Source of the DNA: Cadophora sp. MPI-SDFR-AT-0126
Taxonomy: Eukaryota > Ascomycota > Leotiomycetes > Helotiales > Ploettnerulaceae
Assembly (NCBI GenBank): GCA_020747065.1
Contig: JAGMVK010000014.1
Location: 310,001 to 374,000 of the forward strand
DNA length: 64,000 nt
Direction: 5' to 3'
In this document: positions 1 to 64,000 of the stretch, one piece after another
How the letters are laid out: the number at the start of each line of letters is the position of its first letter
Numbering within the stretch: position 1 is the stretch's first letter
Translations under genes and position numbers: made by a program
Notes under the pieces: generated by a model
The model's input: the letters and a program-made list of their open reading frames with translations, nothing else
Databases searched by the model: none
What the model was told of the DNA's origin: nothing

Positions 1-541
1 TCCACAGTCGGCCGACCAAATCTGGCCATCGATTGGCTGAGATAAGTGGGATCTGAAGATCTTACACGTTGCTGTTTAGGACCATGCTGGTTGGGAGATG
101 ATTCCAGCCGTTCACTTCCTGGTGTGTATGTAGTATGGCATGCAACAACAGCTTTGTTTGGTTAGCAGATTTGACACGGCTCAAAGATCGGCAGTTGTGA
201 AAGTTGCATTAGCTATCACGTAAGACAATGCACTATATTTTCAATCCAAAATGGAAGGTCAAAGTTATCCGCGGTTGCGACTAGTAAATGCAGAAAGCAG
301 GATCCACACACAACGCTAGCTGTTGATCGAGATGACCCAAAAACGGATAAACGACTTGAAATTGATCACCCCGCCTTTGTAGAACTGTGAAACATTACAT
401 ACAATATACAGACAATAAAGTCCTGTCACCTTCATCTGCATCCTCCAAGCTTCTTCATTCTCAAAACTTGTTCTAAGCTTTTCCACTCACATCTCCCTCT
501 CTACAAGCAATCAAGAATCGTCCTCACACATTCATACCATC
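1..541. other. Upstream region of the peptide precursor gene
   Basis: No gene is seen here. The stretch holds a 10-bp palindrome (listed separately) at its left edge and becomes CT-rich between about 420 and 541, as is common in 5' untranslated leaders of filamentous ascomycetes. An ACAATATACA stretch near 401 is only a weak TATA-like candidate. The edge of the window prevents any statement on further cluster genes to the left. Confidence 0.5.
7..16. promoter_or_regulatory. Palindrome GTCGGCCGAC upstream of precursor gene
   Basis: A perfect 10-bp inverted repeat, preceded by A and followed by C, lies about 525 bp before the precursor start codon. The same 12 bases (AGTCGGCCGACC) recur at 2432-2443 upstream of the UstYa-family gene. 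CGG/CCG half-sites in inverted orientation are typical targets of Zn2Cys6 regulators, and AflR-type regulators use TCG..CGA half-sites. A role as a shared operator of the small cluster is inference. Confidence 0.45.
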
Positions 542-1256
542 ATGAAGGTCCAAAATGTGTTCCTTTTGCTAGCCGCCCAGGTGATCACCGGAGTTATATC
601 GGCTCCAGTCGCTGCTCCAGGTAATGATCAAACGCATAGTTCTTCCTTGATGGTTGTGATAACACCATAGCTGACTTCGTCGTTATAGCTGCAGCATTGG
701 AGAAAAAGGACATTGAGAAGAAAGGTGTTGCCGAAGTATGGGCTAATTGGTAAGTTCTAACGTGGCTTGAGAATTACAATTGGATCTGACCCTCAAACCA
801 GGAATCACCCTCCCGGAAAGAAGGTTGAGGCCCCAACAGAGCAACTCGAGAAGAAAGGTGTTGCTGAAGTTTGGGCGAACTGGCAAGTTGTGACATCGTC
901 TTTGAAACTCAATAATATCTGATCTGTCGCGCCAGGAACCATCCTCCGGGAAAAAAGGTGGAGTCAACAGAAACCCTTGAAAAGAAAGGTGTTGCGGAAG
1001 TCTGGGCTAATTGGTAACTTAATCCTTGGCATTGTCAAACAGACACACAGTCTAATTTCAAATTTAGGAATCATCCTGCCGTGGGAAAGGTCGAAGCGTC
1101 GGCAGACCAGCAGCTTGAGAAGAAGGGCGTTGCCGAAGTCTGGGCTAACTGGTGAGTTTCATAGCTGTATGGGCAATAACAGCATCTGACGTGAGTTATA
1201 GGAATCACCCAAACAAGGGGAAAGTCGTGGAAGAATCCGCCGACGAGAGTGAGTAG
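542..1256 (+). CDS. Secreted Kex2-processed repeat peptide precursor (putative dikaritin-type RiPP precursor)
   Basis: The spliced reading gives 145 residues in six exons: 542-620, 689-749, 802-882, 936-1013, 1068-1151, 1202-1256. Residues 1-20 form a hydrophobic signal peptide ending VISA. Four copies of GVAEVWANWNHP follow, each preceded by a dibasic LEKK or IEKK site expected for kexin cleavage. Copies 1 and 2 also carry PPGKK behind the core. Copies 3 and 4 read HPAVGK and HPNKGK. There is no Tyr or Cys in the predicted protein; each copy has two Trp. Every intron after the first splits the second Trp codon of a copy in phase 2, so one exon equals one unit. The intron 883-935 has a GC donor, chosen because the neighbours use GT at the identical place. 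Signal peptide plus dibasic repeats is the hallmark of fungal Kex2-processed repeat proteins and of UstA-like RiPP precursors. The neighbouring UstYa gene favours the RiPP reading. The product itself is unknown. Confidence 0.82.
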
Positions 1257-2668
1257 GTGAGGATTGACCATTATTGGGTGCACATTTTGGAGATACAGCC
1301 GTTGAAGCTTGAATTTGTGGCTGGCTGAAAATGGTTCCAAATTGGCCTTCTAGGGGTGGATTTTTCAAATGCCTTGGCAAGTGTAGAGATGAAATTAACT
1401 GCACTGAGTTCACGTACTTTGTAATTTGACAATTGAAAATCAAAGTTCTGTCTGTCTCTGTGTCATAATATCGCAAGTGATCTACTCAAAAGCTTTCAGC
1501 AGTTCTAATCACAATCAAATCATTGGACAATCCAGTTCGAGCTACTTCTTTATTTGCCTAGGAGGTCTTGTCTCAAGTACGCTGGGTAATTGTGTCACCG
1601 AGCCAGGCATTCAGGTGCTTGATGGAGATGCTGCGATATCATGTCCATACACAAAAATAGATAACGTCAGCTCTGTATACAGCTGAATCGAGTGTACTTC
1701 ATGTTGCTCCCGCAGCAAAGCTAAGCTACATAGCGAAGGTGGATACCTCTATCCATTGCTTACATCCATACCTGAAATGTTGATCTGTGTCTGTCAAGCT
1801 GTAGGGCTGACGTGCTTACTCCCCGCTTCCGCCAAGGCGCATGACCGAACTCTATCTACCGGCCGAGAGTGCACAATATACGGACGTAGCTTGTGCTACC
1901 GATATGCTTATTCCCTCTTACTAAGACGTGTTCCTGACGGTTCATTCTCCACTTTGTTGCATTTACCCGCTGACTTGACGTCTCTTTATGATCGAGTGGC
2001 TACACAAAGGCTTATCTGCATACCCCACGAGCCAATGCCTCGTTACAATCAAGTAGCTCCACGGCGGCTCATTTGCACATACCTAGTAAGCTGAAGTCTC
2101 CGCGCTATGATTGAAACACCACAGAACAGCTTGCTTGCTTGCATATACGAGGACCCATAATGCTTGCATTTGCCTTTTTTTCGCAGTACATTCCGCTTGG
2201 CACCTCCAGTCGCTTAACTCGTTTGCCCATCACCAATCCCTTGCCTGACTTCTCCGACTCGCAGCTTGAGGGATTGTCGCGCATCCAAACGATCATCGCT
2301 ACATTTTTAAAGGGACCACAAAGAGGTAATTTACGCCGACATCGACACCTACTTGTTTTCTGGTTACGCAAAGATGCAGAGTCAGCCAAACTCTAATCTA
2401 CAAATGGCAGGTCGTTAATTCTGATCTGCAGAGTCGGCCGACCCCTACTGACAGTTACAAGAAATCTCAATCGTTTGATTTTGATCTCTCAGGTCATACG
2501 TGATTATACTCCATCCCAGGAATTTCGATGCTTGTACAGCACTTTTCAAATTATTTCTCTGATCAATACTCTAAGTACTTCCAAACACCACATCGACACT
2601 TCTTCTGCCCTCACTCACTGCATGCTCTTCTGAGATCACAGGCGAGATTGCATTTCTATCTACCAACA
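1257..2668. other. Intergenic, precursor to UstYa gene
   Basis: Short open frames occur on both strands but none has a recognisable domain, convincing introns or a plausible signal peptide. The right end carries the second copy of the palindrome and a CT-rich leader before the UstYa start. I see no further peptide repeats in this stretch. Confidence 0.4.
2433..2442. promoter_or_regulatory. Palindrome GTCGGCCGAC upstream of UstYa gene
   Basis: Second perfect copy of the palindrome at 7-16, here about 226 bp before the UstYa start codon, also flanked by A and C. I noticed no equivalent in the 1 kb before the S53 peptidase gene. Position and identity suggest a binding site of a pathway-specific Zn2Cys6 regulator, which is not encoded in this window near the cluster. 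Confidence 0.5.
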
Positions 2669-3722
2669 ATGAATCAATCCGAGTCTCAACAAAATCTTCT
2701 CACCGAAAAAGACCTCGATGAGCACTCAGATGTGGACCTTGAAACAAATGAACTATCATGGAACTCTAAGAAAGAGGGCCAGATGAGTCGAATCAGAAAT
2801 GGTATCAAAGATTCACTTGGTTCTCATGGACAGAGAATTGTACTTCTCTTCTCTGCTCTACTCAATACGATTCTCCTGATTGCCATTCTCGGCGGTGTGA
2901 GGGCAGGAAATGAATGCAATTGTCGAAGTCCTATTGGTAAGTGTAGCGCTTCCTGATAATTCTGTCCCAAGAACAACCTAACACCACTGAAGTTGGCCTT
3001 TTCCCAAATACACTGGAACGCACAATCAGTGACATCACGCCCTTTTCCGTTCGAAGCGATAACAACAGTGCAAGAGATGCGCTCTGGAACAGCCTTGCGA
3101 CTGACCGTGGTGTGGTGGCCGTGGATCAACAAACGATTGCGGAGAAAGGGTTGACAGACACCATTGATTTTCCATGGGACCCTACCAAGAAAGTCTACAT
3201 CGTGATTGCTTTCCACCAATTGCATTGCTTGGTCAGAAATACCTCCAATTTGGCCCTGATATACACATACTGACTCAAAACAGAAGCTCTTGTACCAATC
3301 GTTGACAAGTGTCTACAATGGAGAGACTTTGCAGAAACCAGTCTATGAGCACTGCGTTCATTGCCTGGACCAATTGCGCCAAGACACTCAATGCCAAGCA
3401 GACGACGTAAGCACTCTCAGTCTCCAGTTTGACTGCCAAAAAGCTAACTTCAGACGACTAGAATCTCTGGTATGTAGGAGATAAGAGTACCGGCCAGAAC
3501 CGCCAGTGCAAGGACTTTTCCAAACTTGATGAGTGGGCACTTGAGCGCCATGCCTGCTACAATTTTGAGAGACCTATGAAGCCTGGCCCACTTGACGTTG
3601 AGGCTTTTACGAATTGCCGAGAAAGCTCTCCGTACTTACAAGTTATGAAAGATCATTTTGGATATGGTGAAAATTGGCAAGGAGAATATCCTGCACATGA
3701 AGGGCCAACTTTTGAGGATTAA
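2669..3722 (+). CDS. UstYa-family (DUF3328) membrane protein, putative RiPP-modifying oxidase
   Basis: Four exons (2669-2936, 2993-3231, 3284-3406, 3462-3722) give 296 residues. The start at 2669 lies in a CAACA-ATG context; an earlier in-frame ATG at 2528 would add an unlikely leader. A short cytosolic N-terminus is followed by one membrane segment at about 57-77. Two HxxHC motifs, HQLHC at about 164-168 and HCVHC at 192-196, are the signature of the family and both are intact; an intron falls directly behind the first. The C-terminal part with LWYVGDKSTG, CKDF and ERHACY also matches the family. UstYa and UstYb proteins act in oxidative macrocyclisation of ustiloxin-type peptides, and homologues act on other fungal peptides. 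Here the partner is presumably the precursor gene 1.4 kb upstream, in the same orientation. Whether it cyclises Trp or another residue cannot be told from sequence. Confidence 0.88.
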
Positions 3723-4762
3723 TGAAATTGAGATAGTCTGAATCATATACAGGTGGCTCCCAAATGTTGTTTTGGGGGCAGCAGATGCACAGGAATTATC
3801 AGCACAAATATTTCTCATTAAGTCGTGTAAATTTCACAGAAAGAATCCATAGTTGAAAGTCTCTGAGAATCTATCTTATCTTGGAAGCTGAGAATGCAAA
3901 GTTGTTGGTAAATTCCACAGGTACGCAAGTTGATCGAAAATGTGCGATGTGATCATTTCCCCAGGTGTTCAACCAGAATCACCTCCTCATCTCCATGAGC
4001 TCCTCGATTTCCCCGCACTGTACTCCACACTATGCCTTGAGAACCAGCATCGTGGCAAAACCAATGCCAATAGCCTTTCCACGGCAATACTTTCCCATGA
4101 ACTGGTCCTACCTTCCTATACCAGGCACTGCATGTCTCTCTCCTCGTATATGCATCTGACCCACCTCCCGCCCAAGTCGCCATAACATCGAATGTGACAA
4201 GTTCCGTAAGATTCAACACTAGCTCCAACTAAAATATTACTATTCACAAGGAAGCAAAGTGAGCGCAGTGCTGTGCTACATACAGTAAGCGGTTGGGTTG
4301 CAATCGGCAGATCAAAGTATACCCGAAGTCAGTCTTCATCGGGAAGGTACATTTGAATGAAAATCATTGGATGAAATCTGAAAGACGCGATATCAAGTCA
4401 GATTGTGCTCATTATCCTTTCCTGGTTCGATCAGACAGGTCTCAGCATACGGATAAGGCCCCTGGAGGAACAGCGGGATGAGCTCCCCGTAGGACCCCGC
4501 TCTCAATGTCCATGTGAGAAAGATCATCCATAAAGATGGAGATTGTCAGACAAAGTACTTGGCGGTGTGCAGATAAGAGTCGTGGGTGTAGTAATTGAAC
4601 TTGGCCGTGGACGAGGTCTTGATCTGATGGCAATGAAATAAACTGCGAGCTCGCTTAGCAGCTGAGTAATGCTATGACAACAGGACTCTGTGGATTGAGA
4701 CCATCTATCCCATCCTCGATGGTGTCTTCGCCCCAGGAATCGACTTGGGCACAATCGACAAG
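3723..4762. other. Intergenic, UstYa gene to S53 peptidase
   Basis: No intact gene. On the minus strand, around 4175-3945, one frame reads protein-like (a segment such as GKYCRGKAIGIGFATMLVLK) but is broken by three stops, so it could be a decayed gene. Another minus frame at about 4740-4440 also looks partly coding and is broken. Neither could be assigned to a family. Confidence 0.3.
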
Positions 4763-6963
4763 ATGGTTTTGTTTGGGAGAATTTTATGTCTCGTCGCCAG
4801 TGTCTCAGGCGCCTTTGCGCTTCCAAAGACCACTGGAAACTTTGTTCTTCACGAAAAACGCGACTTTGAGTCCCAGACATGGAGAAGAGTCTCACGAGCT
4901 CATCCCTCCGAGGCGCTCTCCGTGAAGATCGGACTGGCACAGAGCAACCAGCATCGGGCAGAAGAATATCTGCTCGATGTGTCACATCCACGATCACCAA
5001 ATTTTGGTAAGTACTGAAATGTAACAGCGGATGAAATCAGATTTTGAACATGAATGAAAGCTCATTTCGGAACCATAGGCAAACATTGGACAGCTGAACA
5101 GGTTGCAAACACATTCGCCCCGTCGAAAGAGACGGTCCACCAAGTGACTGAATGGCTTGTTGAATTCGGAATCAGTGCTGAAAGACAAGCTCTCTCACCA
5201 GGTACATCACATTTTCCACATCCAGTAGTCTCCAAGTATCCTAACCAACCCACAGGACGAAATTGGATAATGTTCAATGCAACAGTTCTCGAAGCAGAAG
5301 TACTATTCGATACAGAATACCATTACTTTGAACACCATCCATCAGGCGGTTACCGCATCGCATGCGACCAGTACTCCTTGCCACAGCACGTGCGAAAACA
5401 TGTTGATTTTGCAGTATGTCAAAACCTCCACAGATAGATATCTGATATTCGATACTAATGTAGTAAATCAGATGCCAACAATCCAATTAGAAGGGATGCG
5501 TCCCATCGAAACCATGAATCTGGCAATCACACCTCCCGTCGTCGGCCTCACAGGTCTCGAAAACTGCTACGAACTCATCACCATCGAGTGCCTCCGCGAA
5601 CTCTACCAATTCGGGCCCGGAAACACAAGTCAGCCACCCCTCCAGTCTCAATTATCGCAGAATCAACTGACCCGTCCACAGGCGCCCCAGGAAACGAGAT
5701 TGGGATCCCCGCATTCGGCAGCTACATGTACCCTCCAGATCTCAAACTATTCTTCAAAAACTACACCACGCAGCCCATCCACCCATCCGTCTTCCCAGAA
5801 TTCGTCTCCATCGACGGCGGCGAGCCCTGGAGCGATTCCTTCAACATCGGCAGCGAAGCCACGCTGGACATCCAAACCGCATATTCCATCGTGCATCCGC
5901 AGGGCGTGCGTCTCTACCAGGTCGGCGACATAAACACAGCTTCCGACGGCACGTTCAACACGTTCCTAGATGCTTTGGACGGTTCGTATTGTAGTTATCT
6001 CGGCGGCGACGCTCCGTACTTAGATGCCGTGTATCCCGATCCAGGAGGTGACGGGTATGACGGCCCGCTACAATGCGGTGGCGCGCCAATGAGCAACGTC
6101 CTCTCGTTCTCATATCTCCAGATCGAAGCTGCTCTTCCGGAATCCTACCAGACTCGGCAGTGCCACGAGTGGATGAAGCTCGGCCTGCAAGGCGTGAGCG
6201 TGATATTTGCAAGCGGCGACTCTGGAGTCGCTAATCGCTATAACATAGGCTTGAACAGCAGCTGCTTGACACCTCCTGACGAAGGATCATATATTGATGT
6301 CAACGGGCTTCGCTTTTCTCCTTCCTTCCCATCGAATTGTCCTTGGGTAACAACAGGTAAAATCCTCCTGTCAATCGACCCTTACTCCAGTTTCGGTAAG
6401 CTAATAACAATAAATCAGTTGGCGCAACATTCCTCAAAGACCGCAATATCAGCAACGGTGAAGTGGCTGTAGCTCTCCCATTCGCCCCAAATCCGAAGCG
6501 AGACTACTACTCCGGCGGCGGATTTTCCAATGTATTCGCCCAGCCTGCCTACCAAGCAGATGCCGTAGAGCATTACCTAACCACCTACCCTCCTCCCTAC
6601 GATGATCAGATATACAACAAGAGCGGCCGTGGATTCCCAGATGTCTCAGCGATTGGGCTCAATGTTTCCGTGGTTTTAGGCGGTGGAGTCCAAGTTGCGG
6701 GCGGTACGAGCGCAGCGACACCTATCATAGCAAGCATCGTCACTTTGTTGAACGAAGCACGAATCGCGGCGGGGAAAGGACCGATTGGGTTCCTCAATCC
6801 AATACTTTATGCTCATCCAGAGGCATTCAATGATATCACGGAGGGCGGTAATCCGGGGTGTGGGACGGAGGGATTCAAAGCTCAGCCTGGGTGGGATCCT
6901 GTCACTGGATTAGGAAGCCCCAATTACCCAAAGCTTCGGGAGATATTCCTGAGTTTACCCTAG
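4763..6963 (+). CDS. Secreted S53 family peptidase (sedolisin / tripeptidyl-peptidase type)
   Basis: Six exons (4763-5006, 5079-5201, 5256-5413, 5472-5628, 5682-6356, 6419-6963) give 633 residues, the usual size for fungal sedolisins. A signal peptide (about residues 1-19, ending AFA) is followed by a pro-kumamolisin activation domain (about 35-185) with SPNFGKHW and the APS.E.V..WL region. The catalytic domain holds Glu286 and Asp290 (EATLD), the oxyanion Asp near 408 (SGDSG) and the nucleophile near Ser550 (GGTSAATP). The calcium-site segment DITEG and GWDP.TGLG is at the C-terminus. All key residues are present, so the enzyme should be active outside the cell or in the secretory route at acidic pH. 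It follows the precursor and UstYa genes on the same strand. A role in trimming the kexin-released peptides is possible, but S53 enzymes are also common nutritional proteases. Confidence 0.9.
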
Positions 6964-7763
6964 CTACAGAGCTAGTACGCCATCAGAGGCACTCTTCTAA
7001 TCCATTGAGCTTTGTAAACAATGTCTATATTATACGGCTCAAGTTTCTCACTTAGCAGACCAGTATCGTGGTTGTGAAGACCTATTCAGTATGAGCTTGC
7101 CCTGCCAAGATTAAGCGAGGCCCATGGTAGAGAAGTAAACAAAGCTGGTAGAGTCCACTACATCGGCTTCACCAACCTCGATAGATCCCGTCACCCAACG
7201 GAAAAGCACAGAGGAGCGGATCGTAAGAGAATGTCACTGTCTTGCAATCCATTCGTCTAGCATAATGTAGCTGTACACTCAGTCCCGTGTCATCTAGCAT
7301 GAGAACTGTTGAGAAGAGACAGTAAAATCTTTATGCATCTCAAAAATTCAGAGAGTGAGCAAGCTGAGAAACAGAGATATTCTAAGTATCAATTTCTGTC
7401 TCATGAAAACTCTCTTCATCTTCTCATAATCGCCAAAATGTCCAAGCCCCTCCAGCAAACGCACTTCCAGAGGCTCCAATGCAATGATGCTGCCCAACCA
7501 AGCGCCCTAGCCAGTAAACGCCAAATCGGGGTATCATGCGAAGCCGAAAACGAAGGCTCGCGTCAAGCAATCGCCATGCCAATCTGCGCCATGCCATGCC
7601 AGCCCACACCTACTGCTTTGGCCAAAGTGTCCCCCTCGTGCCCCAGAAAATCGCTCCGAGTACAAAATAAAAGCAAAAGTTGCTGCCATCGGCATATGAA
7701 TGTTTCTACCAGTGAACATGTGTCTCATCAAAATGCAGTGTACAAGAAAATGGCATAGAGATT
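6964..7763. other. Intergenic between convergent genes
   Basis: Shared 3' flank of the S53 peptidase (plus) and the SNF2-family gene (minus). Short frames on both strands lack any recognisable motif. I see nothing further in it. Confidence 0.5.
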
Positions 7764-10700
7764 CTACTCCACGTTGTTGTTACCATTGAAGAGGAATGCA
7801 AGTTGTCGAAGGTCAAGGCGGCCCATGCTCTTGGAGGCATTTTCGTCCAGGGCACTCTCTACCAACTTTCGCTTCTGGTTTTGAAGCTCGATAATGCGGT
7901 CCTCTACTGTACCCTCAATCAAAATTCGGTGAACTTCGACCTTGTTTTGTTGACCAATGCGATGGGCCCGATCGACAGCTTGCATCTCGATGTATGGGTT
8001 CCAAAAAGGATCCAGGATAATGACTTGAGATGCAGCAACCAAGTTGAGACCCGCATTACCAGCTTTCAAGGAGATGAGCATGATGTTGTCTGCAACAGAT
8101 TAGCATTTGCGACATGTCAGAAGATCAAGATGTAGACTTACGCTCTTTAGAGTCCGTGAACTTGTTGATAGCATCGTTTCGCACCTCTGCAGACATGGTA
8201 CCATCGTAGCGAAGACATTTCCACTTCTTCTGGTCGATCGGGACTTGAAGTAAGTCAAGAAGAGACACGAATTGACTGAAGATAATCGTCTTTTTGCGCT
8301 CCCTGTGGTCGTCGATGTCGAGGAATGTCTCGAGGAGTTGCATGCACTTCGTAACCTTTGCAGAGGGTTGCCAATTCTTACGCAGGTACTTCATGTATCG
8401 GCGTCGTCCATCAACAGTCCTTGTTGCCTCCTTCTTAAGCATAGCAATCGAAAGATGGACCTTCTTCTCGGGCTTCTTACCCTCGGATTTTTCGTGATCC
8501 TTCTTTCGCTTGCTTTTGCCCTTGGACTTGCCCTTGGACTTACCCTTGCCCTTGCTCTTGGCCTTGCTCTCAACCTTAGACTTCTTGGACTTTGCATCAA
8601 TCGGGGAATCGTCGTCCATCTCCTCCCCTTCCTCATCATCGTCATCAGCGTCAGGATCTTCTGCTTCATCTTCTGTATCTTCGATGTCATCAGGGACAAC
8701 GAAACCTTTCAAGTCTCCACCATCGTCAACCTCTAACTCCGAATCCGAATCCGAATCCGAATCCGAATCTGACTCTGACTCTGTCTCGGAATCATCCTCA
8801 CTACCACTGCTCTCGCTTGCCGCCTCCTTATCACCAGCATCCGGGGCGTGAACCTGCTTGAAAACGCTGTAATCAATGACCTTGTCCATCGAAAGCGACC
8901 CGCGACATGTAGGACATTTGAGGTGGTTATCACCCTCGTCGCCATCGACAACATTCTGTTGAGCTGCCTGATCGGAGATCCGGGTCATACATTCGCTACA
9001 AGTGTCGTGACCACATGGGGTTATGATCTTTGGATTGACAAAGACATCATAACAGACTGGGCACTCAAAAGCTCCATCCGCACCAAGGATACGGTTAACG
9101 ACTTCGGGAACCAAATTTTTCGCCAGGACCATCATACTTTCCGCATTTTCGGCATCAGGAGGTGACTGGTCGAAGTCGTGGATCAGATGCGGATGACAGC
9201 ATGCTTGTCGAAGGCGGAGGAGCAAAACCAATACGTTGGTATAGTTCTTACCGACCGTGCCAGCTTTCATATACTTGTTAAATTGGAGTGCGGTCTTGGT
9301 TTCAAGTGCTGTGTAGAATGCCTGCTCATCCTCGTCAAACACGACATGTTGAATTTCTTCGGTCTTTTCTGGAAGGGTGATGATTGGCTTCCCATCGATC
9401 ATGGTTTTCTTGGTTCTTCGCAGCAAGATGGCTTTCAAGAGCACTTGGAGCTTTCGCATAGCGCCATCGGTATCTCTTCTTCTTGATCTGGAGGGGTCTG
9501 GCTTGGTCAAACAGCCGAAGCTGTCCTGGAATCTCTTCCATTCGTTGTATGGCTTGATTCGGAGGAAGTGGATCAAAGAGTATAGCTCACCGACATTGTT
9601 CATCATTGGAGTTCCAGTAAGGCAGAAGCGATAGATAGCCTGGAGGGTACAGCATGCCCTGGCAGCGCCAGTGGACTTGTTCTTGATGCACTGAGCCTCA
9701 TCGAGGATGATTCGGTACCAGGTGCTCTTTGGACCAAGTATCGGGAATTTCTTCTTCATTTCGCCTTGATCGAATTGCGAGACGCCATCAAGCTTCATCT
9801 TGTCGTAAAATTTCTGCAGACGCTTGTACTCGGCGCCTAAAGTCCCATAAGTCGTGAAAACGACATCGTAGAGTCGTAGATCATCCCAGGCCAACTTTCT
9901 TCCCTGTCCGTGAACCATGTAGGTACTGAGTCTGTAGGCAGGTAAAGTCTTATTCCTGAGTTCTCGATCCCACTGGCGAACGAGCGCGACTGGTCCGACG
10001 ACCAAGGTGGTTTTACGTGCGCGGTCCGCCGATGGTCGAGAATGAATGAGTGCGAGAGCTGAGATGGTCTTGCCTAAGCCCATGTCGTCTGCAAGGATGC
10101 CACCTTTATTAGTACCTGTTTCCATTGCCTTCATCCAGGTCAAGGCGATCTTCTGGTGCTCATACTATCCTGGTTAGTTATGTCTTCTTGCACGTGTCGT
10201 AATAACTTACCAAGGGGTACACAAGAGCGTCCGGGGTTCCTCCTCTGTCCTCGGGAGCAAGGCCGATATCTGGTTGGATATTTTCGAGCAGAGCCTGAAT
10301 TTCTTCGGCATTTTTGCGCGGGTCATTCAGCACGTAGCCGAGTTGATCCATTCTCCGTCGATCAAGGTGGAGGTAGTCCGATAGTTCTTCGAGGTTATCA
10401 CCGTGGGCTCGAGCAATGAGGTCTCTCAGAGGGTCTGGATTTGGATTTGACATGTGGGCAGGGCCATAGCCAGTAAATATAGGGACGTCGTTCATTGAAA
10501 AGTCACCAGTAAGATCGATCTTTTGTCCTTGCTGCATACTCCGCGGGTAGACAAAGTCGCCATCCATTCCAGCCCGTGGGCCATTCATCCATTCGTGCTT
10601 TACCTGGCCGCCAAATAAGGCGTTCTGCAGTACGTCGCTCGATCCAGAACTTCTTGATGATCCTGGTGCATAGCTGGGTCTTTCAACTTTGGTTTGTGCA

Positions 10701-12029
10701 TGGCGGCCATTATCACGGAAAGCAGACGCAGGAATGATCTCTATGTCTGAGTCGGAGGCATCGGAAGAATCATCTTGAAAGCTACCTGGCATAGGCCGTG
10801 CTGATTGTTCTCGCTTGAAAGGATTCTGGACGCTGGAAGAAGAAGCGAAAGAGCTGTGTGGAACAAAAACAGGTCTTTCTTGCTTGACGCCTGAATTCAT
10901 TGACCGGGGTTCTGCTTTGACGGAAGAACTGCCATAAGATGGAGGTGCAGGCATCCAGGGAAGCTTCCTGCCAGCCTTTGCTCCATTTTGGTATTGGCTA
11001 GACTGGCTGGACGAAAATGGGTTTACTGAGGCGGACGACTGTTGATTGGCACCAGACATTCGATCGAATGCAGTCCGAGCAGGAGGCTGCATGGAACTTG
11101 ATGGGGCATTCATCTGAGGGGGGGAAAAGCTATTCTGGATAGTCCGAGCGAACTCCTCATCCATTCTTTCCAGCTCCAGTCTTGAAACCTCGTCTTGTTG
11201 CTGTTGAAAGAACTCTCTATCAAATGCATCGAACTTATCATCACTGGAAAAAGAATGGTCAGCCTCGATGCAAAAATATCAAAGAATGTCAAAGTCAAGA
11301 GCTATTGAATGTGTGAACAAACAAAGTGAGGTCAAAAAAGCCATCACCAACCACAGGATAACCATACCCTGAACTACTTGTAGCTGGTGTAGGAGGGCCT
11401 GTGCCGAAAGGACTCTCTGATGTTCGTCTAGACTTATTATCGAAAGGAGGAAGAGCAAGTTGACCATCAAGGTGCGTGCTGTGTGATCGTTTTCGGGTCG
11501 GAAGATTCATCTTTGAAGAACTGACGAGATATCCGAGGGAGTCAACAGTGCCAGGCGAAGAAGCCATCGATGGCGCTGAGGACCGAGGGTACTGCTCTGG
11601 AGTTGCCGTTTGTTAGCAAGGCAAGGCTCTGGGAAAACAAGATCGGGAGGTGACAGAGCAAAGTAAAGAAAATTGCGGCTGCTCGCAGAATAGAAGGAAA
11701 TTCAGAGAAGGGTATAGCATACCTAAGTAGCCGTTCATCGCTACCGTTGCCGTATATTCTGGAGCGTTGTTTGTGCGGGTGGTCTCTGGAGTTGAAAGAA
11801 TGGTCTGGGTGGAAGGCTTTGAAGAAGAGCCACTAGAGCCTTGAGCGGCGCGTTTGAGTCGATTGTATTGACGTTCTAAAGAGTGAATTTCATCGCGAAC
11901 TTCTTGCTCGGCAGCCTCGCGATCTTGTACATTGTCGTCGATTGATTGCAGGAGGACTTTCTGGAAGAGGATCTCCTCTTTTAGGTCTCGCATTTCTTGC
12001 GTCACCTGGGAAGAGGCCGCCTGCGACAT
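7764..12029 (-). CDS. SNF2-family ATPase with embedded RING finger (Uls1/Ris1-like)
   Basis: Five exons (12029-11723, 11596-11368, 11243-10211, 10164-8142, 8089-7764) give about 1305 residues. A coiled-coil N-terminus (about 5-60) is followed by a long Ser/Gln/Pro-rich region containing an acidic hydrophobic patch SDIEIIPAS near residue 340, a likely SUMO-interacting motif. The ATPase core starts near 524 with Walker A DDMGLGKT (549-556) and motif II DEAQ (678-681). A C3HC4 RING finger (CPVCYD to CPTCRG, about 891-943) interrupts the core. A Ser-Asp/Glu repeat and a Lys-rich stretch come next, and the second helicase lobe follows with [11 protein letters not shown] and AHRIGQ. This layout fits Rad5/Rad16 relatives, and the SIM-like motif fits Uls1, a SUMO-targeted DNA translocase with ubiquitin-ligase features. 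The exact orthology is not proven. The start at 12029 opens the coiled coil; longer open frames upstream lack support. Confidence 0.88.
8736..8790. repeat. Simple repeat coding Ser-Asp/Glu runs
   Basis: Tandem GAATCC/GAATCT-type hexamers (plus-strand reading) inside exon 4 of the SNF2-family gene encode alternating Ser-Asp and Ser-Glu in the acidic linker between RING and second helicase lobe. Length may vary between strains. Confidence 0.8.
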
Positions 12030-14965
12030 TGTGGGCAAACTTGCAGACGCCCGGCTGCTGGTTCTGCGTGTGTGCGTGTGATGAATTGAGTGGAGTGGCG
12101 ACCTGGAGGCGAGGCTGCCTTTGGAGTTGGTTGGTGATAATCCTACCCGTGGAGGTGGCAGGGCAGGGCAACAAACAGGCAGGCAGGCAGTACTGTACAG
12201 CAAGGAAAGAAGTTGTGTTGGCGTTGCGCAGAAACTGGACTGAGGGCGAAGTTGGTGGTACAAGAGGAGAATTGAGGTGAGGAAAAGATAGGACGGCCTC
12301 GTTAGGCCAGAAAGGACGGATGAAGAGACCGAATGTTGTTTGCCAGTCTTCTCGCTTTGTCTCCGTCGGGGAGCGGGATCGAATCTGTTTTCTCAGCAGC
12401 CGCGTCAAAGGTTAAGGTAACCGCGTTTTGCCAAGCCAAGCTATGACTGACGATAAGATAAACTGCACTAACTTACAGTACTGTACGAGTAGCTGATAAG
12501 AGCAAAGTGTGGGGAGGGTTACATGATCGTATCTTAACGCCGACGACGCTTCGGACGTCGGAATCGAAAGAGGATGGGATGGGATGGCTCAAATGCATTT
12601 TTCTCGAGCCATAAGCTTCGACAACCGCATGTGAAAATACTTATACTCAGTTCGAACGCTATATGATCATGAAGTTACATCAAAATGTAACAAGTATTCC
12701 CAACTATCGACCTCTTGAGTGGCCGGAGTGGATCCGCTACTGGAGCTGCTGGTCAGCGGGCCTCTGACCTGCTGGTCTGGCTGGCCTCCTTCATCACCAA
12801 TACACGACAGCAAATAGAGCATTTGGACATGCACTTTTATTTTGCCCCTTACAGCCACTTTGCTGTTAAGAATGGCGGTAGCCCTTGCGGAGATGTCAGG
12901 CATTCCAGTTCGAAACCCTCTCTTGTTGGCCAGCCCTGTACTCAACTTTGAACTCTAGACTCCCCTCATTGTGGAACATATCCTCGGCTGCTGTGCAGTA
13001 CCGATTGAGAAGTGACATAACTCAACTTATGCTCTCTGTCTTGAGACTCAATTTCTAAGTCCGACGGAGGTATATATACTTCTCCATCCACTCAAAAACC
13101 TCTTCAAAGAGTCATCAAGACAGGTGAATACACAGACCAATAAATCCAAACAACAGTCGAATTCCATTCAGCACGAACCTTGCTAAATTGAAAATTCTTT
13201 ATTCACCTCCTTCTCTCTCAGACCCCCCTTCCCTCTCACTCCCAAATCAATTCACATCCCCCCCTCCTTCCCAGCCCTTCATCTAAAACTCCGTGCCAAA
13301 TTCCAACAACAATCCTCAATATAAAGCCTCTCCCGTCCATACATCTCCCCACATTCCCTCCACTCAAAGACAAATTCCCGGTCGGACAATCGAACCATAA
13401 CTTTCTCTCTGTGAGCTCCACCTCAAATTATCACTAGATTGTAAATTACAGTACAGTTCGTTACAGTAATAACTCAGCAGTCCTCCGCTGCATTTCCGTG
13501 TCTGTACCTCCGCGCAACTAAAAGAAGAAAAGAAAAGACGGTGCGGGACGGACTTGCTAAGCGAAGCGAATGACAACAAGAAACATGACAACAATCCAAC
13601 GTCCAACGCCTAACCTCACTACATCTGCGATAAATATAAGTCTACCTCCAACCGCTCCCCTTTCTCATTTTCAACAATAACTTCATCATCTACACCATCT
13701 CACCCAAATCCGACCCAGCCCAACCCAACCCGACACAAACCCCTTCCCCTTCCTCTAGCGGGCACGACAGTATATTCTCAACCGCCGCAATATTCCAACA
13801 TCAGCAGCTGCAAGCGCTGTATCTATACTCATACATTCCAAAATACACATTCTCACCATCTATAATTGCCCATCCTCAAGCTCTTGATTGATTAGCCCCT
13901 AAACTCCATAATTCACAATCACAACCACAATCACAACCACAATCACAACCACAATCACAGTCAAAATCACAGTCACGATCACAAATACAGTCCTTGCCAT
14001 TTAACTCACTCTTAGCTGCAGGTCCGAAATATATTCACGACCAGGTGCATCATTCGATACCGAGTATCCTGTGTAGAAGTCAAGGAACCAATTCATCCAA
14101 CGGGAGCCAAAATGCGAATGGATAGCTTCATTATCAGCACTTGTGTGGCTGGAATGACATAAATTACGTCATCACTTCACCACTCATATCCAAGCCAGAA
14201 AGAAGAGTCATGCATCATGGAAGGGTATCTCATTCATTCATTCGGTCTCAATTCTCTACGGGTCTTCATATTCAGTCTCCATCCAACTCCACTAATCCAT
14301 CAACCAGAGTTTCACCATATCCAGCAATAGCCAGAATATCTATATCCAGATAACTTCTCTCCGTTTGCGTTCATCCCCTCATCTGATCTCGATCCCCAGT
14401 GCAAGCAACCAAATTTCAAGTTGCAGTACGCTCCGCATCAGATGAGTAACCAGCCACACGGGTGTTTTATCTAGCCATTCCTTCCCTTGCATCTATGCAC
14501 TACTTCACCACTCCATGCAATGAATCGTTCCCATATTGATATCCATAACGAGACGAACAAAAGAAATTCAACACAACCAAGGACAACTCCGTCGAAAATC
14601 CAGACGAATTAAAGATGAAATCAATGTGGAAAAGCAAAAGGGGTAGTCCAGGCCCCGATTCGGTCCGGTCCAGCCTAGACTCCATAAACTCCGAGAACGA
14701 TGCATAACGGATGAGGTAATATCAACACCAGCACTTGGTGTGTGTCGCATGAACGGGGTATTCGATATCGAGTGATGTGGGTCCAGTCTATAGTTGTGTT
14801 ATGAGGCCGTGACGTTCGTGACTAATTTCGGGTGGATGGATGTGTGTCGAGTCGATGACAATATGGGAGACGATGAAGGTGCTGGACCAGCCAGCAAAGC
14901 ATGTAGTGACCATGCCAGCTAGTCAGTAAAGTCCTGGTCAGACCCTTGTCTCATCGTAAAGCACA
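12030..14965. other. Long intergenic region with CT-rich tracts
   Basis: About 2.9 kb without a convincing gene. The part beside 12029 is the SNF2-gene promoter. From about 13180 to 13980 the plus strand is strongly pyrimidine-rich and ends in an A/C-rich hexamer repeat, which resembles a long 5' leader of a plus-strand transcript. A 17-codon reading frame begins at 14112 in a good context (GCCAAAATGC) but nothing longer follows, so a noncoding or very short coding transcript is possible and unproven. Confidence 0.35.
13914..13978. repeat. ACAATC / ACAACC hexamer repeat
   Basis: About ten tandem copies of CACAAT/CACAAC-type hexamers with small substitutions at the right end. It is a simple-sequence repeat in noncoding DNA, with no spacers as in a CRISPR array. 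Confidence 0.85.
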
Positions 14966-16786
14966 TCATACTCTTCTCTCAGCCGGGCTAGGCTTAGCAC
15001 CGGTATAAGGCTTGTTCAACGTCATTTCCAACTGTCTCTCATTCTCCTTTCTGACCGCAGAGCTACCAGCAACCATATATCCATCAGCCTCCTCCAGCTC
15101 GAATGGAGTGATAGGTCCCGGACTGCCCATTGGTTGCAATCGTGGACTGTTCGGCTCCTTCGAGATTCCACCTTGTTTCATCGGAGCAGCAGCTCGAGCC
15201 TGAGCAATCATCTCTCGCTGGTATTGTTGTAGCTTGCGCTTGATGTCTGAAGACTTTCTCTCATGTCCGGGACGTTCCTTCGATGCACGCTTGTTGGATG
15301 TAGTTGGAATGGATAGGTTGGTGGGAGGAAGTGGAGTTCTGGGGTCTGAGGTGGGGGTGGAGACTTCAGTTGAGGCTGGTGACTTGTAGTTCGAGGGATG
15401 ATATTTGCCCATGGGGATGCGAAGGGTCTCGGGAAGCGTAGGGGAAAGTTGGCCAAAGGCGGAGGGACTGAGCATATGCGTAGACATCTTGGGCGTTGTG
15501 TCAGATGCAGGACTGAATTTCGGTGAGTTGGTCATTGGTGATTCGCTTTGGTGAGAACGTCCGTGGTGATTTGAGAATGGGTGGGAGCGGTATGGCTTCG
15601 TAATTTCTTCGTGGTTTGGAAAGTACCCGCTGCACGAAGATTAGCATGAACATCAATGATGCGACTCGTTATATTGTAATGAAGACTCGGTCACTCCCTC
15701 TCCGCCGTCCCTGCCATGATGGATGCTCGGCCCCACGTCAACAAAACCAGCGCCACGTACCACGAGTCAAAGATCAAGTGCGTGACCATCGTAGACAATC
15801 GTCATGCAGCACCGACTCCAGTCCCCTGACAAAAGAAAACACGAGTCAAGTAAAACCTTCGTCTCCGGTTCCCCACGAAACATGCACTCGGGAATGACAA
15901 CAAAGGGGAAGATCAAACATACCCAGGTAGATCTCCTCGTGCAGATAAGGGAGTGTATGCGGCAGTACCTCGTGAGGGCAGTTCGATAGCAATAGGTTGA
16001 CTTCTCTTTCTTCCGGGCGTGTCTAGGAGGGGAGTTTGTGAAACAGAGGACGGGACATTGACTATTTGAAGAAGAGAAAGATTAGCACACCAGATTACCA
16101 AAACGTGCCCCATCATCAGCTTCTCGATCTTTCCCTCATTCGTTCTGTGCCCTTCGCTTTGTCTTCCCTTTCCTCTCTGGCGCGGTCCCCAGTGCGTGGG
16201 ACAGAATGGCTGGGGCTCTGTATGGTTGTAGGGCCAGTAGGGGACTGGGGCGGTGCGTAGGTGGCATTTTGGTGGCGGGGTAGCGCTACGCCATTCCCGT
16301 TCACGATGCATTAGAAGCCCACCAGAGCCCACAGAGCCCACCAGAAGGTCCACTTGGTGCTGGGATGTACCCGCCGGAGGTTTTGCTCCTGTGCGATGAA
16401 CGAATGATCGAGTTTGAGAAGCCCATGTACGGAAGGTACACCGGAGCCTCGGGGAGGGCGAGTACGATTGCTTCGCACAACATGAAGTGGTGGAACTGAA
16501 CAGAGGAGGACCAACAGAGGAATAAATAATATAGTAGCATACCTGGCGTAGTAGAACGTGATGGTCCCATACTCTCACTTCTGCCCATTGCCTTTCCCTT
16601 CTCCTTGCCATCTGGTGTTCTTACTTGTAATCCTCTGAAGTTCGCCACGATGGAGTCTTCGCTCTTGGTGCTCACGGTGCTGGAATTACTGCTGGATCTT
16701 GTAAAGCTCGGACGTGGGCTCCGGTTCGGCGCCTGCTGAGCAGCGGATGCCAGATAGGACGCTGGCTTGAATGATCGGCTGGCCAT
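14966..16786 (-). CDS. Low-complexity protein of unknown function
   Basis: Three exons (16786-16543, 16061-15923, 15629-14966) join in phase to give 348 residues. I do not recognise a family. The protein starts MASRSFKPASYLASAAQQ, is rich in Ser, Pro, Thr and Arg throughout and looks largely disordered. A more ordered basic segment SSDIKRKLQQYQREMIAQA lies in the last third and could form a short helix. Many SP and TP pairs are candidate phosphorylation sites. There is no signal peptide or membrane segment. The introns are unusually long for the window (481 and 293 bp). Frames upstream of 16786 continue open but begin in sequence that looks like leader. Continuity of splicing and amino-acid composition support a real gene; function is open. 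Confidence 0.62.
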
Positions 16787-19580
16787 GTTGTACTGTACGT
16801 ACTGCACGCTGGGTGATGGTGATTCGAGAAGCAATCGAGCCTTGCCAGAAGGACGATGGTGTGCGAGGAGGAGACGACCGAAGCTCGAAGGAGATATTTT
16901 GGGGGACCGCGTGATCAAAGGTCGCAAACTGTTGTTTTGGGCGAGTAGAGCGATGATCCGGTCGTTGGGTTGAGGCAGAGTTGTGAGTGGTTGATGCTGG
17001 TCGAAGGTGGTCGGAAGGATATGCCGATAGTGCTGGCCCTGTGGGTAGGCTCGAGTTGCTTGTCGATCGATCCCTACGTATGTATCGTACCAGACTTTGA
17101 TCGAGTTTCGGTGTTTGTCTTGAGAACGACTGCCGAAATGCCACTATTCTATGGAGAAAAAGAGTCGGTGTGATTTGTGGTGGCTTCTTGATGGTTCTCT
17201 AAATCGTGCGTGGTGTTGTGGTTGCTCCCTTTGTTTGCTCGCAAAACAGCTGTTCGTTCGCATTCGGAGGCGGTGATGATGTCGTCAAAAGACAAAATGA
17301 CGTCGAACCTGCCCGCCTTCCTAACAGAAGCGAGCGAGGGAGGATTCTGATTAATGAGGGATCCCTTTCCAAAATATCCTCAAAGAAGGGAGATTGCCTT
17401 GTAGTTTGCGCATGCGATTTGATTTGGTGAATCGACTTGGGTGCCTGGAAGAAAGTCTCAGACTCGTGGTCTTCATGCTTTGTTCCTCCCCATTCTTATC
17501 CGAAGTACTGTACCAAGAAAGTTCGTATTCTTGGGGGCGATGCAATGAGACTCGAGACGGCATCAATTGCGAATTCTTTCATTGGCAATAGAACGATTTG
17601 AGAATGATTTCTCTTCTTTCCTCTGTGTGGCATCTTTCTACCCGTCTATCATTCAGTGCCATCACATGCATTTTAAATGATTCGCCCTTTCCTCCCTCTT
17701 CCCAACCACAGACAACCTGACAACATCCACCAAACGGTCTGTCTATCAAAGCCACGTTTCAAGGCTGTGCATATCCATCTATGTCTGAGATCGTATCATA
17801 TCGACCATATCGAGCGCCAGGAAGGAAGTAGTTGCAGAAAAGCCAAGGCCCAAATGTCGATTTATTTCCCTTCACATCAAGACGATCCGCACTTCTGCAG
17901 GGCTTTGCCGGGTCTTGCCAAGGTTGTCGCATCAAAAAAAAGTTGCCTCTATCTGTCTCATCTTCCTCATTTTCGTGTCTTATGAATGATTACATGTATG
18001 CGCTGGTCCAATTTATTTTTATGCAGCATTCCAAGGACCCACCATTCTGAAGAACGTCAAGAATGAAGTCATAGTAAGACATCTTAAATTTTTGCGGTGG
18101 ATGCTACCCTTTCACGATCCTGCAGGGATATTCCGTACTTACATGCTCCTAAAGCAAGATCTCAAAAACAAAAGTGAGTTCGCAGTGGCTTGACTCACTC
18201 TCGTCGTTCCTCTGTCAATCTTCTCTTGCTTTGAAAGTCAAGCCTTCAAACCCAACGTCTCCTCGGGAAAACTCAAAGTGATCCTCCTGTAGATCTCCCA
18301 TAACAGGGAACATGCCCGCTCGTTTATCCCTCTCCTTCCCTATCCCAACTTTCCTCTCTTACTACAAGCATTCCCCTCCCTCCCGTCGACGACCCTCTTT
18401 TATTCGTTTCAAACCATTCCAAAAGATCAAACAACCAACCCCACCACCCCACCTCGCCCACATCCAAAATCCATCGCCATGCATTCGCAAACGCTCAAAC
18501 TGGCAGACTCGCCCCCCGTATCGTTTCCCCAGCTCTTGTCAATCACCAAACACGATCATCCGACTAGCAAGCAAGCTCATCTCTTGGGGTCTTGGTTTAG
18601 TTCTCCCCCAAGATTGCAACGAAACCGAACTACAGTTCCTTCTTGACTTGATGTTAATCAGAAGCACAATCATGAATGAGTAACCGAGCACAGCTTTTCA
18701 TGATCTGATTTATGACCGAACAAAACCGATAGAAGCTAGTTTCTCTCATGTAAAGTTCAGACCCCGCGGACCCTTCATATGGCAGTTGGGTGATCGACTT
18801 AGACCCTTGAATTAAAAAGTGTTGATCTCTGGACTGATATGCCGTGTGTGACAGGCTGTGATTGGAGGGAGAGGGGGAGGGGTAGAGGGGATGATTGATT
18901 GGTTGGAAGAGAGGGCTGGAGATGCTTCCTAATAAGGGATTGGAGTTGATTCGATGGCCATGGATAGAAAGACCTGGCTGGCATTCATGCCTTCTCCTAC
19001 TGCTTGGACTTTGGACATGAACTGTGAGATTGGCTTCTGGCGGTAAAGCAGTCCAGGAGAAGACTCAGAGGAGGTCATTGAAATGACACAGAGATTCTGT
19101 CCATACATGCATCCACGTACCACAAACCACTCGAAGAACTCAGCGTCGAGTCTCCAACCGTACCACAATCCCGAGGTCTTGCACAAAAGGCTTCGATTGT
19201 TTTCATACGAGATCCAATTCCAAAAACTAGACGCGTGCTAAAATATTTGATGAAAGCGCAAGCTAGTAAAAAATATTGGTATCATCGCGCAATGAACTCG
19301 CAAGATGGTATCAAACGAGGATGGCTCCCTGATAGGACCTCTCAAAATAATGTAGAAACTCTCCCTTCCAGCTTTCCAACCAAGCGTATTCCTCATGCAA
19401 CGAAAAGGTATCCGCTATCTCATCGCAAAACAACGTCCTCCTTCATGTAACGTCATCGTGGGTATCAATCATGTATGCTATGCTCGCTTTCCCGAACCCT
19501 CACTTTCCGATCGGCCTGCCATTACACCAACCCTTCCATCTCTCACCCTCCTCTCCCTTCCACTCCACCCCACTCCTCCC
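16787..19580. other. Long intergenic region
   Basis: About 2.8 kb. The left part is the promoter side of the low-complexity gene, the right part the 3' flank of the MARVEL-like gene. A 123-codon plus-strand frame at 18312-18683 is proline- and serine-rich because of its C-rich template and has no domain or codon signature that convinces me. Nothing else stands out. Confidence 0.4.
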
Positions 19581-20121
19581 CTAAACCTTCGCCCTCCCCG
19601 TCCAAAGACTTCTCTGGCCCCTATGCCTCACCCAAAAGATCGCCATCGCCATCGCACTAATCAGCCAAAGCAGCGCATTCACCAGATCAATCCAAACCGC
19701 ATTCTTCATCCTCTTAATCCCCGAATTCCCCTCCGCGTCTTCCTTAATATACATGTTCCCGAAGAGGCCGAAGAGCGCGATCCAGAGGATGAAGAGGATC
19801 AGGTCCCAGACGAAGATGAAGGGGATGCGCGCGGTGAAGGGCGCGAGGTAGAGGAGTGCGGTGAAGGCGGAGAGGGAGGCGGTTACTTCGGCGTAGATCT
19901 GTGGGGAAGGGGGGTGTCAGTATATATTGGATGAGGTTTCTTATTGGGGGCGGGGGAGAGAGAGAAGAGAGACGTACCCATTTCCCATCGCTGTACTTGC
20001 CCGCCTTGTTCGCGCGGTTCAGATCAACGCCATACAATCCGCAGACCGCGAGCGCGAAGACGAGTTGGATGAAGCGATACACGCTGTGCGCGATGTACGC
20101 TTTTGTGAGTTCGAGACGCAT
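19581..20121 (-). CDS. Small MARVEL-like four-helix membrane protein
   Basis: Two exons (20121-19978 and 19898-19581) give 153 residues. Four hydrophobic segments are visible, at about 12-33, 50-70, 73-94 and 120-140, with short loops and a basic C-terminal tail. The first segment includes RFIQLVFALAVCGLYGVDL, as in fungal MARVEL / membrane-associating proteins that sit in plasma membrane or vesicle membranes. The intron donor GTACGT after GKW and the acceptor CACAG preserve the frame exactly. The start at 20121 is the only ATG before the first membrane segment. Function beyond membrane association cannot be inferred, and the neighbours do not help. Confidence 0.78.
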
Positions 20122-22765
20122 CTTGCTTTCGTTATTTTGTGTGCGGGGATATTCGTGGGATTGCGCGCGACTTGGTGATGATGTTGGATGTTATCGCGAA
20201 GTGCTGTTGTCGCAGTAAGTTGAGCGATGTGTGTGGCTTCAATCGAACACAGCAGAAATGTATGGAGTGTTTGATATTGTGTTGTGGTCGTAGAATTGAT
20301 TGACTGTTCTGCGTTGAAGAAGCTCTCTTCACTGTGACTGCTTTCGTGACGTCGTGGAATGTTGTCTGTCTTGTCCGTGGTCGCTGTCCTGGCTAAATCA
20401 CAATCAAACTCACATCAAACCATTCCCCCCCCTTACCTCCTATATACACATCAACCCCTCCTATATCATCAGGCGCGCTTTCCACCATCCCTCTTCCAAG
20501 TTCCAATGACGATCGATCGTCTTCAAGCCATTCATTCCATGTTGCAGCAGCTTACCAAAGCAAAAATCTTGGCAGCAAGCCAGCCATACCAAAAACACGC
20601 GCAGAAAAACTTGCAAGCAGGAAAAGAAGAACAGCTCATGCCAGCCTATGACGGCATCGTGGAGATGGAAATGTGACACTATGACACCGTGACACCCCTG
20701 CGCTGCAGCGTGGCGCTTGACCCCTGAAATTGCGATAGGCAAGCGAGTGGGTTTGTGACTGTGATTGGATGGTGGGTCTGATGTGTCGAGGGTGAGTTAG
20801 ATGGATTGGGAGAAGTTGGGATGGATGGCTGAACTTTATATTTTTGTGTGTGTGTTGTTCCTTTTGGGATGGGTAGGAATTCAGTTGAATAAATTCGTTT
20901 GTGCTTGTACTTCTTTGATGGGATTTGTCGTTGTGTTTGTAGTCTTGACAGTTTCATTCAGGTTTTTGATGCCAAGCGAGGGTCCACGGCCGAGGATTGT
21001 CGACATGCTTACCGAGTGATAACTTAATGCTTTCTCAGCCAAAAGCAGTAAGTCGCCTTTGAAGCCATTTGGCTGCGCTACAATGTGTCACACTGTCCAT
21101 TTAGTTCGTATTGTTGCGGATTCTTCTTTTCTGTCTTGAGATGTTTTTGAACTCGTTCAATGTTCATCTATCGCACACGATTGTTTTCACAGCGAATTTC
21201 TACTCCGTCTTAACGCTACGAAATACCCAGAATTGCCCAGAAGGAAACACTGCAAATTCATGCGGGAAGATACTCAGTCATCGAGGCTCTCCGGAGTCCT
21301 TTGACCTTCAGATCCAAAGCAACGCTGCGATTCAATGTTGAAAAGCTCCGACATGATATCATTCCAAGCCGTCGCCTCAGACTAAAGCCGCTTTTAGCTG
21401 GTCAGCTTGTTGATGGGGGACATACACGTCTCAGCAAGGATGTGGTAGTTGTCTGGATTCTCAGGGTTACGGCCAAGTTAATTTTAGCCTAATTAACGCA
21501 CCTGTATCAGACTCGAAAGCTCGAAGGCAGAGTATCTCGTACTTACAGCTTACCAATATTCCCTTAGGTCCCTTGTTACTCTATGTCCCTCATCTCTTTC
21601 CCATTTCATGTCTCCTGTGTTCTTCTCTTGTGAATGCACAGACAAGACAAACTCGAATGACACATTCATTCGGCCCCCTTCTAGTGACATTTCTCCTATG
21701 CTCGACTCTATCTTTCACCCACGACTGCCGATTTACGCCTTCATGGACCGGACTGGAATTCAAGTCATACAAATAGATCTCGTGAGCGTCTGTAATGATA
21801 CAGACTAATATTACGATATACAAACCAACATAGGCAAGTAAATGTAACTCAAACGTTAGGAAGAAGTTCGTATGTGGTAAACAATTTTCTAGTGCAGAGT
21901 AGCAATGCCATCTATAATTCAAGCCTTGTGGCGGCAGAACCTCGTGCAAATGCCATTCACTACGGATTTATCTAGCCTCCGTTGATATCAAAATGAAGCG
22001 GCTTTCCGCTTCATACCAGCTTTCTCGGAGTGACCTCCATACGTCAATTAGCATCAAGATTCCGGCGGGAAAAGGAGATTTGTGTACTGGATATTGTATA
22101 ACCTATTAGCAATTATGATAGCTGGGTATATAGGTCATTTCATTAGTTCCCATCATGATTCAGGATCCTCCATTCGATGCAAACCTGAAATGGCGGTTAT
22201 TGTTTCCCTTTGTTTTTGGTGCTCGCTAAGGCATCTAAGCACCTTCAAGTACAAGCGAGAAAGTCCACTGCTTGGTCCCTAGCGCAATTTAGAGAATTTA
22301 GCATTGATTCATAGACCATGAGGCTAAAGCTAGGCTTATGGTCATTGATCGTAGCACCGAGAGGACCTTCGATGCAGAAGCACGTGACAAATAAAGCCTT
22401 GCATATATCCCTTGCAAAGGATACGGTTGTTACACAACAAAATATGAAGGAGCGGAGGGCCCTTAGATGTGATGATATTATACATGCTTCCCACGATTTT
22501 CGGAGTTGGAGTGGTTCTTCACTTCAGTTTACATAGCTACATCAAGCCATTAGTGGGATATTGCGTATGTAGATGGATGACTCATACTTCGTCTCCAGAT
22601 CATTTATCACATCCCGTCTCTGTCAAGAGCAGCCATTTCCAACCATAGATGCAACATAACACATACCTCTTCTAAGCTCCAGTATCGGTCTCCTTCGAGT
22701 TTCTCAGCCCGTTGCTTGAACTTGCTTCGTGAATACGTATCAATTTCTTTTCAGATAAATCCAAA
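20122..22765. other. Long intergenic region between divergent genes
   Basis: About 2.6 kb between the MARVEL-like gene (minus) and the GNAT gene (plus). A hydrophobic 72-codon frame at 20801-21019 has no start context, homologous look or intron partner and was not accepted. AT-rich stretches dominate from about 21500 onward. No RNA gene or repeat of note was seen. Confidence 0.4.
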
Positions 22766-23416
22766 ATGGGTTCAATTCTCAAGGAAAATCCTCATAGTTG
22801 TTCAGAACTTCGAATCACATCCTCGAACACCCCCGAATACCGCCATAAACTTGCGGACATCAGCTCCCGAGCAACATTTAGCGACTCGCTAAACTCCCTT
22901 TTCCAAACTGAAAGGGTCGGACCGGCTTCCCAACTGAAGCTTCAAGATCTCTATGACGCTACACTCTTTCGTATCGAGACGAAAGTCAGGCTCGGTTCTC
23001 AAATCGTGGAAGCCGACAACTTCGCCGCCGTTGCGTGCTGGGAACCTCCTGGAGCAGTTCATCCCAACCACTCTTCCAAAGAACTTGATGAATTAGGGCT
23101 GAAGAGGCCTGTATATTCTACATTTATCCGGGACATCGAAACTGCGAGGAGGGAGTGCCTGGGAGAGCAGAAGTGCTGGCAGTTGAGTTTGATGGCGAGA
23201 GATCCGCTGAGGACGAGTAAAGGTGCAGTGAGAGCAATCATTGAACCGTATGTGAAAAGAGCTGAGGAGGAGAAAGTGCCGATTTGGTGCGTTGCTGGAA
23301 ATGAACGGGCCAGGGATGTCTATGCTTATTTTGGTTTCAAGGTTGTGGAAGTTGTTTATTCGGGCCCAGACCGTGTGCAGACTTGGTGCATGGTGTGTAA
23401 CTGGCCGGTCCGATGA
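22766..23416 (+). CDS. GNAT-family N-acetyltransferase
   Basis: An intron-free frame of 216 residues. The C-terminal half has the fungal GNAT pattern: a helix with CWQLSLMARDPLRTSKG, which occupies the position of the acyl-CoA binding beta4 / loop region, and then PIWCVAGNERARDVYAYFGFKVVE, the typical segment in which a residue near the end of the fold is followed by YxxxGF. This group is commonly annotated as an N-acetyltransferase of small molecules with acetyl-CoA as donor; the acceptor is unknown. No signal peptide, so cytosolic. The start is the first ATG (CCAAAATGGG context). A plain stand-alone gene with no obvious partners. Confidence 0.78.
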   Translation: MGSILKENPHSCSELRITSSNTPEYRHKLADISSRATFSDSLNSLFQTERVGPASQLKLQDLYDATLFRIETKVRLGSQIVEADNFAAVACWEPPGAVHPNHSSKELDELGLKRPVYSTFIRDIETARRECLGEQKCWQLSLMARDPLRTSKGAVRAIIEPYVKRAEEEKVPIWCVAGNERARDVYAYFGFKVVEVVYSGPDRVQTWCMVCNWPVR

Positions 23417-24269
23417 CATTTAGTCAGGGGTTCATGAACTAAGAGATAGAGCACAAGACAGTGGCACATTCGACTGTGAGAATCCTGAGGCTGAGAAGGG
23501 AGGGAGCGGCTGGGCAATTTTCAGTGGTGTTCAAGGAGGTCGCAGGGACAATCTCGTTCTTATCGAACGACTCTTGTTTTGTATGACTGTAAAGGTTCGG
23601 AAACTAGTTGCGTACACACCTTTTCTTGGTGTTATTTTGATTGTGGATTTCGGCTCATATCGCTTCAACTCCCAACCATGTACGCGCCAACAAGCAGTTC
23701 TTGCCTTTCGAGAATGTATTTCATTATGGATTGATCATATCAATTCGAATTTGGGGAGCCTCAAGCTGTGAACTTCTCTCCTTCTCCATGCCATGGCCTG
23801 TGCTTCGTGCCATCGTGACTACCAGTAAAGTTCGAGCTGAACTCATGCCTGTAAGTCACAACCAAACAGAACAGTTCCTCAACGGCAAGGCTGAACACTA
23901 ACCCACACTTGCGATTATCGGCAAGCCTCGCGTTCCCAAATTGAGCAATTACGGGATGTATGCACTTCGCGCAGCGAATGGATTTCGAGGGACTTCAGAA
24001 GTGGCTTTCTTGCAACTCTTTTGAGTTCTTGGCGGGATATTTCTTGCGATGCAGGAACCTGCAGGGAGACTATCTTTCGTGACAGGAGAACTTGTTATAT
24101 TGAATTGACTTGGCAATGAGCCACGAATTGCTTCAATTCAGAAGGCCCTCGGCTGGTGAGTCTCTTCGGCGCTCGTCCATATCTTATCAAAGACCCCTCC
24201 GTTTCTCTTTCCTTTGACAGACTCCCCTCCTGAGGGTATCGGAAGTACATAAGCCTCACGAGTGTCAAG
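23417..24269. other. Intergenic
   Basis: Holds only short frames without motifs. The last 100 bases before 24270 are CT-rich and probably leader of the following gene. Confidence 0.45.
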
Positions 24270-25358
24270 ATGGCGACACGAATCTCTCTTTTCTACTTAC
24301 TACACATATTGGCTGTCAGTGTCAATGCCGGGTTTCAAGACCACCATGCTGCCATTATCGGTCGCCAGGCTACAGCGGTCATACCAGATGAATGCTCATA
24401 CGTTGTTCTCATTTTGAGCGCCTGTCAAATTCTAAGCCCAGGCTTCGTTTCTTTGACTCCAGAAAGCAAAGCGCCTTGTCTGTGCTATAGCGACACGGCC
24501 TGGGCTCCTCAGCTATTCGATGAAGCAATCGAGACCTGTGCATCCTGGGCGCAAACGGCGGATCCTGTGGATTACCCTGCACTGATAACTTACGAAGGCA
24601 TCTGTACCAGCATTGGAGACATCCTGAGTGCGAATGCAGTGCCGGACGTTGGTACAACCACGCCTGTACCAGTTCCCGCACCACAGCCAGTCACTCCAAG
24701 CCCTACGCCCACGACCCCTCCGCCTCCACCAGTCGTCGTCACGACTCCTCCAGAGCCAACTCCGACCCCAACTCAACCACCGCCAGTCATCACTCCCTCT
24801 CCATCCAGCAGCGATGTGGGGATACTGGCCAATTCGGGTTGCGCTGTCGTGGGCTCAGCCTTGAGTTTCTGCGAATCTGCAACGCCAGGATTCACAAGTT
24901 TGTTGCCGGAGCAAATGGCGACATGCCTCTGCTACAGCAGCACAGCGTGGAGCCCCAACGGTTTCGATAGTCCAGTATCAACTTGTGCCGAGTTCGTCAA
25001 AACCGCCTCACCCACAGACTATTCAGTTCTCTCTGGTCTCGAAGGTTTCTGCACAATTGTTGGAGATGTCATTCATTCGGGAGGAAGTGGTGCTGCGACT
25101 ACGGGCAAGCCTTTGTTCAACACGGACGCTCCACTCTTAGGATTTACAGTGAAGAGCGCGAGTCCTGGTACCACGCCTTCAATCACAAAGTCTGCGGGAA
25201 CTCCTGCTGGAACTCCCCAGCCGACGACGATTACCCTTATCCCGACGACGACAGCGAACTCTTCAAGCAATATCAGGACACCTCCTTTGGACGGCATGGT
25301 GAAGGCTGCATTTTTGAGCTCTTTGACCGTTATCCTGACTCTGCTTGTCGTGCTCTGA
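24270..25358 (+). CDS. GPI-anchored cell-wall protein with two six-cysteine repeats
   Basis: An intron-free frame of 362 residues. A signal peptide (about 1-20, ending VNA) is followed by two homologous units of about 75 residues, at about 41-117 and 190-266. In both units the cysteines have the pattern C-x9-C-x17-C-x-C-x17-C-x21-C with shared words CLCYS.TAW, TC and DY..L...EG.C. A Pro/Thr-rich spacer (about 121-180) separates them, a Thr/Ser-rich stalk follows, and the C-terminus ends in a hydrophobic tail (about 343-362) after small residues, as expected of a GPI anchor signal. The layout indicates a cell-surface protein. It resembles CFEM proteins in general design but the cysteine spacing differs, so I do not name it CFEM. 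No function is known to me. Confidence 0.8.
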   Translation: MATRISLFYLLHILAVSVNAGFQDHHAAIIGRQATAVIPDECSYVVLILSACQILSPGFVSLTPESKAPCLCYSDTAWAPQLFDEAIETCASWAQTADPVDYPALITYEGICTSIGDILSANAVPDVGTTTPVPVPAPQPVTPSPTPTTPPPPPVVVTTPPEPTPTPTQPPPVITPSPSSSDVGILANSGCAVVGSALSFCESATPGFTSLLPEQMATCLCYSSTAWSPNGFDSPVSTCAEFVKTASPTDYSVLSGLEGFCTIVGDVIHSGGSGAATTGKPLFNTDAPLLGFTVKSASPGTTPSITKSAGTPAGTPQPTTITLIPTTTANSSSNIRTPPLDGMVKAAFLSSLTVILTLLVVL

Positions 25359-26703
25359 TGAGTGATCCATGAATTTCTGGGTTCTTGTTCGGAAGGGTTG
25401 CGGAAATGATTAAAGATAATGGAATGATGCATGATACCTCTTAAATGGCCCTTGAGCCCGTCATCGTAATTTTAATTTAGCTCCATTGTTTGGCCACTGA
25501 CTCAATGTTCTTGCATCGTAGATCTCAAGTACGAGTAATGTGCCCGGCTACAGAGCGGGTAAGCGATGACTATGTAGCCGAGACCGTGGACAGCTCGTAA
25601 CATTTTGAATTACTTGGCCAGAGTCAGCTTATGGAAGACGTGCAGAAGGAACGACGTACTATTACCAAGGATTAGGAATGTATTTCTCGGAAAGAAAATG
25701 TTACAGCCTATACTCGGACATTCTCTTCAGATATCGAGTAGCTCGGGGCAGATCGCGGAGCCTGAGGCCGGCCACGTCATAATTGCTAGGTGCTCCATCT
25801 TTCTAAATTCCCCACCGACAAGCGTTTGATCAAAGTAAAGTCCGATACGGACGTAGAGCCAAGGCGTCGTCAAAATAGGCGTTAAGATTGTACGAGCACG
25901 GTGTGCTCTGCAAGCATTCGGTGACACTCGGGAACCACTAGCAAAGTGCATCTCAGTCGAGTAACTGCTACGTCCATACGTATGTACCCCGCATCACAGC
26001 CCCTTGCTTGCGAGTTTGCTTACCTTTCAATCTGTATCGTGTCAAATCAGTTTCTCCGTCAAAGTAGTCGGAATGATTACTTACATTCAACAAGTGACAC
26101 GATTACAAATTGGCCACCTGCAACCAAATGCAGCAAGTTCGAAAATAAACCCGCTTTCCCTCCGAACTGCATGAGTTTGACCCCGCACATGGCCGGTATT
26201 AAGGTCACTGCAGAGTTGCGAGAAAAACATACGACTTGATTGGAGCAGCGGGACGGGTATGCCGGGATGCTGATGCATACCCGGGCTGACACACCTGCAT
26301 AACCTCCAGATCCACCCAGAACCGCGTGCCGACACAGTCAGATAAAGTCTGTGAAATGCAACATGGAATTAGATCCGCGATCAGTTATGGCCTGAATGCT
26401 TCCGCCATGAGGATCTATCCACTACTTTGCGGTGTTTTGTATCATAAGCAGACTAAAAATCCCTGCATAGAGCTGCTCAAGATTTGTTGATTGGAGGAAT
26501 CCTTGAGTGAAGCGGCAAGCCCCTCAGTCTCGGCGGGACTTATAGAAAGACAAGGTAATGGTGCGGACGCACGGCAGACAATGTCTCAATAAAAGGGTGC
26601 TTAGTACGCTGCTGAAGTTGAGCTTCGCACTCTTCACATTTACCGGCTTGATCTCTTTCCCAAACCCTTCATCTATTCGAACGATCAGTAAACAAAGCGC
26701 AAT
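25359..26703. other. Intergenic
   Basis: About 1.3 kb with short frames only. The final part before 26704 is the presumed promoter and leader of the aldehyde dehydrogenase gene. I see no RNA gene or repeat. Confidence 0.45.
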
Positions 26704-28483
26704 ATGGGCGACTCAGCTTATGAAACCAGACTCTTCATCAACAACGAAGTGAGTATCTATCGACCCACCTACATTCAATGCACTCCGTTTAATGTCTCGG
26801 AACTAACACCTGCAGTACGTCTCTGCCAAATCTTCAGAGACTCTTTCTCTCACGAATCCCTTTGATGGCTCTAAGATCAACGCTGCGGTTCAGGTTGCCG
26901 GCGAGCAAGACATCGACATAGCGGTAGCGGCTGCTGAAGCAGCGTTCAGATCCGGGCCATGGAGCACATTCACCGGCCAACAGCGTGCCAAATGCATGCT
27001 CAAATTCGCTGATCTGATGGAAGAGAAAGTGCAAGAGTTAGCCGAGCTAGACTCAATAACCATGGGCGCACCAGTCGGCGTGGGACATTTCTTGATTCCA
27101 GCGGCCGCTGCGACCTTCAGATGTGAGACCATGTTTTGATGTAGATGAGGAGATCTGGACTAACATCTAGCAGATTACGCTGGCTGGGCCGACAAGATTG
27201 AGGGCGAGTCATTTGCAGCTGATGATGGAACGTACAAGATCGTTCGACATGAGCCACTTGGTGTGTGTGCAGGTATTGCGCCATGGAATGCACCGATTCT
27301 CTATGTGGGCTGGAAGATAGCTCCTGCACTGGCGGCAGGTAACACTGTAAGATTGAAGTGCCCTGACAGCTTTATCACGGCCCTGACAGGTGGTAGTATA
27401 TCTTCAAATCGTCCGAGAAGTCGCCTCTGAGTGCCCTGACTCTAGGTAAACTTGTCATCGAGGCTGGCTTCCCACCAGGAGTCATCCAATTCATCAGCGG
27501 GGGTGGGAAAACTGGTGCCCTGCTTGCTTCTCACATGAAAATCTCTAAGATCAGCTTCACGGGATCAACATTCACGGGAAAAATTGTTCAGAAGCTGGCA
27601 CTGGAGAGCAACATGAAAGCCTGCACTTTGGAGCTTGGTGGCAAGTCACCGGCATTGGTATTTGATGATGCTAATATCCCAAATGCTGTTGGCTCGTAAG
27701 TGTCGTGCTCACGCCACACTGGTGACTCTAACATCTTGCAGGACTGCAGATGGATTCCTCTTGAACTCTGGTCAAGTTTGCGTTGCTGGCTCTCGGTTGT
27801 TGGTCCAAGAGACCATTGCTCCAGCATTCATTGAAGCCATCAAGGAGCGATTCGCGACCATCTCTTCTGGTCTTGGTGAGGATCCCAAAGGCGGAACTGC
27901 CACCCATGGCCCCATGGCGGATGAGGCACAATTCAATCGAGTAATGTCATACATCGATCTGGGCAAGGAGTTCAGCCCTCCTGTTATTGGTGGTAATCGA
28001 AAGGGCGATAAGGGTTTCTTCATCGAGCCAACACTGTTTGTGAATCCAGATCGGAAGGGCAAGGTTTTCAACGAGGAAATATTCGGGCCTGTTTTGAGTA
28101 TCGTAACATTCAAGACCGAGGAAGAAGCCATCGAGATGGCCAACGACACCAGGACTGGGCTCTCAGGTATAGCATTCTCGTCGCTCCAAAGAAGAATTCG
28201 AGAAATGCTGACTCTCCATGTAGCTACTGTCTACACATCAGACATCACTCGTGCTCTCCGGGTGTCTGCAAAGATTGACTCTGGTAATGTCTCGATAAAT
28301 GCCCCTCATTTTCCCAACATGCAGGTACCATTCGGTGGCTTCAAGGAGAGCGGAAGTGGGAAAGAGCTGGGAAAATATGGTCTTCAATCGTACTTGCGGA
28401 CTAAGACTGTCCTGATTAAGTAAGTCGGAAGAGATTACGTTCGAAAGAGGCAGAAGCTAACTTTGAATAGCATGAAGTTGTAA
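26704..28483 (+). CDS. Aldehyde dehydrogenase (NAD(P)+-dependent)
   Basis: Seven exons (26704-26748, 26816-27122, 27174-27346, 27397-27695, 27742-28166, 28224-28419, 28471-28483) give 485 residues, the normal length of the family. Conserved blocks appear in order: APWNAPI in the cofactor-binding domain, KSSEKSPLSAL, the FTGST loop, the general base Glu in LELGGKSP (about 255), the catalytic Cys in NSGQVCVAGSRL (about 288), EEIFGPVLS, and PFGGFKESGSGKELGKYGL at the C-terminus. The enzyme should oxidise an aldehyde to its acid in the cytosol; the substrate is not evident. The last exon codes for only four residues plus the stop. No signal or targeting peptide. The acceptor of exon 4 (GGTAG) was chosen because it restores YIFKSSEKSP. 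Confidence 0.93.
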
Positions 28484-30295
28484 TGGAGCTATCAAAAGCA
28501 GCATCGTGATGAAAGGTCTCGCGTAAGATATGTAGCAAATGCAGGAAAACATAGTACACGATACCCATACTTGTCCTTGGAGTCTTGTGGTCAACGGTCA
28601 GCGTTGTGCTGTTCAGCATGGTCCAAGTTCCTGTAGGCATGCCAACAGTACGTGCGACTTGACACCACTTGGCCAAGTTTCGTTCACATATACTTTGACC
28701 TTCGTTCAATGTGAAGGGTTCCCGTACAGTGAGAAATCCCTTGCTCGTACAGGACACTGGCTGAATTGTCCTTTCGAACTTGTTGTCCAACATCCCGTTT
28801 GCCCTCCACCACTTCTTCTGGTATACGATATCCAAGTATTCCTTAGCCACCCATATGCAATTCGAGGAGCTCTCGTTCAACATTCGATCTGACGGCGATG
28901 TCGGCCATAGTGGTGAGAAATAGTGGTTCCATCAACCTGGCGCATGGACAAGTCGGAGGTGAAGCGGCACTGCCTTTGGGCTTGACGTGTAGCCAATCTC
29001 TGCACCACCGCATATTTGCTTTCAATCGTACTGGCCAATTCTGCAAAGGCAGCTGTCCAACCAGGAAGCTCCCTCATAGCTAGAGCTGTCATTGTGCTTC
29101 TCGTCCACGGCGCGAGTGGTGTTCTGACTGCAGAGGCCTGCTTCGCGAGTCATAAAACTTGCCGTAGCACAACATTAGGGGACATGCATTTCATAGTCTG
29201 CCATTCATTGAGCTTGCCAATAATGGCTGATTGTATACTCTGGGTGGTGACAGATGTTTTCTGCGTGCAAGCTTTACGGAGAATGAGGTCGAGCTTCAGA
29301 GATCCTGCGCTAGCGCTAATCCGGATCAACCCCACTTCGGCTCTTTCCCAACAGCAGTCTATCTTCATCCAGCACATCACAACATTACACCCTTTGAACA
29401 TCGGCTCTTGATCTCAGTTGCGGAGAATGAAGGGCAATTTGCATCATACTATGCCATATCATTGCATTGGCGCCAGGGCGAGCGTGCTGCACAACTTGAT
29501 TACAAGATCGTTGGTCAGGGAATCACGATTGGGCCGCAAGTGCCCAACCAAGCTCAATGAAGAAGCCTTCAGCACGCAATGAAGGCCCATTCATTTCACC
29601 GCCTCATTTTTCTTGACTGGGATTGAGCTTCAATTGACTCCTTTTCCCCCTCAGAGTCAACGGCTGTTGAAGGACTACATGGAACGGAGCTTTCTTCCAG
29701 CGAAGGAGCAAGTAGCAGGATTGATACTCGTTCGCCTTATTTATGCCGTCTCTAGCACCTGAAGGCGTCAGGTAGCTTCTGTTTTTGTTTACTGTTAGCC
29801 GACTGGCCCTGTCTGCGCCTTCAACTGTTCTGAATTTGTCTCTGTTGAGAGACTAACCTTGCCTGTTCCTGCCATCACCACTCGAAGTGCTGCAGCTGCG
29901 GTATAATTCTCCTGCAGCGTCGTTTCTTGTCATCCATACGTTCTCTCGGGGCTGACAGTAATCATACTATTGTGATCAGATATGCACGTTTAGATTGCAT
30001 TTTCTCCCCTACGACCGCTGAGATGAAGTGTCCAGGTCTAGTAGTACCTGTCAATGTCTTGGGCATCTCAAGAACCCGATTCGCGTCGGTGGGGAAGTAA
30101 TGATAACCCAACGAGGGCAAATTGTGTTCTGGAAGTTCATACCTACAATTCAACGACACTTGTCATCGCCTCATGCAGTGCATCACAGATTGTGGAATCG
30201 AGTCGATAGACATCAAAGGGGCTGTGCTAATATAAATATGCTTGGACTGACCTCAAACCTTCAATTCGCATCTGGACTTTAGCGCCAAGAAGAAA
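28484..30295. other. Intergenic with unassigned open frames
   Basis: About 1.8 kb. A minus-strand frame of 155 codons (28883-28416), which runs under the tail of the aldehyde dehydrogenase gene, and overlapping minus frames at 29092-28843 might together be remnants of a gene, but they do not splice cleanly and match no family I know. A plus frame at 29231-29560 is equally unsupported. The sequence near 30231 is a TATA candidate for the next gene. Confidence 0.3.
30231..30238 (+). promoter_or_regulatory. TATA-box candidate of the zinc-finger gene
   Basis: TATAAATA lies 58 bp before the ATG at 30296, a reasonable distance for a fungal core promoter. Judged by sequence only. Confidence 0.45.
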
Positions 30296-31554
30296 ATGAG
30301 CAATTCACGACCTCCACATCAATCAGCGTCCGAGAACGAGAAGGTCAAATGTGACCATGGATCTGGCAATTGCCCAAGTCTCTTTTCCCGTCCTGAAGAT
30401 ATGCTTAGGCACAAAGCAGAGGTCCATGGATATGCGAAAAAGTGCCCTTGGTGTGACTACAGTGCCAGAAGGGACTACAGGCTTTGGAATCACCTGCACG
30501 AGAAGCATGAAACTAGGAAGTACACTCCTCGCAAATCGAACCCTAGCAAAAGTAAGTAAGGTGTCATTCAGAACCGAGGTTTTTAGCTAATGACACTCAG
30601 TATCTAAGGGCGTATCGACACAACAGCCGCTGCCAAGAGTCGTTAAGTCGCCAGGTGAGACGTCAAATCTCCGTTTTCAGTACACGGTGGCTTACTTTTG
30701 AGGGCAGGCCTCGACAATAGGGCAGTTGTAATGAATCAAGATGGCTCAAATCTTGTTTGCCTTCCAGTTACTACAGAAGACAATGGGCATATTGCTGAAA
30801 ATGATTTTCAAAATATGGCTCCTCAAGACATTGTTCATTTTGAGGGTAAGTCACTTTCACTAGTGCTTTTGTACCCCCAAGAAATTCTGACAGCATTACA
30901 GAGCAACTCACTCGCCCACAACAAGTCCAACTCACGACTCCAAGTTTCAGTCAGCCCTTTGCTCAGCCAGTATCCATGGCAGAACGTTTGCAGCAAGCTC
31001 AGACCTCAGCAAGTCTGGCGAACATACCACATGGCTTACCCGAGAGCCAACATACGTTTGGATACATTCCCACCAGTGGTGTCTCAAATGGCATGGGTGT
31101 GAACAATTATCCACAAAGACCACCCCCGGTGTCCAATCAGCTGTCAATCAGTCAAGTCGATTTCCCCTTGATCTCTGATCCCCACTTGATCTCTGATCCC
31201 CAGTCTGAATCATTTCCCGCACCTCTCCGCAGCCAGCAACAACATTTCGAGCAGCCCGCCTGGGATAGCTCGGTATATCCGCAGGCTGGGTACACTCATC
31301 ATGAGGTGGGCTATCAGACCCTCATAGACATTTCTTTGCCATTCAATCAAGTTGCTCCAGTCACGCCTGCAGATATGCATAATACTTCGCCTCGGCCAAT
31401 GCCGGCCGCGGTCGAAAGCGCAGCTGATACTTCGGAACCTCAAAAATCATCATCGCCCACAAGTGATCATTTTGAAAACTCAATCACTGATTATTTCTCT
31501 GGTTACTCTGGTAATAGTCAAGAACTCGCATATCTCAACGACTTCGAGGATTAG
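30296..31554 (+). CDS. C2H2 zinc-finger protein, putative transcription factor
   Basis: Four exons (30296-30551, 30601-30654, 30708-30845, 30902-31554) give 366 residues. Two adjacent C2H2-type fingers fill the N-terminus. The first (about residues 19-44) is atypical with six residues between its cysteines and H-x4-H; the second, CPWCDYS...HLHEKH (about 50-71), is canonical with C-x2-C. A basic segment RKYTPRKSNPSKSK follows and could serve as nuclear signal. The rest is Gln/Pro/Ser-rich and ends in an acidic and aromatic stretch (DYFSGYSG, YLNDFED), a composition often seen in activation regions. A DNA-binding regulator is likely; targets are unknown. The start at 30296 is the first ATG of the frame. 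Confidence 0.75.
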
Positions 31555-33757
31555 GACATCAACCACGAATGAGCTGCACTAGTGAATTCGCTTCTTATAC
31601 TCTTGGGGCTCGAGCATCGTTATCTCGTTTCTATTTCTGATGCTTTTGGTTTTTGAAATCTCATGTCTTTTCTTTGGACTATCTTGGGACTGCTTCTCAA
31701 ATTGCGACAAGTGACTCTTTGGATTTCCTTCTTTCATTCTTTTCGGAGGTTTCTGGCCTGCTCGCTATACACATCCGCTCAGGCGATCTATACGTGACCA
31801 CATTGATACCCTAGATGACCACTGAGGCATTGAGGCATTCTGTCAATACAGTTCAACAGTACATGTAGGGCCTGATTAGTTCTGTGATGCTGCAGCCACA
31901 GAATGTGCGCTGCAAGAATTTCAATATTGCTTTTAACTCAAACCCTTGCACTGAAGAAAGCCAGGTTTACACTCGAGCGGAAATGCAAGGTGTTGGTATA
32001 ATTGTGAATTCTTGACAATATCCACGATTCCAGGCAAATTCAGCGGTGGGCTTTGGCTGTTGATTTCGCCTTGCTTTCACTTGTCGAAGTCCTGGACATG
32101 TTTGAAGGATCACACTGGTGAAGTGTTTGTGAAGTCTTCGATTAGACGAGGTGAAAAGGGACTGCTAAGAGAGGAATTCACCTGTGATGTATCACGCTGC
32201 TGAGTTGTTCGGTAGAAGACGAAAGGTCGATAGGGGGCTAGAATCTTGATGCAACCTGCGAGAAAAGTCGGCGGATTGTGCAATTGTCCATCCCTGTCAA
32301 GCCTTTTGAAGGGTAACCCCGGATTCGGTTACCGATCGATCTGCGATTCAGTGACGTCCAATACGCCCAATCACCAGTGAATTAGAATCTTCATCCTGAT
32401 AGACTTTCAACTAAGAAACTATCCAGAATGTGCTTTTTTGAATCGTCTAATAGTCGGTACGTCTGCTTCGCTCGGAGTCGCTTGACTATTACGTGTCTGG
32501 TGGCTTCTCCCATGGTCTGAATGTTACCATGTGCCTTTGATGAAGATGCGAATTCTCTCTCGGTATTTGGTAAATGGCCGGTCTGTATTGAGGAAGGTTG
32601 ATCATGTTGGGACAAACGGAGCCTCCCTTAGAGAAGGTACAGGGAATTACGCCGTCGGTACCCAAACGACCCAAAGTACTCCTCATCTTGAAAGCTGACC
32701 CCAATCCCAGGATGATTCCAGCATGTTGGGACCGGTTTGAGCGGGACGGGAAGGGCCGATGATGAACAATCACGGCCTGACATCTGGACTGTTTTACTTT
32801 TTCATGCCTAAAGGATCGATCCGCTCAGCCCTGAGAGATGAACTCAGTCGATTCCAAGTACGTACAGTACTTGCCACTTTGACAAACAGATATCAGCATC
32901 TAGATCTTTCGAGGACGTCAAATAAAGAAACTCATCGCACGTGATGTTATCAAACAGGGCAAACTCTGGCAAGCCCAGCCTCCCCATTTCCTTTCCCCTC
33001 ACCAAGAAGATTTCCAGCCGACCCCTCCTTGCCCGCTCTGCCTTGCCTTGCCTTGCCTTCCCTTGCCCACCAGGAACAGCCGCTGTCACGGCAAAGGGCA
33101 GCTCGATCCCAGGCCACGAAACTCCTCCATCTTATCTTGGAATCCCTTGGTTTCTAAGAACTACCGACCGTTTATTTTATAGACCACCATACTATATTGT
33201 ATGTCCCGGATTTTGTGTCGCTTGTCCTTCTTTTTGATCTTTTCCATCCGGCTTGAGCGTGTTCGTGCTGCATCCTGACATCACCCGCCCATTGCGACCG
33301 AGTAAGGATACCCTGAACTTGGACATCTCTGCAGACACAAGACCGTAGCGGACCACTCAGCAGCCTGCGGAGTAGTGGGTTTCACCCAGAAGACCCATGA
33401 AATCGAAATCGCCCGGCCTGTGACAGCGCACCATTCTCACCTCAATCACATTTTCAGTCAACGAGCATCCAGCCAGCCAGCCAGCCAGCCAGCCAGACGA
33501 GAAGAGAGGAGCGAGACAGGGAGCCAACCCAATCCAATCCTACCCAACCCAACCCCTCCACTGCGACAGTCGTCATCCCACCACAAGCACAAGCAGATAC
33601 GAATCGAGCTGAACCGAGCAGCCTCATCGCTACATATACATAACCCTTTTACTGCTCCTGGTCAATCCATCAACGATTCCAATCCTCTTCAATTTGATCT
33701 CTGCTTGACTGCTTGCCGCCGAGAACCCACTTCGCACAACAGCAGCAAACAGGAGCT
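31555..33757. other. Long intergenic region
   Basis: About 2.2 kb. From about 33200 the plus strand turns CT-rich and contains a CCAG repeat, consistent with the promoter and leader of the gene at 33758. An open frame at 33375-33953 overlaps that gene in another frame and is not accepted. Nothing else was recognised. Confidence 0.4.
33470..33496. repeat. CCAG tetranucleotide repeat
   Basis: About six tandem CCAG units, probably in the leader or promoter of the gene at 33758. A simple microsatellite likely to vary in length. Confidence 0.8.
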
Positions 33758-35681
33758 ATGTCTCGACGTGGAGAGGCCGTGTACGAGGAGCGCGATTACT
33801 ATTCTCGTGAAGGACCTCCGCCCGTGCGGACACGAGAACGAGAGTACGAAGAGACAGATATCTACAGCAGACGTGGTCCAGAGCGAGGAAATCGACCAGA
33901 TTTCCTCCGAGATGACTACGGAAGAGCTGATCCTGCTGGGACGTTGGTGCTGAGAGAGCGTGATACAGAAGCTTTCTCGAGACCCCTTGAGCGCAGACCC
34001 CGATCCCCTTCCCCAGTGAGGATAGTGCGTGAAAGCCGTGAGAGAGTTATCGAGAGATCACCTACCCCACCTCAGCAACTCGAGCGAGTTCGAACTCGAG
34101 TTGTAGAACGAGAGCGACGATCCCCATCTCCAGTCCACTCTGAACGAGTTAGAACTACGCGGATTGTCGAGAGACGAGAGCCATCTCCCCCTCCTCCAGA
34201 AAGACTTCGCGCGAGAGTGATCGAGACAAGAGAGAGATTCCGGGAAAGGTCACCTTCACCAGTGCGTATCCGTGAGAGGGTTGTTGAGAGGGAGAGGGAA
34301 ATCAGAGAAAGAACGCCATCGCCACACATTGACCGAGTTCGTATTCGAAATTACGAAGAGCGAGAAATTAGACAACCGACACCTTCTCCATCTCCATCCC
34401 CTCCCCCTCCACCACAGATACGTGCTCCTCCTATCCACCAAGAGATCATCACCCACCACCGACACATTGATCACGGTATGTACTTCCTCTTGTTACACAA
34501 AATCTTACTAATGCTTGACAGGCTTCGAACTTGCTCGAGTCCCATCTCCACCTCCACCACCCCGTCGAACCGAGAACCGTATGAAAGAGACCGACATCGA
34601 TATACATACACACCGTGGGCATACTGACGTGGATATCAAGACAAAAACGACCAACACAACCAATGCCCGGTCGCTGACCCCACCACCCCGACATGACCAT
34701 TACCACGATGATAGCTACCTGTATGAGCAAGAGCGAAACCAGTTACGTGTCCGTGACACCAGACTCGATATCCATGCCAGGCGCAGCGTCAGTGCAAGGC
34801 CTGAACATAGGGAGAGAAGCAGAAGCAGGACTCGAATCGATATCAGAGGCGACGACGATGAGGCAGATTACTATGCCCGCAAAGCTAGTGAGCGTGCCTA
34901 CATTGGAGAAGCGTATAATGGTGCTACAAAGGACTGGGCAATCGTTGATGTTCCCCCTGGAACCGAGCGGGTGAGGATGGATGGTGTTGGCGGTGGAAGT
35001 CAAGAGATCACTTGGCAGAAGTACAACGGAGTCCGCAGAAGCAAGTTCATTCCTGAGCGAGAGCGAGAAAGAGAACGTATCAGTGATCGAACCGAAAGAG
35101 TGGAGATTAGGGATGAGCCAAGACGAGAGACCAGCGGGCTGGAAATCGAAATCTCAAGCAGGAGCCGAAGACAAGGTGGTGGTGCTTCGTATGAGCGCGA
35201 GTACGAGAGGATCGAAGAGACTTCTAATCAGCAAGTCGGGTTCCCACGCGCTCCACCCAAGCAAAGAGTCGGAGATCTCTGGACGGAGATCACCAAGGAT
35301 CTTGTTGTTCGAGAAGCCATTGAGGAGTTAGGCTATGATTTTGAAGAGACGGAGTACTTCTACTATATCATTCAATATCTACGTTATGTAAGTTTCTCGC
35401 TCAACACTCGAATCTCTGAAAGATAAATACTAATGTCATGATAGGAGGATGTCCTCGAATTAGTTTCTCTATCGGAGACCATCCGCCGCGAACGCCAAGA
35501 TCGCATCCGCGAAATCCAGCGCGAGAGAGACCGTCTCGAGCATCGAGCCCGTGAGAGAGAAGAGTGGGAGCGCAGAGAGCGACGACGAGAGCGCGACTCC
35601 GGCTTTTCAGACGAGAGGATCATCGAGCGAGAGATCATATATGACAACCGGGGACCGCCACCTAGACGAGGCGGCTGGTAA
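33758..35681 (+). CDS. Arg/Glu- and SP-rich protein with DUF8035-like C-terminal domain
   Basis: Three exons (33758-34475, 34522-35387, 35445-35681) give 606 residues. The first 240 residues repeat units of the type RERSPSPVR and RVVERER, followed by a Pro/Ser block. The centre has REKASERAYIG-like and KDWAIVDVPPGTERV segments. Near residue 500 a compact segment reads EITKDLVVREAIEELGYDFEETEYFYYIIQ and ends in LELVSLSETIRRER, which resembles the fungal DUF8035 domain. The C-terminus is a charged helix ending in RRGGW. Alternating Arg/Glu and SP dipeptides recall SR-like nuclear proteins, but no RNA-binding fold is visible. Function unknown. The ATG at 33758 (GAGCTATGTC) was preferred because the frame's longer version begins with a non-ATG codon. 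Confidence 0.78.
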
Positions 35682-38600
35682 TTTCATACAGAGATAGCAT
35701 GACAAACATAAAGATCATGGCGTTATGAGACTGGACGGATCTTTCTCCAGCAGTCGATGGATATCACAGGACATGAACTTGAACCTGACTTTGCGGCACA
35801 TCAGCAAATTTACGAAATCATGAGGAACGGACTAGGGCAGCATGATGGCGATATTGCGTTTCCGTATCTGCTTCCTTGCATAGCGCGCGTGCAGCGTGAT
35901 GAGCGTGCACTTGGATTTCGAGCTCTTTTACTTCACTTGTCGTCTTTTCTATCCACTTGAGCTCTTCGGCCCTGACTTGATACCGATACACATTTCGAAG
36001 AATTTTCGCTTGTTCTTTCCCCATTGAAGCTTTTCAAAAGTTGGGTACCCAGGCCCAGATTTATACGACAGAATCGTATGGATGGATAGATGGACAATTT
36101 GATTGGACTGGTTGATGCTTACGACGGGGCGAGGAGGATGTGAGGTGACCTTGTTGCATCTGAACTTTTGGCATGCAGAGACAGGAAAGAGGAGATGGAA
36201 TTGGGCGGATGGGCTTCGGGTTGAAATTGGGTTGATTTCGGCTGGTTTACTTTGCTTGGTTGGAAAGGAAAGGTGAGAAGGATGTAATGACTATAGATTC
36301 CATATCTACATTTATGAATGAATGAATGACGAAAAGACACAAAATCCACAAACGCCCAACTCTGATGGACCCCTCCCTTTCACAATCACTTTCGTCTTCA
36401 AACTGGCCTGCCTGTTCGTGGCAGTGGCAGGAGAAATTTTCGATGAAACTGCCCTGTCCCGTCCAGGAAGGTAACATCGAGAAAGGAAGTGGAACCGGGC
36501 GATATCTGACGAGAGTGGAGAATCGCCTGAAAGTTTGTCTGTTGTTCGGTTCTTTTGTGTGAAAGATGATTTGCCGTTGGAAAAGAAGAGCCGGGTAGGG
36601 AGACGTGTTTGTTAATGGTTGTGATCTTGCTTTAGTAACGATGCTGGACCGAGACGATTAGATAGAAGAGTTATACAATTGGTGCGAGCAAGGCTTCCTT
36701 GGCACTCAAGAACACCTTTCCAGACCATATGTTGAATGGATTCCCGTCGTGTCAGGTCGGCGACGACTGAAAGCGTAACTCTGCGGACGTATTGAAGCTT
36801 GTTTTCATTTGAGCGGCATACGATCTATGGAGGGGCCTGGATGATTGTGGGGGGGAATATTAACTTCTCCTTCCCAGTAAATGCATTTCAAAATCTCAAA
36901 TACTCGTAATTGCCGTGATTCCAAGGCGACAAGCCGCTCTCCTCTCATTCAGACAGTATGTAAAGCCCACGGAGTTCATTCTTCAATGAGGAAAATCCCG
37001 GCGCTTCTCAGAAAGTCAGAAGTATCGGCATGATTGAACTGTCTTGCTGGATGTTCGGGGAGGATTTGGTTTGGCCGTTTGGCAGCCTGGCTCAGCTTCG
37101 TGTTTTGAGTTTCTTGCTAGTAGGTAGGTAGGTTTAGGATAATTTGATCTATGAGCGGGGAGAAAGTTTTCCCCTCCAGATTTTGAGGTATTTAGATCTT
37201 ACTTAGTAGCAAGTGCTGGAGAAGACAAGGGTGCCATCTTCAAATTTGCTTGAATGTCATGTAGGTTTAGCGGGGTTTTCACTTTCCCTGGGAGTATTGT
37301 TGTTGTTGCGGAGATAGGTCTTGTTCGAAATGGAATGAACCTAAATGGCGAAGACTATGGTTCAACATGCTTTCTGCCCCGTAGGAGCAAAGTCCTGCAG
37401 GTTGTCAGAGAAAATGACCGAGCTGTTCTGTTTTCGGCACGCCTCCGATGGTTAAGCGAGATTCCAGTCTTGGGAGACTGGCAGGACGTCCTTGTCACTT
37501 CGAAGTTAAAGAACGGTAGGACAGCTTCACACTTCATAATTATATTCAGGTGGGCTAGAGATGCCATATGATGGCTTGTGATTGGTCTTTAAAGTATAGA
37601 CGCCGTTACGTTAAAGTGAGCCACGAGGTGCAGGGTACTGTGAATCACTGTCAATCGAGCAGCAGACTCAATCTCTGGCCAAACCTTGTTCAAATAAAGT
37701 TGCCTATGCACGCCAAATCCCAAACGATTAAGGTATCTCCAATCCTGCGTCGAGTACTTTTTCGGCGTTGTGGGGGTGGGGTGCCGATCCTCAGTCGGCA
37801 TTCAGGTAAAGACCCGCTGTCATCCAAACTCTTGAAACATATTTAAAAGTTTAACACATTTGCCTTTGTGAAGGCAAAACTTTTTCCAAGATTAGAAGCT
37901 GGATGGCTGTGCTGCCTGTGCAAGAGCGCTCCACTGGGCAACGAGTCGACGACTGCTCCAAGATGTTGGAGAGGTCTTCGTATATTTCTGATATCAAACT
38001 CAAAAATGTTCCTGTTTCGTTGTTGTGGCAGAGTGATTTATTCTTGACTGTCGCAGTTGCTATTTAATGAATGGTAGTGGACCACTGGACTCAGGCAGCA
38101 TGATGAGAATCACAACTGCCGATTGTGGTCTGGGCTCTTGGATTACAACGTGTCGTTCCTGCGATCAATATTCAAACTCAAACCTTAGCTTAACTAGGGC
38201 ATCGCTGCCGATTGAACGAGTAGTTAAGAATTACGGACTCAAAATGGACCGAATTTCCGGCCGGAAGGACGGAATTTGCTTACCAACGGCCATTGAAATA
38301 AGAATGTAGTTCGACGAGTATTCTTCTTGGAATTCTAAATAAAACTGTACTTATTCGTCTGCCATCCATGCATCTTGAATTCCAAGCACCCTGAGGTTGT
38401 ACTGGGTCTCGCTTACAGTAAAGCGCAGATCTCAATTGGCCGCAACCGTTTTGTCTGTGCGAAGCGCTGTACTACTGCATGAACAGGCACTACTCGTCCC
38501 AAATCCCAGTACTTGATCGGGAAGGACCTCGGCACTGTGAGGGATATCTTGATCCGTTAATGGATGGCGACAGAAGGTGTCGATAAGAGACCGGCACTGA

Positions 38601-39317
38601 AGGAATTTTGGACTATTATTAGATGGCCCAGACACTTGGCCAATACCTTGGCTTCACTCGCTCTTGCCCTATGAAGACATTTGTGTTGCTGATGTTGCTT
38701 TTGCTATCGAACGATTCTGCATGAGGCTCACTCTTCACATGCAGGTCAGCTTATGATGTGATGCGCGGCCGAAGAGAAAAGCTGGAGATCCCCTTTCCAG
38801 CAAGGAAGGTCAAATCCAATTAAACCGATTGGCTCGCATCATAGTTTTTGTTTCGGCCCATCAGGGTTAAGGTTACTCAGAGCCTCCACTTAAATTTCCC
38901 TGTCGAACTGCTTTGTTTGTTTGAGTTCGGGATGTGGTGTTTATGTGATCGCTGTCGTGCTGGGAAAGTTTAATCATCCCCGCGCTCGAGATCCACTATT
39001 ACTCCGATCTCAAGGATTGAGAAAGGATATCGTACGACTCGAACTGCAAGTCACCACATATCATCACCCCGTCGATCTAATTTCCCATTGCGGGAGTAGC
39101 CTGTCACTCATGGCGGGGACTTTTCTTGACATTAGAGTTCCACTATTATTTCGTGCTTGGCTGGCATTTCTAATTGTTCGTTACGCCGATGATTGAATAA
39201 AAGAGTGGACGAAGGCTGTGGCGAAAGCCCCATCTGATCGTCTTTATAACTACAGCAGGCACACCCACAGTCGTGCTTCAACAGTCCTTACATCCGTTCA
39301 TCTCAAAATCTTTCACA
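35682..39317. other. Longest gene-free region of the window
   Basis: About 3.6 kb with no frame I can support. It contains a 12-bp perfect palindrome TTCCGGCCGGAA at 38255-38266 in otherwise AT-rich DNA and, near its right end, the promoter of the catalase-peroxidase gene with a TATA-like element. No tRNA, repeat family or transposon end was recognised. Confidence 0.4.
39243..39250 (+). promoter_or_regulatory. TATA-box candidate of the catalase-peroxidase gene
   Basis: TTTATAAC lies about 68 bp before the ATG at 39318, at a usual distance. Judged by sequence only. Confidence 0.4.
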
Positions 39318-42233
<2,916 letters not shown>

Positions 42234-42824
42234 TTGTCCAACACAGTGAGACTGTCAGAAGAAGCCAGAAGTGCCTTGGAAGGTGATGATGGGCTGATGA
42301 TGTTGTGCTATTTCATTCTTGTAGATAAATTAAATCGAGAAGGACTTGAAGGACTTTTTGCTAGCACCTTATGTGTCTTTGATACATGTGCATTCCCTCG
42401 CTGCATTCACCTATAAGGTATTCAATCCATGGTACCACGACAACAGAAATGAGAGGCTAGACATAGCAGCTCGGTGACCTTGAATCAACTCGAAGGTCCA
42501 CAAATGATTATGGAATGTAGAGGTCACTGTGTTTCAGAGTGTTAGAGGAAACGTGAGTGGGAGGCGAATGACATCGTCATTTGGGAAGTAAATGGGGGTT
42601 TTTTTCCTCTTGTGAGATGTCTAGTGCTGGGTTTGAAAAGATATAGCGGCAATCCAAAATCTGGGAGTGACAAAAATCAAACATGACAGTCTGTTGTGGA
42701 CCCTAGCCTGCAGATTTGGGGAATACAACAAGTAGGTAGGTAGGTAGGCAAGCGACGTGGAGAGGAAGTAACGAAGCGGGCGCTGGCGTCGTCTATCAAT
42801 TCGATATAATTCGTTACTCCATCT
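42234..42824. other. Intergenic between convergent genes
   Basis: Shared 3' flank of the catalase-peroxidase gene (plus) and the single-pass membrane protein gene (minus). It contains a short TAGG repeat (42733-42748) and no supported gene. Confidence 0.5.
42733..42748. repeat. TAGG tetranucleotide repeat
   Basis: Four tandem TAGG units in noncoding DNA. A simple microsatellite. Confidence 0.7.
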
Positions 42825-43385
42825 TTACACACCGCTCGCATTCCTCACACCCAATCGCCTGTCAGCAATATCCTCCTCTCTGTGATACATCTCACTATTA
42901 TCCGCAGGCGTAGCTCTCAGATCACTGATCCTCTCCTCCTCTCTCTGCATCGGGCTCAGCCCCTCTTCCTGCAAAACCACAGAATTAACCCTCGTAGAAT
43001 CCCCCGAATTCGCACTTCGTCTCTTCGACCACCAGCTCCACCTTCTCCCCATGACACCCACACTAGATTCAGGAACTAGTCTCACCAGCCTCCCGTTCTG
43101 CCGGATGTAGAGGTTGCGATCTTCCAGTTGGTAGAGTTGTCCTTCCGTAGTGTTGCTGAGCCCACGTCTTTTGAGACGGGTTTCGAGAAAGATGAAGATT
43201 CCGATGAGGAAAAGAACGGAAGATAAGGTGAGAAAGACGGAGATGAATATTACGCGTCGCTTGCTGTACAAGTAGTACTGCTGCTGGAGCAGGAACCTAG
43301 CGGACAGTTAGTGTGGGGTGCGATAAGGAATCAAAGCCATGTTCTGGTAGGCGTACTCTTCTCTGGTATATGTCTGTTGCTCCAT
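42825..43385 (-). CDS. Single-pass membrane protein of unknown function
   Basis: Two exons (43385-43357 and 43296-42825) give 166 residues. The 29-nt first exon encodes MEQQTYTREE; the donor GTACGC and acceptor GCTAG join in phase 2 to give FLLQQQYYLYSKRR. A membrane helix follows at about 23-45 (VIFISVFLTLSSVLFLIGIFIF), then a basic stop-transfer LKRRG. The remaining 115 residues are polar, with scattered charged and SP sites, and probably disordered. The membrane segment lies too deep for a normal signal peptide, and positive residues flank it on both sides. I know no family. A tail on either side of the membrane is possible. Confidence 0.6.
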
Positions 43386-44133
43386 ATTCGAATGTGTACT
43401 GGAATTAAGATGGGATGGCTGAGCATGAAGAGCTGGTATTGATCATATTGATATGTTCTTGCACAAGCGGACTTGATGTCACAATCAATGTTTGCCCAGA
43501 AGTTCCAGAACAGCATGGACTGTGTTCTACGTGTGCCAATACCAGCGTCTCCAGAAATTGTGCTCGACCATGGTTGAATAGACTTGCCGAAACTTCCAAG
43601 GGAATGCTAGCCAGGCGACGAGTCGAAGTCCGCTTGGCGCTAAAAGCGGTTAAGCGAATGACAACAAACCGGCACGCCTGGCTACCACTCTGCAGTCATA
43701 CTGTTTCGCTCCCCTAGGTAAAGGCACAGTGCCAAGATCAACTGCATCTTCCTCTTTGATCTTGACAGAAAATTCAATTTGACTCTTGGCTGTTGTAAGC
43801 CCAGGTGAATTGTCTTGCACGTAGCCAGACGAGCCGTAATTCGGTTCGCTAGAATCGGCTGGGCAAGTAGGCCAACCAACATACTCGTGCCCGCATTAGG
43901 TAAAGTTGCCTGCCTGCTAATAGGACATACCTTGTTTCATATAATAGCTATGGCACAAAAGCTAAAGAAGAACGATCTAGTAAACACAGGGAATCACAAA
44001 TCTCAGAAAGGCTCCAACCAAGCCAACCATAACGCCACATTCACCAGACCTAGAACCCAAAGACCAAAGACCAAAGACCAAAAACCAAATCCCAATGTAA
44101 CAAATATCATACACTCACTCACCCCCTTCCGTC
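43386..44133. other. Intergenic
   Basis: The promoter side of the small membrane protein gene and the 3' flank of the phosphodiesterase gene. A run of CAAAGACC-type short repeats lies near 44060. No supported gene. Confidence 0.45.
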
Positions 44134-46562
44134 TTACACGCTCTTTCCCTGTTTCTCGGCATCCTCCTCACCCTTCACCAACTCCCCAAACCACCCCTTC
44201 ACCTTATCCAGCCTCGATTTAAACCATTCCCAAAAACTCTTTTCTTCCGGCGTCATCTCGCTTTCATCCGAGACCACCGGTCTGGTAGGCTCCGGTTCAG
44301 GTGGATCGACACCGACGAGTGCGGGAGAGAGTTCCTCAGGGTCAGCGGCTGAGGAGGCTTCGATTGGTGAGATGGAGATTACGGCGTCAGGAGCAGATTC
44401 GGGGATTGTGGACGGCGATGACGAGTCTTGGGCTGAGGATGACGGTGTTGATGGAGATGTCGCTGAAGTTGCGACGTCTGATGCTGGGCTAGCAGCCTGG
44501 CTGGGCGATGGTTCTGGGTCATTCGGCTCTTCTAGAGCTGTGTCGGGCGTGTGGACCCCGACGACATTGAATGGAAGTCGAATCGTCCCATTATTTGGTT
44601 TCGGAACAATGTGAAGCGAGTCGCAAATGATGTTGTAGACCTCGATATTTTCTGGAAACAGTCAGCTGCACTCTGCAAAATCACACTCAAGCAGAACTTA
44701 CGAAATGGCTCAACGCGACTATTTGGCGCATGAGGGAAAGCCGGCCCTCTCGCAACGAAGATAGCTCTCATCAGAGGATGCTCATGATCGTAACCATGCA
44801 AACCACGTGGACTGTAAATAAGGCCATGTTCCAGCCCCTCTGCAACGTTGAACTCTTCTTTCGTGACAATCGCCCAGCCAGTTTTGGGAACGATCCACAA
44901 AGGAGCAATGCGCTCGTTCTTGGAGAAGTGATATCTCTCCGGCATGGTTTTGTCCCGGAGATAGACATCGAAGCCGGGGTTGGAGGCAGTTTTTTTCAAA
45001 AGTGTGTCGTAGAGAGGATGAAGATCAGCAGGGTTCTTTGGGCGGAGACCGTACAATGGCCATCCGTCCGTGTGTTCGATCAGACTTGTGTCGATAAGGT
45101 CCTCTAGTTGTATCAAACGGGAAATATCAGTAGTAGCCATGCCATGATCAGAGACAACTACCACATTGACGATGTCCGTCAAATTTCGAGCTTCCAGTCC
45201 CTGAAATAAGTGATCCAGCATGGTATCGACATCATTGATAGTTACGCGGATTTCGGTACTGTTTGGTCCATACCGATGGCCATCCGAGTCGACGTTAGGG
45301 ACGTAGGCGGCAATGAGCTGAGGTCTCATGCTCACGACTTCCGCCAATTGGTTCTCTAAGCCAGGCTTGTCCAATAATTCCAGAATCCTGCTGACTTTGT
45401 TGCTCAGTGGTTCCTGTCCGTTGTACTTGTCCAGAAACGCAGGCTCGACCTCCATGATATGCGCTTCACTGCCAGGCCACATATGAATAGCCGTCCTGAT
45501 CCCCTGGTTCTCGGCAGTCACCCATAGAGGCTCTCCGCCCCACCACTTGGGCTGCATTGCATTCGGATTCGTGTAGAAGAACTCCTCTTTCAGATCCGCA
45601 TCCCAGAAAGTATTCCCAACCACACCATGCGATTCCGGGTACAGACCAGTAACTAAGGTATAGTGATTCGGGAATGTGACCGAGGGGAAGCTGGGATTCA
45701 TATAAATTGGCGAGACGCCCTCCTCGATGAAGGCATTCAGTCTCGGCGTAATCCCCCACTTCAAGAAATCCGCCCGGAATCCATCCAGACTGATCAAAAC
45801 CGTCGTGGGCGCAAACAACGCCGAGCCGTTACTGAGCATCGCCTGTACTGGTATGGCACTTTTCCGATGTAACGAGAGCTTCCACGCCCCTAGAACAAGT
45901 ATTGAAAATCCGACTGCAATGAGTAAGTGGATGAAGCACCATCTCCGCCAGCTCCTCCTCCTTTTCACTTTATCATCATGTAGCCCCCGCAGCCCTCGTC
46001 GATCAATCTCATCACTCCCTTCCGTCTCGCTACTGGCACCAGTGATACTGCCTTCTTTCAATCCACCCTCCTCCATCTCATACATCAACTGTCCATCCTC
46101 TCCTCTCTCTGCCTCACCCAATAACCTCCTCTTCTTCTCCCTCCTCCTTTCCCTCCTCCTCTTCCTTTTAACATCCTTCTCCGAATTTCTAACCTCTAGC
46201 ATCTCCTTCCCTGCGCCCGATCCCGATCCAGATTCCGCTTCCACCATCGGCAACTCCGCATAGCTCTTCGAAAACAACCCCAATCCCTTCAGCGGATTCC
46301 GCATTGCAGCAAGCGCACTTCCGCGTCTCCCCCTTCGTCTGCTATCCTCAAGCAATTTATCGCGCTCTTCTTCTTCTAGTAGGACATTCCTATCGTGTGC
46401 GCGGATGTCGGCAGATGTGCGCGCGCCGAGGAGGACTTCGTCGTCTTCGCTGTCGGTTTCTTGGTCGCTGCGTTCACTGTGGAGACTGGATGCATCGTCG
46501 TCGTAGTGCGAGGGGGAGAGGAGGGAGGCATCTCGCCCTGAGGACGGGGCTGGTGGCGCCAT
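44134..46562 (-). CDS. Ectonucleotide pyrophosphatase/phosphodiesterase (Npp-type), type II membrane protein
   Basis: Two exons (46562-44702 and 44651-44134) give 792 residues. An acidic and basic cytosolic N-terminus of about 205 residues is followed by one membrane segment at 209-228 and an extracytoplasmic alkaline-phosphatase-fold domain. Metal and catalytic motifs are intact: LISLDGF with Asp260, the nucleophile Thr296 in PSVTFPNHY, VDSDGHRYGP, VVVSDHGM, and HGYDHEHPLMRAIFVARGP. The domain closes with EVYNIICDSL. Yeast Npp1/Npp2 have the same plan and hydrolyse extracellular nucleotides to supply phosphate, usually under phosphate limitation. The C-terminal 150 residues are an unusual Ser/Pro/Glu-rich extension ending in a helix with WEWFKSRLDKVKGWFGELVKG. 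The intron join gives EPFQNIEVYNI, as expected of the family. Confidence 0.93.
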
Positions 46563-48162
46563 GGTAGAAAAGATGATTATATGAGTGGATGAGGTTGCTC
46601 CATTGGATTACTGATGGGTTGGATTGGGGAATGTTGAGGTTTAGGAGGAGTGAGGTCGTTGTCATAAAGGATGATCCCCTTACTCGCTAAGATTCAGCCA
46701 GATTAACTACTTGGCTCAGCCTTACTAACAGGGCTGGCATCCCCTGAACCGACATGTGGCTATTTCCGTAAATTCTGTACTCAAAATGACAGAAGTCCGC
46801 AATTAAATCATCCGCTAAGATCTCAAGTCCGAATTTTGCATTGAGGATTTCCAGCTCGATTTTCCCTGCAATTTTTGTCCAGGGCAAGCCTGTCCTTCGA
46901 AGGTAGTCTTTACTGGGGACACGTTTTCCAACATGGGCTGCAGAATTACACAAAGGGCTGAGTCCTGAATAGAAATCAAGTTAGAGGTATCAAAATATGA
47001 GACGCCTACTCAGAAACTCGTTGTCTCGACTTATGGTTGAAGCGTATCTTTTCCCCACTAATTGGTCTTCACTCCAAAAGGACGAAGAGACTGAAACCTA
47101 CAGTGGTCTTTCCAAAAGCTAGGTGCATTTGGATCGTACATTCGAAGTACATTGTTACTTCAATGAGAGCAGTCTCATTGAATATTGACGAGTCTATAGT
47201 CTCTAGCACTATTTGATCACAGCTCCTTCTATCTTCGCTCGATTTCAATGCCGATTTTAATACATGAGGGTAAACTTCCAACAGCCATGGCCAAGCTCAC
47301 TCTCTTCATTATTCCTCGCCAGAGTCGATCCAATAAGATGCCCCATTCCACGAATCCGATCATACAGACCACAATCATCTTATAACACCACAACACCCTC
47401 ATTTAAACACCTCCAATCTCTACTCAAACTACATACACAAACCACCTCTTCCACTAACAACACCCCCCAACTCAAAAAATCGCGCACTGAGAACCCCCTC
47501 TCTCAACGACACATTCTCCCCTCCACCTTCCCCCATTCAAATCCCAGATAAGCTGGTACATCTATACAGACTTATCAAATGCAGCTGCTTAACACCGCCG
47601 ATCTCACTGAACTTGCTCAAGTCTTGGCATTGTGAGGGATATATCTTATCTGAAGGGAGGGAGGCAGTGCTGCTATCAAGAGCAAGTAAGAAAATCCCGC
47701 ATGTGGAGAAGAGAGGGAGGGGAATAGGAATATAGAGGGCATTATGATGGGATCAAGAGAGTGAAGAGTTGAGAGTACTTATTTCTTTGCTTGCTGGCTA
47801 CCGTCAACCCGACTCAACAATACAGAACTCTTGGTCATCCGCTGTTGCTTCCCAGAACGAGCGACGGAGAAAGACAAGACAAAAGCATCGAAAAAGGACG
47901 AAAAAACATGGAGCCATTCACATGCGTCATCCTGGGAATCAGTCTAGTCGTCGGTATGATAATGGTACAGTTTGTTTGAAGCGAATTGGTTCGAAAGATG
48001 GTATCATATTAAATCATCCCCTACATCGCGACCATGCCCAATCTGTCCACAAACAAGTTCGAAGGTACGAAACCAACTCTCCTTCGCTCAACACATAGAT
48101 CAGCATTAACTACTGGCAGATAATCCATTAAACAGACATGAGTCGACCTAGTATGCGTAGAT
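46563..48162. other. Intergenic
   Basis: About 1.6 kb between the start of the phosphodiesterase gene and the 3' end of the permease gene (both minus). Only short frames without motifs are present. Confidence 0.45.
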
Positions 48163-50028
48163 CTACTTGATCTCTGTCGTCGGCAACGTCTCTTCCGCAA
48201 GTTCCGCCTTCTTGCTGGGGTAGCTATGTGTCTCGCTGTCGGAACTGCCTTCAACGCCTTCTACAACGCCTTCTTCGCGGCCAAGCATGTGGTGCTGGGA
48301 ACGTTAGTTTGGATACTCGCAGAGAGGAAAGAAAAGTTAGGGAGATATACCTCGACGTTGATCTTAGGGCCTTTGAACCATTTGTGTGCCGAGATGAACC
48401 ACCAGATCGTCACCATGATCATCCTGTGGGGAATTAGCGACTGTACGTCCTCGCATGTACTGGAAGGAGGAGGAGACAAGGGAAGGGGAAATTCACGGTC
48501 CACCATAAACAACCACTGTCCAATTCATCAACTCCGCCGTCAGGTTATTCCCCCTTACGCTCGGGAAACACAAAATAGGCATCATAACCAAAATGAAAGC
48601 ACAAGCACAACATCCAATCGGCTTGCTGAACTTCCCCAAATGCCATGGACCGCGCCTGAAACGATTTCCCACGAAGAACACCCGGATGAAGATAGGGATC
48701 GTGAAAGCAACCATGGCGGCGATGGCTCCGACAGAGAAGATAGCACCAATTGCTACTGAGCCGCCAAAGATGAGGAGGAGAAGAAGAATGCCGATGAAAG
48801 TGTTGAACCAGACTGCGTTGACGGGAGTATAAGTGTGTTTGTTGACCTGTTTGATCCAGGAGGAGAACGGGAAGCAGTCATCACGAGCATAGGCAAACGT
48901 AACTCTTGACGCAGCGACCATGCAGCCTTGACCCATAAAGAAGCCGCAGACGATGGTGATAGCCAGGATAGCGAGCGCAGTGTTCCGCGGCATGACTTCG
49001 ATGAGGTAGGATGCCCATGGCTGGCCGAGATCAGATTCTAGGGCCTCGGTGATGTCGACGACTGTGTAGGCTACGACGAGTTGGAGGGCCCATCCTGCGA
49101 GACCGCCGACGCCGGAAGTCATGACGATGGCGCGGGGAGCGGCGATGTTGGCGTTGCTACACTCTTCTGAGAGATGGAAGGGTGCGTCATATCCGGACAT
49201 GGTCCAGATGATGGCGATGAAGGACATGAGGACTGCAACTCCATCTGGCCAGTCTGTTCCGTTCTGGATTGACCAGACTTGCTTCGATGGGAAGAACTTG
49301 GGGTGTGTATCTGAGCCTGTTACTGAGGCTGGAATCAAGATGATCACGATGAACAGACAGATCATGTTCATTGTCGACCCGTAGGCATTGAAGCGTGCGA
49401 TCCACAGGGTTGGCATACTGGAAATGCAAGCGTGGATTATCATGACGAAGACAGTAAGGAGGAAGACTTGCCAGTCTTCTGGGACGTAGGAGGGATGTGT
49501 GATGGACGCCGAGGCGAGGATCATAGCTGAGAGAGCATAATCGACTGAAGGCGCTCCAGTAACTTGCACGATCCAATTCGACCATCCCGTAATCCACGCA
49601 GCGAATGGTCCATATCCTGGAGGAGCAAGTACTGCAGCAGCGTAATACAGGCCACCACTGGTGGGCATGCTGGAACACAGCTCAGCCATTCCCATAGCCA
49701 CACATTGGATGAAGAACCAACTGATCAACCAACCCCAAACCATGCCTCCAGTTCCAGCATAACCCATGCCATAATAAAGCGTACTTGCGAAACTCGGCAA
49801 TAGACCAAGCACCGCAAAAGACACGCAGAAGGTGGTCCAAAGAGAGAATTCTCTCTTGAATTCTTGCTTGTAACCAAGTGCTACCAGGGCCGCCTCGTCT
49901 GCGCTGAGCCCTTCGAGATTCGGGGAGTCGCCATCGGGAAGTATGGTTGTGACGGAGGGTTTGCGGGGGTCGGCTACAGGATGACTTTTGCCGCTGTGGT
50001 TGCTTTTGATTGGTTTGAGCGAGGCCAT
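48163..50028 (-). CDS. Amino acid / GABA / choline permease (APC superfamily)
   Basis: Three exons (50028-48497, 48423-48351, 48294-48163) give 578 residues. About twelve membrane helices can be counted. Conserved words of the fungal amino-acid/choline transporter group include GYKQEFKREFSLWTTFCVSFAVLG in the first helix region, GMAELCSSMPTSGGLYYAAA, WTMSGYDAPFHLSEECSNANIAAPRAI, the SRVTFAYARDDCFPFS loop, and PVNAVWF. These fit Uga4/Hnm1-like proton symporters for GABA, choline or polyamine-like amines; the exact substrate is not visible. The start at 50028 (MASLKPIK) is the first real ATG; the longer open frame begins with TTG. The C-terminal tail is acidic and carries KK pairs, a candidate site for ubiquitin-controlled turnover. 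Confidence 0.92.
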
Positions 50029-51899
50029 CTCGTCGGGTCTGATGCTAGCTGTATGGTGATACAAGACAGGACAGGACTGTTGATGGGTTTCCCGTCGACA
50101 ATTCGGCTCAGAGAGCAGGCGCAGGCTCAGGAAGATGTTTACCTATATATCAGAAAGGAAAGGCGACGTCTAGACATAGCTTTATCTTGCCCGCATCACA
50201 TCGCTCCACTTGTGAGCATGCGGCAAGGTTGCAGCGCTCCAGGGGACAGACGGCAGCTATCTTCCCTTTGGCACCCTTGGCTTGATTGGGCATGTGTAGC
50301 CTGAGCCGAGCTTGTTGTATCTTCGCCAAAGCTTGCGACGGACCATACAGACGTCGATCCTTGGGTCTTTTTCGTAACTCTTCGCACTCCCTGTCGCTCG
50401 AAGTTTGAACTTTGATGTTTCTGCTGCAGTAAGAAATATATATTTCGCATCCCCCTCGCCTGTCTAGGAAGTCTCTGTCGAGATTCGTTCTCCCGATTCT
50501 CCTCTTGCCCCTCTTCCTTTGTTCCCTCGCCTATTCGATTCCATGGATCGACTGACAGATGCGACGAGAGCATGACGTGGATCTCTGGTAGACATGACAT
50601 GGAGCCATTCGGTCGTCTGGTCTATCGTCCGTCGTCGGCTCCTTTGCACTTTTGATGATGCCCCAGTCCCTTGCTGCTTATCTTCCATCGCGAACGCCCG
50701 TTTGGCCTGTATCAACCAATGAGACGCATCAATTCCCCAACACCCTGTCATGTCTGTCATCCTTATCGCGAGGACGACAGGGATTGTCCACTCCAAATCA
50801 TAGCAGCGAATCTTGAAACCGAGATCTGGGAAATGCGCTGTGGTCCGATTTTCAGCTTGGTTCACCATTTCGGTCTTTGGATACCTGGTTGAAATGATGG
50901 CTTTTTGCTGCATGCATTTTGATCGTTCTTCTCTTGCCCTGGAGAAAAACTTGCCATTCCATCTACCCCTCTGAGGCTTCAACATCCAATGCGCCAGCGG
51001 GCACTAGCCTCATGCCTATCGACTGGTGAAATGTGGGGAAGAAAATGTTACGTAAGACCCGCATATCGAACCTCACATAGCCAGACGTCAACCTGCAGTT
51101 CGATTTGAAGCCCAGGAATGGCTTGCATGCTGAATTTGGGTATTGGATTGACCAGGCTGAGATGGAGGTGAAGTGGACGGATCGGAGAGAGGGAAGAATC
51201 TTGGAAGCCGGAACGATATCCGAAGTCACGTGAAATTAAGCTGCTTTGGGAAGGTCCAACCTGAGGTGAGTAGGGACGGATTTCATCAGAGGCGGGGGCA
51301 AGCTGGCAAGTACCTCCGTACTCGAAGGTTGATTATCTCCGCATCGGCTGTGTAAAAAGTCATGGTTTCGCTTTCTCTCTTATCTTTACCTTTCGGCGAA
51401 AACGGCATTAGAAGTCTTAGACCAGGTCTGGCGCGAAATCCACGCTGGTCTTTTCCACGGGAATCACCGCCGAGAATTTCTGCAAAAAGAGCTCTTACTA
51501 CACAACCAGTTCTACCATTGCGCTAATGTCGAGTGAAGACAGAGACTGATTCTAGCCTGCTTGATTATGAAGCACAAGTCCTATAAAGCGCAACGTCTTC
51601 ATTGATACAGTCATTTAGGGTACAGCTAAATCGCCATGCATTCACCCACGCCAAACCACTCGCTTGTTTTGTAGTAACTCGTGCCCACCTGCATGCTTGG
51701 ATTAGGGCCTTGAATGCAAGGCTAAGTGAATATCAAAATTTTCATAAAACATCAATTCCGACTCTCTTACGCTACCACAACTAATTCTGCCACTTCAATT
51801 GCTATAGAAGCAGTTACCGTCAGTACACTTCGTTTCTTAGAGTACGCGGACGATTTCAAGGAAGTTGAGTATAGTAGTACTTCAATTATCATTTTACCA

Positions 51900-51913
51900 C
51901 CCCCCCCCCCCCC
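51900..51913. repeat. C homopolymer run of 14
   Basis: A run of C is followed a few bases later by TTCGGGTGGCCCACCACC, so the end of the run can pair with GGGTGG in a short hairpin. Such runs vary in length and are prone to sequencing error. Confidence 0.75.
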
Positions 51914-53411
51914 TTCGGGTGGCCCACCACCCTCAGTTGGGTACGCCAGATAGGCCTGTTTTTCAGCAATTTGAGTTATCTATACGGCCTTCTTTAATGT
52001 AAGCTGAAGGTAGTAAGTAATACTCAAAGGTCTTAAGGTTATAGAGTATCAGAAAGTCAATGAATAAACACGAATGCCCCATGAGTTGGACTCGTAGTAA
52101 GTACCTTAGCTATATTAGAGAGCCTTGATTGTACATAGTAATTTGTATAGTAGCAACAGTTCTGTTAACTCATCCTTCGGGAGCGAGGGGAGCCCGGCTT
52201 GGCATGGGTAAATAGCCAAACCCGCATGCGGATTTAGCTGTCCCCGTCATTTACCTCGACTGTCTTCCCAATTCGTCTTCTCGCATGCCAGAGAGTCACC
52301 TGCATTGACGTGTTTGGTAGTGGAGAAGCCAAAAGCCTACATTTCCGTTGCAGTGCAGCTCAAATGCTTTACCTTGGAGTATAAGGAAGAGTAACAAAGC
52401 TTGAGAGCCTGGACTCAATTCATGACACATTTCTTGCCCCACATGTGCATGTATCTTGAAAAGGCACAACCAGTATTCATCTGAGGTGCTGGTAGCAGAG
52501 CCTTTCGAGCTCGCTCTCGTATTGTTGTGTAAGTATGATAGATGATGAATCCAATGAGAGTTCAGGCAGGAAAACAGTACCGAGCATAAAAGTGACAGCA
52601 ACTTGGCTGGGCATCACTGCACTGCATCCTCTTCGTTCTTGGACACAATTTTCCTATTGAGTTGCCTTGCTGAACGTAGCATTGGCAATCAACCTTGCTT
52701 GTCTAGTGAGGCTCATGTAAGAACTTAAAGTGATATGCACAACACACCGTCAAGGTCTGCTCGGCACAGAACGGATCGCACGGCCAGCCGGCAGTTCATC
52801 TGGGGATGACTTGGCTGGATCCACTCCTTCCCAGACAGCATCCCACAAAGACGACACAACCATCCAATTGCAGGCTCTGATATCGTTCTATGCGTCGGTG
52901 GTGCGTTAAAAAGTGACTGAATTGAATCTTGTGCATTTATCATATTTCTTGTCATCCCCGGATGTGATGTCTCTGTGCACATTCATAATTTCTGCATAAT
53001 TAATAAGTGCGCAGGTGAAGAAGTAAGGATCTGAACTTGCCGTTAATTTACGCCGAACGGAAAAGTAGAATTCAGGGCATATACAGTTCTCAAGACGGGT
53101 CGATCCTCAAGATCTTGCGGGTGCCTGAGTCAGGTAGACAGGGCAAGATCAGCCGAATGATTTGACGGCCGGGGTCCACACAGAACTACCGGCAGCTAGC
53201 TAACAGGTCTTTTAAGTTTCCCCTCGTTTCTGTATGTTTTGCATGAGACTACGTGCATCAATTGCATAATGTTTGCATGACGAGCCCTGCCGTGCTTCTC
53301 GGAGACGTATGTTGCGGCATGATAGTTGTGCAAGTGGCTGTTGGTAACTATCGACGTGGAATTCTCCTGTTCTTTGTGAAGGGTTTACCATGAGGAGCAT
53401 GAACATGAGAA

Positions 53412-53419
53412 TATATAAA
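53412..53419 (+). promoter_or_regulatory. TATA-box candidate of the P450 gene
   Basis: TATATAAA lies 78 bp before the ATG at 53497, in a normal position for a fungal core promoter. Confidence 0.5.
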
Positions 53420-53496
53420 GAAAGGTCCCGCGGCGGGTCGAGCCACTTCCCATTATGTCCTTGATATATCAAAGCATTTCCTGAACACCATTCAGC

Positions 53497-55534
53497 ATGG
53501 GCTTCGTTCCGCAGATATTCATTTGGAATTGGGCGGCACTGTTGGTATTCCTGGTATCTCCCCCAACCCTGTATGGTGAACGAGGCTCATACAACTCCAG
53601 CCAGCAGTATATCTTGCGTTGACGGTCATTTATAATGTGTACCTCCACCCCTTGCGCAAGTTTCCTGGGCCCTTCTGGTGGAAGGCAACGCGAATTCCAT
53701 GGGCATGGCATTCTTTCCACGGTAACTTAACCAGTCGCCTATGCGAACTTCAGCGAGAGTATCGAGATGTCGTTCGAGTCTGTCCCGATGAGCTCCACTT
53801 CTTCACTAGTCAAGCTGTAAGTTCTCCGATGCAACGGCCATCACTACTCAAGAGTCAGATCTGGACTGATCTCGCAAAGTGGAATGGTAAGTCTGGGGCA
53901 TCTCATGTGGTCACCGAGGATCAGCCCTACTGACTACAGCAGATATATATGGGCGCCAGGCACCGAACGGGAATGGCAACCTGAAAAAATTCATGGGAAA
54001 GAGAAGGACAGAGATCAATGGAACGCCCAGCATCGTAGATCATTCTGCATCCTTTCCCCATGTCACTCAAGGACTGATGAGATGATAGTTGACGGCAGTT
54101 GACGACCAAGACCATCGGCGGCGTATGTATCCTCACCACACTTATGGCTTTGGTACATGCGAAACACCACACACTAATACTCGAACAGTGAAACGTCTGT
54201 TATCCCATGCATTCTCGGAAAAGGCTCTCACCGCCCAAGTCCCGCTTATCAACTCGTACGTTGACAAGCTTATCAACAATCTCCGCCGCAAAGCCAATGA
54301 GAGTGGTGGCTCTACGACTCTAGACATCGTGAAGTGGTATAACTACACCACCTTTGATATCTTGGGCGAGCTGGCCTTCGGCGAGCCGTTCGGATGCTTC
54401 GAGGACGACGCCCTACATCCATGGATCAAGACCTTGTTCACGTCCGTCAAGGACGGCTGGTTCGTCACAATTGCTAATTCGTTTCCCCAACCGATACGAA
54501 GCCTCATGCAGAGAATGGCACCCAAGGGCGAACTTGATGCTCAAACGGAGGAGTATACGTTCGCGACAAAAAAGGTGAAGGCGAGGATCCAAGTTCGCGA
54601 GGCAAAGAAGGTGGACTTCATGAGCTACATCCTGAAGCACAACGACGAGCGAGGTATGACCATGCCCGAGATCGAGAGCAATGCGGTACTGCTCATCTTG
54701 GCGGGCAGTGAAACGAGTACGGGTTCACATCCTCCTGTCCCTCAGTGCAGATGCTGACACTTGTGGCAGCTGCGACATTCCTCTCAGGAATCACATACTG
54801 CCTCCTCATGAACCCAACTTACTACGCAAAGCTTCGCGATATCATCCGCGATACCTTCTCCAGTGAAGCTTCGATCACCCCCCAGGTTCTCAATCAAATT
54901 GATTTCTTCACCGCATGCATCGAAGAGGCGTTCCGCATCTATCCCCCGGTTCCCCAGACTGGTCTCCCTCGCATAACAGCACCAGAGGGTTCCTTTGGTA
55001 TGTTGCCATTTTTGAGAACCTGTGTTGAGGGCTAACGCGCTGCAGTTGATGGACGGTTCGTGCCCGGCAACACAATCGTCATCATTCCTCAGTTGCCGAC
55101 TTACATGTCAGACGCAAACTTCACAGATCCCCAGAAGTTCGCTCCCGAACGCTGGCTTAAGGGTGACGAGTGCCCAGAGAGGTATCGAGGAGACAATCGG
55201 AAAGCCATGCAGCCATTTAGCATTGGTCCGCGAAACTGTATCGGCATGAAGTAAGACTTTCTTCGTCCCCTTTCTCCTGTCCTCCTGCTCTCCGGACAAT
55301 GGCCGTAGGTTCTGACGTGCGTAGCCTTGCATATTTCGAAATACGTCTGATTTTCGCCCGGATGCTCTGGAACTTCGATTTCGAGCTCATGGAAGACAGT
55401 CGTGATTGGATGGATCAGAAGGTGAGGAGTCAAGTGGCATCAGCCTTCCAAATTCATGACTGACAGCGTGGCAGATATTTGCACTTTGGGAAAAGAAGAA
55501 TTTGAATGTAAAGTTGACTCCTCGGCGAGTGTGA
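53497..55534 (+). CDS. Cytochrome P450 monooxygenase (CYP65-like)
   Basis: Ten exons (53497-53553, 53601-53816, 53880-53886, 53943-54034, 54089-54122, 54189-54716, 54770-54997, 55046-55250, 55325-55421, 55475-55534) give 507 residues. A membrane anchor at about 10-33 (LLVFLPAVYLALTVIYNVYL) is followed by the proline hinge HPLRKFPGP. The C-helix region reads DDQDHRRLKRLLSHAFS. The I-helix has AGSETTATFLSG, the K-helix EEAFR (ExxR), the meander FAPERWL, and the haem loop FSIGPRNCIG, whose Cys is the axial ligand. All are intact. Exon 3 has only 7 nt; it is placed because it restores AWNDIYG, the usual AWKDIYG of this group. The close relatives are isotrichodermin C-15 hydroxylase-like P450s of the endoplasmic reticulum. 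Substrate unknown; no other biosynthetic gene lies near. Boundaries of exons 1-5 are the least certain. Confidence 0.88.
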
Positions 55535-56164
55535 GATGAACGATGTTGTGCTCCGTGTCTTCGAGTCTGGTGTACAGGAGATTGAGGCGTGGTTGTGATG
55601 TTTGGGAGTGGCAGAATTGAGCGGTGAGCCTGGTGATTTCTGACGTGGACGTGATGAAGAATTTGTTTCCAAAATCGATCGTATTATTCAAATTCTAGGG
55701 AAGTAACTTTAGTTTTTGTCACAAAGATACTGAGATTTCATCCATATGCCAGTGAGATAGCTACGAGGAATCCTGACCCTTAGAAATTATTTCGTTTTGT
55801 AAGAGTTTACTCCGCATCTGTCAAGTACCTGGAGTGTTTAGCGAGCCCTGAGATCACAAAAGGTGATGATATGGAGTCAAATGGGACCAAAAGTTCTTGA
55901 AAGCAAAGAAGTTAGTCTACTGAGGTGACCAGCAGATCATTTCAAGACTTCGACTTCTTAGGTAAAGAGTACATCGAAAAAATGTCGAAGGAAGAAACTT
56001 TGGACACCTTGCTGAATAAGCGAATCCAGTGACCTGAAGCTTGATTCAGCTGCAGTATCAACTCCAATCTCAGCCCCATCTCCATGAGCAGAATCTTATA
56101 ACTCCTTCATAATAATGACCGATACAACCAGGAAAGAAGTCGGCCATTGAACGCCTGGCACAGC
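55535..56164. other. Intergenic
   Basis: The 3' flank of the P450 gene and the promoter side of the next gene. No supported gene, RNA or repeat. Confidence 0.5.
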
Positions 56165-58361
56165 ATGGCTGAAGTGCTCGCTGCAATCGGCATTGTCGCT
56201 TCCGTGGCCCAACTAGCAGATTACGGCTTCAAGCTGTCCCTTAAACTCTACACCTTCAGCAGCACCGTCTCATCCGCCTCCACCTCCATCAAAGCCCTCT
56301 CATCGGATGTCTCACTCACCTCGACAGTTCTACAGGAGCTCTGCCTGATCATCAAATCCGATGAAGGCAGTCACGTGGTGTCAGACACTGCGATCCATGC
56401 GACAAGTCAGACGGTGAAAGAATGCCTGGCTGTATTTGAGCAGTTGAATGAGGCGCTTGATAAGAGTATGAGGGGGATGGAGGAGAGGGGTGGGAAGAGG
56501 GTGGTGGAGAAGTTGAAGTGGCCGTTCAAGCAGCCGAAAATGGATTTGTTGAGGGGTAACCTAGATAGGTTGAAGGCGAGTTTGACGTTGATGTTGCAGG
56601 TGCTGAGTTATGCTAGGGACGTTTCAAATCGGTGAGTACTATTGTATTATTTTCGCCTTTATCCTAGGAACACATTCACTGTCGGCCATCAACCCTTTTC
56701 GGAGTTCCTCTTGAATGTTCCAGATCGGATCTTCCACATCCCATCTCAATGTTTCTTCCCTGTCCTTCTCTTCCCTCTAAACCAGCAGCATATCAATGAT
56801 CTGATTCTTGGAACCAGTAAAGCTGCGCACTTCTCTCTGTTATACCAAAAACAAGTCATCGAAAACCTCGCTCGTTCCGAACGAGACATGAATCGCAAAT
56901 ACATCAACATGCAGCGAGCACTTGAGTTCGATGCCATCGACCGCGACTTTTATTCCACAATGAACTCTTCTGTTCACAAGACAACTTTCAGTAAAACTCC
57001 GGTGGATAGCGATATCATGGCCAAGACTACCTCAGTCAATCGCTCGTTTCCCCCCGACGCGGAACCTAAATCCCTCTCGACGGAGACCATCGACACGCCG
57101 CCTCCAGTGAAGCCTCGAACCCTGATTGGAGAACTACTTCTTTGTTTTCAGCTGCTGAATGATATTCTGGGATATCACATGGCTGTATCTCAGCTCAGTG
57201 ATATTGTCGCTTTGGGATATGATGACCTTCGTGGAGCGCTGTGTAGAGTTCAAGATCAAGAATTTAAGAAGTTGGAAGCGCAGCACGCATCAGCATCAGT
57301 TTATATGAAAGCTGAAGCGGCAAAGAACTTGCAGATAAGGTTGAGAGAGTTGGCGAGAGCAGGATTTCTAACAAAGAGGGAGACAGCCTTGAAGGAAGAT
57401 TTGGGAGCAAGTCCTGGAAATTTTTTGGAGTCTCAACCAAGTGTAAGAATCCCCAGTACCCACTGACTCAAGTCCCTGTTTGCACGGCGCATTAACGAGA
57501 GATAGGTTACCGTGCCAGAAATGAATCATCCAGTGATGTATCACTTGTCATCGCCAGCTGAACCAGAAGAAATTGTCCCAGTAAGGTTTCCCACTTACGT
57601 TTTCCCCTCGCACTCTTTTTTTCCGACGTTTTTTCCCTACCCCACCGAAGCTTAATTCAAGAATCTCACAAGAATTACAGTACGATCCATACATGACTTA
57701 CCCGATCGGTTACTCGCGCACAGAAGCTCTACAAGCCGAAATCGATAGCACTGTCGGCATCATGCGCGAAAGCATCAACAGAGTTTCTCAACGTGGAGAC
57801 CGACTCGATTCGTTACAGGATAAAACTGACAACCTGGCTACCTCGGCGCAAGGATTTCGGAGGGGCGCAAATAGAGTGCGCAAGGCACAATGGCGTGTGT
57901 GAGCGCTCCTATCTTCATCTCCACTTCCATAAAAATCAATGGATCCATTCTTCAGAAGTATTTTGCGTCCAGCGTGCTGACCTTCCTCCAAATACAGTAC
58001 TCCGCTATCAGCCATCGCCTGGCTTGGAATGGCAGGTGCGGAGGCTGTTCAAGGCATTGGTAGCGGAGTTGTAAAGGCTTCGAGGGGGATAGGAGAAGCT
58101 ATATACAATGCTGGAGAGAATATTCTCAGTGGTTTAGAGGGTGAAGTGGAAAAGGACGAGTTTGTGGGGAGTCCCGTCAGGATTGTTGGAGGTAGGTTTG
58201 AGGATGCTGAGAGTGACGAAGACGAGAAAGGAGATGAGCACGAGAATGAGGGCATTGATTCCGAGAAACTGGTTGATGACTTGTTGGCGCAATGGACGAC
58301 TTTGTCGGATAAGGAGCGCGATGTGACGAGTTCTGACGCTTGGTCCGCAGACGAAGAATGA
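56165..58361 (+). CDS. STAND-type fungal N-terminal domain fused to a synaptobrevin-like R-SNARE
   Basis: Five exons (56165-56631, 56818-57442, 57506-57580, 57681-57898, 57998-58361) give 582 residues. Residues 1-155 read [21 protein letters not shown] and continue with the helical pattern of the fungal N-terminal domain of STAND/NLR proteins ([26 protein letters not shown]). A helical middle region follows. Residues about 404-461 are a complete R-SNARE motif very like yeast Snc1/Snc2: [20 protein letters not shown], the zero-layer Arg at about 430 in RGDRLDSL, and [14 protein letters not shown] at its end. The usual C-terminal membrane anchor is absent and is replaced by a 120-residue acidic tail with a small-residue hydrophobic start. 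No nucleotide-binding domain is present. It lies next to HET genes, which suggests a role in allorecognition or regulated cell death, but a vesicle-trafficking role cannot be excluded. Intron 1 (186 bp) is the weakest join; a 36-bp alternative ending at 56667 also keeps frame. Confidence 0.75.
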
Positions 58362-58880
58362 GCAAACGAATGAATGGGTTATGAGGAGACACTCGAGTAG
58401 CTAAATTGCCTGTAAGCGACTGAATATTGGCACCCCAAAAGGATGTTAATGAAACATAACTATGAGAGTATCATATGCCCTTGACCGACAAAAAAGAGCC
58501 AAAAAAAAGTTTCTTCCGGAACGGGGAATTGAACCCCGGTCTCCTGCGCACATCTGTGAACTGTTGTTTAGACAGATCATGAGAGGCAGAAATGCTAGCC
58601 ACTACACCATTCCGGATGATTGATTTGGTCGATAAAGAGTAATGTCTTATTTTATTACATCTTTGTGGGAGTAAGGTGGATTTTTTTTTTTTCAGTTGCG
58701 TAACTTACATGTAGGGTTGAGTTTAGCGAGGGGAGGTGGGTACAGAGCAGGGGTCTTGTCGGAGATTCAAGAAGTCCTACCTTCTGCGGCATGTATTTAC
58801 GCTTGGAAGCAGATATGAAAACACTCAGTTGTCAATAAAGAATGACGGTCGTTTGAAGGTTGTGATTTACAATCTGGCGC
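58362..58880. other. Intergenic with tRNA gene
   Basis: Apart from the tRNA-Glu gene at 58514-58616 this stretch holds a T homopolymer near 58681 and no coding sequence that I can support. Confidence 0.6.
58514..58616 (-). tRNA. tRNA-Glu (anticodon CTC) with a 31-nt intron
   Basis: Read on the minus strand, the acceptor arm TCCGGAA pairs fully with TTCCGGA, followed by discriminator A. The T arm is CGGGG-TTCAATT-CCCCG. The anticodon stem TCTGC pairs with GCAGG (one G-U), with loop C-T-CTC-A-C, so the anticodon is CTC and decodes GAG. The intron, 58549-58579 on the plus strand, sits in the canonical place one base behind the anticodon. The D arm GGTGTAGTGGCTAGCAT and the T arm can serve as the internal A and B boxes of RNA polymerase III. 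Confidence 0.92.
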
Positions 58881-60773
58881 TCAATGGATCACAAAACTCC
58901 TCATCTCCTCAACCCCACCACCTGGCCCTCTCATTGCCTCCCCATACATGAAACCATCTACATACGCCTCACCCACACAAACATATCCGTCTTCATCCCT
59001 CCTCCTTCGTAAAATAACGGGACACCTGCATCCAAGCAGAATACAAACTAAATCACCAACCTCCGCGCCGGCCGGAGCAAGACCTACAAGATTTCCCTGC
59101 GAGACAAACAATCTTCTTCGATTCATCGTCAGACCTGCTGAGAGTATGGCAGATAATTGGTCTTTCTCTTCCTGATCTCCATTATCAATAAACGGATCCT
59201 CTTCCTCAGAAGTAGCCAACGAGGGTGTCGACCCAGAAAGTTGAAACAAGCTTTGGCCCGATGCCGTACTAGACCTCGATGGCGGATCCAACCTCAACAT
59301 ATCCGATCCCTCAAGCATCTCATCCGACAGCGCGAAGATAGCATCGAGTTTCCTCACATACACATTCTCATCATCATGTTCCCAATTTCCACACGATATC
59401 GTGCGACCGAAGACAGCTTGCGAAGCAACACTGTTCGAGTGTGAACTGACGAAGATATTCCACCAGTCATGAAGCGCATTCAATTTAGGCGCTACTTCGC
59501 TCGGTGGTCGTCGAGGGTTCTGTCTATATGCCATGCCAACGCTCTCAATGGTGTCGAGAATGAAGCCTGAGGCTTTGAGCACGTAGCCGTTGGAAAGAAA
59601 CTCAGCGTTTGCGAGGCTGGAGCCGGACGCTGTGAAGGGGGGTTGGTGGTGATGAAGACCAACGATCGTAGCGCCTGATTTTGGGGGTGGACGAGTCCAG
59701 TCAGGTGTCCAGGAGGGTAGAGAGTATTGGTCGGTGTCGTGCTGCTTGACGCAGATTACGTCGAGGCGGTTGGAAACGGTGATTATGTGGTGCGCGGTGT
59801 GGGTGTAGACTTCGCGCATGGAGTGCGAGTAATCTATGATACCGAAGGTATCGACTGATTCTGAGACGCCCACTAAGGCATAAACTTTGTCTTTTGGATC
59901 TGTTGACAATTTGCTTTTGTGAGATAAAAGGAGTTCGAGGAGGGGTGGTGCAGAGACGTTTGGTGAGAAGCGGGAGAGTTGCAGACCACGAGGACCGCCA
60001 TGTGTGAGGGTCCATATAAAGGAAGGGCGTTTGTAGAATAAAGATTGGAGCTCCTCGCTGGCAGCTTTCAGTAGATCACAGACTTTGTCCAATTCTGTCC
60101 AGGAGATCTCGTCGTCGCCGCAGTAGACAGTTGCGTTTCGGGCACTGCTGACTTCTTGAATGACCCAGATCCGCCACCAGTACTGCCTCCGAAATAGCCT
60201 CACCAGTGCCTCGATTCTTTCTTTCCTCTCCGGATTCCCAACAAGATGTCTAACTCCGTCGACTGAAGCACAAGCATTCAAGTCACGTGCAAGCTGCATT
60301 GCAGCTTTACTCCGGTTGTTTTCCGGTCCCAGAGACACAGCAACACTCTCAGCATGCTGATAAATAGCTCGCATATTCGCCGTCTGCAGATTCCTCTCGG
60401 GGATATCTTCTTGATTGATACAAATAGCATCAACCCACATCACCAAATCCTGCTCTCCGGGCTTGGGACGCAGGCGTTGAAGTGCATGTCTGAGATTGGG
60501 GGTAATGGAAACATGTTCTTGATCGACGGCTATGAGCTGGGAGCCGCTTCGCTCGCCCCATACGTAGGAAAGTGCTATGTAGGGAGGCGCCTCTGCGAAC
60601 GTGGTGTGGAAGAGGGAGCACCGGATTGGCCATGTGGAGTCTGGGGAGGGAGAGGCATGAAGTACGAGGAGCCGAAGGGCGCCGCTTTTGGTGTTATCTA
60701 AAGGTTCGTATTTGTATCTGCGGTAGCACGCTTGTGCTTTCTCGAGAGAGTTCTGGGGGGATACCGGCTTCAT
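58881..60773 (-). CDS. HET-domain (heterokaryon incompatibility) protein
   Basis: An intron-free frame of 630 residues from the ATG at 60773 (MKPVSPQNS). The frame stays open to 60914, which would add 47 residues; I prefer 60773 because the extra part looks like leader and its ATG lacks a purine at -3. The HET domain occupies roughly residues 25-260. Its signature blocks are YIALSYVWGE, the segment VDAICINQED, and WWRIWVIQEV. The C-terminal half has the DPKDKVYALVGVSE motif and the GFILDTIESVG segment typical of stand-alone HET proteins. HET domains trigger cell death when incompatible strains fuse. The gene faces away from the broken HET gene on its right and lies next to the STAND-N/SNARE gene. 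Confidence 0.92.
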   Translation of the reverse strand: MKPVSPQNSLEKAQACYRRYKYEPLDNTKSGALRLLVLHASPSPDSTWPIRCSLFHTTFAEAPPYIALSYVWGERSGSQLIAVDQEHVSITPNLRHALQRLRPKPGEQDLVMWVDAICINQEDIPERNLQTANMRAIYQHAESVAVSLGPENNRSKAAMQLARDLNACASVDGVRHLVGNPERKERIEALVRLFRRQYWWRIWVIQEVSSARNATVYCGDDEISWTELDKVCDLLKAASEELQSLFYKRPSFIWTLTHGGPRGLQLSRFSPNVSAPPLLELLLSHKSKLSTDPKDKVYALVGVSESVDTFGIIDYSHSMREVYTHTAHHIITVSNRLDVICVKQHDTDQYSLPSWTPDWTRPPPKSGATIVGLHHHQPPFTASGSSLANAEFLSNGYVLKASGFILDTIESVGMAYRQNPRRPPSEVAPKLNALHDWWNIFVSSHSNSVASQAVFGRTISCGNWEHDDENVYVRKLDAIFALSDEMLEGSDMLRLDPPSRSSTASGQSLFQLSGSTPSLATSEEEDPFIDNGDQEEKDQLSAILSAGLTMNRRRLFVSQGNLVGLAPAGAEVGDLVCILLGCRCPVILRRRRDEDGYVCVGEAYVDGFMYGEAMRGPGGGVEEMRSFVIH

Positions 60774-61362
60774 GTTCTCGGATGCTGAGGGTGCTGTGTT
60801 GGCGATGGAGCGGGCTAAGCGGGTGGGATGTAGACGAGCAAAAGGTAACAGACCTATGAGCACAAACTTGTAGTCGAGGATCCTGCACCATCTGATGGGC
60901 GCTTTAATACGCATTTATTGATCTTCATAAAGTCCGACGAGAACTGAGGTTGATGCCCAGCGGTCAGATTTCATTTTGACATAAGCATTACACGTGATCT
61001 CAGGGGTACCAGGACAAGGATCCATGGTTCTTGGTTCTCTCGAGGCAACTGCTTCTCGCGGCGAATTAAGGCGCCCAAGTCTGATAGGTACTGAACCATC
61101 TGCTTTCATCTGTGAGAGGAATCATGTTGAGGTGCAGCTCGTTTCCTGTCGTACAAAACCTGGCCAATTGGATACAAGTACTCCTGTGCCGTCAAATGGT
61201 GGAGCCTTAGCCTTACGACTTCTGACTTCCTCAAGCTCTCAAACGGCATTGAATGGGACGGTGTGTTCTGCTGAGAATTCTACCTTCATCCTCTCCCTTG
61301 GCCAGCATACAATCGCTTGATCAAACCATTATTTAGCTTGGCATCTACCATCGGCGTCGACT
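60774..61362. other. Intergenic between divergent HET genes
   Basis: The common promoter region of the intact HET gene (minus) and the broken HET gene (plus). A plus-strand frame at 60994-61320 has no recognised content. I see no regulatory site that can be named. Confidence 0.45.
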
Positions 61363-63084
61363 ATGCATCTCCTCCACGCCAAGACGTTCAAGCTTCACAG
61401 CTTTTTCGGCAGCGATATACCATCGTATGCAATCCTGTCCCATGGATGGGGCGACTCCGAAATTACATTCCAGGAGCTAGAATGTGATCATGACGTCGAG
61501 CTTGCCAAGGCGAATGTGAAGATTGCTGGTTGCTGTACTCAGGCTGTGGCTGATGGATATGAGCATGTGGTAAATCTCAATCTGTTCCTTAAAAAAAAGT
61601 TATGAAAGAGCTGGATAACTCACACATGTTAAGTAGATCGATTCTTGCTGTATCGACAAGAGTAGCAGCGCCGAGCTATCTAAGGCGATAAACTCGATGT
61701 TTCGCTAGTATAAGGAAGCACTAATCTGCTATGTGTACATGTCAGATGTCTCTGTCAAAGCACCCGGTTCAGAAAACTACAGAAGATCATTCCGAAGGAG
61801 CGCCTGGTTCACTAGAGGCTGGACTTTACAGGAGCTCCTTGCCCCTGACATGATAGTGTTCTACGATCAAGCCTGGATCGACATTGGTACCAAAGCGACT
61901 CTGGAGAGCGAAATCAAGGCTGCTACGAAGATCACTCAATTATTCGACTTTTCAGAGGTTTGTATCGCACAGAAAATGTCTTGGGCTGCCCAAAGAAAGA
62001 CGGCTCGAGTAGAAGACGAAGCTTACTGTCTGATGGGCATTTTCGGTGTTAACATGCCTATTCTACATGGCGAGGGCGCGAAAGCTTTTCTTCGACTGCA
62101 GCAAGAGATTCTTGAACAGTCTGATGATGAGTCCATTTTCGCCTGGGAGAGCGCTTGTCATCTCGACAGTAACAGCAGCGGAATGCTTGCCAGGAATGCC
62201 GCTGACTTTGGACATGCCGGTGATATAATTCGGTTACATTTGAAGGGCGCCCCGGTCTTTCCGTTTGAGATGACGAATAAGGGTTTGCGAATACGACTGC
62301 AGCTTATGCCAATAGGTGTGCCCGAATCTTCTGCAGACGTTTCTGAACTAGAGTTTCTTGCCTCACTACGCTGCCGACGACGATCGATCCCATATCCTCT
62401 TGCAATAAAGTTAAAATCACGGGCTGACAGTCCCGTAAGCTTCACGGGTTTCTTTGTCCATATTGATTGTCGATCCTGCGATTGAAAGGAGGCAACGAGA
62501 TGCGACATGGTGCGGCGTTGCTGACAACCAGGCAAGACACATTTTATAGGATAAATAATGATCGCTTATTTTACAGACTCGAGTCTCCTGATGAAAGTAC
62601 TCGCGTTGTCTTTGTCACCAATCCACAGCCTCCAGATCAAGTCCAATTGCGTGAGCTTCCGGCTTGTTGATTTCAAGTTTTTGTCAAGGAAATGCATGAA
62701 CTTGGATATTCCTCCAAGTGGATTCGCCATTGGGACACCCCAAGTTCGCTGACAAGTCTGCGTCAAGATGTACAACTCGAAACTAAAACGTATCAAGGTG
62801 TTGCCTGGGCTGTGCTCCGCAAAGATAACTCAGGAGTGGTCCTAGGCATGACTTTTCAAAAGGGCAGGCCAGGAGTACAAATACATGCCGTAGCAGCCCT
62901 GGATAGACACATAACCTTGCCACAGCTGTCGAGCAGACCACCTATGGATAGGGCCATAATCTCACTGAACAACAAGCATGACATTGTTACGTTTGTGAAA
63001 AAGGTTACAGATAGAGGTCGCGAAAGTCTACCACAATACCGAGTGTCGATCGCTGTGATCAAGTCCGAAAACGAAGAGTTATGA
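61363..63084 (+). pseudogene. Broken HET-domain gene (HET-E-like N-terminus)
   Basis: The first exon (61363-61569) begins MHLLHAKTFKLHSFFG and has the HET block YAILSHGWGD. After an intron ending at about 61637 the frame continues IDSCCIDKSSSAELSKAINSMFR, then meets TAG at 61706-61708 where relatives have the Trp of FRWY. Downstream the same frame continues with YKEALICYVYMSDV, RGWTLQELLAP, AYCLMGIFGVNMPILHGEGAKAFLRLQ, so the reading clearly belongs to one gene. Near 62460-62490 the coding frame shifts, and a TGA at 62668-62670 interrupts the second frame, which otherwise stays open to 63084. Both stop codons can be reached by single C-to-T or G-to-A transitions. Three lesions make a pseudogene much more likely than sequencing error. 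A functional truncated HET fragment of about 93 residues is conceivable but unlikely. Confidence 0.82.
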
Positions 63085-63218
63085 TTCTTTGGCGCCATGA
63101 TGGCCCACATATGAACAAGAATTTGGCTGGAAGACTTCCTCACAAGCGCAGTATCCAAGGTAAGAAGATAATTCAGATTCAGTCATGTATCATGCAGTAG
63201 CTAGTTTCCTACTGACCT

Positions 63219-64000
63219 TCAAAAGAACCGATTTATATCCTCTCCATCCATCAGCCCCATATCCCACTCCCCGCCCATCGGCATGAATTGCGTATATCCA
63301 TCTACGGCGCCAAAACCCTGCTCACCCGTCACCAGCTCCCCTACCGCCTGAAGATCCAACCACGAGAACTCGTCCTGCTGCGCAAACATATTCACTTGTT
63401 GATTCCTCGCCTGTGGAGGCACGAACCCATTCGCGTCAGGCACATTCGTCGCGCCAGGATTTGGCGTCTGCGATACGCGGGTCTGTGTCTCGGAGTCTTT
63501 GCGCTGCCAGAGTCGGTCGAGGAGTTCGGAGTAGCGGGATGTGAAGTCATTGGGGCGGACGCTGGCTTTTTGGAGGTGTCGAATTACGTCTTTGATCATG
63601 TGTCTGATGCCGAGTTTTTCTTGTGTGGAGAGGACTTCGAAGGACCAGGCCTGTGAGGTTGAGTATGCTGCGTCAATTTCAGAAGCAGGAGGACTTACTT
63701 TGTATAAGAAGACGGCGGAGTTGACGCAATATCTGGCTATGTTTAGAGCGTTTCTTGTTGGGTGGTAAGAGCTTACAAGGAGAAGCGAAGAGGGAGATAT
63801 CTCAGGCAGTTCTCGGCATCGATGTAACTGTTGATGATGCTCAGGAGTGACTTTGCAGCATCAACAGATTCATATATAAAGCGAGCATCTGGTAGAGACG
63901 GTATCCCGTTGTGAGGAGGCTCGTTGGCTGATACTGCGCCTGAAGACTTGGCTGCTACGGCGCGAGTGACGGTTGCTTGGAAAGCATATGCATTGGTGTA
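63219..64000 (-). CDS. Fungal-specific transcription factor, C-terminal part (partial, cut by window edge)
   Basis: The gene enters from the right edge. Visible exons are 64000-63777 (partial), 63732-63699 and 63650-63219. They splice to a C-terminus in which ENCLRYLPLRFSLYCVNSAVFLYK is followed by AWSFEVLSTQEK, a typical end of the middle homology (fungal_trans) region of Zn2Cys6 regulators. The last 80 residues are Gln/Asn/Phe-rich with QQDEFSWLDLQAVGEL and WDMGL, which resemble an acidic activation tail. The stop is at 63219. The zinc cluster itself is outside the window, so the assignment rests on the C-terminal homology region only. The 34-nt exon is well supported by phase. Confidence 0.72.

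Follow-up and report, generated by a model that had tools for sequence, protein, structure and literature searches.

Near the left edge of the window, by which the whole analysed stretch of 64,000 nucleotides is meant (C6:310001-374000 of the 54-Mb assembly of Cadophora sp. MPI-SDFR-AT-0126), lies a gene for a secretory-type repeat protein whose four identical cores contain Trp and no Tyr, with a gene of the UstYa (DUF3328) oxidase family on either side. It is quite likely that this protein gives rise to a dikaritin-type RiPP that the UstYa pair oxidises, and there is nearly an even chance that the product contains a bond to Trp. The locus would represent a compact system, probably of three genes (UstYa-1, precursor, UstYa-2), in which the chemistry of a UstYa pair is applied to a Tyr-free, Trp-rich core.

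Architecture of the precursor gene and conservation of its core

The precursor gene, its exons and its core copies, the latter mapped by hand from the exons, are arranged as follows:

542-1256, plus strand: precursor gene, six exons that splice to 438 nt (145 aa plus stop)
542..620, plus strand: exon 1, signal-peptide-like region MKVQNVFLLLAAQVITGVISAPVAAP
689..749, plus strand: exon 2, first KKGVAEVWAN, ends at the TG of the second Trp codon
802..882, plus strand: exon 3, 81 nt, one repeat cassette
936..1013, plus strand: exon 4, 78 nt, one repeat cassette
1068..1151, plus strand: exon 5, 84 nt, one repeat cassette
1202..1256, plus strand: exon 6, includes the stop
718..811 (718-749 and 802-811), plus strand: core copy 1, KKGVAEVWANWNHP
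851..945 (851-882 and 936-945), plus strand: core copy 2, with intron 883-935 inside
982..1077 (982-1013 and 1068-1077), plus strand: core copy 3
1120..1211 (1120-1151 and 1202-1211), plus strand: core copy 4

The original prediction of six exons and a 145-residue protein with four KK-preceded copies and neither Tyr nor Cys was borne out to the base by splicing: the spliced protein contains four exact copies of KKGVAEVWANWNHP, eight Trp, no Tyr and no Cys. Its N-terminus, MKVQNVFLLLAAQVITGVISA, is signal-peptide-like as judged by eye, and the near-identical repeats behind dibasic sites that distinguish KEPs are present, all four sites being KK. The introns measure 68, 52, 53, 54 and 50 nt; four are of the GT-AG type, while the one inside core copy 2 is GC-AG. 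Introns 2 to 5 each interrupt a core at the identical point, between the TG and the G of the second Trp codon. Since the lengths of the inner exons are all multiples of three, each corresponds to one cassette, and inner exons could be gained, lost or skipped with the frame intact. An intron inside every core, together with six short exons, suggests a route by which such precursors escape annotation; no protein from MPI-SDFR-AT-0126 occurs among the matches listed for the precursor, although the UstYa-2 of this strain is annotated. For comparison with culture extracts, linear reference masses ([M+H]+) were computed as 1533.7233 for GVAEVWANWNHPPG, 1379.6491 for GVAEVWANWNHP and 924.4111 for WANWNHP, with a computed drop of 2.0157 per ring formed.

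Repeat arrays were sought as at least three similar 9-residue stretches behind dibasic sites. Within 30 kb around the precursor, only the array itself and its echo in another frame were recovered; the remaining 44 kb of the window yielded no group, and one group came from a total of 150 kb around five loci elsewhere in the genome. With the precursor as the query against the whole genome, no second locus was found at E up to 1.

At least 11 nucleotide changes separate the four core units. Every one of them is silent, and the six pairwise comparisons comprise 33 silent and 0 replacement differences. The chance of an all-silent outcome without selection is about 1e-6, the more generous, transition-only fraction being used. 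The four cores are under strong purifying selection, and copying from repeat to repeat alone would not be expected to purge replacement changes only.

Relatives of the precursor number five by single-sequence search and 11 by a profile search that scored 7,993 candidates, namely those sharing most words. They include hypothetical proteins of Cadophora gregata f. sp. sojae and Cadophora sp. M221, and those with a species assignment come from Cadophora only. Among viral contigs, 59 stretches fit the pattern, with no confirmed relative among them. Conservation of the repeat in related genomes had been set beforehand as a condition of the prediction, and AEVWANW proved to be retained in 22 of the 23 core-like repeats of the window protein and the 11 profile matches (18 of 19 outside the window), a table that keeps P0010, which has no core, and P0011 (E 5.3). 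The sole exception is the decayed terminal repeat of P0001. The residues after AEVWANW differ among the relatives (NHP, NWVG or NWFPG), and the spacers between repeats vary, unlike the core; later repeats of the relatives are preceded by KR, whereas the window precursor has KK throughout. Within the core, A, E, V and N show the same invariance as W; apart from the two Trp, no aromatic residue is fixed, which makes Trp the natural candidate for the modified residue.

The conceptual translations of P0003, P0004, P0006, P0007, P0008, P0009 and P0011 stop or derail directly after WANW. These read like translations of unspliced DNA, and the same intron position is implied in the relatives. The only Tyr that adjoins a core is found in P0008 (WANWYI), and it is best read as part of an unspliced intron because it is located where the intron would begin.

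The flanking UstYa genes and their promoters

The oxidase genes and the copies of a palindrome in their promoters are located as follows:

C6:308429-309575, minus strand: UstYa-1, just left of the window edge; three exons, 345 aa, HQLHC and HVDHC, PF11807 at 182.7 bits
2669..3722, plus strand: UstYa-2, exons 2669-2936, 2993-3231, 3284-3406 and 3462-3722; 296 aa, HQLHC and HCVHC, PF11807 at 79.2 bits
C6:309981-309990, no strand: palindrome GTCGGCCGAC in the divergent promoter of UstYa-1 and the precursor, just outside the left edge of the window
7..16, no strand: palindrome GTCGGCCGAC in the same divergent promoter, candidate regulator site
2433..2442, no strand: palindrome GTCGGCCGAC, shortly 5' of the UstYa-2 start codon (2669)

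UstYa-1 is divergent to the precursor, its start lying 966 bp upstream of the precursor start codon, and UstYa-2 starts 1,412 bp past the precursor stop, so that the UstYa/DUF3328 gene expected beside a dikaritin precursor occurs once on each side. Both score above the PF11807 (UstYa, DUF3328) cut-off of 25 bits; UstYa-2 is a divergent family member, and its model is identical to the public BKA64DRAFT_645021 of the same strain. UstYa matches occupy 34 places in the genome when joined over 1-kb gaps and 26 groups over 10-kb gaps. For UstYa genes to lie by chance within 3.5 kb on each side of the precursor, the probability ranges from about 5e-6 (34 genes) to 2e-5 (68 genes), the latter figure assuming that the six-frame search missed half of the UstYa genes, as it indeed missed UstYa-2. 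The Pfam scans took in three spliced proteins and 37 chosen open frames, and an intron-split tailoring gene could thus have been missed.

The HxxHC(x)nHxxHC metal motif is intact in both oxidases. A search that scored the 7,998 candidates sharing most words found 46 UstYa relatives, of which 26 distinct proteins were aligned; the HxxHC motifs are invariant in the alignment of 21 UstYa-1 relatives, which excludes the window's own UstYa-1, and in that of 16 proteins headed by UstYa-2, with 11 proteins common to both. In CctR, the motif forms a two-copper centre (PMC12435403). Models of P0012, the UstYa-1 orthologue of Clarireedia, and of UstYa-2 are of low confidence (mean pLDDT 58.1 and 44.5, respectively); they tentatively show two long helices, each bearing one HxxHC motif and both preceded by a hydrophobic helix at the N-terminus, a layout that matches the one described for CctR (PMC12435403).

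The pairing of oxidase and precursor recurs in Cadophora sp. M221, in which the UstYa-1 orthologue IFR05_001195 (80%) and the precursor IFR05_001196 have consecutive tags, both on contigs of 142,761 bases. In Clarireedia jacksonii, the UstYa-1 (88%) and UstYa-2 orthologues, ACMFMG_004690 and ACMFMG_004692, are two tags apart; the precursor searches did not retrieve the gene that separates the two, a result that speaks against full conservation of the trio. A further UstYa-1 relative occurs in Phaeoacremonium minimum (71%), orthologues are also present in Rhexocercosporidium and Leptodontidium, and no protein named for C. gregata is among the UstYa matches listed. Separately, P0013, from a record named Agyrium rufum, resembles UstYa-1 at 87%, closer than the 80% of M221, and either horizontal transfer or a mixed assembly may account for this.

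The two GTCGGCCGAC copies of the divergent promoter are 26 bp apart, and the 10-mers common to both intergenic regions all overlap in one 12-mer around this palindrome. It occurs at 34 sites in the genome, compared with 37 for a reversed-pattern control; three of the 34 are in these two promoters, and no pair of sites elsewhere is closer than 66 kb. For three sites to fall in the two regions, a Poisson model gives a probability of 6e-10, or 6e-7 when all 1,024 such palindromes are allowed for, the motif having been spotted by eye and the statistics computed afterwards. Another palindromic 10-mer, ATTACGTAAT, has three copies spanning 453 bp within the 94 kb of C6:280001-374000; clustering is thus not unique to GTCGGCCGAC, which is to be taken as a candidate and not as proof. 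Judged from its placement, GTCGGCCGAC is a strong candidate for a mark of co-regulation of UstYa-1, the precursor and UstYa-2.

Relation to known systems and competing explanations

Dikaritins are RiPPs that derive from Kex2 repeat proteins and are cyclised by UstYa homologues (PMC10512285). With ustiloxin, phomopsin and asperipin-2a, the present locus shares the secretory multi-core precursor, the dibasic sites and the adjoining UstYa/DUF3328 genes. It differs in its Tyr-free core, in that 222 kb separate UstYa-1 from the closest tyrosinase match on the contig, and in that the whole genome has no S41 peptidase match at the sensitivity used; the combination of core Tyr and clustered tyrosinase that marks the ustiloxin/phomopsin subgroup is absent. 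The window precursor itself has an intron in every core. From its gene content, the locus would work like a dikaritin cluster; since the defining feature of the class is a cyclised product, which here is a prediction, membership is graded as probable.

As its N-terminus suggests, the precursor would enter the secretory pathway, where two membrane-anchored, copper-dependent oxidases of the UstYa type would oxidise the repeated core (x)VAEVWANWN, a side-chain ring most likely being closed with the Trp indole as the aromatic partner. By analogy with the class, a Kex2-type protease would cut after the KK that precedes each core, and further peptidases would trim the acidic spacers. Kex2 cuts KK less well than KR, and KK at all four sites counts against the reading as a Kex2-processed RiPP. 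In its fullest form, the proposal is tentative and has somewhat less than an even chance: the two UstYa oxidases would build a tyrosinase-independent, Trp-centred ring on AEVWANWN, in a Tyr-free dikaritin branch in Helotiales with an exon-cassette precursor whose cores are assembled by splicing. The ring may join Trp to Trp, or Trp to a neighbouring aliphatic residue, Asn or His.

The prior literature bears on how far such a core departs from the class. In a survey of Kex2 repeat precursors, 1,758 of 7,878 have DUF3328 neighbours, and the repeated sequences of those 1,758 contain Tyr in 65.6% and Trp in 20.5% (PMC7329392); about a third are therefore Tyr-free, and one type (P-3) has W with P. 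UstYa-linked precursors with Trp repeats, and Tyr-free ones, are thus already on record in these counts. Victorin is reported to be cyclised between Phe and Leu side chains (PMC9233826), so that Tyr-free cores are not unprecedented. The original view that characterised dikaritins usually rely on Tyr, with the expectation that a Tyr-free core would extend the class, accordingly holds less strongly than it was first put.

Victorin resembles the present system in its multi-core precursor and in a linkage without Tyr; however, its core is another one and its aromatic partner is Phe, whereas the window core fixes only Trp (PMC9233826). The epichloecyclins (GigA), from a fungus that lives in association with plants, likewise derive from a secretory precursor with four repeats and Kex2 sites, but a Tyr-Ile linkage is reported for them, and their core is unrelated. 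The benzofuranoindoline fungal RiPPs of Nie et al. 2025 are, by title, built on an indole-derived ring system and reportedly join Trp with a phenol; the window core has no Tyr. The core strings of the precursor were not found in the literature searched, supplements aside.

The UstYa pair might also act without a Trp cross-link, by hydroxylating, desaturating or halogenating the core or by joining Asn, Glu or Val, with the indoles left free. We regard this as unlikely though by no means negligible, and its probability forms part of that given to a UstYa-modified RiPP. Roles in hydroxylation, halogenation, isomerisation and macrocyclisation (PMC12435403), and in forming the dehydroamino acids of phomopsin (PMC10512285), have been ascribed to DUF3328 proteins, and the invariance of A, E, V and N alongside W would suit such chemistry; however, Trp alone of the aromatics is fixed in the core, and an aromatic side chain takes part in closing every ring reported for ustiloxin, phomopsin, asperipin-2a, epichloecyclin and victorin. 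An improbable explanation is that a linear, Kex2-cut secreted signalling or pheromone-like peptide is made that has no connection with the UstYa neighbours. Closely spaced Trp is typical of some Kex2 repeat types, including yeast mating factors, and W is found in 24.5% of precursors without DUF3328 neighbours versus 20.5% of those with them (PMC7329392), so that Trp by itself is no pointer to UstYa chemistry. Yet only one of 138 type G-2 precursors, 121 of which are annotated fungal pheromones, has a DUF3328 neighbour in Table 2 of the same source, the pairing with UstYa is repeated in a second species, and the rare GTCGGCCGAC motif is common to the promoters.

The pheromone variant of this explanation was put low because the genome has a separate precursor of that type, which a generic tandem pheromone query found: a 182-aa open frame on C23 (L022:1489-2037, minus strand; about C23:2,887,045-2,887,593) with seven RCGHxGQPCG copies, KR sites and dipeptide spacers. 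In alpha-pheromone precursors, the cores are of the GQPC type and contain Cys, and they are accompanied by KR sites and STE13 dipeptides. Ascomycete precursors of this kind share the signal peptide and Kex2 repeats with the window protein, whose core GVAEVWANWNHP stands behind KK, has no Cys and is not preceded by X-A or X-P (STE13-type) dipeptides after the KK, in contrast to the Cys-containing cores and KR sites of the C23 gene. Searches with the C-x3-G-Q-x-C and W-C-x3-G-Q-x-C patterns gave 258, 1 and 4 matches, scattered only, among the matches listed. Some Kex2 repeat proteins are surface-active, and the last repeat of P0001 has decayed; a structural or surface repeat protein, or a chance or decayed open frame, is nevertheless hardly credible given that the cores differ silently only, that they are conserved across species and that UstYa genes lie on both sides. 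The preferred reading thus remains that of a UstYa-modified RiPP precursor: the predicted RiPP-type precursor, of a family absent from the literature searched, is supported as regards the flanking oxidase genes, the conserved core and the lack of Tyr, and stays conditional as regards product chemistry.

Peptidases, contrast loci and further genes

Two peptidase genes flank the unit:

About 4763..6963, plus strand: sedolisin (S53) peptidase gene, start by eye, exons partly modelled; candidate trimming protease
C6:305631-307928 (L009:5631-7928), minus strand: M1 aminopeptidase gene, adjoins UstYa-1

The C-terminal exon of the S53 gene (6400-6960) matches tripeptidyl-peptidase 1 (E 2e-35), while neither PDB nor Pfam has a match to the upstream frame 5459-6469. 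Of seven neighbouring frames compared with NCBIfam, only the M1 frame was matched. From its annotation, either peptidase is a possible trimming protease. No further copy of GTCGGCCGAC was found in C6:300001-320000, and the flanking peptidase genes are therefore without the motif; as sure cluster members, they were set aside and remain candidates. Another frame nearby, L009:3563-4528, is subtilase-like by eye, with no profile or PDB match.

Tyrosinase matches in the genome number 43; those close to a match already retained were removed by hand, which left 22 places. Four of the 26 UstYa groups have a tyrosinase match within 10 kb. As a contrast, 30 kb was scanned for repeats at each of these four groups and at one UstYa-rich locus (five of 26 groups, 15 stretches). 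One further precursor was recovered, at about C5:1,076,283-1,076,480, with four KR-flanked repeats (N/S)PVQTIE(D/Y)Y; beside it lie a UstYa match (C5:1077344) and, at C5:1070942-1074635, tyrosinase matches. The repeat scan found no precursor at the other four of the five loci. By its sequence, this stretch of C5 appears to be a Tyr-type dikaritin-like locus, unlike the Tyr-free, tyrosinase-free unit, a contrast that amounts to one example and no rule.

Elsewhere in the genome, nine UstYa matches lie within 9 kb at C20:135734-144359, where the simple scan found no Kex2 repeat precursor. Within the window, two peroxidase-domain frames about 1.1 kb apart (39958-42233) may be a duplicated or split gene. 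A tRNA at 58514-58616, matched by Rfam and not by ARAGORN as run, perhaps contains an intron, and it is followed by a HET-domain (heterokaryon incompatibility) gene at 58881-60914.
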